Source: Escallonia rubra
Taxonomy: Eukaryota > Streptophyta > Magnoliopsida > Escalloniales > Escalloniaceae
Assembly: GCA_033065855.1 (NCBI GenBank)
Contig: JAVXUO010001706.1
Location: 1 to 64,000 of the forward strand
DNA length: 64,000 bases
Direction of reading: 5' to 3'
This document shows, piece after piece, positions 1 to 64,000 of this stretch. The notes beneath the pieces were generated by a model. That model made no database searches and was not told the DNA's origin. It saw only the letters and a program-made list of their open reading frames with translations. The translations under genes were made by a program, and so were the position numbers. Numbering within the stretch: position 1 is the first letter of the stretch; each line of letters opens with the position of its first letter.

Positions 1-388
1 CTACAAAGTTATGACAATTGATGAGGAAGAATCAAGACATGAATAAATGAAGAGAATGTGAAAAGTGAAAGGTTAGAGGAGTTACTCATAACCTATGAGT
101 GATTAATTAGGAAGATGAAACGGGAAAGTTTTGGGAGTTATCTTTAGGAATTAAATGAGTCTTTAAATGTCTTAGTACAAAAAAGTGTATCACCTAGTTA
201 TTTTGTAAGTGAAATGAAAAAGTGTGGAAAGTGTGGAAAGAGTGAGTGAGTTTTATGAATAGAAGTGTTGATTGAGAAAGAGAAAAATATCCAAGTGTGT
301 TTCTCCTCTCCACTTCCTCCTCTTCTTCCATAGTACTAAAAGTATTTCCGCTGCGATATATCTCCCTTATATTGTGCCCACCACACAA
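1..388 (+). mobile_element. Probable 3' part of a copia 5' LTR and leader
   Basis: This stretch lies directly upstream of a tRNA-Met-type primer-binding site and a gag reading frame, so by position it should be the 5' LTR of the copia element that follows. The start of the LTR is outside the window and no second copy is visible, so the exact LTR edge (near CCACCACA at about 380-388) is inferred. No coding capacity is seen. Confidence 0.5.
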
Positions 389-393
389 CAAAA

Positions 394-405
394 TGGTATT
401 AGAGC
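394..405 (+). other. Primer-binding site, initiator tRNA-Met type
   Basis: TGGTATTAGAGC differs by one base from the classic plant LTR-retrotransposon site TGGTATCAGAGC. It sits 11 bases before the gag ATG at 416, which fixes the boundary between LTR and internal region. Confidence 0.75.
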
Positions 406-415
406 GGAGGTTCTA

Positions 416-1357
416 ATGGCGGCAACAAGTGGAGCATTTCCCTTCCCAAAGCTCGTGAAAGATAACTATGAAAGGTGGAGCATCCAAATGAAAACCTTTC
501 TTGGTGGTCAAGATGTTTGGGAGGCCGTAGAAGAAGAATATGTGGAACCGGAAAACTTGGCCGGTGCTAGCCAAGCCGTGAAGAAGGCTGCCAAAGAAGC
601 TCGAATGAAAGATCGAAAGGCTCTTTCACTCATCCAACTTGGAGTTGATGACAATATTTTTTAGAAGATTATGCAGGCCACCACCGCAAAGAAAGCATGG
701 GATAGGTTGGAAAATACTTTCAAGGGCATTGATAAGGTGAAAAAGGTGCGACTCCAAAGCCTTCGAGGTGAATTTGAGTCTTTACAAATGAAAGACTCTG
801 AGACGATATTTGACTACATCTCGAGAGTTCTATCGGTTGTGAACTAACTTGAGAGAAATGGTGAAGAGATGGAAGATAGTTGGGTGGTCGAGAAGATCCT
901 TCGATCTCTTGATCATGTAGTTGTTACCATCGAGGAGTCCAATGAAACCGAGACTATGACGGTCGATGAGCTATCAGGAAAATTGCAAGTCCATGAGGAC
1001 AAAATCAAAAGGAGGAACAAAGAGCCTATCGAGCAAGCTCTTCAGGCCAAGATGAATATCAACGAGAAAAAAGACGACACCAACAAGAATCGAGGTGGTC
1101 GAGGTAGAGGCCGTGGACAAGGTCGCGGTCGAGGTCATGGCAGAGGCCGTGGTGTACAAATTCAGTACAACAATAATGAATCGGGTTCAGAATTTCGTCC
1201 ATCGAGAGGACGAGGTCGAGGAAGAGGTGGCTATTATCAACGCCAAAACAAGAAAGACGTTGAATGTTTTACGTGTCATTGGTTCGGACACTACTCTTGG
1301 GAGTGTCGAGACGAACAACAGGAGGAAAATGTGAAGGCCCATTATGCAGAAAAAAAA
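416..1357 (+). pseudogene. Copia gag (capsid/nucleocapsid), broken
   Basis: Gag of a Ty1/copia retrotransposon. The chosen start ATG (416) follows the primer-binding site directly. It opens with a DUF4219-like N-terminus (FPFPKLVKDNYERWSIQMK), then a UBN2-type gag region, an RG-rich basic stretch (about 1093-1230) and a CCHC zinc knuckle at 1265-1306 with CX2CX4HX4C spacing intact. The frame is interrupted by TAG at 662-664 and TAA at 845-847, with clear homology continuing in the same frame after both. It shifts out of frame in a run of eight A at 1350-1357, just after the knuckle. The element cannot make full-length Gag. Family assignment is secure; the clade is not determined. Confidence 0.85.
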
Positions 1358-2632
1358 TAAAGTGGGCGATGACACGGTCTTGTTGGAACACGATGGATTA
1401 AAAGAAGAAAAGGAGAATTATTGGTATCTTGATATTGGTGCCAGCAATCACATGTGTGGCAACAAACACATGTTTATTGAGATGGATGAATCAATGACTG
1501 GAAATATTACATTTGGAGACATTTCCAAAATTCTAGTCAAAGGCAAAGGCAAAATTTTGATCAAATTGAAGAATGTGGCCATCAGTTCATCTCAAATGTT
1601 TATTATGTTCCCGAGATGGAGGCAAACATTTTGAGCATGGGCCAGCTGTTGGAGAAAGGCTACGACATCCATATGAAAGACAAATGTCTTTATTTGAGAA
1701 ATGATAGAGGGAGTTTGATTGCTCGTGTTCCGATGTCGAGTAATAGGATGTTCCTGATGAATATCCATCATGATGCGCTTAAATGTTTGAAGGCATGTTT
1801 TGATAACCAATCTTGGTTATGGCATTTGAGGCTTAGACAACTAAATTTTGGAGGTCTGAAATTGCTATCGACGAAGAATATGTTAAATGGATTGCCATTG
1901 ATAGACCAGCCAGACCAACTCCACGAGGGTTGTCTTGCCAGGAAGCAACATCGACACAGTTTCCCAAAGGACTCGATATCAAGAGCAAAAGCGATGTTGG
2001 AGCTAATACACGTTAATGTGTGTGGTCCAATCGATCCAGTATCTCTTGGTAAGAACATATCCTTCTTACTGTTCATTGATCACTATAGTAGAAAAACATG
2101 GGTTTATTTCCTCAAGCAAAAGTCAGAGGTGTTCTCAACCTTCAAAAGGTTTAAGGCTCTTGTGGAGAAGCATAGTGGATATAAGATCAAGGCGATGAGA
2201 TCTGATCGAGGTGGAGAGTTCATATCTAAAGAGTTCAAGGCATTTTGTGAAGAGAATGGCATCCGTCGACCGCTTACCATTCCATATTCACCCCAACAGA
2301 ATGGAGTGGTGGAAAGAAAAAACCGATCGATAGTGAACATGACTCGAAGCATGCTGAAGAGCAAGAACTTGCCCAATGAATTTTGGGCTGAAACAGTCGA
2401 TTGTGCGGTCTATTCATCGAATCGATGTCCAACAAGGAGTGTGTGGAATCAAACACCACAAGAAGCTTGGACTGGATACAAGCCAAGTGTGTCCCACTTG
2501 AAAGTATTTGGAAGTATTGCATATGTGCATGTTCCTGATCAGCAAAGGAAGAAGCTCGATGATAAAAGTGAGAAGTTTATCTTCATCGGTTACAGTCAAG
2601 AGTCAAAAGGGCATAAGTTATACAATCGATGA
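1344..2632 (+). pseudogene. Copia pol fragment: protease, pre-integrase, integrase
   Basis: Continues the element in two frames. 1344-1590 holds the aspartic protease, whose active-site DTGA reads DIGA (WYLDIGASNHM). A second frameshift lies at about 1590-1600. The frame ending at 2632 then carries the GAG-pre-integrase region and the integrase core. In the core the first catalytic Asp of the usual HSDVCGP is Asn (HVNVCGP, codon 2015-2017), the second Asp is kept in MRSDRGGEF, and the Glu in NGVVERKN. The start of the linker to reverse transcriptase is present (FIFIGYSQESKG), but RT and RNase H are absent because the sequence runs into an inverted repeat. It is non-functional by several independent lesions. 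Confidence 0.85.
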
Positions 2633-2696
2633 AGATAAACTTCTCACTTTTATCATTGAGCTGCTTCCTTTGCTGATCAGGAACATGCACATATGC
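2519..2696. repeat. 70-bp inverted repeat with 38-bp spacer
   Basis: Bases 2519-2588 (end of the copia pol frame) recur as the reverse complement at 2627-2696 with three mismatches. The spacer is 2589-2626. The second arm supplies the stop that ends pol, so the inversion is the breakpoint that removed the rest of the element. Confidence 0.85.
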
Positions 2697-3356
2697 GTGG
2701 AGAGTCATAGATGGCATTGTTGACAGCGTCGAAGCCCTGATGTGCATGTGTGGAGAGTCATCGCACACCTCCGTTACTTTGTAGGAGGCATCCGCCGATG
2801 GATCTGAGGCCACCAAGGATCGCTTCAGTAGACTCGGGTGGGGTCGATTGAGGCGCCTTATCTCGATGCTTCCCTATAGTGGTAGCCAAAGTAATGGCTA
2901 AATCTTCTTCTTCAATGTAAAAGTGGGGGGGGGGGGAGAGAGAAGGGGGGCTATGTGGGATCTGTGAGGTGTTGTTGAGTGTGTGAGAGATCAGACGACT
3001 TTGGTGGTGGTCTGGCCGGCGGTGTTCTTGTGTGATGAAAAAGAGGGGGATGAGGGTGCTTGACTATTCGAGTATCTGAGAGAAGGAGGCTGTGTGAACG
3101 GTGGTCTGGCGGCAAAGTAAGGGTGTGGTCTGGCCGGCGGCCTAGGGTGTGGTATGGCCGGCGGTATACTGATGAGACAGGGGCACAGGTGTTTGTTGAG
3201 ACTTGAGTTGAGTGAGTGTCTGATGAGAAGGGAAATGAATTTGGTGATAGAGAAAGCCATAGAGGATAAGTGATGGAAATGCTTCCACGTCTCAACACAG
3301 GTCCCAATACACAAATATTTTGTGTAGGTCTTAGTATACTGTATTTTACAATTTCA
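2697..3356. other. Unassigned stretch with G-rich run
   Basis: No recognisable protein or element terminus was found. It contains a run of about a dozen G at 2925-2936 and repeated GGTCTGGCCGGCGG / GGTATGGCCGGCGG motifs around 3015-3165. The long open frames on the minus strand here are Pro/Ser-rich low-complexity readings of that sequence and I do not call them genes. Confidence 0.4.
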
Positions 3357-3605
3357 ATTGAGTATAAACGAACGGATGTTCGTTTATAGGACTCGGCTCG
3401 TGTTCGGCTCGTTAAATAAACGAGCCCTCTTGTTCACGAACATTAATAAACAAACATCATTATGTTCAAACTTGGCTCGTTTAATAAATGAACACTAAAA
3501 TTGTGTTCGTGTTCGGTTCACTTATTACATGAACGAACATGAACGAGTTTTAGAGAGAACGAACATCAAGTTGTTCGTGAACAACTGTGTTCATTTACAG
3601 CCCTA
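3357..3605. mobile_element. hAT-like MITE remnant
   Basis: A 250-bp block dense in alternating GAACGAAC/GTTCGTTC and GGCTCG motifs. It ends in TTTACAGCCCTA (3594-3605), the reverse complement of a terminal TAGGGCTGTAAA seen in plant non-autonomous hAT elements. The left end (GAGTATAAACGAACG, about 3360) is a degenerate match. No 8-bp target duplication is visible, so the limits are approximate. Confidence 0.45.
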
Positions 3606-6600
3606 TCTGTCGCGACGCTTTATGCCGGCGGCCACACGAAGGCGTTGCCGTACATATGCTACGACGGCGCCTCCACAATGACCGTTGTTGTAGGAACTAT
3701 AGCGACGCTTTAAGCCGGTGGTCAAACATTCAGCGCTGCCATAGGTCATATTTTCATCCCAAAATTTATGCGCTAAAATTTAGCGCCAAAACACTTCTAT
3801 GCCGACAGTCTAATTGTATTAGCCAACTCACCGACCGCCGGTATAGGAGATGTTGGTTTATATTCCATTTTTTCTTCTTTTATTTTTATGTTCTTTTATT
3901 CTAATCTAAACAGTAAACACGCGACTCTGGTTCGTCTCTCACGTCTCTCTCACACGACGCATCATCAGGTTCGTCTCTCTCTCTCTTCTCCTTCCTCTCA
4001 CTTGTCCATTCTCCCTAAATCCGTTTGTTGAATTTCTCTTCTCTTCTCCTCTTTTCCAGATCTGAAGTCTCAACACTCCTCTCAAATGATTCTCAATTTG
4101 CTTTAGGGTTGAGCACACTTTGGGATTGATCTAATCAGGTAACTATTTCTTTCACCCTAGCAATGATTAATGTAAAATTGATTGTTCCTATGATGTTTAG
4201 AAAGCTTTGTAAATTCTTATTCCAAAGTTCAAACATTTGGGTCTTGGAGTCGTCGCCGGCAGCGCCGCTCGCCGCCGCGGCACCGGCAATGAGTGGCGTG
4301 AGAAAGACATTGCATTGAACTCTAAGGTGAACTGTTAATTGGGTTAGCAAAAATAGAAACAAATACATAAAGAAGAAAAAGCAGAAACATAGCTCTACGT
4401 TTTGAAAACTTTGATGTATTTCCTTTTCTCAAAAGAATTAGACTAGCCCAAATGTTAGCGACAGAGCTCCTATGTAATCTTAGAGTTGCTCATCCCATAT
4501 GTGGCGCGGCATACACCTTGTCTAATTGGCATGAAGCTTAAAAAATGTGGAAATTTTCATAGTTGATATGTATCTCTCATACCTGCCTGGAAGAATCGTC
4601 ACGCGTTCAACTAAATTGAATGTCCTTGACAATGAGAGACGATAGTGAACATCAAAACTTTTACTTATGGGGGATACCTAGTTGTGTGAATTATTTATGT
4701 TCCCATTTTTCATGCCATTTGTAGGTCCAGAGTTTGTTTTTACTTGAGTTTTGTCAGATCAATATGTTGTCAGCGTGGCGAGGAATGAGATATGAATTTA
4801 CTTCGTATCTTGGTCAAGCACTCTCCAGGTTCACCTGAAGTTGGTCTTTAATGTCATGATACTCCCCTACTAAGTTTCAAGACAAAAGATTGCTAGAACT
4901 ATTAATAAAATGACCAATTATGTAGAAATTTGCAGGAAAACAATATTGGGCAAGCCTGAGTGAGATATTCGGTTTGGAAGGATATGAACTTTTTACATAA
5001 ACTAGTAAAAGAAAAGAGCTCTCTTAGAGAATGAAGAGTACGTGGAAGAAAAGAAATTGTAACCTGCTGCCAGCTTTTGAAAGGCAACATATTAAGTGTT
5101 ATTTGATGTGTTTTCCATTAATTTATGCCACCTCTACTTGTGTCTGTTTATGTTATTTGAAGAGATTTTCCGCTTTGCATGACATGGGGCATAACAGTAC
5201 AAATATTCGAGTGAGTTCAGTGTTATGGGCTTGATCATAAGATGGGCATATCTGTGTCATCGTTACAGAAAAATGAGAAGGGTACCTGCTCTGGCGAGTC
5301 AGAATTGTTTCTGGAACCAAAAATTTCTAGGCTGTCCTCTCGCAGTTAACAAACTTGAGTGATATAGAGAGAGTACTAAAATAGAGCACTTGACCTCAGC
5401 CTTAAATTACAATCTCTGGTTTCCTACATTCCACTAGAGATACGCCTAAGATACACATCTGGTTGTGTATGTATGTGTGTTTATCATAGAAGGTTTCGGC
5501 TCTTTCTGGACACATGAAAGAATATGGGTCTCTAAGCCATATTTGTTGTTTGTTCATTGTATGAAAATCGATGATTTACAGTTGTAAAATTTGAGTTTGG
5601 GACCAAAACTGTGAATCATGTTTAATAGGCATGCATTTGTTTGTGCTATGCACAGGTTGCTTTTGAACTGCTAGATTAACTGGTGCCCAAGTTGGATCAA
5701 ATTGGACTTTAGTGTTAGATAAATGGCAAGCATTCAGGTGTGTGTATTGTTCAAGTCCTAAAAACTTTGATGCAAATGATGTTCCTGAGGAATATTGCAA
5801 AAGAGAGTAGGCTTGACAAGGCTCAATGGAACACCTTGGTGATGTATTGGCAACATGATGAAGTTCAAGAAGATCTCAGTAGTTATATCTTGTTATTGTA
5901 GTTATTATACTTTGTGAGATCTATTGACGAACATTGTGTTACAGAAAGAAGTGGAGGTTAACCGCAAGAATGCGTTGTCTCAACAATACCCACATTGCTT
6001 GGGTTGCACATCTATTGCAAGAAAGACGCATACATATGTAAGACTTCTACATTTCAGTGTTGGCAGCTGTTTAGTGACATATTTCTAAGTTGGCAATGAA
6101 TACATAGGTTTGAAATGTTAAGAAGTACAATGTGAAACCCACCCAAATTCAAGGACCCTTTTTGGTTTTCTCTCTTTAGTTGGGCCGAGGAAGAATTCTT
6201 TGCTTTATATGATACCTCTGCTACTTGTTTAGACAGCTTTTTCTGCTAAGTATAATGAACGAGTTTTTCTTTGTAATAGGTTGTCATGGATGTGAATGCA
6301 AATGGACCTAGAGATGCCAGACTTGGGAGTTAACGTTGATGATGTGCAAGATCTTGATAATTTTGTGAATGCATGGGATTTGTCTAGTGTTAGAACACTT
6401 CTACAGGGTTAATGATGGTTTTCTTGAACAAATTGAAGTTCTATGAAGTCTATGATGCATTTTAACAAGATGTATTAGATTTCTTGAATTATGAATCATG
6501 GATCTTGATAATTTTCTTTATCGTTTGACGAATGTGATGTATTCTTTTACTTTGATCTTGGTTTTGCATAGGCCGTGTTTTATATAAATTGCAAAAAAAT

Positions 6601-6976
6601 ATATATAAATACCTCTATAGGCGGTCGGTGTCGCCGGCATAAGTTGTTTATTTAAAAAATTAAAAATCTGAAAAAAAACCTATAGCGGCGGTCAAAGTCG
6701 TTGCCTATAATCTTCTAATTAATTTCTTAAATTAAAAAAATACTTAGCTATGGCGGCGACAGTGACCGCCGGCTTAGATAGCTCTGCCGGTGAAAGCAGC
6801 ATTAGAAGGCGGATAATGGGAGAGTTATGCCGGCGTTGACCGCTGGTATAGACCCCTATGACCGCCGGTATATGCCTAGCGCAACGCGACTAAAGGCGTA
6901 GCTGTCCTATGCCGGCGGTTTTTTGGCCGATGGCGGCGTTTTCCGACTACCGGCGTAGAAGGTTTTTCTTGTAGTG
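3606..6976 (+). mobile_element. CACTA (En/Spm-like) element, left end lost
   Basis: The right terminus at 6976 reads TTTTTCTTGTAGTG; its reverse complement CACTACAAGAAAAA is the CACTA terminal inverted repeat. Both flanks carry the short GC-rich subterminal motifs typical of this superfamily: GCCGGCGG/TATAGCGGCGGTCA variants at 3605-3850 and 6600-6970. The interior is gene-like: a CT-rich leader (3940-4080), possible splice sites and remnants of a transposase-related exon pair. The left CACTA terminus is not present; it is probably replaced by the MITE-like block before 3606. The element is inserted in gypsy LTR sequence on its right side. Confidence 0.75.
5779..6040 (+). pseudogene. CACTA-associated transposase_24-like exon pair
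   Basis: Two short readings match the Ptta/En/Spm (transposase_24, PF03004) pattern. Exon 1, about 5779-5870, encodes LDKAQWNTLVMYWQHDEVQ, the W..LV.YW motif. Exon 2, about 5944-6040, encodes NRKNALSQQYPHCLGCTSIA, the family's N+.nR..Q..pH..Gs.S motif. Between them lies a short AT-rich stretch ending in TTACAG, consistent with an intron. No long open frame surrounds them, so this is a remnant. The domain call rests on motif recognition only. Confidence 0.55.
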
Positions 6977-7773
6977 TTTCTATTCGACTTCTTATTGAGG
7001 CTCTAATGCCTCCAAATATCTTATTGTTGAAGATCACCTGCGGAAAGAAAGTCAAAGGAGAGTGAGCTTTTGAGAGCCTAGTAAGGTCGATCAAAGATTA
7101 AAACAACAAAACGATTCAGACGAGTTTTCATATAGAGTCAAACGAAACTTTTTAAGAGTATTTTCAGTAAAACACATCATTTCGATATAAACGAGCTATA
7201 CAAACGATTTTACATTCAAGTCAAATAACACTGACTAGTCCCTTAAATCAGTAGTCATTCAATATAAACACAGGGACGAGTATCATCTCAATTGCTTAAA
7301 TCAGTAGTCATTCAACACACTTCAGGTATAATAAAAAAAGATAGGAAATATTGAACATGAGCAGTACACTATAGCAAAGTCACCCCAGCAGTGCTCGATA
7401 CGCTTTACATATGCATATGTACACTGACTAGTCCATTTAGGTACTAGTTTAACCCAACCAACAGACCATCCTTATAACGCCAAAAATACACATCATCCTT
7501 ATAACTCCCATATTACTAACTCATGTCAACATTTAGAAGGAGTGAATGAAATTGAAAATTCTTTACGATAAGCGAATCAATAAACAGATGAAATGAACAA
7601 TGAATTCCAAACAATCGCTTTAAGGCTCAATTTAGGGTTTCACGGGGAATTGAAAACTTTTTTTTTCTATCAATCATAAAGATCAACATCAATATAGTTT
7701 ATAAAACTGTTATTATAAGCATTTGAAATCAGAGTAATGAAAGAGGGTTAGGAGAGAAAATCCTTACCTCGAT
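6977..7773 (-). mobile_element. Outer gypsy-type LTR, first visible piece
   Basis: Sequence to the right of the CACTA end matches, in reverse complement, the LTR at 38200-38400. It carries two blocks found in every LTR of this family here: the GTGAGCTTTTGAGAGCC..GTAAGGTCG block at 7062-7089 and the perfect palindrome CATATGCATATG at 7408-7419. It is interrupted after 7773 by another LTR and resumes at 13615. The outermost end of this LTR is not identifiable, because the CACTA element replaces it. Confidence 0.7.
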
Positions 7774-9551
7774 GTAACACCCTGAAATTTTCAGAGCGTT
7801 AACCGATCAATCGATCGAAATCCTCAATTATCTAATCAATTTAACACCACTAAAGAAACCCAAAAAATATATATATATTCAGGTCAGAGCTCTACAAATA
7901 ACTCAACTGTCCCAGCGAACTATTCTCATCAAAGTACTTAATTTATTAAATTACACATTGGTTCCCTCACAGGGCTTAAATAAACAAATAATGAAAACAT
8001 TTAGCTATTCCTAAATCAAGTTCGCTCGTTCCGAAATCTTACTAACGATTATTTCCTGTAGAAGGGAACATAAAAAAAAAAGAGTGAGCTTTCCAGACCT
8101 CAGTAAGGTCGCTCAGAATTTAGTAGGGAATACAAACGATTTGGAAAATTTTATAACAATGGCAATATGGGAAAATTTAATCTCAATTTCTCAAATCAGA
8201 TATCAATAGATACACTTTCGATTACACTACAACAATGCAGATGATATTGAACATGAGTATAATGCAAAGCCACACATGCAGTGCAGAGTAACACTTAACA
8301 AAGCCACACAGGCAGTGCTCACTAACAATAAGGTTACATATGCATATGAACACGAGCTAGACCTTTAAGGTTCTAGCATCTCCCGACAATAACAGATCAC
8401 CCTTATATCACCCCCGATACGGACCATCCTTATACCTCGTCAATACACTAACTCATGTCAATATGCAGAGTACAATAGTCGATGATGCAATGATTAATTC
8501 TGATGCACAAAGAGAAATAAAGACGTAGCATCGAATAAGAATTTTCACTGAACATATAAGGCTCAAAATAGGGTATTAATAGCAATCGATACAATTTCAT
8601 CACAATTATAACTGAGTCCAATGAAAACATCAATAAAAATTTAGAAAGAATATTTATGATGTCAAATAGATGAAATAGGATTTCGGAAGAAATCTCTTAC
8701 CTCGATCCAAGTGCTGAAGCTAAAAAAGACGCTCTCGATCAAATCCTCGGAGTTAACCTAGGTTGGCAAAGTCATTTATCAGAACACTATCCATACTACT
8801 ATATTATAAACCTAATATAACTATCCACAGCGTACCCATTTCTCTACCCGAAATCACGAAATTCGGAGCGGGTTTCACACATGGCCAACCTATCCCGAAA
8901 CTCGTCACACTTCTCGAGACTCAGAAATATCCCAAAAATATTTTTAACGTTCATTAAGCATTATTTATAGCTTAATACAGCATATGGAATAAAAATATAA
9001 TTTTTGAATATTTTTGAATTAAAAATAATTTCTTTAAATACACTAAAAACCAATAAATTTCCATAATTTCTTCCAGCTAGATATAAATACTCATAATTTT
9101 TATAAAAGGCTTACTATATGTATAACAATTATAGAAATAAAAATCATAATTTAAAAGGCACTGAAACTATTTCTTTATTTTTCGGTTTGCTAAATTTAAT
9201 GCGATACAGAAAATGACAATAAATCAACTCCAAAAATTACCAAATTTTTACTGAGTCTTTCTTATACTGTAAAAACATTCCTCTAATGTTTTCAAAACAT
9301 TTTCATGGGTTTAAAGGCTCCAAAAGATTTTTATATGGCTGAAATTGAAGAAAATATAAAACATACATACGATACCAGAAAAATATGAAAATTTAACAGT
9401 AATTCTAATATTAACCTACGACTCTTCCTATAAAGTTTCAAAATTTTTGGATAATCGTATGATACCTAACAGTTACATGGTACAACCGTACAAGCACAAT
9501 GTACTACTTTACATCATAAATCCATCTCACTCGCTTCTTCTTCTTTCTTAC

Positions 9552-9655
9552 TTTCTGCCCACACTCAGTAGTCAGTACACAACATAATCACCCACGGCTG
9601 TCATTTCTGCCCACACTCAGTAGTCAGTACACAACATAATCACCCACGGCTGTCA
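9552..9655. repeat. 52-bp tandem duplication
   Basis: Two adjacent identical copies (9552-9603 and 9604-9655) starting TTTCTGCCCACACTCAGTAG and ending CACGGCTGTCA, inside the nested LTR. The identity suggests a recent local duplication. Confidence 0.9.
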
Positions 9656-10228
9656 TGCAGCTTCCTCCTCCTCCATTACACCCACTCAACACACAAACCC
9701 ACACACATGCACTCATATCACATACACCCACACACACACATACACTCACGTTATACATTTCATTATGCATTATATTTGCAAGACTTCATCTTCACTAGCA
9801 TCCAGTCTTCACGGCAGTGGCTTTCTTCTTGCTCAAACAACACACATACACACATGCATTTCCACCTTCTATCACTCCTTTCTCATAAACCCACTTCACC
9901 CACATATGGTTTCATCACCTCCCACTCCACTCACCTGGTTCATGCAATACTCAGATCATCTTCCAAAATACAATGTATATGCACACATGTAGGCATACAA
10001 CTCACGCACATATACTTGTCTCACCTCACACGCCCACTGCCTCACGGCAGTGGGTCTTCCTCTTATTTCTTCCTTTTTAACACCACTAACACACGGTCAC
10101 ACCTGCACTCCCATGCCTAACACTTCATTTTATCTATACACTCACATATACACTATACACACATACATTTCTATACCCACAAAACACCCAAAGCAGCCTT
10201 TCCCCTTCTCCTACAACACGCCCATACA

Positions 10229-10354
10229 CTCTGAAGCACGGACACCCCTCCTAGGAAGGGGGGGGGGGGGGGGGTTTGGTGTCCTAAACGGACGGACACC
10301 CCGACACCCTCCGGACACCGCCCGACACGTGTCCGACACCGCCAATCGGTGTCC

Positions 10355-10416
<62 letters not shown>

Positions 10417-11068
10417 TTCCGACACCGTGTCGGACACTTCATCGAGGAGTGTCGGACACGGTGATGTGCAGTGTCCGACCGTTTGGGGCTAGTTTGGACT
10501 TTTTGAAACTAATTTCGGGGGTCAATCGGTGTTAAATGTAATATGTGGGAATTTTTTAAGAGAAACAGATTGTGCCATAAATCCCTAATCTGAAAAAAAA
10601 CACCATCTGCGAATCTCACCTTACGGCCGTCAGCTTGGAAGCACCTCACGGAAGCCATTATCAACTTGTAGCTGTCGCCGGAGCTGTTCGCGAACATTCC
10701 GAAGTCGACACTGACGATTCCAGTCGTCGTCGCCGTCGCGAAGACTGAAGCAGCTGCTGCGACTCGCCGTCGCTATCGCCGGAGGTAACTGCATCATCGC
10801 CGCATGTCACTGCATCGTCGCCAGAGGTCCTCACCGCCGTCGCTGACTCAGAGGTACCTTCTCTTCGAAGTCGTCTGTGATTGTCTCTCTCTCCTTTTTT
10901 ATTTCTCCCTCCGTCGTTGACTCAAGACTCAAGAGTCGTTTACACTTTGCCTAAGAGCGTGTTTTGGAAGTTTGTAAATCGTTAATAAGTCATGAAAAGG
11001 TAATGACCTATATTTAGAATTGTACAAATCGTTAATAAACTTGTATTTGATATTTATTATTAATTTAT

Positions 11069-11102
<34 letters not shown>

Positions 11103-11204
11103 AAAATATTAAAAACTAGCGGTGTCCTGCGGTGTCCAAAATCCAAATTTTTGGAAATTGCGGTGTCCAGTGTCCCCGCCGGTGTCCGTGTCTGTGCTAC
11201 CTAG
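10229..11204. mobile_element. Non-autonomous hAT element, TSD CCCATACA
   Basis: Flanked by an 8-bp direct repeat, CCCATACA (10221-10228 and 11205-11212), the hAT signature. The ends CTCTGAAGCACGGACAC and (reverse) CTAGGTAGCACAGACAC form imperfect terminal repeats. Subterminal regions are packed with GTGTCCGACAC-type motifs on both sides. The interior has a G16 run at 10259-10274, a (TA)n tract at about 10354-10412, another at 11073-11099, and no transposase ORF. Confidence 0.85.
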
Positions 11205-11600
11205 CCCATACACCTTTTTTTTGTTTCCTTGAATTGGTACGTAACAATACACGGTAAGACTTAAACTCAGCCTTTTGTTCTTAAAATTAGTTACACAACT
11301 CATGCTCCATGACCACAATATAACCATCAAAGTCATGACTCAAGTATAAAGGAGATTCTGAGGAGATGAAAAAAAAAACAAATACACAAGATGGCCATAT
11401 CTAAACCCATTTGACAAGAATTCTCAAATCAGAACAAAAGACACACACTAAAACCCACGACACCCACATCCATGGAAAATTCCAATTCCGTCTCACAATT
11501 CCACAACCACACGCTGCACATGGGCTGTTTTGGCAGCCCCTCACTCATCCAAAACAACCACAAATCCATATTCACGGCTGCCACCAATTTTTGTCACGAA

Positions 11601-11602
11601 CC

Positions 11603-11637
<35 letters not shown>

Positions 11638-11667
11638 GTGTGTGTGTGTGTGTATGTGTGTGTGTGG
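11601..11667. repeat. Hairpin microsatellite (CA)n(TA)n(TG)n
   Basis: A CA tract, a TA tract and a TG tract follow one another, so the region is self-complementary along most of its length and could form a cruciform. It abuts the left end of the foldback element. Confidence 0.85.
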
Positions 11668-12647
11668 GGAAATCGAATATAAGGCTAGCCTCACGCAATT
11701 TGCGTGAGGCTAGCGACTGAAACGACGTAGTTTTGGTAAAAATATACATAGTATTTTTTTTCCATTTTCCTTTTTTTCTTTTGATCTCAGTCCCTTCCCC
11801 CCTGTTTTCCTTTCCTCAGCGTCTCTCTGTCGGTCCCTAGTAACCCACCGCCCCAACCTTCCCGCGCCTGCCACCATCACACCCACCGTCAACCATCACC
11901 GCCCCTTACCTTCTTGCGCCGGCCACCGTCACCCATCACCGCCCTACCTTCTTGCACCGGCCACCGTCACCCATCACCGCCCCTACCTTCCCGCGCCGGC
12001 CACCATCTAACCAATTTATTTCCCTCGTTTTCTCTCTCTCCCTTCTTCTCGTTTGTCTTCTCTCTGCCACAAGCCCTAGCAAGCCAACGCCACCAACACG
12101 CACCGCCATCTCTGCCGTAGACCACCAATTTTTCCTTCGCCGGCCACAGCTAACGGCCATGCCTGCCGCAAATGGAGGCTAGCCTTCGAGCTTTACGCCC
12201 ATCACACACTAATGCCATCCCTGTCGCAACTAATTGATGGTGCCACGGGTGGGAGATGGCTTCGATCGGTGGTGCTCGCATGGTGACGGCAGGGATGACA
12301 GATAGTGGGTCTACTGTCGGTGCCGTGGTGCGTTGGGGCGGTGGCTTGTGACAGTGTTTGTCTGTGGTGTTGGTGGAAACTATCGCGGCAGGAGGATGAT
12401 TGTCGGTGGGCGTGATGGCGGCCGGTGCTGGAAGGTGGGGCGGTGATTGGTGACGGTAGCCGGCGCAAGAAGGTTGGGCGGTGGGTCGCTTGTACTGTCG
12501 CGGTAGGAGGATGGGTATCAGTGGCCGTGATAATGGCCGGTGCAGGAAGATTGGGCAGTGATTGGGAAGATTGGACGGTGATTGGGGAAGGTTAGGCGGT
12601 GGTTGCTAGGGGCTGCGACGGAGAGACGAGGAGGAGAAAAGGGGGGG

Positions 12648-12680
<33 letters not shown>

Positions 12681-12828
12681 GAAAAAAAATTGACTATTTG
12701 ACCTTTGACTTCAAAAAGAAAAAAGGAAAAAGAAAAGAAAAAGATTACATATATTTTTACTAAAACTACGTCGTTTCAGTCGCTAGCCTCACGCAAGTTG
12801 CGTGAGGCTAGCCTTATATTCGCTTTCC
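11668..12828. mobile_element. Foldback-type element with near-complete inverted arms
   Basis: The outer about 75 bp (11668-11742 and 12750-12828) are near-identical inverted repeats starting GGAAA[T/G]CGAATATAAGG. Each contains its own small hairpin, CTAGCCTCACGCAA facing TTGCGTGAGGCTAG. The inner parts are also complementary: about four units of a roughly 42-bp repeat (CGCCGGCCACCGTCACCCAT type, 11860-12005) on the left pair with GGTGACGGTAGCCGGCG-type units (12390-12600) on the right. No ORF of recognisable function and no clear target duplication. The superfamily is not assigned. Confidence 0.75.
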
Positions 12829-12839
12829 ACTATATATAT

Positions 12840-12979
12840 AGCTGATACGTTGCTAGCGCTAGCAGCGCTAGCACCGTCTGCTACATAATGTAGCGGATGG
12901 TAAATTATTGTCTGCGACATTATGTAACGGACGGCAAAACAGCGCTAGCAACGTGCTAGCGCTAGCAATGGATCACGAT

Positions 12980-12981
<2 letters not shown>
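12840..12981. mobile_element. Small palindromic MITE in a TA array
   Basis: A 142-bp palindrome bounded by AGCTGATACGTTGCTAGCGC and (reverse) GGATCGTGATCCATTGCTAG. It contains GCTACATAATGTAGCGGA and a diverged copy. It sits inside TATATA runs on both sides. Its end and core resemble the larger palindromic element at 14783-16277, suggesting one family. Confidence 0.7.
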
Positions 12982-13032
<51 letters not shown>

Positions 13033-13174
13033 CACAGACACACATGCACATGTATTCGGCAGTCTTAAACCCAAGCTTCCCCCTTAAACTGAATTTTCAT
13101 TAAGCATTAGAGAAAAGTATATGAAAAACCATATCGGAAATTCCCCGGAAAGAAAACTCTTCAATCCCTTCAGA

Positions 13175-13215
<41 letters not shown>

Positions 13216-13614
13216 GTTAGTGGGTGTGACGACTGGAATGGGAGCCCTCGAACTGCTGCCCAGAGAATGACATATTGTTTGAAAATCACAAAAGAAAGCC
13301 TTAACACTTTCATTAATTGCTCGAAAATTTATCGCGAAAGGGTCCAAAAATTATTGTCTACAAAAGTTTATGCGCTAGGAAAATTATTAACGGGTCTTTT
13401 GCGCTAATAAGCATGCGGATACTAAAAGAAGTTTAATTGTCAGCTAAAAAAGTATATCAATGCTAAAAATTAATTCACCGTTAAAATACACGTCGACGTT
13501 AAATAATAAAATATATCCTCGCTAAAAATTATATCAATGTTAAGAAAATTTAAATTTGTGGCTAAAAATACCACTTTAATTTATGAAGAGTATTTTAGGG
13601 TTCGAGATATTACA

Positions 13615-14754
13615 CTCGATCCAAGCTATGCAATGCTACGCAACCTCGATGAAAATTCTCTGAATAAACCTAGATTGGCAATCTATTTGTTAGAGCACAA
13701 TCTATGCTACTATACTATAAATCTAATATCAACTACCCACCACGTAGTCACTTATAACTCTGAAATCGCTCAACTTAAAGCGGGGACTTGCACACGGCCA
13801 ACCTAACCGAAAACCATGTACGCTCCATAATGTGTAACGATATCCCAAAGTCATAATAAATTATAAGAAAGCGCTTTTATAGCTTAAAACACTATAAAAA
13901 GTCAAAATATGAATTTTCTAAAATTTTGAATATTTTTGAATTAAATTTAAGTGTAATAAAAACCCATAAATAGCCATAATTGTTTCTAGGTGAAAATAAA
14001 GTCCCTTAATGTTTGTAACAGCTTTAGAGTACTTATAACAATTATATAAATTTAAATAAGAATTTAAAAGGCATCAAAACTATTTTTAAAATTTTCGTTT
14101 TGCTAAATCCAATGCAATACGGCAAATATACCAAATAAGCTCTAAAAGTCACCAAACTTAATCTGGGACTTATTTATACCATAAAAACATTGCTCTAATT
14201 TTTCCAAAACATTTTCATGAGTTTAAAGGCTCCAAAAACTTTTCAAATCTGAAATTACATCAAATACTAAAAATATATACAATTTCAGAAAATTATAAAC
14301 TTTTGCCACAAATTCTAGTATAGTCTAACATTTTATACTGTGAAGTTTACATGCTAACGATAACCGGACACTATCGAATGCTCGCGCCGTACTTAAAACT
14401 AACCCAATACCCGATCCGCACTTCTCTTCTCAGAAGTTCGTAAACTGTCACCACGGTAGGTTTGCACTGCCAAACCCTCCACCAAATATAAAATTGCTTA
14501 CATGACCTTTCCAAAACATACACGATACACACCTAAATATACACAGCACTCACATCTTACTCCCTCTCTCGCACAGCCCCTAAAATCCATAAATTTGTGA
14601 ATGATTTAAAGAGAAAAAGGTTAGAAAAACTTACCGGAAAAACAAACTGGTCGCCGGAAAACTCTTCTTTAAGCCCCCCCCCCCCCCCCCTCCCCCTTCT
14701 CTCTCATGCGTATCAGAAACAAAAGAGCTTGGGGACGGCTGCTCCATCAATTGC

Positions 14755-14775
<21 letters not shown>
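13615..14775 (-). mobile_element. Outer gypsy-type LTR, second piece
   Basis: Resumes the LTR interrupted at 7773, starting with the duplicated CTCGA. It aligns in reverse complement with 29990-30890 (for instance the motif around GATCCAAGCTATGCAATGC). The long frame at 13537-13806 and its counterpart at 30569-30880 reflect this shared LTR sequence, not a gene. A run of about 18 C lies at 14674-14691. It ends in a (TA)n tract. Confidence 0.65.
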
Positions 14776-14782
<7 letters not shown>

Positions 14783-14785
<3 letters not shown>

Positions 14786-15150
14786 CTGATCCGTTGAGAG
14801 CGTTAGCAAAATAGGAGAAGTTGCAAGCGCGATCTGGCCGTCCATCCTGAAAGATGGACGGTCCAGATCGCGCCTTTTTCGAATACTGTCAGTCGTCCGC
14901 GATACAGTATAGCGGACGGACTTTTTTACCTTTTTGCCCTCTGACCCGTCCGCTATACTGTATCGCGGACGGTCCAAATTTTTTTTTTACGTTTTTTTTA
15001 AAATAGCCTCATGTTCCATCCGCTACATTATGTAGCGGAGGAGTAAGCAGGCATTATTTTTTTTTCCAGTCCTTTCTCTCATTAAAATTCTGACATGTTT
15101 CTCTCTCTCTCTCTCTCTCTCATTTGTCTCGTCAATTTCTGACACACTCT

Positions 15151-15194
<44 letters not shown>

Positions 15195-16277
15195 ATCAAT
15201 TTATGACGCTTTCTCTCTCTTTTCTCTCACCATGATTTCTTTTATGGGTTCTGGATGTAACACATAATGTAAATGGTATGCATGGGTAAGGGAAGGCTGA
15301 ATTTCAGCCGTGTCATGTTGGTGCATGGTGAGGCCGTGGAGTGATGGCAGCCGTGGTGGAGTGCGGCTGGGTACGGGGACCTTGCGTAAGTGTATCGGAG
15401 CCAAAAGGTTGGAGAGAAACAGCCTTGGGGAGGCTGTCAAGTATGCTGTTGACAGGAAAAGGACCCACTGCCGTGAGGCAGTGTGTGTAGATTGGACAAT
15501 AACAAGCCATTGCCGTGAGGCAGTGGCTGCTTTGCTGTGACTTGGATTGAGAAGATTATGCTTTGGAAAGAAAAATGAAGCAAGGGCAGTAGCTTGGAGG
15601 GAAACAAAAATTTAGTGAATGAAGGAGAAGATGATGGGTCTAGCTGTGGGAGTTGGAGAAATTGGTTATATGCATATGAGTATATGTATGTGTATATTAG
15701 AGAGTTACAAAATGGTGTAGTGTGTAGTAAGTATGGAATGTGACATTGGATTTGTAAATGGGTACCTGTGTGTATATTAGTGTGAAGAGTGGAGTGTAAG
15801 AAGCAATTTGAAGGCAAGGCAAAAGAAGAAGAAGAATGGGGGGAAAGGACAATGGGGTGGCCCATCTTTACGCGGGTATGTTTCTGGAGAACAAAAGAAG
15901 AAGAAGAATGGGGGGAAAGGACAATAGGGTGGGGCCCTTCAGCAAATCATGCCAACCGCAAATGTGTGCCTGCCTACTCCTCCGCTACATAATGTAGCGG
16001 ATGGAACAGGAGGCTATTTTTGTAAAAAAATCGTCCGCTACATTATGTAGCGGACGAACTTAAAAAAAACGTAAAAAAAAATTTAGACCGTCCGCGATAC
16101 AGTATAGCGGACGGGTCAGAGGGCAAAAAGGTAAAAAAGTCCGTCCGCTATACTGTATCGCGGACGACTGACAGTATTCGAAAAATGCGCGATCTGGACC
16201 GTCCATCTTTCAGGATGGACGGCCAGATCGCGCTTGTAACTTCTCCTGATTTGCTAACGCTCTCAACGGATCAGCTC
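14783..16277. mobile_element. Palindromic long-TIR element inserted in (TA)n
   Basis: Inverted arms of about 270-310 bp (14783-15052 and 15969-16277) begin GAGCTGATCCGTTGAGAGCG. Each arm holds several smaller palindromes: CCGTCCATC..GATGGACGG, CGTCCGCGATACAGTATAGC and its inverse, and GTCCGCTACATTATGTAGCG. TA runs flank both ends, consistent with a TA target. The core (15053-15968) has CT-rich tracts, a direct repeat (AAGAAGAAGAATGGGGGGAA, near 15825 and 15897) and the palindrome CACTGCCGTGAGGCAGTG at 15466-15483, which also occurs in the neighbouring LTR at 10035-10052. The core therefore probably contains LTR-derived sequence. No transposase. Confidence 0.75.
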
Positions 16278-16278
<1 letters not shown>

Positions 16279-16357
<79 letters not shown>

Positions 16358-16418
16358 TAAAAGCCCTAAGTTGACAATTTACCAAAAAGCTCCCCTAACT
16401 TTTGTTAAGTATTCTAAT
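16279..16418. repeat. Left flank repeat: (TA)n(TG)n plus 64-bp unit
   Basis: A TA tract, a TG tract and a 64-bp unit (16355-16418, starting TATTAAAAGCCCTAAG) immediately precede the composite MULE. The same TA-TG-64-bp arrangement follows the element at 24168-24314, and the 64-bp unit is identical in both places. Confidence 0.85.
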
Positions 16419-16456
16419 GGATCGGGCCCCACCACAAAAAGCACTCATTTTTTTTT

Positions 16457-17230
16457 TTGAGCCCAACCGCATGTAAGAGAAGCGGTTGGTTATGATTATT
16501 TTTTTGACATGGGCCCACCACAAAAAAACACTCCACCCAACCGCTTTTCTTATACTCGGTTGGGACATATTTTTTTTTGCCCAACCGCTTCTCTTAGAAG
16601 CGGTTGGTAAGCCCCTTTTTTTTTAACAATTTTTTAAAAAAACCAACCGCATATAAAAGAAGCGGTTGGTGGCTTTTATTTTGGGTGGCTCCCACACAAA
16701 AATTTTCAAATTTTTTGATTGGATGACACAAAAAAAAAAAAAAATTTCGAGCCAAGGCTGCCACGTGGCCTCCTCCGCGCCTGCCACGTGGCCCAACCGC
16801 GTGAAGGGGCGCCGGTTGGTGCCACGTGGCCTCCTCCGCGCCTGCCACGTGGCCCAACCGCGTGAAGGGGCGCCGGTTGGTGCCACGTGGCCTCCTCCGC
16901 GCCTGCCACGTGGCCCAACCGCGTGAAGGGGCGCCGGTTGGTGCCACGTGGCCTCCTCAGCGCCTGCCACGTGGCCCAACCGCGTGAAGGGGCGCAGGTT
17001 GGTGCCGCGTGGCCTCCACGCGCCTGCCACGTGGCCTCCTCAGCGCCTGCCACGTGGCCCAACCGCGTGAAGGGACGCCGGTTGGTGCCGCGTGGCCACC
17101 ACGCGCCTGCCACGTGGCCCAACGCGGGAAGGTGCGCCGGTTGGTACAATGGCGGTGCCACGTGGCCTCCCCCGCTCCTGCCACGTGGCCCAACCGCGTG
17201 AAGGGGCTCCGCGGGTTGCCCTCTCCTTCT
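16457..17230. repeat. Left-arm hairpin and CACGTG repeat array
   Basis: Four AT-type hairpin units (about 16463-16670; for example CCCAACCGC..TAAGAGAAGCGGTTGG) are followed by a roughly 61-bp tandem array (16757-17215). Each array unit has CCAACCGCGTGAAGG..CGCCGGTTGG and GCCACGTGGC. CACGTG is the G-box core bound by plant bZIP and bHLH factors. The array is open in several frames because of its composition; the long minus-strand frames over it are not genes. Confidence 0.85.
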
Positions 17231-17406
17231 GCCACGTGGCGCCCCCCCCCCCCACGCGCCTGATGCTCCCCATGACTCTGTCCTTCCCTCCCCGTGACTG
17301 TCCTTTTGCGGAGTCTTTTTTTTCGCGCCAAATTTTTTTTCTGCCACCACTCACGGGTTTTTTCTGCAGACACCCTCTTTTTTCTTCTCTCTTCCTTTTT
17401 CTTCTC

Positions 17407-17416
17407 TATTTATAAT
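17407..17416 (+). promoter_or_regulatory. Inward TATA element, left arm
   Basis: TATTTATAAT lies about 160 bp upstream of a good splice donor (CACAACAA|GTAAGTATT, about 17560-17575). It is followed by a CT-rich leader, as expected for a plant promoter driving the transposase unit from the left arm. Inferred from sequence only. Confidence 0.5.
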
Positions 17417-17567
17417 CCCCTCCCCCCAACCATTCTTCTCCACATTTCTGCTCTGCTCCGCACTTTTTCTCCACAAACCAAAAAATTTTAGCGCTAGAAG
17501 AAGATCGGTGGATAATCACTAGAAGATCGGTAGATTTTTCTTCAAATACATCAAGTCACAACAAGTA

Positions 17568-19562
17568 AGTATTTTGAATTTCCTTATACATCAAGTCAGC
17601 GTATTACACTTAGCGTATTACATTTATAGCGATTCAAAATAGCGTATTACATTACATTTATAGACAGCTTTTTCACGGATTTATAAAAAATAGCTAGAGC
17701 GAGATTTTGCCAAAGTACAAAAAAAAGACCCTAGTTATTCTGAAAGGATCTGTATGAGGTAAAAATTTCAGATTTTTCGAAGCACTGTAGAGGGGCTAAC
17801 TGATACGGGGAACCGTGTACCTTCGCAGTCTAATTTAAAATACCAAGCTAGCGCGATTTCGCGCGAAACTTTTACGAGAACCCTAGGATGTTGGGAAGTT
17901 CCATTCCCCAGGATTTCGCGCCATTCCGGAGCCGTTTGCTATTTTTTTGCCCGAACGGCCCTTTCAGCGCTCGCCCTTTAATTAGACAGCTTTTTCACGG
18001 ATTTATAAAAAATATCTAGAGCGTGATTTGGCCAAAGTGCAAAACAGGGACCCTAGTTATTCTGAAAGGATCTGTATCAGGTAAACATTTCAGATTTTTC
18101 CAAGCACTGTAGAGGGGCTAACTGATACGGGGAACCGTGTACCTTCGCAGTTTAATTTAAAATACCAAGCTAGCGCGATTTCGCGCGAAACTTTTACGAG
18201 AACCCTAGGATGTTGGGAAGTTCCATTCCCCAGGATTTCGCGCCATTCCGGAGCCGTTTGCTATTTTTTTGCCCGAACGGCCCTTTCAGCGCTCGCCCCG
18301 TACACCGGTTCGCGATTTTTGCGCGAAAAATCCGTAAAGTACTTTTTAGGCCAATGATGAACTCACGAAGCGTAAAGTAGCATTTCGAGGCACCTTTGAG
18401 ATTTTTCCTGATGCCAGGGGCATTTCGGTAATTTGCCACCCCGCGAGGGGTGTTTCGGTAATTTTCCCGCGCCAAGTTTTTAATTACACAGTTTTAGTCC
18501 AGGAATGTAATCACAGAACCTGAAATGTTGTTTTGAAGCTGGTTCGGGGGCGTTGGGGTGATAGTGAACCCCCGGGGGCATTTCGATAATTTGCCGCTCA
18601 TCGGTGACTATTTTGCTAGGAAGGATCCAGCCTCATGATACATGCCTTAAAATAACTTTTAGTTCAGCAAAGGGTGTCAGACACCCGAAAACTTTTATTG
18701 TCCCGGGTGAATTCAGGAACTTGTGACGCACCGGCGATGACTGCCAGGGGGTATTTTGCACAAGTAGCGAGTGTTTTGGTAACTTTCCCCCTTTAAAATT
18801 TTTCCTGATATATTGGGTATATAATTGACGTAATACATTTAAAAACTTGACTTCAAAGCGGTTTTGAGGTCTTGGGGGTGTAGGGGCCATCGGGGGGTAT
18901 ATTGCTATATAACCACGTTGGCGCTACATTCAGTGAGAACTGGCGTAATTAACCGTTCGGAGTGGTGGGAAGTGAGGATTTGTTTTAATACATTTAAATA
19001 ATGACTATTACTAATGTGTTGGTAAGCTAGGTTAAAGATCCAGATATGTTGGTTACCCCCTGGGGCATTTCGGTAATTTGCCGCTCATCGGGGGCTATTT
19101 TGTTAGGAAGGATCCAGCTTAAAGGGCCATACCGTAAAATAATTTGTAGTTCAGCAAATGGTGTCAGACACCCGAAAACTTATTTTGTCCCGGATGAATT
19201 CAGGAAGCTTAAAATGCCGTTTCAAAGCACTCGGAACGATTTTTTGATGCCAGGGGGCATTTTTCGGTAATTCGCAGCCCCGAGGGGGGTATTTTCGTAA
19301 TTTTACAGCGTTAAGTTTTTTAAAGGACTTCTTAGTCCAGAAATGTAAGCAAAGCACCTAAAAGGTTGTTTTCAAGCTGATTTGGGACGTTAGGGTGATA
19401 ATGAACTCCCCGGGGGCATTTTGCTAATTTGCCCCCGTCGGGGGCTATTTTGATAATTTTACATTATACAAATCAGCTTAAGCAATTACGTTTAAATAAT
19501 TTTTATTCTTCTTTTATTTAATTCTATGACTTGTTGATAATCGTATTGGTTTTTATTTTTTA
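17568..19562 (+). other. Putative 2-kb leader intron of the transposase unit
   Basis: A donor GTAAGTATT at about 17568 and an acceptor TTTTTATTTTTTAG ending at 19562 bracket about 2 kb without ORFs, 15 bases before the transposase ATG. The interval contains a 322-bp tandem duplication (17663-17984 and 17985-18298). It also has repeated modules with the phrase GGGGGCATTTCGGTAATTTG (18415, 18575, 19060, 19255, 19415 and others). Splicing is a prediction. Confidence 0.45.
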
Positions 19563-19577
19563 GATTTCAGTATAAAT

Positions 19578-21152
19578 ATGGATGCAACTGGAGGAAATAT
19601 TTTTTGTGAAGGTTCTGATCCACCTTACTTGGGTCAAATTTTCCAAACACTGGACGAAGTCGAAGCATACTACAGAGCATATTCGAAAACAATGGGTTTC
19701 GGTATTAGAACTAAGACGACTAGAAAACGGGTGAATACCGATCAAATTGGTGCAAGGTTATTTGAGTGTCATAGAGGAGCACCGTATGTACCCCCCGTCG
19801 TTCAGATCAGTGACGAAGGGACAACAAGACAAAGAAAACGGGACACATTTCCGGGTACCGGCTGCAAAGCCCATGTGTATGCAGTACACCGGAAAAATGA
19901 AAACCATTGGGTTTTGACGGGTGTGGAGTTGAGCCATAATCATCAGTTTTGCACCCCTAGTATGATTGGTCAAATTCATCAACACCGAGAAATAAGCGCG
20001 GCACACAGACAACTGATTTCAACAATGGCCGACGCTAAAATATCACCTTCTAAGATGATGGGGGTTTTCTCAAGCCAGGCTGGGGGGATTGACAAGTTGA
20101 CTTTCAACGACGTTGACCTTCGAAATCAACTCCGTGCTCAGAGGAGAGAGTCTTTCGGTCAGATCGATTCTCAAGCTACACTTGATATCTTCAGGTGCCT
20201 TCAGAGTGAGAATTCTGGATTTTTCTACAGTCTCCAAGTGGATGATGAGGGCCGCATTAGTACTATATTTTGGGTGGACCCCCGTTCTAGAGCTGCTTAC
20301 CAAAATTTTGGGGATGTTGTGACGTTTGACACCACATACCGCACCAATAAGTACTCTATGCCTTTTGCTCCGTTCACCGGGGTGAACCACCACTATCAGT
20401 CAATCTCATTTGGCTTTGCCCTGCTTAGGGATGAGACGGAGGAGTCATTTACGTGGTTATTTGAAACGTGGCTTCAAGCAATGTATCATATTCCTCCAAA
20501 GACCATCATCACCGACCAAGATCTGGCAATGAAAAATGCAATCACTAAGGTCCTTCCAGATACTCACCATGGCCTGTGCACGTGGCACATAAGCAACAAA
20601 TATCCCGAACGGCTTCACAATGTATATGCAAAGCATCCGGAATTCAAGACTGACTTTAATACATGCGTGAAGAAATCGTTGACGGTAGACGTGTTCGAGG
20701 AAAGGTGGGCCGCGTTAATGGATGACTACGGTTTGCACAATCATGGATGGTTAAAATCGTTGTATGAGATCAAGACACAGTGGGTCGGTGCCTACACCAA
20801 GAAGTTTTTTACAGCCGGAATGACTACGACATCGAAAAGCGAAGCTATGAATTCATTCTTCGATGGGTACGTAGGCCAGTCTTCAAGTATAGCGGAGTTT
20901 GTACTAGAGATGCAGAAAGCCCTTGAGAGGCAATTGTACCGTGAGAGAGAAGCCGACGTGGCTACAGTTTACAAAGAAAGATCCATACTACTTCGTTCAC
21001 CATTGGAGGCTCATGCGGCTCAAGTCTATACGAAGGAAATGTTTCGACAGTTTCAAGAGGAACTATTAAAGTCGAATCAATATGGCATGACAAAGTTGCA
21101 CGAGTTTTCCACCAGAGATCTCAAGGTTTATGCTTTGACAAATGTATCATGA
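19578..21152 (+). CDS. FAR1/FHY3-type MULE transposase, C-terminally truncated
   Basis: An uninterrupted 524-residue frame. Residues about 28-125 form a FAR1 DNA-binding domain: YYRAYSKTMGFGIRTKTTRK, Cys64, Cys96 and the HNH at 120-122 give the C..C..HxH zinc-binding pattern. Residues about 245-345 are a MULE transposase core with Asp251 (TFDTTYRTN), Asp313 (IITDQD) and Glu422 (SKSEAMNSFF), so the DDE triad is complete. Family members usually continue to a SWIM zinc finger. Here the frame ends with a TGA supplied by the inverted right arm, whose homology starts at 21142, so SWIM is missing. A strong acceptor precedes the ATG. In an autonomous Mutator-like element this protein would excise and integrate the element in the nucleus; whether the truncated form is active is unknown. 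It might instead act as a DNA-binding regulator. Confidence 0.85.
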   Translation: MDATGGNIFCEGSDPPYLGQIFQTLDEVEAYYRAYSKTMGFGIRTKTTRKRVNTDQIGARLFECHRGAPYVPPVVQISDEGTTRQRKRDTFPGTGCKAHVYAVHRKNENHWVLTGVELSHNHQFCTPSMIGQIHQHREISAAHRQLISTMADAKISPSKMMGVFSSQAGGIDKLTFNDVDLRNQLRAQRRESFGQIDSQATLDIFRCLQSENSGFFYSLQVDDEGRISTIFWVDPRSRAAYQNFGDVVTFDTTYRTNKYSMPFAPFTGVNHHYQSISFGFALLRDETEESFTWLFETWLQAMYHIPPKTIITDQDLAMKNAITKVLPDTHHGLCTWHISNKYPERLHNVYAKHPEFKTDFNTCVKKSLTVDVFEERWAALMDDYGLHNHGWLKSLYEIKTQWVGAYTKKFFTAGMTTTSKSEAMNSFFDGYVGQSSSIAEFVLEMQKALERQLYREREADVATVYKERSILLRSPLEAHAAQVYTKEMFRQFQEELLKSNQYGMTKLHEFSTRDLKVYALTNVS

Positions 21153-23036
21153 GGCTGGATCCTTCCTAGCAAAATAGTCACCGATGAGCGGCAAATTACC
21201 GAAATGCCCCCGGGGGTTCACTATCACCCCAACGCCCCCGAACCAGCTTCAAAACAACATTTCAGGTTCTGTGATTACATTCCTGGACTAAAACTGTGTA
21301 ATTAAAAACTTGGCGCGGGAAAATTACCGAAACACCCCTCGCGGGGTGGCAAATTACCGAAATGCCCCTGGCATCAGGAAAAATCTCAAAGGTGCCTCGA
21401 AATGCTACTTTACGCTTCGTGAGTTCATCATTGGCCTAAAAAGTACTTTACGGATTTTTCGCGCAAAAATCGCGAACCGGTGTCCGGGGCGAGCGCTGAA
21501 AGGGCCGTTCGGGCAAAAAAATAGCAAACGGCTCCGGAATGGCGCGAAATCCTGGGGAATGGAACTTCCCAACATCCTAGGGTTCTCGTAAAAGTTTCGC
21601 GCGAAATCGCACTAGCTTGGTATTTTAAATTAGACTGCGAAGGTACACGGTTCCCCGTATCAGTTAGCCCCTCTACAGTCCTTGGAAAAATCTGAAATTT
21701 TTACATGATACAGATCCTTTCAGAATAACTAGGGTCTTTTTTTTGTACTTTGGCAAAATCTCGCTCTAGCTATTTTTTATAAATCCGTGAAAAAGCTGTC
21801 TAATTAAAGGGCGAGCGCTGAAAGGGCCGTTCGAGCAAAAAAATAGCAAACGGCTCCGGAATGGCGGGAAATCCTGGGGAATGGAACACCCGCTAAAAAT
21901 TTTAAAGGGGGAAAGTTACCAAAATACCCGCTACTTGTGCAAAATACCCCCTGGCAGTCATCGCCGGTGCGTCACAAGTTCCTGAATTCACCCGGGACAA
22001 TAAAAGTTTTCGGGTGTCTGACACCCTTTGCTGAACTAAAAGTTATTTTAAGGCATGTATCATGAGGCTGGATCCTTCCTAGCAAAATAGTCACCGATGA
22101 GCGGCAAATTACCGAAATGCCCCCGGGGGTTCACTATCACCCCAACGCCCCCGAACCAGCTTCAAAACAACATTTCAGGTTCTATGATTACATTCCTGGA
22201 CTAAAACTGTGTAATTAAAAACTTGGCGCGGGAAAATTACCGAAACACCCCTCGCGGGGTGGCAAATTACCGAAATGCCCCTGGCATCAGGAAAAATCTC
22301 AAAGGTGCCTCGAAATGCTACTTTACGCTTCGTGAGTTCATCATTGGCCTAAAAAGTACTTGACGGATTTTTCGCGCAAAAATCGCGAACCGGTGTCCGG
22401 GGCGAGCGCTGAAAGGGCCGTTCGGGCAAAAAAATAGGAAACGGCTCCAGAATGGCGCGAAATCCTGGGGAATGGAACTTCCCAACATCCTAGGGTTCTC
22501 GTAAAAGTTTCGCGCGAAATCGCGCTAGCTTGGTATTTTAAATTAGACGGCGAAGGTACACGGTTCCCCGTAGCAGTTAGCCCCTCTACAGTGCTTGGAA
22601 AAATCTGAAATTTTTACCTGATACAGATCCTTTCAGAATAACTAGGGTCCCTGTTTTACACTTTGGCCAAATCACGCTCTAGCTATTTTTTATAAATCCG
22701 TGAAAAAGCTGTCTAATTAAAGGGCGAGCGCTGAAAGGGCCGTTCGGGCAAAAAAATAGCAAACGGCTCCGGAATGGCGCGAAATCCTGGGGAATGGAAC
22801 TTCCCAACATCCTAGGGTTCTCGTAAAAGTTTCGCGCGAAATCGCGCTAGCTTGGTATTTTAAATTAGACTGCGAAGGTACACGGTTCCCCGTATCAGTT
22901 AGCCCCTCTACAGTGCTTGGAAAAATCTGAAATTTTTACCTCATACATATCCTTTCAGAATAACTAGGGTCTCTTTTTTGTACTTTGGCAAAATCTCGCT
23001 CTAGCTATTTTTTATAAATCCGTGAAAAAGCTGTCT
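21142..23036. repeat. Right arm inner part with 913-bp offset duplication
   Basis: Reverse complement of the left-arm sequence 17663-18800, but rearranged. A block starting ATGTATCATGAGGCTGG occurs at 21142 and again at 22055, each followed by the same about 740 bp. The segment 21890-22054 matches 18640-18800 of the left arm. The arm has thus been partly duplicated after the palindrome formed. Confidence 0.8.
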
Positions 23037-23296
23037 ATAAATGTAATGTAATACGCTATTTTGAATCGCTATAAATGTAATACGCTAAGTGTAATACGCT
23101 AAGTGTAATACGCTGACTTGATGTATAAGGAAATTCAAAATACTTACTTGTTATGACTTGATGTATTTGAAGAAAAATCTACCGATCTTCTAGCGATTAT
23201 CCACCGATCTTCTTTTAGCGCTAAAATTTTTTGGTTTGTGGAGAAAAAGTGCGGAGCAGAGCATAAATGTGGAGAAGAATGGTTGGGGGAGGGGAT

Positions 23297-23304
23297 TATA
23301 AATA
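23297..23304 (-). promoter_or_regulatory. Inward TATA element, right arm
   Basis: Reads CTATTTATAATC on the minus strand, mirroring the TATA element at 17407-17416, with the same CT-rich leader and splice-donor region (about 23140-23150) downstream. It points into the transposase gene from its 3' side, so it would produce antisense RNA. Confidence 0.5.
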
Positions 23305-23439
23305 GAGAAGAAAAAAGAGGGTCTCTGCAGAAAAAACCCGTGAGTGGTCTCTGCAGAAAAAAAAATTTGGCGCGAAATAAAAGACTCTGCAAAAGGACAG
23401 TCACGGGGAGGGAAGGACAGAGTCACGGGGAGCATCAGG

Positions 23440-24155
23440 CGCGGGGGGGGGGGGGCGCCACGTGGCAGAAGGAGAGGCCAACCCGCGGGGCCCCTTCACG
23501 CGGTTGGGCAACGTGGCAGGCGCGGGGGAGGCCACGTGGCACCGCCATCGTACCAACCGGCGCACCTTCCCGCGTTGGGCCACGTGGCAGGCGCGTGGTG
23601 GCCACGTGGCAGGCGCGTGGAGGCCACGCGGCACCAACCGGCGTCCCTTCACGCGGTTGGGCCACGTGGCAGCCGCGGGCGAAGCCACGTGGCACCAACC
23701 GGCGTCCCTTCACGCGGTTGGGCCACGTGGCAGGCGCGGGCGAGGCCACGTGGCATCAACCGGCGTCCCCTCACGCGGTTGGGCCACGTGGCAGGCGCGG
23801 AGGAGGCCACGTGGCAGCCTTGGCTCGAAATTTTTTTTTTTTTTTTGTGTCAGTTAATCAAAAAAATTGAAAATTTTTGTGTGGGAGCCACCCAAAAAAA
23901 AAGCCACCAACCGCTTCTTTTATATGCGGTTGGTTTTTTAAAAAAATTGTTAAAAAAAGGGGCTTACCAACCGCTTCTAAGAGAAGCGGTTGGGGAAAAA
24001 AAAATTTGTGGTGGGCCCATGTCAAAAAAATTATCATGCCCAACCGCTTCTCTTACATGCGGTTGGGCTCAAAAGAAAAAATGAGTGCTTTTTGTGGTGG
24101 GGCCCACGAGAAAATGATACAGTACCCAACCGCTTCTCTTACAAGCGGTGGGTGT
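23440..24155. repeat. Right-arm CACGTG array and hairpin units
   Basis: Mirror of the left-arm array: CACGTG-bearing units at 23455-23830, preceded by a G-rich run at 23439-23452, then AT-type CCAACCGC..GCGGTTGG hairpins at 23907-24150. The right arm has fewer GC units and one additional terminal hairpin, so the arms have diverged by unit gain and loss. Confidence 0.8.
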
Positions 24156-24165
24156 GGATCGGGCC

Positions 24166-24167
<2 letters not shown>

Positions 24168-24253
<86 letters not shown>

Positions 24254-24314
24254 TAAAAGCCCTAAGTTGACAATTTACCAAAAAGCTCCCCTAACTTTTG
24301 TTAAGTATTCTAAT
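24168..24314. repeat. Right flank repeat: (TA)n(TG)n plus 64-bp unit
   Basis: Second copy of the microsatellite plus 64-bp unit. The 64 bases 24251-24314 equal 16355-16418 exactly. Sequence then continues into the outer LTR (TTTAGCCACAAC), so this is the copy contiguous with the ancestral target. Confidence 0.85.
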
Positions 24315-24710
24315 TTTAGCCACAACTTTCTATTATTGTAAACATGTCCAAATAAATTATTTACTATAATTTAGGTTCTAGAAAAAAAATTAATGGTTTT
24401 GTTAGATAACCCCGGTACACTAATCGTCGCTAAAAGTATAGTGATGCTAAGAAAAATAATTCGTCACTAAAAATACACATCGACACTAAGTATTTAAAAA
24501 TATAGTTTACGCTAATTGTCACTAAGGACTAAAATCAGTATCGCTTATAATTACTATCGTCGATTACAGTTTTTAGTTCCTAAAAATTATCGCTAAAGAT
24601 CAGAAAGTTAATGCTCACTAATTCGTCAGTAAATGTCCAATAAAATAATCAGCTAGTATTTTAACCATAAAATTAACCTCAAATTTTTTATTTTTTTTGG
24701 GGGCGTTACA
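24315..24710 (-). mobile_element. Outer gypsy-type LTR, terminal piece
   Basis: Continues the LTR interrupted by the palindromic element and the MULE, and ends GGGGGCGTTACA at 24710. It contains the iterated phrase TCGTC[A/G]CTAAA, also seen near the ends of the LTRs at 13400-13600 and 39370-39600. Confidence 0.65.
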
Positions 24711-26146
24711 GCTACTTACGCAACATGTCATCTCTTCTAATTATGCAACACAATATCTTATTTGTTTTCATATCTTTTTTTCTTTTTTACCCTAACCTAC
24801 TCACTTTAATATAGTTTATTATTAAAAAAATCGTAGGTCTAATTTGTCCAATTTTTGTATATCTTTTAAAACTAGAAAACTAGTTAATTAATTCTACACC
24901 TTCTAAAACTCTACATAATCGATATACTCATCTACTAGGCCTTAATTTTAACTTTTAACACTTCAAAAATATTTCAAGATAACAAAATAAAATAATACTA
25001 AAATCATCCCTACTTATTAACTCTTTACTACGATTTATTATTGAAACATTTGTTAGTATAATTGTCCCGATATTTGTAAATAAATATAAAACTAGAAAAT
25101 TAATTGTACAACTTTTAAAGCTCTATTCTATACACATATATTTACATATTAGGCTTTGATTTTGACTATTAAAACCTCAAGAGCACTTTAACAAAATTAA
25201 AGAAAACTATGATAATCATGTATGAAGCTAAAGACTATACTAGAAAAATAAAGTATTTTTCTTTTTTATTTTTTATTTTACGAAAGCAATATACAAACCA
25301 AAAATGACTTAATTTTTTAAAATACGTCAAAATATCAAAATAGATTTGCATTCAAGAATTAGTTTTACTTAAATAGCACAAACTTTGGAATGAAAATCAT
25401 ACACACCTAAAAAATCCCAACTTTTTTTTTAAGGAAACACACCTTAATTATTTGACTTAATGTTCAAACACACTTTAAAATGCCAAAATAGAAATTCACT
25501 TTCACAAATTAATTTTTAATTAGATTACCTCAACCTCTCAAACTGAAATCATATACTCCTTTTAAATGCGAAAAAAAAAATCAATTATAAGTATCAAGTC
25601 ATAAGCTCTATGCGTCATCAATTTTTAGATTACTCGCGCTTTCAAAGAAAACTCTAACTAATAAATAATGTAAAAACATGAGAGACAACATTATATAATT
25701 TAATATCTCATAAGTTGGAGTTTTTTTTTATACTATACTTAATTAATAAATTAAATTATTGGTATTTTATTATGACTTTTATCACGTAAAGTATTCAACA
25801 AAATAAGATCCAAAAATTTAAAGAGTAAAAGATAAGTAAAGATTAAATGTTTTGTACTTTTACTTGCACTTTAGAAAACTCTAAATAAGAAAGAATGTAA
25901 AAACATGAGAGACAATATTATATATTAAAATTATTGTTGAAGCTTACTAGAAATTAATAAGATTACTAGAACTTAAATAAACTTTAGATATGAAAAATAT
26001 TGGTAGCTGTTAAAATAAATATTGTAGCTCATAATTCAAGATGTAAAATTCCTTTATACTCTTAATGAAGAAATGAAATTATTAGAACTTAGGCATTACT
26101 ATAATCACTAGAATATATTATAAAATTAGAACTCAATCAATAATCT
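24711..26146. repeat. AT-rich dispersed repeat
   Basis: No gene. The sequence resembles 38587-38933 and 50468-51860 (shared phrases such as TTCTAAAACTCTACATAATC and TTTTAAAACTAGAAAA), so it is an older repeat into which several LTR elements inserted. Its class is not identified. Confidence 0.55.
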
Positions 26147-27910
26147 TTAAAGCAAAAAAATAAAGTAACGACCCATTTCAGAGAATTTTCCATAATATTC
26201 TCCGCCTCTGTCAGATCTTATAACTTTAATCTTTAGGTCAAGTTGATTTTCAACTTCAGCTTTGTAAGTCTTAAACATGGCAAGTGAGTCAGATTTTTCA
26301 TGAATGAGGTAAACATATCCATAACGAGAATAGTCATCAATAAAGGTGATAAAGTATCTATGACCACCAATACTCGGTGTAGGGAAAGGTCCATAAATGT
26401 CAGTGTGGATAAGCTTTAAAAGTCCCATACTTCGAGTGGTACCACGTTTATTACCTTTTACAAATTTTCCTTTAATACATTCAATACTGTGTCAAAATCT
26501 GAGAAATCTAAAGAATGAAGAATTCCATCCTCAATGAGGCGTTCCATTCTGTCTCGTGATATGTGACCAAGACGTTCATGCCACAATTTAGCAAAAATTT
26601 CATTCTCTCTTTTTCTCTTACAACAAGTTTTAGCAACTACATCATTCACGTTCATTGTTTTCAAGGATTCAGTAAAAAAAGCATTTAAAAGTAATTTGTA
26701 GAGGTTTCCCTCCAACAAACCAGAACCAATAACTCTAGAGTAAAGGAAAAGAGAGAAGCCTTTATTCTCAAACTTAAACGAATATCCATAAGTGTCAAGT
26801 CTAGAAACAGAAATAAGATTTCTAGTCATACTGGGAACATAAACAGTATCAACTAAATCCAAATTGAAGCCACTCTCCAAAACTAAACGGAGAGTTCCTA
26901 CAGCTTCAACTTGAGCTTTCTCTCCATTTCCTACTAGAACATTACGGTCCCCTTTGTTTAACTTCTTCACGGAAAGGAATCCCTGCAATGAATTAGTTAT
27001 GTGCACAGTTGCACCTGTGTCAACCCACCATGTATTTAAAGGAGCATCAATTGTATAAGACTCATAACAAATACAAATAGATAATTTACCTTTCTTTTCC
27101 AACCATTCTCTGAATTTATGACATTCTTTCCTCACATGTCCTTTATCCTTACAAAAGTAACACCTGGGACCAGAAGAACCGTTGGTACTAGAAGAGCTTG
27201 CCTTGTCAGTCTTGGTTACAGAAGCACTCTTGTTCCCTTGCACATTACCTTTGCCAAATTTCTTTCCTTTTCCTTTTCCTTTAGATGGACCAGTAATGGC
27301 AACGTGAGCACTATCAGGTTGTTCAGACTTTAGCCTCTCTTCTTCTTGGACACACATGGAAATCAACTCGCTCATCTTCCACTTCTCTTTCTGCGTGTTA
27401 TAGTTGATCTTAAAAGGACCAAACTGCGCAGGAAGGGAAGTCATAATAAAGTGTACGAGAAAACCTTCAGAGATTTCCATGTCCAAACCTTTTAGTTGAG
27501 AAGCCATATCATTCGTCCGTAAAATATGCTCACGAACACCGTTGGATCTACTATACTTGAGCGTAACCATTTTAGTGATGAGAGTAGTAGCATGTGCCTT
27601 GGAAGAACCCTGAAATTGTTCTTCAATATGGGCAAGGTATTGCTTAGCATTATCCGAGTCAAGAATGGCTCCTCGAATAATAGTCGTAATGGAGCCTTTC
27701 ATAATCATTAGGGATATGCGGTTGGAACGCTCCCACATTTCATAAGCCGCCTTTTGCTCAGTAGAGCTTTTAGCCGTAAGGGCAGCAGGCGCGTCAACCC
27801 CGTAAAGCATAATCCGAATCCATAACTCAGAGGATTATGCTAATCTGCTCTTTCCATTTTCTAAAATTGGTGCCGCTCAATGATTCGATAGAGGAAAGAT
27901 AGCCAGTAAT
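26147..27910 (-). pseudogene. Copia gag-pol 5' half (gag, protease, part of integrase)
   Basis: Minus-strand copia polyprotein. It shows the gag start motif GTNFRKWKEQI at about 27870, then a TGA and a one-base shift near 27800-27835, and then a 450-residue frame (26458-27810) with the UBN2 gag region. The frame goes on with a CCHC knuckle (CYFCKDKGHVRKEC), protease WWVDTGATVHI with DTGA intact, and GAG-pre-integrase (LWHERLGHISRDRM). A second shift near 26450 leads to the integrase core start (LIHTDIYGPF, FIDDYSRYGYVYL, IRSDRGGEYYG). The sequence ends after the second catalytic Asp in AT-rich DNA, so the rest of integrase, RT, RNase H and the 3' LTR are missing. Confidence 0.85.
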
Positions 27911-29127
27911 TGCAGCAGGACTATACGCTAAATAATAACAATAATCATGCACGTTAGTGCCGAAAATCCACATGATGAAAACAGTTAGTTCATCATTTAA
28001 CATAACAAAATAAATTGAGGGATAAACAATTTATTTGTATGAAAAAGGTAAATACACAAAACCTTTCTCAAAAGGAAAAAATTAATATTTCGCTTATAAC
28101 CTTCCATTGGGCCGATTATTAACATACAATTGTTTTTCCATCATTAACAATTTGGAAATTATTAAAAGCAACATTAGTACGAATTATATCACCGTTGGGC
28201 AGAAAATAATTTGACCCGTGCAACTTATTATTTCATTTCTTTCCGCTTAAAAATTAAAATATAATCTTCTGTTGGGCCGATTAATATTTTAATTAATAAG
28301 CATAACGTGATGTGGTTTATCATTATCTCAACTTATAAAAGACAATAAACTTCTGTTGGGCCGCTTACTGCCAAAATAAGTAAGAACCACTAATTATTTT
28401 AAGTTCATTATCATAATCTAGACATGCCAAACGAAGCATAAGGTTTTAGCATAATGTCGTAATTTTAGACTAATTCTTGAAATTATAATTATATTGGCAC
28501 ATTATATTCATTAGTATCCCAAAATAAACCAATAATAAAAAAAGGGACTTTACAAATTTTATTTGCAAGATCCAATTTAAATGGCCAAAACAGGCCAATC
28601 ATGAAGCTACAGGCCCAAATTTAAATGACCAATAAAAAAAAACCCAATTCATTGGCCTAAATGCCTAGAAAACATGCCATTTAACAGGCCTTTTACAGCC
28701 TTTTACGGCCCAACAGATTCGGCCCACATAACTAACCACTACACACAAGGGCCGATGGCTTCAGGCCACAAACCAGGCCCAAAACAAGCCTAAATCATAA
28801 TCTTTCTGCTGGGCCACTTAACAGGCCACATGGCCTTTCGGCTAAATAACAAAGCACCAAAGACATGGGCCACAAAACGGGACTGATGTGGCCCAATTTC
28901 ACTGGGCCATTTAAAAGACCATTATCAAGCCACATGGCTAAATTTCCAGCCCAAAATTTTCAATCTGCAATGCCAACAAACACACGGCCACTCGGTCGGC
29001 CGAAACCGGCCAACACGCCACACAGCCGGATTTTTTATTATTATTATTAACGTTAAAATTAAACATAATTCATCAAATATTCTAAGAATCTTTTAGAAAA
29101 GTTCTATATTCATGCAATTGATTAACG
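27911..29127 (-). other. Copia untranslated leader with iterated GGCC motifs
   Basis: Lies between the primer-binding site and gag. It has two repetitive parts. From 28100 to 28820 the phrase CTGTTGGGCCG or close variants recurs at about five spaced positions. From 28570 to 29030 GGCC/AGGCC occurs every 15-25 bases. No ORF of note. Confidence 0.6.
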
Positions 29128-29140
29128 AGGCTCTGATACA
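29128..29140 (-). other. Primer-binding site, initiator tRNA-Met type (minus)
   Basis: The minus-strand reading is TTGTATCAGAGCC, a close match to the plant TGGTATCAGAGC site, three bases inside the LTR end at 29144. Confidence 0.8.
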
Positions 29141-29143
29141 ACA

Positions 29144-29697
29144 TGTTAGTTTTAATTCCTTCATCTTGACCCCATAATCAAGATTATTAGAATCTTACAA
29201 TAACATAAACATAAGAAAATAGGGTTACGAACTCACTAGAATCGAAAGAAGCTATAGATTACCAAGAGTTTTATTCCGATGATGAAAGAACGCCAAGATG
29301 CGGAAGCGAACACGTAGCCTTTGCTATTGATCTTCACTACTCTTCTCTATTATTGATGATGAAATAGAGTGATGTATTTTTTTCTTTAGTTTAGGAGGCA
29401 AAAGAGTGGCCAAATATAATAATACCCTAGCCTCCAATAAGAAAAGATATTTATATAGATAGAGTAGTGGGATCAACCCTAAAGCCTGCCAAATCTCAAC
29501 CGTCCATCAAAGTTAAGAGATTAGGGTCTATAAGTCTTTTATACACAATAAATCATTAGTGTATTAGATGCTAAAATTAAATAGGCCCATAATGTTATTT
29601 AACCAATATAATTACTTAATGTCCAAGTCAAATAAATAATCAACATTAGTATGACCCGTTAGGCCACTTAATTGGATTGGACCGATCACATCCAACA
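29144..29697 (-). mobile_element. 5' LTR of the minus-strand copia element
   Basis: About 554 bp. On the minus strand it starts TGTTGGATGTGATC and ends AAAACTAACA (TG..CA). A TATA box (TATATAAATA, about 29448-29457 on the minus strand) marks U3/R. The matching 3' LTR is absent, in line with the truncation in integrase. Confidence 0.75.
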
Positions 29698-31375
29698 TGG
29701 TGACCATGCCATTCGTGTGGTTCTGGTGTGTGGGATTTTGTGCATATGTGGGTTTTTAGAGAGAGAGAGGGACCATAGCTATGACATTGTGTGTATATGT
29801 GTGTTTTTTTAGTGAGAGATAGAGAGAGAGGGACCATAGCTGTGACATGAGTGTGTATGTGTGTTTTAGAGAGAGAGAGAGAGAGAGAGAGAGGGGGCCA
29901 TATCTGTGGTTTTTAGTGACGAGTGTAGTGTGTGTGAGTGAGTTAAGAAGATGGTTCTGTGCATTAGATTAATTCTAGGAAGGAGCTGGGCACTTACAAT
30001 AAGTAATAATAAAAAGAGAGTAAGGAAAAAGAATAGAAGTGCGGATCGGGTATTGTGTTAGCGTTAAGTACGACGCGAGCATCCAAAAGTGTACGGTGAT
30101 TGTTAGCATGTGAAACTTTACTGTATAGTACGATAGGTTATATTAGAATTCGTGGAGAAATTTTATAATTTTCTGAAATCATATGTATTTTTAATATTTT
30201 CTGTAAATTCAGATTTATAAAATCTTTTGGAGTCCTTAAAACCCATGAAAATGTTCTGGAAAACTTAGAGTAATGTTTTTATAGTATAAAGAAGTTCCAG
30301 TATAAATTTGGTGATTCTTGGAGTTGATTTGTTATCATTTTTGTATCGCATTGATTTTAGAAAAACGAAAATTTTAAAAAACGTTTTGATGCCTCTTAAA
30401 TTCTGAGTTCAATTTTTATAATTTTTATAGGTACTTTAAAACTGTTACAAAAATCATGAGACTATATTTTCAGCTAGAAGCAATTATGGCTATTTATGGG
30501 TTTTTATTGCATTTAAAGAAATTAATTTAATTCAAAAATATTCAAAAATTCAGACATATTTTGACTTTTTATAATGTTGTAAGTAATAAAAGTGTTTTAT
30601 TATAATTTATTATGAATTTTGGAATATCGTTACGCGTTAAGGAGCGTATAAGGATTTCGGTTAGGTTGGTCGTGTATGGGGGACCCACTTTGAGTTGCAC
30701 AATTTCCGAGTTAGAAGTGAGCACGTGGTGGGTAATTGATATTAGGTTCATAGTATTGTAGCATAGATTGTGTTCTAACAAATGGATTGTCAATCTAGGT
30801 TTATTTAGAGAATTTTGATCGCGATTGCGTAGCATTGCATAACTTGGATCGAGGTAAGGATTTTCTCTCTGAACCCTCAATCTTTACTCTGATTTCAAAT
30901 GCTTATAATAACTATTTTTATAAACTACATTGAATGTTGATCTTTATGATTGATTGATATAAAAATATTTTTAATTGCCCGTGAACCCTAAATTGAGCCT
31001 TAAAGTGATTTCTTGTAATTCATTGTTCATTTCATCTGGTTATTGATTCGCTCATCGTAAAACATTTTCAATTTTATTTACTCTTGCTAAATGTTGACAT
31101 GAGTTAGTAATCTTGTGAGTTATAAGGATGGTGCGTATTGTTGGCGTTATAAGGATGGTCTGTTGGTTGGGTTAAATTAGTACATAAATGGACTAGTCAG
31201 TATACATATGCATATGTAAAGCGTATCGAGCACTGTCAGGATGGCTTTGCTATAGTATACTACTCATGTTCAATATTACTTGTATTTGTTTTATTGCACC
31301 TGAAATATTTTGAAATGACTATTGATTGAGGGATTGAGTTTGATACTCGTCCCTATGTCTATATCAAAACGCTAT
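29698..31375 (+). mobile_element. Gypsy-type LTR in opposite orientation, first piece
   Basis: Reverse-complement relative of the outer LTR at 6977-14775: 29990-30890 pairs with 13620-14600. CATATGCATATG is at 31205-31216. It begins with a degenerate repeat of about 70 bp around GGACCATAGCT and GA tracts (29700-29950). It is interrupted at 31375 by the insertion that duplicates GCTAT, and resumes at 38185. Its left end is obscured by the copia LTR. Confidence 0.65.
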
Positions 31376-34300
31376 TGTAACGCTCCCGAAAATCCGGAGC
31401 TTTGCCGCCTCGAACTCCCGGGTTGTTAGTCTATCGGATCACATCAAACCTGTCAAATCTGTTCACTAACACATACTACAAAACATCAAATCCGACACCA
31501 TCTTAAATTCTTCAAATACAAGCTAACAAGACTGTCTAAGCTCAAACTGTTAAAACCTAAGTTCTTTACAAACTCGAGTCCTTATGAATGAATCGACAGT
31601 ACCGACCCGCACAGGGCCCACATTACCTAGTAGTGATGGGCTCACCGGAACCTCACGCAGACTCTAACCCATTCCCGAACCTGCTACAGCTTATCACCAC
31701 CTGCAGAAGAATGCCAAACGGAGGGTGAGCTTTTAAGAGCTCAGTAAGGTCGTACAAAAGGACCAACGAAAGAATTACAAACGATTCCAAAAATCCAACT
31801 GACAAAGATTTCTGGAACACTTCAAACGGTCAAAGACTCAATGATTTCCAAAAGAATCAAAATTCATCAAAAATAACTAGCAAAATAGACAAATACCATA
31901 ACGATGGGTTCCAAAATGATCAACAAAAGATTATTTCCATAGTCATCATTTTAAAATACAATGCTGGTTTTCCAAAAGATTTCAAAATGTGTACGGATCA
32001 TCTGAAATAGTCCTTTCCAAAATACAATGATGACTTGTCAAGGAATTTCAACACAAGTACAAATCATGATACATATGGTGCGAATAAAATCAAAAATCAA
32101 AGTTGACCCTGGGCGGTTACAATGCCACTCAGGCAAAGTTAGTAGTGTACACATGCATGATGTACCAAAATACTAGTCCACTTGGGTACTAGCCTGCTTT
32201 TCCTGCAGGATTCAAACCAGTCTTATTACGCCCTCCCACAAAACGGAAACCCAGGTCAACAGAAGAATCAGCAATATTAGTGAACGTTAACATATGCTCA
32301 AATCTTCGAAATCAATTCGGATTCCAATAACAATAATCATAATGACATAAGTCCGCATTCGGAATTTTCAGAAGAAATCGGAATTTTCAGAAGAAATCGG
32401 AATTTTCAGCAGAAAAATCACAAATAAACAACAAAACGATAGCGAATAATTATCGAATTTAAGCACAACAATTCAGAAGAATGGATACAAACAATTGTCA
32501 AATTTGCTCAACATGTAATAACAGGCGAGCATCACAGGATTTCCAAATAATCGATTCAGGTTCAATGTTGGGCTTTTCTCGACAATAACATGCTGATATC
32601 AATACATAATTCAGAGTTCGACATTAGTCATAAATATATCGTAGGAGTATTTATGAGTACGAGTTATCAAAATGAGGGTTCAGACGAAAGTTCTTACCCA
32701 GGGTTCAGATAGAATCCCTTACCTAGATCCACAACTAATTTATCCTAACCGGAAGTCTTTAATGTTAACCTAAACGAAATAATCGAACCATTAGAACACA
32801 GACTATAGAAAAATATTATAACTTAATACAGACTCACGCATACTCCCAAAATGAACCTCCCCTCACCGAGTATGTAAAATTATTGAAACGCCCCTAGCGT
32901 GTAAAATTACCAAAATGCCCATCTCAGACTTAAATTACCAAAATGGTCTTCCCATTAGTAGAATCACTGAAATAAGCTTCCCATATGTAAATTTATGCAA
33001 AAATACATTTCTTAGGTCAAATTACCACAATACCCCTTCGGGTTGGCAAATTACCAAAATGCCCCTGGTGGTTTCCGGCACCGGAAAAATCTCAAAAATA
33101 TCTTCAAAATCTATTTTAAGCATCCTGATATCATTTATGGTCTAAAAAGCATTTTAAATAATTTTTGACCAAAAATTCCGAACCGGTGTCCAGACCGAGT
33201 GTTAAAAGGCCAATTTCACGAAAAAAATACCTATCGGCCTCAGAATGGTACGACATTTTAGAAAATGAATCATATCAGTAAAATAAGGTTTTCACAAAAA
33301 AATTCATATTAAAATAACTTGGTTTACTAGGTTAAATAATCCGCTATTTCTGTTTAATCGGTGCCCTAATTTAGCATCCGTCACAGACACCGAAAAATTC
33401 TCAAAAAATTCCAGAGCGTAGTTCTCGTAAAAATACTAGGGGTTACAGTTTTGCACTCTATCTATTTTTGGCCCTAATTTCAGTTACTATTTGGATTGCC
33501 ACACCTACTATTTCACTTAAACGCACGCACACCTTCTTCAACGCACCTAGATTCACACACCAACACACTAAACTATTACCAACCCACCAAAAACACCTAC
33601 ATATGCTTACATAACACAATTAAACCCAAAATCATACCTTTACCCCTTTACCCGAATGATGAACATACACACATGAACATACTCACACGCACTCCCTGCT
33701 ACACCATTCCTATCTCTCGGCTAAACACACAACACACCCAAAATCATTTATGTAATTCCTAAAACAATATATTTCCTTCTCTAATCCCTAGCCATAACCA
33801 TGATCTTCCACAAATCCCGCACCTGAAGTTATACACTTACATACACACCGTAAATATCCATTGCACCACTACACCACCATAATCTCTCTTCGTTATCCCC
33901 TTCGAATCCGAAAATCATTTAAACGTGTTCCCAACCTATTTTGGTCGCACTCAAAGGTCCACTGGGGTCCCATTTTCCATGACACATCCGCACAAGCAAC
34001 ATTCATTTTCAACGCTCCCAATCGGTCAAAGCATGCACTCTCAAGTCACGTGCACTTCTCACTTTCGTTACGTCACTTCGTCACTGAGAAGCTCATTTTC
34101 GCGCAAAACCTCATGACACTTCGACCGTCGCACTTCGCATGTCGCCCATCGGTGCACCATGGCACTTGCCCAAGGAAGTTGGCTTTGGCCTTCCCCTTCG
34201 GGTTGGCCTCGGCCTTGGCCTTCCCTTTGGGGTCGGCCTTGGCCTTGGCCTTGGCCTTTCCTTTAGGGTCGGCCTCGGCCTTGGCCTTCCCCTTGGGGTC

Positions 34301-34412
34301 GGCCTCGGCCTTGGCCTTCCCTATGGGGTCGGCCTCGGCCTTGGCCTTCCCTATGGGGTCGGCCTCGGCCTTGGCCTCCCCTTGGGGGGTCGGCCTCGGC
34401 CTTCCCTGGGCG

Positions 34413-35300
34413 TAGAGATGTCAAAGGGCCGGGCTTGGGCCGGCCCAGCCCAGGCCCATCGGGCCTGCCCGGGCCGGGGCCGGGCCAGTGGGGCTGCCAA
34501 CCGGGCCGGGCCGGGCCGGGCCTGCCGAAGGGAAACCTAGGCCCAGTCCAGGCCCTGGCCCTAGGCCCATCTAGGGCCGGGCCCGGGCCCAGGCCCAAAA
34601 ATTTTTTTTTTTGTTTCCCAACTTCTTGTTATTTATTTGTGTCGATGGCCAACAAGAATACATCAAATTAATTGGTTGAGATTGATACGTGTTAATTTGG
34701 TGTAATATTGACAAGTCTTTTTTGGCCTACTAACATTATAATTTAGAAGTAGCATTTTTCGAAAGTTTGGTAAATAGAAAATGACAATTACATCTATCGA
34801 ATTGCTTAATACAGTAGCTATTTAAATTTTCGTAAATGTTTGCATGGCATTTGATTATTGCAACAAAGAAGAACGATCATCATAATTAATGTTAAGATTT
34901 AATACTCATTCGATCATCGTTGGACACGCACAATTATATATAATAATGTGTTTGTATATAATAATATTGGGCCAAAAGAGGGCATGTGTGTAGGCCAGAA
35001 AAGGGCCGAACCTAGGGCCAACCTTAGGGTCACCTCCAAAAAAGGGCCAGAAATAGGGCCCCAGATTTCGGGCCAAAAGGGGGCCGGGCCGGGCCATGTT
35101 AGGGTCGGGCCAAAAAGGGCCGTTTTAGGGCCGGGCCGGGCCCGGGCCTGTTTCTCGAAAAATTCGGCCTGGCCCTGGTCCTGGCCCAAGCTCTAAGGGT
35201 TAGGGCCAGTACGGGCCCGAGCAGGGGCCGGGCCAGCCCGGGCCAAAAACGGGCCGTGCCGGGCCGGGCCGCGGGCCGCCCGGCCCATTTGACATCTCTA
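34413..35300. mobile_element. Non-autonomous hAT, GGCC-rich family, TSD CCTGGGCG
   Basis: Terminal inverted repeats TAGAGATGTCAAA / (reverse) TAGAGATGTCAAA, with a perfect 8-bp duplication CCTGGGCG (34405-34412 and 35301-35308). Subterminal regions are packed with GGGCCGGGCC motifs. About 888 bp, AT-rich centre, no transposase. The Gly/Pro/Ala-rich open frames over it are compositional. Confidence 0.9.
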
Positions 35301-35410
35301 CCTGGGCGTTAGCCTTGGCCTCCCCCTAAGGGTTGGCCTTAGACTTCCCCTATGGTTTCGCCTTTGGTCTCCATACTTAACACCTTCACTTCTCTGCAAG
35401 GGACCATACA

Positions 35411-35655
35411 TAACTCCGCGACCCCGCCGCCCGGACACAACTCCGCGACCCCGTCGCCCGGACACAACTCCGCGACCACGTCGCCCGTACACAACCCCGC
35501 GACCCCGTCGCCCGGACACAACCCCGCGACCCCGTCGCCCGGACACAACCCCGCGACCCCGTCGCCCGGACACAACCCCGCGACCCCGTCGCCCGGACAC
35601 AACTCTGCGACCCCCGTCGCCCGGACACAACTCTGCCACCCCCGTCGCCGGCATC
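35411..35655. repeat. 27-bp minisatellite, about nine units
   Basis: Unit AACTCCGCGACCCCGTCGCC plus CGGACAC. The period is a multiple of three, so all frames stay open and read as 9-residue repeats on both strands. This is tandem DNA inside solo LTR A, not a gene. Confidence 0.9.
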
Positions 35656-36997
35656 CGAGCGCCGCACTTCAACACTCCTTAACGCCCGTGCGCCGCGCTA
35701 CTAATACAGCCGTGCCCCCAGGCTCTCTGTCATACTACCATGCCCCCGGCACCATACGCACTCTGTCGCGCCCATGCGCCGCACCACTAACACAGTGTGC
35801 CCCCGGCACCCTTACTCACTTCATCGCGCCCATTCGCCACAATCATGTTACATGCCCCCCGGGCACCACACTCATTCACCACACCATGCGCACCTTGCCT
35901 TGGTCGTGGAACATGCTTCGACCCACTCTCCGGAGTGTACATCACCCGCGGGGATAGGCGACTCCTCCGGGACACTATCACCGCCAAGGAGCTCTTCAAC
36001 TCCCTTCCGCCAGGTAGACGGTCCTCCGGGATGCTACCTCGGCCAGTCAGGTAAACGGCTCCTCTGGGATGCTACCTTGATGCGCTTCGAGTGCTTCAGC
36101 ACAAGGACTCACCCGCAGGGATATGCGACTGCTCTGGGACACTATCTCCGCCAGGAAGCTCTTCAATTTCCCTTCTGCCAACGGCTCCTCCGGGATGCTA
36201 CCTCGGCCAGTCGGGTAGACGGCTCCTCTAGGATGCTACCTTGACATGCTCCGAGTTTTCCGGCACAAGGACTCACCCGCGGGGATAGGCGAATCCTCCG
36301 GGACACTATCTCCGCCAGTGAGCTCTTCAACTCCCCTTCCGCCAGGTAGACGGCTCCTCCGGGATGCTACCTTGACATGCTCCTAGTGCTCCGGCACAAG
36401 GACTCACCCGCGGGGATAGACGACTCCTCCGGGATACTATCTCTGCCAGAGAGCTCCAAGTGCTCTGGCACGAAGACTCCTCTTCTGCCAGGTAGACGGC
36501 TCCTCAGGGATGCTACCTTGGCCGCCCAGGTAGACGGCTCCTCCGGGATGCTACCTCGGCCTGCAGAATAGGTGACTCTTCCGAGACACTATCTCCGCCA
36601 GGGTGCCTGCATGACTGGCCTACATGCTCCGGCACTGGCGGCTTACGTCGGCACCCCTAGGGACTATGACCCCCGGGTCACTCCGAGACGGGAGTAGGTC
36701 TTCGGAGGGCATCGCGCCTAGTTCACTTGGCAGTTGGACGTCGGGTCTTCCCCACCGCTGCCAGGCCTGTGGGACTCTACAAGGGCTTGGATTAGAGGCT
36801 AGATCAAGGGGTTCTCTGGCCACACCGACGTTGTGGGAGCCTGTCTTTCCAGACAGATAGAGTGACGCTGTGCGGGGCAGGCCGGGTGAATATGCGATCC
36901 GACAGTCCGTGGAGCACCGGCACCCGTGGACCCCCCGGTGACGTGTCACACCCGGGAAGCGCCACGCGTCGGTTAATGACATCATCATCTCAATCTC

Positions 36998-37005
36998 TAT
37001 AAATA
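36998..37005 (+). promoter_or_regulatory. TATA box of solo LTR A
   Basis: TATAAATA about 330 bp before the LTR 3' end, followed by a CT/GA-rich leader. The same arrangement is found in copy B, so it marks the U3/R boundary. Confidence 0.7.
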
Positions 37006-38184
37006 GAGGTCTTGAGAATTCATTTGAGACAGAACATTAAGGTTGGACATTTTCAGAACATATTTCACTTTCTCACTCTAGAATTCTAGAGAGAGAAACA
37101 TACAGGACCCTGACTCTGGACCTAAGCATCGGACTGTGACTGTCGTCGTGTATTCATCATGCGCTATCGCCCTCGCAGCACTGCCACCCTCAAGCTTTGT
37201 CTGGGAAGCCCTTGGTCTCTGCCCTTGTTCCACCCTTGCTGTGTCTCACATCAACATACTTGGCATCTGACTCGGACTACATTTCTTGTGGCACCTCCAC
37301 GTAGGTACGAACCCACTTTCTTGGCATCAAAACGTTAATTACATCTTCCAAAATTACATTACTCTATGACCAAAATTCTCACCCGAAGCATAAAACTCCA
37401 AAAATATCCCTCTTTGCTCAGCCATGTTCATGGCTTACTCACATGCTCCACAGTTACGAAACACACCTATAAATACCACAAACACACACTAAGGTATGCA
37501 CATTAGAAGTTGGGTGGGGTTTTACCTGCTGAATAGACTTAAATCTTCTTCTTTGATCTTTGTTTTTCTTCCCTCTCCACTGCCCCTGTTCTTTCTTCTT
37601 CTCTGTTTCTTTTCTTTTTCCCCTTTTCCTTGTTTCTTTTCTCCCCTGTTTCTGGTTCCCTGTCTTGGCCTTTCCCGAAAGGGAAAGGTTTCCCTTTTTG
37701 GTTTGCTTATCTCTTCTTTCTCTCTTGTCTTTTTTTCTCTCACCCGAGAGTCATTACCCTTAACAAATATTTTATAGTTTATCTAGCTTAGTCATGCAAG
37801 CTAGTAGGTGGTGGCACATTCTAAAAAAAAGGCTTCTAAATTATTTTCATAAAATTGTAAGAAGTTTTCAAAATTATGAATTAACCCCAAACTTTCGTGT
37901 AATTATATCTAAGCCTCAAATTTATTCCAACTTCCACCAAAAATACATACTTTCACTCATTGTATCATTTTCATGATTAAAACCATAATTTACATTTATG
38001 CCCCCAAAGTTTTCCAAAATTACGAAAATGCCCCCAAAATTTTAAAAATTACATTTTTACCCCAAAATTATTTTAAGCTCCTACACACTACCAATACCCG
38101 AGCATTGCTCAAATTTAACGCCCGTTTTTTTTTTCGGAGCCCAGATGATTACTTTAACCGACTCTCGAAATTCGAGATATTACA

Positions 38185-38586
38185 GCTATGGTTTCATTTG
38201 AAAAACCATTTTAAAAATTATCATTGAACTGTAAATGTAATGATCGTCCAAATCGTTTTGTTGTTTTTAAATCTTTGATTGACCTTACTGGGTTCTCAAA
38301 AGCTCACTCTCATTTGACTTCTTTTTCGCATGTGATCATCAACAATAGAATATTTGGAGTTATTAGAACCTGAATAAGAAGTTGACTGGAAGGAAAGTAA
38401 TGTTGAACTTAGTTTCCCGAGTATTTAAATTTTAGTGTTTTATATAAGAATAATGTATTTGAGAGTTTGAGTTATTGCAGAAGCTCTAATACACATCGAG
38501 ACTTTCTTATCGAATTTAGGTAATCAAATGAATAAGTGACTGATCAATCAATTGTTTTACGTTCCGAAATTTTTTGGGATGTTACA
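38185..38586 (+). mobile_element. Gypsy-type LTR in opposite orientation, terminal piece
   Basis: Resumes the LTR interrupted at 31375, starting with the duplicated GCTAT, and ends TTTGGGATGTTACA at 38586. The reverse-complement family block is at about 38277-38307. It pairs with 6985-7090 of the outer LTR. Confidence 0.7.
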
Positions 38587-38933
38587 GAAACTCTACCTAA
38601 TCAATGTATTAACATATTAGGACTTGATTTTGACTATTAACACCTCAAAAACACTTTTTATAACAAAATAAACACTCAAACATAAAGAAAACATAAATTA
38701 CATGTCATCATGTTTGCTTTGGTGTTCCATTCCACTTCTACCTCTACTTATTATAGTCACACATGCATCATGACTCCTTATTGTAATTTATTATTAAAAA
38801 ATTCGGACCATAAATTTAGTTGACCTTATAAGAGGAAAAAATCAATTATACACCTTCTAAAACTCTGCATAGTCAATGTATCAACATATTGGAACTTGAT
38901 TTTGACTATTAGCATCTCAAAAATACTTTAAAT
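38587..38933. repeat. AT-rich dispersed repeat between LTR elements
   Basis: No gene. It contains two related copies of a phrase (AAACTCTACCTAATCAATGT and AAACTCTGCATAGTCAATGT). It matches 24870-24990 and 51090-51650, and supplies the target of the element at 38934-50467. Confidence 0.55.
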
Positions 38934-39656
38934 TGTAACATCCCGAAATTTTCCGGAACTTTAGCCACTCAATCGATCAATACTTACTTATTCAATCCAT
39001 TCAATACCGCTAAGGATAACCCAACAACATTCATATCAGAGCACTACAATTCATCAACTGTCTTAACAAACTGTTCTCATCACAAAACAACTGTAAAGTA
39101 CTTAAATTACTATGTTATGCATTGGTTCCCTCGCAGGTGGTTAAATAACAATCAATGAAACTACTAAGCTATTCCATAATCAAGCTCATTGTTTCCGAAC
39201 TCTTACTGTTGATTATTTCCTGCAGAAGTAAACAGAAAAAAAAAAGTGAGCTTTCGAGAGCTCAGTAAGGTCGCTCAAAATTCAGTAGGGAATACAAACG
39301 ATTTGGAGAATTTATTTCAATGGCAATATGGGAAGAGATTAATCTCAATCCCTCACTATCGTAAATTGCCTACTTTACTCCGCTTCAAAATTGTCGCTAA
39401 GAGTTGCTGATAATATTCGATCAAGCTAATCGTCGCTAAAGACCTCAATCAATATCAGTTATAACTACTATTTTAAATTATAACTTATGACTCTAAAATG
39501 GTCACTAAAGATCATAAATTGTAAAGTTTTCCAAATTCGTCGCTAAAGATCCAATGAAAATAGCTCAAGCCAATTGACGCTAAATACTGCGTATAATTAT
39601 TGTCTCTAACAAAATAAATTAACCGGCTAGACGATATCAAGTTTCGGGGTATTACA
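38934..39656 (-). mobile_element. 3' LTR (minus) of the gypsy-type element
   Basis: A 723-bp LTR whose first about 420 bp match 41994-42420. It then jumps to the TCGCTAAAGA-rich end segment, so it lacks about 1.5 kb present in the other LTR. Family block at 39246-39273. Confidence 0.75.
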
Positions 39657-39669
39657 TTCTCCCCCACTT
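39657..39669 (-). other. Polypurine tract (minus strand)
   Basis: The minus-strand reading AAGTGGGGGAGAA abuts the LTR start TGTAATACCCCG, the standard plus-strand priming site of plant gypsy elements. Confidence 0.8.
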
Positions 39670-41979
39670 ATAAAAATTTCGTTCGCGAAATTTAGTGTTA
39701 CTTAAGTAATTGCTCTTAATCATGCTCGCTCTCAGATATCCAATGACACACCTCAAATGCTTGTATAACCTGATCCATTTAAATGGTTGGCAACACAATC
39801 CAAATAAGTGACTTATAAAGTATATGTGTTAAAGATCTCAAGGTCAGGGCTGCCCGATATGTGTTTAGCACACTTTAATTCACCGATATATATATATGGC
39901 CTCAAATATTATTACTCTTAAATCACAAGGTCTGCTATATTGTAACCGCCATCTCTGCAATTTACCTTTTCTCCATTTGTATCATTAAATCGTCACTAAT
40001 AGTCCAAGTAAATTTATAATAGCCAACCTTAATCTTAATTTGGAACCAAGACATTACGCTCTTCTCCCGTTAAAACATTTGTCGTGAAATTGTCCCGTTA
40101 AAAATATTTGTCCTCAGATTTCACAGTATTGATAATGTCCAGCGTTTCACTACGTAACTCTAGCAGCAACCAAATAATACCAGTATTCTGCCTAAACTCC
40201 ACACCGAAAGTTATGTCCCACGTTTCCATTCAAGTCATATCACTAGTTCAAATCTATGGGGCTATCACTTATGCTTTAATGTTCGTAGAACCTCTAGGTC
40301 GATGGCTGTGAAGTTTGAGATTTAGTTGTCCTTTCAATATTCTTAGAACTTCAAGACCTCCTCTATTACAAAATATTTATCTATATCCTTTTGGTTTTGT
40401 AGTGCCAACGAAGTTATGGCAATTCCTACCAGTACTGCTTATGATGATTATCCGAAGAAACTAAACTCATGATTTTCCTAGTCACCCTTGTCATATCCAT
40501 TATAAGCTAGAAAAACCTTATAGAATGAACTGGATTGTATTGGGCACACCAACTTAAAATATAGCCAATAACTTATCTTAAATCCATATATTTGGGCACA
40601 ACCTGGTTTTCAACGTCGGAATAGCCCACGACTCATATCACGTTAAGACTCAGCATAACACACCTAACTTGATCAACAATTTCTAATGTGCCTTTATTCT
40701 ATTAATGTAATATATATGTCAACATTTACAAAATAATTCTAGGTGTTCAATCCAAAGGGTGTGCAAGAGGATTATAGATACACTCGAGGTCCAAAAATCA
40801 TATCTGAGTCTTCAATGGATCAGCGTGCTTGAAAGACATATTTAACTTAACCTTCACGACCCTATCATCAATAAGGCGCTAGCTAGTCATTATAGTCAAA
40901 CACTTTTCGATAATCTGAAGCGGCTTTTCACTATCATTTCATATGCTACATTTGTTTTCTCAATAAAGAAGTTTAGATAAACATATACCACCTCATAGGC
41001 CAGGGGCTAACTATACATCTCAATCTCCAAGCATCTACAACGTATACACATGTTTTATTCTTTCCAAGTTTTTCACAATAAAAGAATAACTGATAGGTTC
41101 TTAAGCCATACTTAACCTCATTAGACGCGAGTCTAGTCTTTCACTTCCACCCAAAGTGCATTATCGTAGAATCAAGACTACTACGAACAACACCCACTGT
41201 TTGTTGTTGTTATTATTATTATTATTATTTTAGATTGAGTACACTTAAAATACGAATCTAATCTTTATCAACTGCACCCTGCTAAAAGAGCTAAATTTAG
41301 AGTTTACAGGCCTATATTTGGTACTTAAGATCTTCGTTTCCCATTCTACTGGTAACTCAAAAATATTCACGACTTAAGAATATTGACCAGCCCCTGCCCA
41401 AACAGAATTCCAAGAACACCAAACTTATATCATCAACTAATTTCTAAGACAACTTTGTCACTGAACTTCTTTAATCCAAAACCTCAGGTAAACTGATACC
41501 TTAATCGACCATTACTCAAGCCTATAAGAAAATTTACCTTAACCATTTCTATAAGCACTTACACATTACACCAAATACTGAAACTGTAACCATGCCCACT
41601 CTGATGTCGACCCCAAACCTGTTTAAACTATTATCAGATCCATCACATAGAAGGTATACCTTAAAGGACCCAAAAAATCTTATTCTACACATACATGGAT
41701 CATACATCCATTAGCAATCACAATGTCTACAATTCATAGCTTATATTTAATGAAGCTACTCAGAGACACCAAAATATTATATCTTATCCTTCAACCATCT
41801 TCCTTGGCTAATATTTAAAATCCAAGAATTCTTAGGTAGGTAACCTCTCTACTATTCGCAAATCTCATTCCAATGCTAAAACCTCAAATAAGTCTTCAAA
41901 ACCTATTACAAAGTTTTCAAAGTCCAACCTCAGTCATAGATTATCTTAGGCTTATGAGTCTACAGAATCTCATAACTAA
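39670..41979 (-). other. Internal region of gypsy-type element, non-coding
   Basis: About 2.3 kb of AT-rich sequence with no frame of recognisable retrotransposon protein on either strand. An (ATT)n tract lies at about 41208-41230. It may be decayed pol or the filler of a non-autonomous derivative. Confidence 0.55.
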
Positions 41980-41992
41980 GCTCCGATACCAA
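41980..41992 (-). other. Primer-binding site (minus), initiator tRNA-Met type
   Basis: The minus-strand reading TTGGTATCGGAGC is one base from the classic TGGTATCAGAGC and is adjacent to the 5' LTR edge at 41994. Confidence 0.8.
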
Positions 41993-43924
41993 CTATAACA
42001 TCCCGAAATTTTCCGAAACGTTAGCCACTCAATCGATCAATACTTACTTATTCAATGCATTCAATACCGCTAAGGATAACCCAACAACATTCATATCAGA
42101 GCACTACAATTCATCAAATGTCTTAACAACCCGTTCTCATCACAAAACAATTGTAAAGAACTTAATTTATTATGTTATGCATTGGTTCCCTCGTAGGGGC
42201 TCAAATAACAATCAATGAAAATACTAAGCTATTCCATAATCAAGCTCATTGTTTCCGAACTCTTACTGTCAATTATTCCTGCAGAAGGGAACATAAAAAA
42301 AAAGAGTGAGCTTTCGAGAGCTCATTAAGGTCGCTCAAAATTCAGTAGGGAATACAAACGATTTGGAGAATTTATTTCAATGGCAATATGGGAAGAGATT
42401 AATCTCACTCCCTCAAATTAGAAATCAATAAAAATATTTTTGATTTCACTAAAACAATGCAGATGATATTGAACATGAGTGATATGCAAAGACACACAGG
42501 CAGTGCATGGTAATCACTTAGCAAAGCCACAAAGGCGATGCTCAATAACACTGTAGTTACATATGCATATGAACACCAGCTAGACCCTCAAGGTACTAGC
42601 ATCTCCCGACAATAACAAACCATCCTTATATCACCCCCAATACAAACCATCCTTATATCACCCCCAATACAAACCATCCTTATAACTTCTCAATACACTA
42701 ACTCATGTGAATATGCAGAATGCAATAATTGATGATGCAATGATAAAATCGATCGATGCACAATGAGAAATGAATACAACGCATCGAATAGAATTTTCAA
42801 TAAACGTGTAAAGCTCAAAACAAGGTGTTCCCAACCTATTCTGGTCGTACCCAAGGGCCCAATAGGGGTCCCATTTCATGTGAACACGTCAACATTGTCA
42901 ACAGTCAATTTTCCAACGCATCAAACCGGTCAGCGCCCGCGCGCCCAAAACACGTGTTTTTCTCGCTTCACGCGCTTCGTGCATGACTTAGACAATTTAT
43001 TTCGCGTTGACATCACTGATGCTAGCACGTTCGTCGCACCGAGACCACCATAGCACCTTTTCACCAAAAATGTCGAGCGACGGCGCAACCGGAACAACAG
43101 GGTCAAGGGGCAAAGGCCTTGGCCAACCCCATGGGGTCGGCCTCGGCCTCCCCTAAGGCCATGGGGTCGGCCGTGGCCTCCCATGGGGGTTTGGCCTTGA
43201 CTTCCCCCCCCCCCCCGGTTCTTCATTTTTCGCGCAAAGTCCTTCTCACATTGTTTTCGCTTCGTACATTTCGTACGTGACTCTGGCACCTTGTTCATCA
43301 TGTGGGTTCGATTCTTGGTAGCACGCTTGTCGCAACACAACTTCTAAATTTGTCATTGCTTATCAAAATACCTACCGACAGCGCGCCCAAAGTTTGCCAA
43401 AAAGATAAGTGGCCTTGGGCTCCAAAAATGGGAGTTGGCCATTTGGCCTTGGCCAGCCCCAAGCCTCGGCCTTCCCCATGCCTAGGGGGTCGGCCTCGGC
43501 CTCCAGGAGGGGTTGGCCTCGGCCATTTTCCCCCGGTGGTTCACCCCTTTCCCGCATACCCTTTTTTGCACTTTTTTTTCGCTTCGTATGCTTTGTACGT
43601 AACCTTGGCACCTTATTCGTCACATGGGTACGATTCACGTCGACATGCTCGTCGTGACACAACTTCTGGATTTCCATTGCTCATCAAAACACCTACCGTC
43701 GGTGCGCCCGAAGTTCACCGAAGGGGGGAGTGGCCTTGGACTCCCTTCATGGGAGTTGGCCATTGGCCTTGGCCACCCCCTAGGGACGGCCTCAGCCTCC
43801 CCAAGGGGTCGGCCTCGGCCTCCCCAGGGGTGGTGGCCTTGGCCTTCCCCCAATGTTTGGCCCATGGCCTCCCCTCCCACGCGCACTTGTTTTCTCGAGT
43901 CTTTGCACCGCGATGTTTATGGAC

Positions 43925-44245
43925 GTTCGTACATCACCCTCGCGACATCCGTCGTGCATCAACCTCCTGACGTCCGTCGTGCATCAACCTCCCGACGTCC
44001 GTTCGTACATCAACCTCGCGATGTCTGTCGTGCATCAACCTCCCAACGTCCGGCATCAACCGCGCGACGTTCGTTGTACATCAGCATCAACCTCCCGACG
44101 TCCGTCGTGCATCAACCTCCCGAAGTCCGTTCATACATCAACCTCCCAACGTCCGTCGTGCATCAACCTCGCGACGTCCGTCGTGCATCAACCTCACGAC
44201 GTCCGTCGTCCATCAACCTCGTGACGTCCTTCGTCCGTGACCGCA
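43925..44245. repeat. 25-bp minisatellite in solo LTR B
   Basis: About a dozen variants of CATCAACCTCCCGACGTCCG plus TCGTG, with some truncated units. Absent from copy A. Confidence 0.85.
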
Positions 44246-44436
44246 CACCACTCCCGCGATGTCCATCGCCCAAAGTCGCGCGCTACCGCTAAATGACCCG
44301 TCGCCGACGACCGCATTCCATCACTCCCGAGTTTGTCATTACTACATGTTTGCATTCATTATCTAGTCATGATAGGTACACTTAGCTCACATCCCGTCAT
44401 TGGGACACCCGACGCGCGTCCGTTTGCCGTCTCCGT

Positions 44437-44810
44437 GACGTTCGTCGCCGCGCCCGGGTGCCATCCTCATGATATGTGCCATGGCACCAAGTATTGCTCT
44501 ACGACGTTCATCACCGTGCCCGTGCGCCATCGTCATGATACGTGCCCTCGGCACCAAGTATTGTCTCTGCGATATTCGTTGTCGCGCTCGTGCGCCACTT
44601 CCATGACATGTGCGAACGGCACCAGGTATTGTCTCCGCGATGTTCGTCGCCGCGCCCGTGCGCCACTTTCATAACATGTGCCCCAACACCAGGTATTGTC
44701 TCATGATGTAGGTATCGCGCCCATGCGCCACTTTCATAACATGTGCCCCGGCACCAGGTATTGTCTCGTGCTGTAGGCACCGCACCCATGCACCACAATC
44801 ATGTTACATG
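44437..44810. repeat. About 66-bp tandem repeat, six units
   Basis: Units centred on GCGCCAC..CATGACATGTGCC..GGCACCAGGTATTGTCTC. A related phrase (CGCCCATTCGCCACAATCAT) is found near 35828 in copy A, so the unit predates the split of the two copies. Confidence 0.8.
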
Positions 44811-44815
44811 CTTCC

Positions 44816-45465
44816 GGGATGGGCTCACAACCTTATAGCCATCGCCGTCTCAATCACAGGGGGGCTTCGGTCCTCGCACCGGGATGGGATCACAATCTTA
44901 TAGCCATCGCCGTCTCAATCACAGGGGGGCTTCGGTCCTCGCACCGGGATGGGATCACAACGTTATAGCCATCGCCGTCTCAATCACAGGGGGGCTTCGG
45001 CCCTCGTACCGGGATGGGCTCATAACTTTATAGCCATCGCCGTCTCAATCACAGGGGGGCTTCGGCCCTCGTACCGAGATGGGCTCACAACCTTATAGCC
45101 ATCGCCGTCTCAATCACAGGTGGGCTTCGGCCCTCGTACCGAGATGGGCTCACAACCTTATAGCCATCGTCGTCTCAATCACAGGGGGGCTTCGGCCCTC
45201 GTACCGGGATGGGCTAACAACTTTATAGCCATCACCGTCTCAATCACAGGTGGGCTTCGGCCTTCGTACCGGGATGGGCTCACAACCTTATAGCCATCGC
45301 CATTTTTATCACAGGGGGGCTTCGGCCCTCGCACCGGGATGGGCTCACAACCTTATAGCCATCGCCGTCACAATCATGAGGGGCTCATGCATGAGGACCC
45401 CTCGCAGCGGGATGGGCTCATAACCTTAAAGCCATCGCCATCATAATCACGGGGGGCTTCGACAC
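44816..45465. repeat. 65-bp tandem repeat, about ten units
   Basis: Unit starts CGGGATGGGCTCACAACCTT and contains CACAGGGGGGCTTCGG. Unit-to-unit identity is high, which suggests recent expansion by unequal exchange or slippage. Not seen in copy A. Confidence 0.9.
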
Positions 45466-45908
45466 GAGGACCCCTCACAGCGGACTCTGAGCACTGTGCT
45501 GCGAGCATGTCCACTCATGTTACTGTTGGTCGTGGAAACCACCAAGGCAATGACCCACGGGTCACTCCGGGACGGGAGCAGGTCCTCGGAGGGCATCGCG
45601 CCTAGTCTACTTGGCAGTTGGCTACAGGGGCAACCCTCACCGCTGTCAGGTTCTCTGCGCGTCTCTTGATGCACCTCGTGGGATTCAGTAAGGGCTGGGA
45701 CCGGTGGCTGGAGCAACGGGCTTACTCTGATCATGCCGTCATGGTGTGGTCAGTCTTCTCAGACAGGAAGAGCAACGTTGTGCGAGGCAGGCAACATGAA
45801 TTTGGGAACCAGCAGTTCAACGAAGAACTGGTATTTTGGGACCCCCTGGTGACGTGTCACTCCCAGGGGACGACATGTGGCACTTTATGACATAAGCATA
45901 CCGTTTTC

Positions 45909-45916
45909 TATAAATA
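45909..45916 (+). promoter_or_regulatory. TATA box of solo LTR B
   Basis: TATAAATA about 340 bp from the LTR end, matching the one at 36998-37005 in copy A in position and flanking sequence (CTTTCTCACTCTAGAATT downstream in both). Confidence 0.7.
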
Positions 45917-46261
45917 GTGGACTTTACAACTCAAAAAGCGACTTCTTCTTCATTCTCACAAAATCACTTTCTCACTCTAGAATTTGAGAGCTCTTGGATT
46001 CTAGAGAGAGAAAGAAAAAATTGGACATAACTTCGGACTGTAACATTGGACCCCGACTTGGACTGTCGACTGCCGGCCCTGTTCGTCTCAGCCTTGCCTT
46101 CGCAGCACTGCCACTCCTCACGGCCTGTCTGGGAAGCCTTGCTTTCTGCCCTTACTCTGCTCTCACTATCTCTCACTTTGCATACTTGGAAGCTGACTCG
46201 GACTGCAGCTTTTGTGGCACCTCCACGTAGGTACGAACCCACTTTCCTTGGCATCACAAGG

Positions 46262-47593
46262 TATTAATGGCAATCGATGCAATTTCATCACAATTATAAC
46301 AAAGTCCAATGGAAGCATCAATAACAATTTAGAAAGAATATTTACGAGGTCAAATAGATGAAATAGGGTTTCAGAAGAAATCCCTTACTTCAGTCCAAGT
46401 TATGCGCTGTTATTCAATCTCGAATCAAGGACTTCAAGTTAACCTAAATTGACAATTACTTATTAGAAAATTATAGTCTCATAACACTATAAATCCAATG
46501 CTAATTACTCATTCTGATACTCTCACAAGGCCTAGATCAAAACGCGTCCCACGTACGGTCCAACTTAACCGAAAACACCGCACACCCCGTAATACATTAA
46601 GACACCCCGAAATTCATAATAAATACTTATAAAACATTTTTATACCTTGAAATAGTATAAAAAGTTACAATATGAATTTTCTGAATTTTTACATATTTTT
46701 TAATTAAAATGATTTTTCTTAAATATCAGAAAAAGCCCAAAAATAAACATTAATACTTTTGGTGCAAACGAAAGTCCCATAAAATTTATAATAGCTTTAA
46801 AATATATAAGGATAATAAAGAAATTAAAACCAAATATATTAAAAAAGCATTAAAACCATTTTAAAATCACATGTTTTACTAAATTAAATACGATACGAAT
46901 TTAGTAACAAATCAACTCTAAAAATTATGAAACTTAAACTGAAACTTATTTGTATCATAAAATCATTACAGTAATGTTTCCAGAATTTATTAAGAATTTT
47001 AAAGGCTCCAAAAGGATTATAGAAAAACTGAATTTGTAAACGTTATTAAAAATAGCAAAGAATATCAGAGAAATCTGAAATTTTATCAGTAATTCTAATA
47101 TTACCCTAAGAGCTTCTCTGTAAAATCTCAGCATTTTATGATAATTGCATGATGTCCAACAGTCACGTGGTACAACTGTGCAAGCACAATGTACCACTCC
47201 CACTATGCAAACCCATTTCATCATCTTCTTCTTTTCTCCCTTTGCGCACAGCCTCTTCCCATAAATAAACCCACTCACACACCTGTTCACTCACTCCCTA
47301 TACACTTATACACACACACACACACAACTTACACACACTACACACCCATTCACACACACACACACACACACTGCATTAAAATTGTGAAGCCAAGGAGTGT
47401 GAATATTTTGATTTACACTATTGTGCATCTTAGTTGGAAATAAGAGCAGTGGCATTCACTTTGATCATCATCTTTATTGGATACCTATACCTATAGTCAC
47501 CAGAAACAAAACCTTGGTAGGAGACATACAAACAATTGGGTCTTCTGTTCTCTAGTTGTGCCGCTTAAAATTGAATCTTTGCTATTTATTCGG
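46262..47593 (-). mobile_element. Right LTR of gypsy-type element, middle piece
   Basis: Resumes the LTR interrupted by solo LTR B. 46262-46400 matches 8575-8710 of the nested LTR (TTAATGGCAATCGATGCAAT type). AC-rich tracts lie at 47300-47370. The part after about 47400 has no clear counterpart in the other LTRs and may belong to the Harbinger insertion. Confidence 0.6.
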
Positions 47594-50405
47594 GTTTGTT
47601 TGACAAAACTTTAAGTTTTTAGTTTTTTTTTTTAGAAAACTGGAAAGAGGTTTGGTTTTTTTTTTTTTCTGCCAGTTTAAAAAATTGGTGGGCGTTTGAT
47701 AGAGTTTATTTTTTTTTTAAAAAAAAAACTAAGAGCGTTTGAAAAGACAACTTTTTTTTTAATATAAATTTTCACATAATGAAACATAGTTAAAGAAATA
47801 TATTACAATGCCTTACATATAATTAAACATAATTCTACAAATATGTTACAATGTCTTACAAATAATTAAACATAATTAAAAAATTACATTACAATAACTA
47901 TTACAATGTCTTACACATAATTAAACATAATTAAACCAATATATTACATTGTTTTACATCCCCAGTGCTTCATTCTAGTGGTATTAAGAGAATCTCAACC
48001 ATAAATCAACGTCTGCCGTTCCAAATTTTTGCAGCAATGCGGTCTCTAACTTTCCCCATTCTCTTTTGTTGTTGAGGGTTACTAAGATACATCTAATTTT
48101 GATTTTGTGACCCGCCGATCTGATCACCTTCAATAATCATATCTTCCCTTGCAAAATCCAAAAATTCTGGATCACCTCGATCTTGTCGTCGGATAAAATT
48201 GTGGATAGTGCAGCATGCAATTGGTATGTATTTTTGAGTTTTAATCGAAAGAGATGGCATCTAATTCAAAATTGCAAAGCGTTTTTTTAGGACTCCGAAG
48301 GACCTTTCAATGACATTTCGCAGCGACGAATGCCTATAATTGAACAATTCTGTGATACCTGTTGGTAGCCCGAGTCGTTCAAAATCAGGTAAATGGTATC
48401 GTTCTCCTCTATACGGTGCTAAGAACCCCGTTACGTTCGTATAACCAGAGTCAACAACATAATAACGATCTGAAAAGTTAAGTAAAACCTGTAAGTATTA
48501 CTACTTGACAATTGAGTTAATATAGGATCAAACTCGTACCAATGCATGCAAATGTGTACCTCCTACAGGCATTGGAAACCTATTAACGGGGTTCGTAATT
48601 GTCTAAAAAATCACTTTGGCATCATGTGCACTTCCTTCCCAACCAGCCATAACATAAGTGAAGCACATGTCAAAAGAACACACGCACAAGATATTCTGTG
48701 ATGTGTCAATCATCTTTCCATGGTAAGGAATTTGTTCGTCCTCCGGTATGCATGCATCAATATGAGTACCGTCAATTGCTCCAGTACATTTCTAACACAT
48801 AAGCAAATTCATATCATCTACAGATATCAAAGCATTCACCAATTTGATTTTCATGGGAATAAAGTTTACCTTAAAATAAGGCCAATACTTGGGGATATTT
48901 TCAACTTCTGTTGCAACTTCACTTTGATTTGGAGGCGAAATAATTTGCGGTGCAAGCCGGCACACTTTTTTCAAAACATGCTTGAAATAATACGATATGG
49001 TCTCGCCTGAATGTTGGAACCGCTTTGCAGTGACGCGGTTGCTTAAGCCATGCGCGAGTATATACAGGAAAATTGCTACTTGTTCTTGGACAGTCAAATA
49101 TCTAGAATCTTGCATGCCTGTTTCAGCCCTCAAAAGTTCACAAAATGCTAAGAAAACTGGCGGTCTCATCCTCAACATATCATAGCATCTACCCTCGTGA
49201 CCATATATTAACTCTAACACATAATCATGTCCTCTAAGTACTGAATCTCTCATGGGCCTTTTGTTCCTGTACATGTCTTGATATTCTGCAAATCCTATCA
49301 CGCCCATAACCTCTGCCACCTCAAACTCCTCCTCTTCCTCAATCTCATCTAACTCATCAAGCAACTGATAAACATCATAAATCCCAACCATATTCGGGTC
49401 CATCCTGTTTAACAATTTAGGCAAAATTAATGTTCCAACATAACAACATAGGCAGAAGAAATCCAATCGTTAACACACATCAAAATCCATAACAATATGA
49501 TCATAAGTGAGGGGCAACCCCACTAATTCAAGTACATAATGTAAAAGATAACATTACATGAAAATAAATAATGTCACTTCAAACAAGCACGCCAATAGAA
49601 AATACGTAAGCACCGCACACTATCACTTCAAATTACGGACCACATCAACTTTCCTAATATTTGGAATATCCATAAACATGTCCCTCCAAAGTGCATCGCT
49701 ACACAGTCTCTCAAAGCCTTTCGCATACTGCTCCCCTCAATGCCTTCAAGAGCTCCTAAGCAATCAATAGCATCTTTAACCTTTTTCTTGGACTCATCAC
49801 TTTCAGATGTCGCATATGTGGTACCTTTATCCTCAAGACAAGATGAACTGAACATCAACTTCTTCTCAAAAAGCTCAGTCCTCTTTCTCGAACTCTTAGC
49901 AAGCCTACCTAAGAAGGTTGACAACGTTGCACTATAGCTTTCCTTCTTGCCACTCCTCTTTGTAGAAGATCTACTCCTCTTTCGATCCACATGCAAGTCC
50001 TTGTCCTTGCCTTATCGTTGAGATCATCATCTTCCTTCTTTATCTGCACCTCGTCCTCATCACTGTCAGAAGGTAAATTTGCTGAAGATTGAGTATTCAA
50101 ACCCTTTGCCACCGTAGACCCAAAGATAGTTTGTAGCTGTAAATACACAGGACAATCTCTTTTCCGATACTTCTTAGCCCAACCATTTTCCTATGTATAT
50201 AAAAAATAAACAAATCAAATGAGTTCTACGGACTTTAAACAATTGGGATATGGAAAAAAAGATGATAAAGAATGGTGGAGTATATAACGCAACTTAAAAT
50301 ATATACCTTAATTAACCTATCCCACATCTCATCATCAACAACAATATTACCCGTAGTAGGATATTTTCCTATTCCAGTGGTTGTCGTAAGCAATTTTGTG
50401 TACAT
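47594..50405 (-). mobile_element. PIF/Harbinger element, one end truncated
   Basis: Starts CGGGTTTGTTTGACAAAACT, a degraded relative of the GGGTCTGTTTGGTATGAC end at 61577. Both are followed by about 200 bp of similar T-rich sequence (CCAGTTTAAAAAA[A/C]TGGTGG). It encodes on the minus strand a Myb-like protein and a DDE transposase, the usual two-gene set of Pong/PIF elements. The other terminus is missing, and LTR sequence resumes at about 50400, inside the 5' part of the Myb-like gene. No 3-bp target duplication can be confirmed. Confidence 0.7.
48006..49403 (-). pseudogene. PIF/Harbinger DDE transposase (DDE_Tnp_4), three exons
   Basis: Exons inferred from consensus splice sites: 49403-48871, 48791-48560, 48469-48006. 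An acceptor directly before MDPNMVG favours this start. Exon 1 has the acidic N-terminus and HTH region (LTVQEQVAIFLYILAHGLSN; RFQHSGETISYYF). Exon 2 has AIDGTHIDA with the first catalytic Asp. Exon 3 has VVDSGYTNVTGFLAPYRGER (second Asp) and NVIERSFGVLKKRF (Glu), so the DDE set is complete. The frame is closed by in-frame stops in exon 2 (after KVIF) and at two places in exon 3. It is recently degenerate and would act with the Myb-like partner encoded upstream. Confidence 0.8.
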
Positions 50406-50423
50406 AATTATTGTAGCTAACAA
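49628..50423 (-). pseudogene. Harbinger-associated Myb/SANT-like protein, broken
   Basis: The 5' exon (to 50307) ends WDRLIK at a GTATAT donor. The intron is 50191-50306, and exon 2 begins at 50190 with NGWAKKYRKRDCPVYLQLQT. This is the Myb/SANT-like pattern (TGIGKYP..W..LIK....KK) of the accessory DNA-binding protein of Pong/PIF elements. An acidic stretch (SDSDEDEVQIKKEDDD) and a basic one follow. A one-base shift near 49990 joins the frames. The N-terminal part of the SANT domain is lost at the truncated element end. Confidence 0.65.
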
Positions 50424-50467
50424 AATAAATTAACCAGCTAGACGATATCAAGGTTCGGGGTATTACA

Positions 50468-51118
50468 TAAATAACAGCATAAACACTCAAATATAAAGAA
50501 AACATAAGTCACTTATGAAAAAAAAAATTATTGTATGTCACAAATTAAAAGCTTTCTTTCCTTATACAGAAGCAACATGTAAAAAAAAATGAGTTAATTG
50601 TTGTAAATAATTTAAAAATGCTAATATGAGATTTTACTTCATCAATTAATTCTAATTATATCACATTGAACTTTAAAACACATAAACTTTTCTAAGTGTT
50701 CTTTGTCTTATTTACCCCTCTCACTTATACGTCATATCATCTTATTTGTTTTAATGTCCTTTTATTTTTTTTAACAACTTATTAACTCTTTACTAAAATT
50801 TATTATTAAAATATTTATGAACATTATTACCCCAACTGTTGTAAACCTTTTAAAACTAGAAAAATAATTCTAAAATTTTAATTATATAACATTGAACTTT
50901 CAAATACATTAGGTTTTTTAGTGTTTTTTTTCCTTTTTTACTCCTCTTATTTATGCGACACGTCATCCTATTTGTTTTGGTCATTTTCTTTTTTCACCCC
51001 CACTTATTTACTGTTTATTATAATTTATTGTTAAAAAAATTATGGATATTATTGGTCCAATTTTCGTATACCTTTTAAAACTAGGAAACTAACTCTAAAG
51101 TTTTTAAAACACTACCTA
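50468..51118. repeat. AT-rich dispersed repeat
   Basis: No gene. Continues the repeat seen at 38587-38933 (shared AACACTCAAATATAAAGAAA type phrase), which was split by the gypsy insertion. Also related to 24711-26146. Confidence 0.5.
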
Positions 51119-51590
51119 GAGTGTGTTTGGATGAAATAATTGAAGAGGGAATTTCAATTTTAAAGTGGATTTGAAAATACATCACACCAAATTTCTTGTT
51201 TAGATTATGATGAGATGGATTTATCAAATTCTAGGAGAGATTCGAAAAGGGGATTTGGTGTGCCAAAATCCCTTGTAGAAATAACTAGTCCAAACTAGTT
51301 ATTTGCCAAATCCTTTCCACAAATATAGAAAGAAAGTGACTCTTTTTTTGTTTCCATAATTTGACTTTCTTCCATTAAAAAAGGAAACTATGTCTTATTA
51401 GTTTGTATTCATACACCATTAAATTATTTGGGTTTAATTTTTCAAATGTAGATCCAAAATAAAATACTCACTTCTAGGAAACCGCCCAAACACTAAATTT
51501 TCAATTCCATAAATTTGTAAATCAGTAAATTTTAAAATGAATGTATTTTGAAATGCAGAGTAATTTGAAATTCTTCATCCAAACACACTA
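51119..51590. mobile_element. MITE, Tourist/PIF-like, TSD CTA
   Basis: A 472-bp element with ends AGTGTGTTTGGATGA and (reverse) AGTGTGTTTGGATGA, flanked by CTA (51116-51118 and 51591-51593). The uninterrupted target exists in the sister repeat (CTCTACCTAATCAATG, near 38591), which supports the insertion. No ORF. Confidence 0.75.
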
Positions 51591-51593
51591 CTA

Positions 51594-52880
51594 ATGAATA
51601 TACTTACATGTTAGGCCTTAATTTTTACTGTTAATACCTTAAGTGCACTTTAAAATAACAAAATAGAATCTCACAAATATGAAGTACGAAGACCATATAT
51701 AAAAAATAAAGATTAATACTTAACATCTTTTCATATAAGTAATATACGAAACGAATATGACTTCATTTTAGATATCTTTGAAATGCCAAAATAGCACTTT
51801 CCTTCACAAATTAATTTTAATATATTAACTCAAAGTCTAAAGAAGAAATCATATACTATTTTGAAACTCAATGGTCATTGTTTGCTTTTAGTGGAATTTA
51901 TTTAGTGACTTTAAAAAGGTACTTTTAAAACTTTTCAGTTATGGTGTCAACAAAAATGGCACTAAGCATATTTATTGATCATTAACTTTTTTGTATAGAG
52001 GGTTGTAGCGATTTTCATGGGCGGTAGATAAAAATAATCCATTATCTGAAATGAATTAAAATTACTTGACGTGCTTCCATTTGAGTTCCAATGTCTATGT
52101 TTAGTTGCCTATTTATGTCTACACAGTAAATTACTAATTGTATAGTTCGTGCACCTTTTTAAGATTGATGCAATTCTAGCCGTTACCAAAGAAAATAATG
52201 ATTGAACAAAATTATCCCTACCGGTGGATACATTTGGGTGTACCGGATGGTACATTTTTCTTTAGAATTTTACGTTAAAACCTTTTTTCTAGATGGAAAA
52301 GCCCATCTTCCATTAAAATGCACATCAATAACAGAAAAGTAGGCTTAGGGTCCAAACTAAAGTAGGCTAGACTATTAGACTCTAACCTAGATTAAGTCCA
52401 ACACAAGTAAGCTGGCTTGTCATGACTTAGATAAAATTACAATAAAATAAGGCTTATAAATGTAGACTAACTGGACAAAATTAGATTGGATTGGACCGAG
52501 CTGGATTGGACTGAATTATATCTGACTGGAGTAAATTGGAATATAAGATAAAGCAATATACAAAAATATGGATTTTACAGAGCCACTCGGTGAGAGAGCT
52601 CCCCGGTGAATGATCATCATTGAATATAATGTGTATTTGAATAAAATTATAAAAAAGACCACCAGACAGGCGACTCACCAGATGGCTCATAAAAAGAGGC
52701 GTTGGACCTTTATAAAATCTTCTATATGTCCTTAAAAAAGGAATCAGATTATCGTAGTTCAGACGACTGAATATTGAAAAAATAGCCTTTAACCGCGTCA
52801 ATAAACTTCTGACTATTGTAACAATTATGAGACTCGAATTGGAAATACAAAAGGGGTACTCAATTGCTAACAAGGACCAG
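51594..52880. other. AT-rich stretch without genes
   Basis: 51594-51860 continues the AT-rich repeat. The remainder is unassigned. It has a GGTGTACCGGATGGTACA phrase at about 52238 that resembles GGTGTACCGGGCGGTCCA at about 56245. The minus-strand frame at 52481-53023 has no recognisable domain and I do not call it a gene. Confidence 0.4.
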
Positions 52881-52889
52881 GAGACATCA

Positions 52890-53330
52890 TTCGAAGCCAG
52901 AGCCAACTCGTGGAAGTGGTTGGTTGTCGAGTAACATCGAAAATAAACCTGACATTGAATTTTATCTGCAATCGAAGCCAATAATGTGTGGAAGCAGTTA
53001 ACCGTTAGATAAAGGGCACACAACTAGAAGTCAGAGCCACCAAAGCATGGAAGCGGTTGGTCATCTGGAAAGACTAGATATATGACTAAGAGTCGGAGTC
53101 AACAACACATGAAAGCGATTGGTCACTTAAGGACACTGGAAACTCATATCTAAATGTCGGAGGCGACAACACATGGAAGCAGCTGGTTCCTTAGATATAA
53201 GCAAATAAGCATATCTAAAAGCTGGAGCCAACGTCGTTAGAGATGGTTGGTCCCCTAGACACTAGAAACAGCGAACCTAAATGCCAGAGCCAACAACGGT
53301 TGCTTAGATTAAAGGAAAAGTGCACATCTA
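52890..53330. repeat. Degenerate tandem repeat of about 70-80 bp
   Basis: About seven diverged units around the phrase GAGCCAACAACACATGGAAG followed by CGGTTGGTC and CTAGA/TTAGA. It precedes the plant-mobile-domain pseudogene. Confidence 0.7.
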
Positions 53331-53639
53331 AAAAGTCATAAAGTGTAACCGTCGCTGCCTTTGAATGATACCTGCTATTACACTTTAACGCTTAATGTCT
53401 TTTTGAAAAATACTACCGGCCAGTTGAATAAAGAGCTAATTTGAGATTGGACTCAGATTATATAGCCCAAAAACAGTTTCTGGCCTCATTTCGCAATTTT
53501 TGTATCGCAATTTTTATATCTGCTTCCTTCAAAATTAAGACAAAATAAGAGCACTTCATCCCTAAATTTTCAAAATTATCGTTGGCTGCATGGACCAAAA
53601 GGGCACACTCCAGAGGTCCTAAAGTGGGAAGCTCGGAGA

Positions 53640-53735
53640 GCTAATTCGGTCTACACCGTATAAACGATCAAGGCATTCTACTGAAGGATCAGCACCAACA
53701 ACTCTCCAGCCTCTTCTTCTCACGAAAGGTAAAGA
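53640..53735 (+). promoter_or_regulatory. Leader-like sequence with splice donor
   Basis: A CT-rich segment (CCTCTTCTTCTCACGAAAG) followed by GTAAAG resembles a plant 5' leader ending in an intron donor, upstream of the mobile-domain pseudogene. Weak inference. Confidence 0.3.
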
Positions 53736-53908
53736 TCTAAACCTTCTTCTATATTTTTTTTTTCGAAATACAATAATCATAGGGTGTACCCCACAAATTC
53801 ATGAAATTAAAAATGCATGTTAGGAATAACAAATGCATATCAAATCTATGTGTATTTAGATGTGCAATTCATGTTAACATATGCAGCATGATTCGATGTT
53901 ATTGATAA

Positions 53909-54850
53909 TTGAAATGCCTGAGAGAACACATGCACATCAAATGCTCGATAAGCTTTGAATGCGTTTCAGCCCTATCCCTGGATTTAGACTTAAGGGTTTC
54001 CCGAACATGGTATGGGAATAATGGAAGGAGATCCCCAAAGGTGTTTCGTGAAGGTTATGGCAGCAGGTTTGGCGATTTTCTCAATGGGGTACACTTAATC
54101 ATTAAGAATAAACGCCTACTCATAGTTTTGAGTGAATGTTGATGGGACACTACCAACACATTCCACATGCGGGTGGCAACGCTCCGCCCTTATGACTTTG
54201 CTAACAATACTGGAGTCCGGGTCACGGGTCGACCTGTAGGTTGGGACTTTGAAATAGACTATGACGTAAACTATGTGAGGTGGATGTTGGGACACATTCC
54301 ACAGTTCAAATCTTAGTCCCTACTTTGAAAAGACATTTTTTGGGGATGACTTTCAAGGGGCTGAGACAGAGGTATTGTGTCAGTATACTCAAGGATTCAT
54401 CTTGTATATGCTAGAGGAGACACTAACGAATAATGCTTAACGTCTACATCTATCTATGGTTTTGAGAGGTTAGAAGATGTGACCAAGATAAGGAATTTAA
54501 CTAGGGAATGTCGGTATCATACTCTACGAGACTGATGTTCCAGAATCTGAACTCGAACAAAGGGATATGACAATGTACGGGAGGTACAATCTCTAACCAG
54601 CTCTCTTTTAGTTCAACATTTGTATGTGCATTTCATAATTAGTTCCACATTTGTATGTGCATTTCATAATGACTCAGATTGTCTAATTTTATCTTGACAG
54701 AAATATGGGCATATGAGGTACTAGTTCTTCCTCCCCAAACTTGTGTCGAAAACCAAGGGTCGGGTACGGCCATGGGCAAGTGGAACTGTCTGACAGATAA
54801 ATTGGGACTTAGTGTCTTAATTTATTGGGAGTAACTGAAGAATTACACTT
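53909..54850 (+). pseudogene. Plant mobile domain (PMD) gene fragment
   Basis: Matches the plant mobile domain (PF10536, aminotransferase-like, shared by MAIL1/MAIN proteins and transposon-borne relatives). The frame reads FGDFLNGVHLIIKNKRLLIV up to a TGA at 54140-54142 where the family has Trp. It continues in frame WDTTNTFHMRVATLRPYDFA and GRPVGWDFEIDYDVNYVRWM, stops at TAG 54314-54316, then shifts by one base to GFILYMLEETL. A later piece (about 54710-54850: WAYEVLVLPPQ, GLSVLIYWE) may be the C-terminal part. It has several stops, so it is a pseudogene, either a decayed host gene or a copy carried by a transposon. Confidence 0.65.
54610..54672. repeat. 31-bp tandem duplication
   Basis: AGTTCAACATTTGTATGTGC plus ATTTCATAATT is repeated once with two differences. 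It lies inside the mobile-domain pseudogene, probably in an intron. Confidence 0.8.
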
Positions 54851-56890
54851 GGAGACCGGTAAGATTTTGAAATAACTAGTTTTTGCAATATTTGTTTTCT
54901 TGAATTGTGATCAACAAAAACCTCAATATAGACCTCACTCAGGAAATGGTGGACAACGACACAGTATGAAGAAAAGCTCAAGATGACACAGAGTCACGCC
55001 TTGTTAGTTGGGTTTTCCAACAAATAACTTCTTCGGGTAAAGGGTGGTGCCACAACACCACCCAAGATAGGAGCCCCGGATCCTTTGTGGTCCGTCCATG
55101 GAGATGTTAATCTCAACGATGCTAGAGCCCGCGCATAGCGGATGAAGTTGATGGGGGGAGTAGCTCTAGGTTGCTACTTTAAGGAAGGAGATGTAAGATC
55201 ACACAAGTAGTTTATGTAATCAGAATTGGAAACCCCTTTGGCTCAAGAATTTGTAGTGCGTGAACCAATGTCAGATGGAGGGGCCAACAATGACAATGAT
55301 TATGATAATGAAAGTGACGAGGAGGTAATTCCCTTCTCATCTTGGGTGATGAATATCTTATAACTATATGGGAGTTTTGGAGCAGCATCGAACCCACGAC
55401 CAAAACCGGAGGAGGAAATGTTCGGACTGAGGGTGCTAGAGAGTAGGTATGAGAGGTACATCAAATCACATTATGTACATTTATGCTCTTTTTCATATCC
55501 GACCTAAACTTGTTGAAAATGCAAAGGTTCACGCCAAGAAACTCTGGTGCCCATACAAGACGATCCACAGCTTGAAAGACATGTTAGTGAAATTGACTAC
55601 CTAAACTAAATGTCTGGACATCACGGTCCGAGGGTGACAGAACCCAATCCTCTTATCCCACATGCCGAGGACTAGCATAGAAGTGTGGGCCAACAGTACA
55701 TGGAAAGGAACGGTGTCGGCTTTACAAAAAGGGAAGAGCAGCTAACCGCGTCCTGGAAGAGTAGCACGTTGTTCCCTCTCGATATTAAAGGGAATACAAA
55801 TCTAGGAGTCGAGTTTCGATGCCCCATCCAGCAAAGATGATGATGACCTTCACAAGATCGATTAGTTCGAAGGAAGAGACTCCGCCTCCAAACAGGAAGA
55901 AGACAGTTTGGGCTCACCTGCCTACGAGCCCATTGTGAAAAAGACTACGGGTAGAAATTAAAAATCTAGGATTTGGCTCATGCTAACTACTAAGGGTAGA
56001 AATTAAACTCCTAAGACTTGGCTCATGCTAACAAGTCTTGGCTTTTATTGTAACTAAAGCTCCTTGTTTTAAATGCAAAATGCATGCTTATCTCACCCTT
56101 TATGTAAAATGCATCTAGTGTGACATGAAGGTCAATGTGTTATACGCACATGCGCGAAAGGGTAAGAGAAGGTTTGAATTGAAATTACAGAGGTAAACGA
56201 GTAGGCCAAATAAATAAGCCACACTTTGCGATAAATTAACAAATGGGTGTACCGGGCGGTCCACTACTTGGCAATAGGACCCCTCTGCCAATCGGTTGAT
56301 TAGAGGCTAGATTTTGGAAAATTGTGTTTTGGCCGGCTGGACACCATCCAAATTTGTTAAAAGTTATGCACAATTTTGGATCCATTCGCAGCTTGGAATT
56401 AGGATCAATTTTCTTCTATAAAAACCAACCATATGACTAGAATTAACACATAAACTCCTGATGGCACAACCGGTAGAAGATCAACAGAACTAATCGTACA
56501 TCTTTTTTTTTTCTCAACTTTACACGACTTATCTTTTCAAAAAATATATAGTATTTTGTCTACCTAGATATATTATAAATCAAACCAAAAACAGATGAAC
56601 TGAATGTGAACACTATTAGCTTTATGTTTTCTTTTCCACATCTTTTTAAGGGAGTACTTTTTTCGAAGAAAAAAAACATGCAACTTTAGCTAGTTGTTTA
56701 TAAGCTATCATTCCAGGTTCAAATAAAGTGAAGGGCCTAAGAAAACAAAAATGTTTATATTATAGAATTAATACAGGTAGTACAGAAAATGGTTTATTAT
56801 ATATAAATAAAAGTTAAAAAGAAAACATGGACCGGGTCAGCCAGCGACAACCCTACATTTGGAATCACAACCATAGCCCGATAGTTAAAG
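54851..56890. other. Unassigned stretch, possible pseudogene remainder
   Basis: Moderately GC-balanced to about 56000, with short broken frames (for example around 54955-55030 and 55390-55920) that could be further parts of the mobile-domain gene, but no domain is recognisable. After 56000 it is AT-rich and featureless apart from the GGTGTACCGGGCGG phrase at about 56245. Confidence 0.35.
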
Positions 56891-56902
56891 TGAAAAGTTA
56901 AG

Positions 56903-56946
56903 AGGGCTGGGCTGGGCCGATTTGAGCTGATCCATATGACACCTCT
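56903..56946. mobile_element. Remnant end of GGCC-family hAT
   Basis: GGGCTGGGCTGGGCCGATTT followed by CATATGACACCTCTGC matches the right terminus of the hAT elements at 34413-35300 and 62548-63778 (GGCCC..TTTGACATCTCTA). The left end is absent. Confidence 0.5.
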
Positions 56947-59900
56947 GCATTCTCACCTCAAAACTTCTTCCTTGCTACGGATGAAGATTTGCCGCCAAAT
57001 ATGGGTGTTTATGACTTTGACCGGGTATAGGGTCGGCTATGACTTTGATTGGGTATAGGGTCGATTATGGTACAAAAATATTCAAGTCACAAAAAAGTTA
57101 CGGGATTGACAGGTTAAATACATATGGCAAAGATAGTCACAATTAATTCTTACTTGGATGTACCTCACCGTTAACTTAGGGTATAAAAGGCAAAAACTTA
57201 AAATTATTCACTCATTCTTACTTGGTGTTTTAGACTCTAGCAAAAATCTTCGGTTGCTATGGCATGGTTTAATAGAGGGGTGAAATCTAACGAGATATAG
57301 AGACTCTCAGACAATAAGGGTGTCAAGATATCATTATTTTTTTATTTTATTAGTTGGTTACACCACGTCATATCAATCATCATAACATCACTAATATCAC
57401 CATTACATTGAAGTGTTTCTCACACTTCATGGCACTCCACTAGGCACAAATCGCCATTGCCCTTTTTTGTCTCTCCCTTCGCTTGTCCTTCCTCTTTGAA
57501 CACACTTGTTCCTTTTCTTTTTGGCTTTTGATCTACTCTGCTTAACTGAAGCAAGCAAAACAATAAAAGAAAAATACTCCGTCACAGCGACTACAAATCC
57601 TCGCTACTGTAGCTCATAAATTTTTAGTTGGGCTTTAAGCGCTATACATACCAGTCGATATGTATATGAAGCTAGCTAGGATTTTCCTTCTTAGTCTACA
57701 TGGTTGAGTTACTCAATTGTCCATTAGATATGCAATTCCAGAAAGGCAGAATTCCCATACAAAGAGGATGGTTTCGGGCGGATCATCTCTCTCGGTATCG
57801 GTAGTACCGGCTGGTACAACTGCTATATGTCGATATTGATACTTGTAAAAAATTTATCATATTACTGTACCAGTAGAAGCCAAAAACTGTACATACTGGC
57901 CGGTTTATTAGATATCGTACCAGCATTAACAACATTGGATAAGACTTCTTCTAGGATAATGAAGCTTCACTCAACGTTGCACATAAGATAGTCAGATCCA
58001 AGGTCTGCTTTTTTACCCTTGCACATTTGCTTCTCCTACTTTCTCCAACATTAGATTTCTAACACGTTAAAAGGAGAGTCATAGCCTGAGCAATAGGATG
58101 GTTCCAGGACTTGAAATTTGGGCCAACTCCAAAATGATTCTCGTAGAAGGAAGATTGATCACCAACCCCATGCCAGCTTATAGTGATACATGATCAATAG
58201 AACACCCAAGAATTGATAAAAGCGCATAATTGGGGAGACATACAAAACTCTCTTGACTTTGGTCGAACAAATACAATAATGCATTAAAAAAGGGATGAGC
58301 GAGCGAATTGCAAGTACTACGAGTAACTAAAACTTCTAACCTCTCAAGTCAATTGACCAAAAAGGTTGCTGGCTAAACAATATGATGAACGTCAAATCAT
58401 GTATCACATAATACGATCACGTTTCAATGTTATCCATACCATTAGGTTGAAAAGATGTAGTGACTCACTTTGGATTCTGTATTATTGCAGGAGCTCAAGC
58501 TACGAATCCAGGTTACGAGTCATTCTCGAAAATGAGTTGTTAATGATGGCACATATAAACCGGGGAAACACCAAACCACACAAGTCTTGAACAATGCATT
58601 GAAGAAAAATATAATTGACTGTCTCAATAGGGTAGATTTAAGAGAGAGAGAGAGAGAGAGAGTCTCCCAGAGAGCACGCCAAAAGAAGATCATAAGCTCA
58701 TATGGAATATGTAAGGCTCAAAGTTTCTTCAAAAATACAAAAGAATTGATCGAAATACTTAGAGTTCTCACTTTGTACAAGGTGTGGTTTCTTTTCTTTA
58801 TGTGGTAGGCAGATTTAACTAAGAAATGATCGGCCTCAATGAGATCATATATCAGTTTGTCCTTATAATCAACAAGAGAAAGGGAATGAGTCAAATTGCT
58901 TGAAGCAATGGGATATGAGAATATTGATGAAACCAAATTTGGGTCTTAGACTCCTAAAAGGGTCTTTAAGTACGTAAGATAAGCACATTTTTTTCTCTAC
59001 ACGTAATGTAGACTAAAGCATCAAACGAGTTTTTTCAAAATTCTATTATCAAGCATCTAACGAGTTTTTTCAAAATTCTAATATCAAAACCAAATTTATT
59101 TACGAAAAAGAGAATTTTTTGTTAAGCTATTCCAACAGTCTTTAACTAAGTTCATTTAATCTGTGGAAGACCCAAAATCTTATACCTCTACACCACCTCT
59201 TTATATGCCTTTGTGCCTTTACCTACTTGTCAATCTCTCTAAAACAACATTTCTCGTTTGGCATTTGACTATCAAGGACCGTTGAATATATATCGATCTG
59301 TCATTGCTTCTTTCACATCAGTCCTATCAATTGCTTCCTTACCCCCCAAATCCCACTGTCCTACTAAATTTTTAATATCGTATATATGCTTGAGAACACT
59401 TTTCTTTATGAATGCAATTTTCTAAAACATCAATGGTGATAAAGATTATATTTGAGAATTAATAATATAAGTTGGACATTATGATTAATTTAGATGTCAA
59501 ATGGAACGAAAACCTTTTGATATTTGAAAATAAATATGATCTATACATTGCAAAAGCTAGTGGGTTACAATAACGCTGATGTTTAGCCATGTTCGTAATT
59601 TTTAAAGACATTGGTTAACCAATAGTAACAGAATTTAATGCCCTAAAACAAGTAAGAAGAAGCACTATTATTGCAAAAAGTGTTTGGAAGAGGTTAGAAT
59701 CACGAAGAAGTTGATTCAAAAGATGCAACAGGGCAACTTTAGAGCTTTTGGTAACAATTTGTTGCTAATAGTTCCAATAAACTTGGGTGGTGTTAAGTGG
59801 TTAATGACAATTATAATTTGTTATTGTATGTACTTAGAGACAATAGTAGGCTAACTACATGCTCCAATTTTCGCTCAAAGATATATAGAACGTACACAGT

Positions 59901-60596
59901 GGCGATTAACAATCAGTGACAATTAATGTGTGAATTTATTAGAAAGATATATGCATAATATATACCATATACTAAATCATCATAGTATACTTTTTAAGGT
60001 TGCTAATCAGACTAATTTAAACCCTACTTCCAACTAAAATGTGTAATAGGGTAGAATATGTGTTAGGTTGCGATTTGACAAGTATTCATAAGCAAATACA
60101 GAGTACTAATAAAGGCACTTATAAGATCAATTTTGATTTGGCGGCAAACAGGAGCTAACCCCATTGGGAGTGTTATTAGTCATTATGAGAGTGCCAATCC
60201 AAGTACATACCCTTTCTATTATAGAGACTCCTGCTCATGAAAAGGAAAATTCTTTTCTACTATCTGGATTGCAAGAAGATATCTACAATTTCTCGTATAG
60301 CAACAAATTAATAATCTCTAAAGATAGATAGTTTCTGCAAATACTTTCGGTGACAATAATTAGTAGCACTTTTTCTGCGTCACTAAATACAAGTCACTAA
60401 AGTCAATTAATGACCATTAATTATCGGAATACAAAGGGTTATAGTTATTATCCTCCCATCCTGGTAGAAGTCAAAATTTGATCGTACTAACCTATTCTTT
60501 ACACTTACTGGAATGTAAACGTTAATTACCTAGGTTCTAAATGATAAGAGCAGAAACTATATGCACTAAATTTACTTGAAACTGTATGCTTAATTA
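56947..60596. other. Gene-poor stretch with small repeats
   Basis: No convincing coding sequence. Items visible: repeated GACTTTGA[C/T][C/T]GGGTATAGGGTCG units at about 57013-57063; a diverged palindromic GGTAC/GTACC-rich segment at about 57785-57935 that looks like a transposon relic; a GA microsatellite at 58638-58660; and a 35-bp tandem duplication at 59018-59087 (AACGAGTTTTTTCAAAATTC core). The frames at 58366-58936 lack recognisable domains. Confidence 0.45.
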
Positions 60597-61000
60597 TTGC
60601 ACAGCATTGGATCGGCTCATTGCAGTGCATTCAACGAGCGATTCCACAACGATTCAACAAGAAAACTCGCACTCATTGATGCATCCCTGGACAAAGACTA
60701 TGCAGCCGTGCTCACTATACAGTGCCCAGCAGGAGCAAGTGTGTCCATAGCAGTAAACAACGATCACCAGACACCCACGATTTTCGACAACCAGTACTAA
60801 GGTAATCTCTTGGCTCACAAGGGTGTCTTTCAACCTGATTCCATTTTGCTTAATGATGCCAGAACGAGGAACCAAGTGATGAATTTTGCAAATAACTAAC
60901 TTTTTTGAGAGCTGGGGACGGTTATTTGGGAAGCTCGTCAATGTTGGAGTCAAGACGGGTGATGAAAGCGAGATTAGACAATCTTGTTCGGTGCAGGAAA
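60597..61000 (+). pseudogene. Class III peroxidase, last-exon pseudogene
   Basis: Encodes the C-terminal half of a secretory plant peroxidase. It begins with HSIGSAHCSAFNERF around the proximal haem His (CAC 60600-60602). The frame then reads LDKDYAAVLTIQCP and PTIFDNQY, TAA at 60798-60800, then NLLAHKGVFQPDSILLNDAR, TAA at 60897-60899, and after a one-base shift the family's KLVNVGVKTGDESEIRQSCS ending. Functional peroxidases oxidise phenolics with H2O2 in the cell wall or vacuole. Upstream exons with the distal His motif were not found. Two stops and a frameshift make it a pseudogene. Confidence 0.8.
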
Positions 61001-61576
61001 AAAAAAGTGAGTGCTACATGGATTCTATACCGACTGCAATCAACTAAATGAGAGCTTTTTCATCCTCCCCTTAGTCCCAATTGCTTGATTGGACTAGACT
61101 CTACTGCAAAACTGAGCTTGAAGTATGGCTTGAGTATGGACATGGACAAATCTTTTGATGTCTTTTTATAGAAAGGAGGGGGGTGGCCATGGAATTCAAA
61201 TTCAAACGGGGCAACTCCATGTATGTTGTTTTCCTAGCACCTAATAATTTCAAGGGATGATATCAATAGCGTCATCAAGTTGATGTAATTTGAAAAGACG
61301 TACTTGGTAAAACCTTACTACTGTCCGACGACTAGATAAATCGACTGGTTTTAACGTGCATTAGAAATTGATCTTTATAACAGCATGCTTGAAGCAAAAA
61401 TTGCTCTCTTTTTACTATGTATTTAACTTTTGGCGAGTTTTGATCTCAAAACACATGTAATCTTAGTCTTAGCTATCGATATAGGAAGTACAATCATTGT
61501 AAAGCAAGCACAACTTTAACAGAAGTTTAATAGTTTTTTACAACGTAAAAAGCTTACTTTTTCCATTACAGAGCAC
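61001..61576. other. Intergenic stretch, nothing identified
   Basis: AT-rich sequence without ORFs, repeats or recognisable termini. Confidence 0.4.
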
Positions 61577-61787
61577 TAAGGGTCTGTTTGGTATGACTGT
61601 CAGTTTTCAGTTTTTTTTTCTAAAAAAAGAGGAGTTCTGGTTTTTTTTTTACCAGTTTAAAAAACTGGTGGCTGTTTGACAGAGTTTATTTTTTCAAAAA
61701 ACAGAAAAGAGCAAGCGTTTGACATGACAACTCTTTGGGTTTTTTTTTTAATATATATTTTTACATAATTAAACATTAGGAATATCC
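61577..61787. mobile_element. PIF/Harbinger-like terminal region
   Basis: Starts GGGTCTGTTTGGTATGAC after CTAA (a TAA target is possible) and runs about 200 bp, with the same landmarks as 47594-47790: a T-rich run, CCAGTTTAAAAAACTGGTGG, GTTTGACAGAGTTTATTTTT, then ACATAATTAAACAT. It joins directly to NPH3-family coding sequence, not to a transposase. A related but not identical inverted end (ACCAAACACCCC, about 63975-63986) lies near the window end. Confidence 0.6.
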
Positions 61788-61789
61788 CT

Positions 61790-62450
61790 AATTGATTGTG
61801 CGAGAAAATATATATACTCTGAGACAGACATCAATAGCTCTGTATAGACCGTCGTCGAATAGCCTAGCGTGGTCAGGTAAAGCCACGGCAAGCTTGTAAA
61901 ACTTTTCCGACTTCAAATTCGCATCGGAGACGATCTCAGACAAGTAGCCATCGATCAATTTTCCGACTAGCACAACGCGGCAGATCTGACGCCATTATTC
62001 TCATCTTCACCTTCGATTCTACTCGCCGATCTCACCTCGAATCCATCCAGAAAGTAGCCCAATATCCTCTCGACACAATCGACGTCGTATAACGTCTCGT
62101 TCAAGTCCGAATAGCTCGGTATCAGAAGATCGTCGAGTGTGGCTTGCTCCAGCTGTGAGCCGATCTTATTCTCCAAAGCAGCTTTGCATTCCTCCGAAGC
62201 GTTCAAAATCTTGGCCGTCCTTAACAATCCGAATAAAAATCATGGTCGCCGTCGATGACCGCGACGTCTTTTCCTGCGGTAGATTAGCACTCGGACGGAA
62301 TAGTCGACGACGATGGCTTCCTACTAGAACGGGAAATGCCCGGAATGAATTGCTTAGCGTAAAAAATGAGGCAACACAGCCAAGCCGTCGGGCCTCTCTT
62401 CGCCGATCGAGCTCCGCAGCGATGCGGCTGATCGAGCTCCGGAGAAAGAA
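61790..62450 (-). pseudogene. NPH3-domain (NRL family) gene fragment
   Basis: Reads, on the minus strand, the middle of the NPH3 domain found in plant BTB-NPH3 proteins (phototropin signalling and related CUL3 adaptors). The pieces are YAKQFIPGISRS (about 62350), then LLRTAKILNASEECK, LEQATLDDLLIPSYSDLNET and LYDVDCVERIL (62225-62030), then LVGKLIDGYLSEIVSDANL and LPDHARLFDDGLYRAIDVCL (61975-61805). The last ends at a GTATATAT that could be an intron donor. Frames change near 62235 and 61975, and there is a stop around 62285. The BTB domain and C-terminus are absent. It lies between a Harbinger-like end and a hAT insertion. Confidence 0.8.
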
Positions 62451-62547
62451 GGGACAGAGGCGGTGACCGGCGATGGAGGCGGTGGCTGTGGACCCATGAG
62501 AGATGAGATGCGATCCAGAAAATTCGAGCACAACGGTGGTTGTGACT

Positions 62548-63778
62548 TAGAGATGTCAAAGGGCCGGGCTGGGGCCGGCCCAGCCAAAGCCAATTGGGCC
62601 TGCTGTCGGGCCGGGCCAGTGGGGCTGCCAACCGGGCCGGGCCGGGCCGGGCCTGCCGAAGGGAAACCTAGGCCCAGTCCAGGCCCTGGCCCTAGGCCCA
62701 ATATCTAGGGCCGGGCTTGGGCCGGGCCCAAATTTTTTTTTTTTTTTTTAAATTCTCCGGTTATTCAAAATAAAAACTTTAATTGCGATATTTTCTTGTT
62801 ATTATGTACACAAATTCTAATTTAATAATGTGTATAAGCAAGTAAAGTAACAACAAATATTCTAATTTAAACCATTTCGTTAATTACACCTAGAAGAAAC
62901 ATTTTGCTCCAATTACGGTAGTAGAAGAAAATTTTGTTTATTGTTAGTGACATGTAGGTCCATAAATAATTTGTTGTTACTTAATTGGCATAAGTGTAGA
63001 CGGATATAACAATAATCATACAGTTGAAGCCAATCTTTCCTTGTTGGATACAAATTGCATTCAACAAAGGAAATTTATTTTCTATTTGCGAGAGACCAAT
63101 ATGCAAACAAATTAGCGAAGGCTTGTGTTTTGATTCTTGTCGAACTTTGGATGCTTGACAAACCTCCAACCAGCTTACTGGAAGACCTGGATAAAGATGC
63201 GCATGGTGAACGGAGGCTAAGGCACGTTTCTAGTTTTAATTAGTTTTTTTTTTCAGTACTAATTTGTACCTAAACCAAGGGAAAATTTGTTCCAGTCGGC
63301 AGGGTTAACAGGAAATAGGAACAACTGAAACCAAGTTTGATAGAGAATACACGCTATATAAGGCTAAACTTGCTGGGATCTTTGAACTGCTTTTATTGGC
63401 AAATTAGACCATCAAGTCAAGTCATGTCGGGTATGCTTGGTTCATGGTTTAAATCATTGCGTCACGGCAATTGGGAGTGGAAATGGGAGGGAAAAGGGGA
63501 GGGCAAGTTTTTTTTTTTTTTTAAAAAGGTGGGGCAGGCCAAAATAGGGCCGAAATAGGGCTGATTTTGGGCCAAAATCGGGCCAGATCCGGGCCGAAAA
63601 CGGGCCGGGCCTGGCCCGGGCCATTTTTTTGGAAATCCAGGCCTGGTCCAAGCCCAGGCCCAAGGCCCTATGCCTGCGGGCCTGCACTGTTCACCTGCGG
63701 GCCGGGCCGGGCCGGGCCGGGCTTTTTCGGGCTGGATCGGGCTGGGCCGCGGGCCGCCCGGCCCGTTTGACACCTCTA
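62548..63778. mobile_element. Non-autonomous hAT, GGCC-rich family, second copy
   Basis: Ends TAGAGATGTCAAAGGGCC and (reverse) TAGAGGTGTCAAACGGGCC, with GGGCCGGGCC-rich subterminal DNA as in 34413-35300. Flanks TTGTGACT and TGTGGACT are only partly alike, so the target duplication has decayed or one edge is shifted by one base. The 1.2-kb centre is AT-rich with no transposase; the frames over both ends are compositional. Confidence 0.8.
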
Positions 63779-64000
63779 TGTGGACTCCCCAGATGCAATT
63801 TTCTTTGATTTTTTCCATCTTTTATTTTCTATTGCTAGGAAGACTCGAAGGCCAGACCTCTTAAGTCAAGCCATCTAGGCCGCGTGAAAAGAGGTTTCAA
63901 AAAGAGCTAATAGCTCTTTTGGAAAACAGGCTTCCTCTTTTTAAAGACTTGGGCTTTTATAAAAATTAAAGAGCCACCAAACACCCCAGTTTTTTTGGCT
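63779..64000. other. Flank with possible second transposon end
   Basis: No gene. AGAGCTAATAGCTCTTTTGG is followed by AAAGAGCCACCAAACACCCC near 63965-63990, which resembles an inverted PIF/Harbinger or MITE terminus. The window ends before it can be confirmed. Confidence 0.35.

Follow-up and report, generated by a model that had tools for sequence, protein, structure and literature searches.

A probable rearranged derivative of a two-gene MULE with long arms bearing predicted promoters in Escallonia rubra

The inverted-arm element in the window

The window, a 64,000-nucleotide stretch of an E. rubra contig (from an assembly of 566 Mb in 3222 contigs), contains at positions 16419–24167 an element in which two inverted arms enclose a shortened transposase ORF (Table 1). 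When aligned with each other (16419–18803 against 24173–21895), the arms agree in 2138 of 2197 aligned columns, and there are 270 gap columns besides. An earlier note on this DNA had called the element a MULE, and the Pfam MULE domain found in its ORF, and at 6.7e-33 in the longer genomic copy L011, bears this out. A search of solved structures returned no relative (best E 0.3).

Table 1. Features of the window copy and its flanks, in window coordinates
Feature	Position	Strand	Remarks
Flank direct repeat (~139 bp), left copy	16280..16418	+	
Left arm (terminal inverted repeat)	16419..18803	+	92 bp of canonical terminus missing relative to L012
61-bp repeat array, left arm	16740..17262	+	14 CACGTG sites
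Left TATA-like string	17407..17417	+	TATTTATAATC; exact 11-base string in 16/20 fetched left arms
Left CT-rich leader exon, up to donor	17418..17564	+	Start site predicted
Predicted 5'UTR intron	17565..19563	+	GTAAGT ... TTTTTTAG; donor and acceptor common to other copies
FAR1/MULE transposase ORF, shortened	19578..21152	+	524 aa, without SWIM; Pfam MULE 5e-33, FAR1 2.5e-13
Transposase/arm rearrangement junction	21138..21142		4-bp microhomology ATGT; single genomic place
Partial extra arm copy, between ORF and right arm	21142..21887	-	Direct repeat of 22055-22800
Right arm	21895..24167	-	Ends in GGATCGGGCCCC against (AT)n; outer end checked against those of other copies
Right leader exon, up to donor	23148..23293	-	Start site predicted; intact-copy equivalent upstream of gene 2
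Right TATA-like string	23294..23304	-	TATTTATAATC; string starts at 23304
61-bp repeat array, right arm	23440..23830	-	10 CACGTG sites
Flank repeat, right copy	24174..24314	+	

Each arm carries the same module of TATA-like string, leader and splice donor, with one AACAA/GTAAGT donor per arm (starting at 17560 on the plus strand and at 23152 on the minus strand), and both modules are aimed inward at the transposase ORF, exactly as had been noted. The inverted arms described there are likewise present, but on the right a further, incomplete arm copy stands beside the arm proper, and on the left the terminus has been lost. The 61-bp G-box repeats sit outside the TATA in each arm, and their CACGTG sites far outnumber the shuffle means of 0.56 (left) and 0.44 (right). 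The motif CACGCGC, which we take to be a FAR1-binding site, was dropped as a candidate for enrichment, its 3 and 2 sites in the arrays (shuffle means 0.64 and 0.55) lying within the shuffle range.

The parent family and its second gene

A protein search with the transposase, in which 82 of 4103 candidates were scored, places at least 82 close copies in the genome, all 82 at 93–100% identity, and 71 of them have no internal stop within the matched stretch. Twenty copies were fetched with flanks from the first 27 of these 82, a set in which intact copies are over-represented; 19 encode a transposase of 763 aa and the remaining one 725 aa. Among the variant codons of the 19, 23/42 are nonsynonymous against a fraction of 0.74–0.79 expected without selection, which suggests that the transposase is under purifying selection (the window copy is set aside in these length and codon counts). 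L011 has FAR1 (1.2e-12) at the N terminus of its transposase, followed by MULE and, at the C terminus, SWIM (2.1e-07), an assignment to the Jittery/FAR1 type that is based on domains rather than on a tree. Judged by its sequences, the family is a young, abundant plant MULE of this type.

The termini point to insertion into TA microsatellites. A terminus of the GGGGCCCGATCCACACCCACC type is found at 14/20 fetched left ends and at 3/3 right ends; 12 of the 14 left ends found adjoin at least four TA repeats, and two of the three right ends (E11 and E12, not E15) also adjoin TA repeats. Its 27-base form (up to 3 mismatches) has 492 genomic occurrences and a control none, and 24 pairs of termini (3.3–15.2 kb) were chosen by eye from 100 listed of these 492. 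E15, which lies off a microsatellite, is bordered by a 9-bp duplication, ATCTTTATA, duplications within (TA)n sites being unreadable. The window copy retains the outer terminus at its right end only. The repeated flank was considered as a large target-site duplication produced by a new mode of transposition. This was rejected, since the flanking sequence belongs to an old repeat dispersed in the genome (40 scored matches, itself included), and the damaged left terminus and the 9-bp duplication of E15 also speak against it.

The sequence further downstream was read for three of the 20 fetched copies, each about 12 kb when followed to both ends (in L011 the left arm is interrupted by an N gap); computed arm lengths of the three longer copies are 2.2–3.6 kb. 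On the opposite strand of L011, downstream of the transposase, lies a second gene with plant-mobile-domain (PMD) exons (4.5e-46 and 7.7e-18) and a Ulp1-type peptidase domain (Peptidase_C48, 1.3e-13). The stop codons of the two genes stand tail to tail, about 445 bp apart, and an acceptor-like TTTTGTTCTTATAG directly precedes the ATG of gene 2. Counts of nonsynonymous to synonymous changes in three exon stretches of gene 2 are 3:1, 17:9 (plus one stop) and 5:2, the frame of the middle exon in L011 being uncertain. A 30-mer of the Ulp1 region (up to 1 mismatch) is found in 19/20 fetched copies, and was not found in L024 or in the window copy.

In each of the three copies followed as far as their right end, the TATA/leader/donor module of the right arm lies upstream of gene 2, so that the right-arm module is most likely the predicted promoter of gene 2 itself, as in maize MuDR, and not an antisense device. 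The arrangement extends beyond these copies. Neighbours were analyzed at 100 of 174 module places, 80 (exact) of 726 SWIM places, 100 of 671 Ulp1 places and 82 transposase places: SWIM and Ulp1 neighbours are convergent in 65/65 cases among the places listed (for 15/80 of the SWIM places listed, the Ulp1 list gives no neighbour), and module neighbours less than 16 kb apart on the same contig are convergent in 25/25 cases among the 100 listed. Convergence is therefore the ordinary two-gene plan of the family. The comparison with MuDR offered in the earlier note is thus a fitting one, since two convergent genes each have a module in their own arm; its claim that convergent transcription onto the transposase is a built-in design is not supported for the family, because the right module precedes gene 2 in 3/3 copies. 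Antisense by design was accordingly rejected for the family as a whole.

Origin of the window copy and the weight of other readings

The SWIM domain, the transposase C terminus and gene 2 are all absent from the window copy, whose ORF breaks off at a junction that occurs once in the assembly (29 bases, up to 3 mismatches). Over 470 compared positions the left arm differs from E12 at 2, whereas the right arm differs at 10–13 from each of six other arms (the right arm of E11, which lacks an anchor, was left out). The window copy would therefore not be a plain deletion of one element, and repair with ectopic copying fits it better. We put at roughly four in five the probability that the locus arose by rearrangement of a young, high-copy, two-gene MULE and that loss of gene 2 orphaned the right promoter.

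The following course of events is proposed. In the intact state each arm would consist of a G-box array, a TATA, a leader exon, a splice donor and a 5'UTR intron, the left unit preceding the transposase and the right unit the convergent gene for a PMD and Ulp1-type protease, much like mudrA and mudrB. Aberrant repair after excision, either interrupted gap repair or ectopic template switching, may then have fused arm sequence to the transposase near codon 520, an outcome that would account for the loss of SWIM and gene 2, the doubling of part of the arm and the damage to the left terminus. The orphan right promoter would from then on point at the 3' end of the transposase, where antisense RNA could follow, and transcripts running through both arms could fold on themselves. 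The copy is probably immobile, because a terminus is lost.

That the window copy is instead a false join of two elements made during assembly is improbable. The junction is seen once in the assembly, the nearest relatives of the left arm are not those of the right, and the flank is present twice beside a damaged left terminus, all of which a misassembly might produce; however, the 4-bp overlap at the junction is too short for an overlap join, the window contains no N, and short derivatives occur elsewhere in the genome. In two of the three that were examined (L033 and L034), arms with two facing modules are found and neither gene is matched; L035, the third, retains a single exact TATA string along with 108 bp of transposase.

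L033 and L034 also speak for a model built on the earlier note, in which antisense RNA from the right arm over the transposase, together with small RNAs from an arm hairpin, would silence the element and its relatives in the manner of Mu killer. In the window copy the right module is indeed aimed at the transposase. Yet it belongs to gene 2 in intact copies, and the predicted right promoter comes to face the transposase only after gene 2 is lost, at a junction found once; the antisense aim of the window copy is a result of that loss. Self-silencing is made less likely by the many copies that are nearly identical and keep open frames, and in maize extra antisense RNA failed to suppress MuDR, in an account that also describes two short antisense RNAs accompanying Mu killer silencing (PMC3440606). 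The hairpin of roughly 2.5 kb that had been envisaged would require transcription starting outside the element, since a transcript from the internal TATA could pair over about 1.37 kb of left arm, of which about 1.24 kb is predicted intron. That read-through of terminal inverted repeats (TIRs) gives hairpin RNA is an idea already published (PMC6446971).

The sequence marks of silencing point the same way for the arms. CpG observed/expected is 1.05 and 1.08, with no depletion, compared with 0.59–0.63 in two copia fragments, 0.81–0.84 in the window flanks and 0.39–1.17 in 1.5-kb tiles, and CG transitions make up 6/59 arm-arm mismatches, although youth alone could explain this absence of depletion. 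A deamination footprint was looked for in the arms and none was found, CHG C-to-T changes being 0/43 sites in the arm interior. In the transposase gene, C-to-T variants are in excess at CHG (9/163 sites against 3/214 CG and 7/667 CHH, the window copy again set aside), and a weaker excess is seen in the intron outside the arm (4/48 CHG against 8/194 CHH); some past methylation of the transposase gene body is therefore possible, and this excess counts in favour of the self-silencing model. We regard that model as very doubtful.

A genome scan for the 44-base module, allowing up to 3 mismatches, gives 174 places (84 plus, 90 minus) and 0 for a reversed control, more than chance would yield. Besides the fetched left arms with the exact TATA string (Table 1), that of L025 carries a form of the module with 2 changes, and those of L022 and L024 lack left module and leader. 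Twenty-one arms with the exact 11-base string were compared (17 left and 4 right, both window arms included; the left arms of L011, with its N gap, L022, L024 and L025 were left out). That the modules are not promoters, and are conserved merely because the copies are young and whole arms are copied, gains from the closeness of all compared copies, which makes identity a weak proof, but is hardly credible given that TATA, leader, near-consensus donor and matching acceptor stand in order before both ORFs, that between TATA and donor the 21 arms vary in little besides substitutions and homopolymer indels whereas many longer indels occur immediately upstream, and that TIRs of MULEs are known promoters (PMC3310237).

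Relation to known MULEs and meaning

A rearranged derivative of a two-gene MULE invites comparison with several described systems. Maize MuDR has two convergent genes with a promoter in each TIR (PMC3310237; PMC3440606), but its TIRs are about 215 bp (PMC3440606), whereas the 2.2–3.6-kb arms here also hold a leader and an intron. Unlike MuDR, the family has a FAR1-type transposase, and its gene 2 carries PMD and Ulp1 domains rather than being a mudrB, a distinction drawn from domains. Jittery-type MULEs, including AutoMuTAnT of Medicago, likewise have a FAR1/MULE/SWIM transposase, and the Jittery-like MuTAnT likewise targets TA microsatellites (PMC4486113); AutoMuTAnT, however, is described as 4.9 kb with one ORF (PMC4486113), against about 12 kb and two genes here. 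For the plant Jittery subgroup one ORF and TIRs of 39–292 bp are reported, and surveyed MULE TIRs measure 14–500 bp (PMC6446971).

The components of gene 2 have precedents. ULP sequences lie downstream of MULE transposases in either orientation, also in Jittery-like grapevine families (PMC2528002), antisense PMD is reported in many plant MULEs (PMC6446971), capture of PMD by MULEs has been described (PMC5418596), and a barley MULE has a reverse-oriented ORF (PMC9168764). What differs from the MULEs carrying ULP1 or PMD is that a single convergent gene here has both domains and uses a predicted arm promoter. For a Jittery/FAR1-type MULE it is unusual to have arms of this length, arrays of G-boxes, a PMD-Ulp1 gene convergent to the transposase, and foldback derivatives that lack genes. 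Among the open-access titles and abstract openings listed, none describes a MULE that combines a FAR1-type transposase, one gene for PMD and Ulp1 together, and kilobase-long promoter arms.

The window copy itself has two parallels. Mu killer is likewise a rearranged derivative with inverted promoter arms and transposase sequence between or within them, but in Mu killer transposase sequence is present as an inverted duplication and silencing in trans has been demonstrated, whereas the window copy has its transposase ORF once. In the tandem-TIR MULEs of Ferguson and Jiang an extra arm copy stands beside an ordinary one, as here (PMC3310237); the extra copy in the window differs in being internal, partial and part of one rearrangement. 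What the earlier note saw in the sequence was right, and the mechanism is reassigned, on the layout of the related copies, to a FAR1-type MULE whose two genes converge as in MuDR.

Long TIRs are considered to make MULEs vulnerable to silencing through hairpins and siRNAs, and their loss to offer an escape (PMC6446971). This young, high-copy family went the opposite way, with 2.2–3.6-kb arms that hold whole promoter-like units and show no CpG depletion. An anti-silencing role has been suggested for PMD captured by MULEs (PMC5418596). It is conceivable, although we consider it unlikely, that the PMD-Ulp1 gene is an anti-silencer that lets kilobase-long arms thrive, and that derivatives without gene 2 but with facing promoters are sources of RNA directed at the leader exon common to both genes. 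If so, the family would carry an anti-silencer together with its own potential silencers, namely the window copy and the gene-less foldbacks. One genome offers intact two-gene copies, a copy with an orphan promoter and gene-less foldbacks for comparison.

Mixed origin of the window copy and nature of its flanks

The arms of the rearranged MULE copy in the window differ in their relationships to other members of the family: the right arm (21895-24167) showed 10-13 of 470 differences from six other arms, and the left arm only 2 of 470 from that of another family copy, E12. By this arm comparison, the window copy is chimeric. The direct repeat on both sides of the element is not a normal target-site duplication, an identity that we considered and rejected, because it is a member of an old dispersed repeat. 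The second inverted-repeat element, which adjoins the MULE copy, has termini similar to GATCAGCTCCC and is also bordered by (TA)n. Elsewhere in the window, the 225-aa ORF presumably resembles a PIF/Harbinger-type transposase.

Features in the window and in the derivative L034
Feature	Coordinates	Strand	Details
Tandem 61-bp repeats	16740-17262; 23440-23830		Dense in CACGTG (G-box core); immediately outside both TATA boxes
~27-bp palindromes, CCAACCGC...GCGGTTGG	16452-16685; 23907-24152		Repeated; outermost parts of arms
~139-bp direct repeat	16280-16418; 24174-24314		Both sides of element; made up of (AT)n(GT)n and a unique stretch
Second inverted-repeat element	14755-16306		Arms 14755-15001 and 16060-16306, 96%
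copia-type retrotransposon fragments	1490-2632; 26458-27834	+; -	Integrase, gag-pre-integrase and gag domains
225-aa ORF	48792-49469	-	Pfam: HTH_38 alone (0.00028, below cut-off)
Local tandem repeat arrays	44814-45483; 35404-35649		Several copies in each
L034 element	L034 83-5640		5.56 kb; both termini within (TA)n

Genes in other family copies

In L011, a copy carrying both genes, the middle exon of gene 2, the gene convergent to the transposase, contains a ~60-bp minisatellite (L011 1800-2500), close to which the frame changes. Across the fetched copies L011-L028, CHG sites in the transposase CDS are enriched for C-to-T variants (9/163); no such excess was found at CHG sites in the arm interior (0/43).

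Promoter arms and their repeats

The L034 element lacks gene sequence and is taken up over nearly its whole length by a pair of promoter arms that face each other (2.3 kb, 97%). As for the repeats within the window arms, the outer palindromes are possible transposase-binding or structural sites, and the CACGTG arrays may represent a light- or stress-responsive enhancer.
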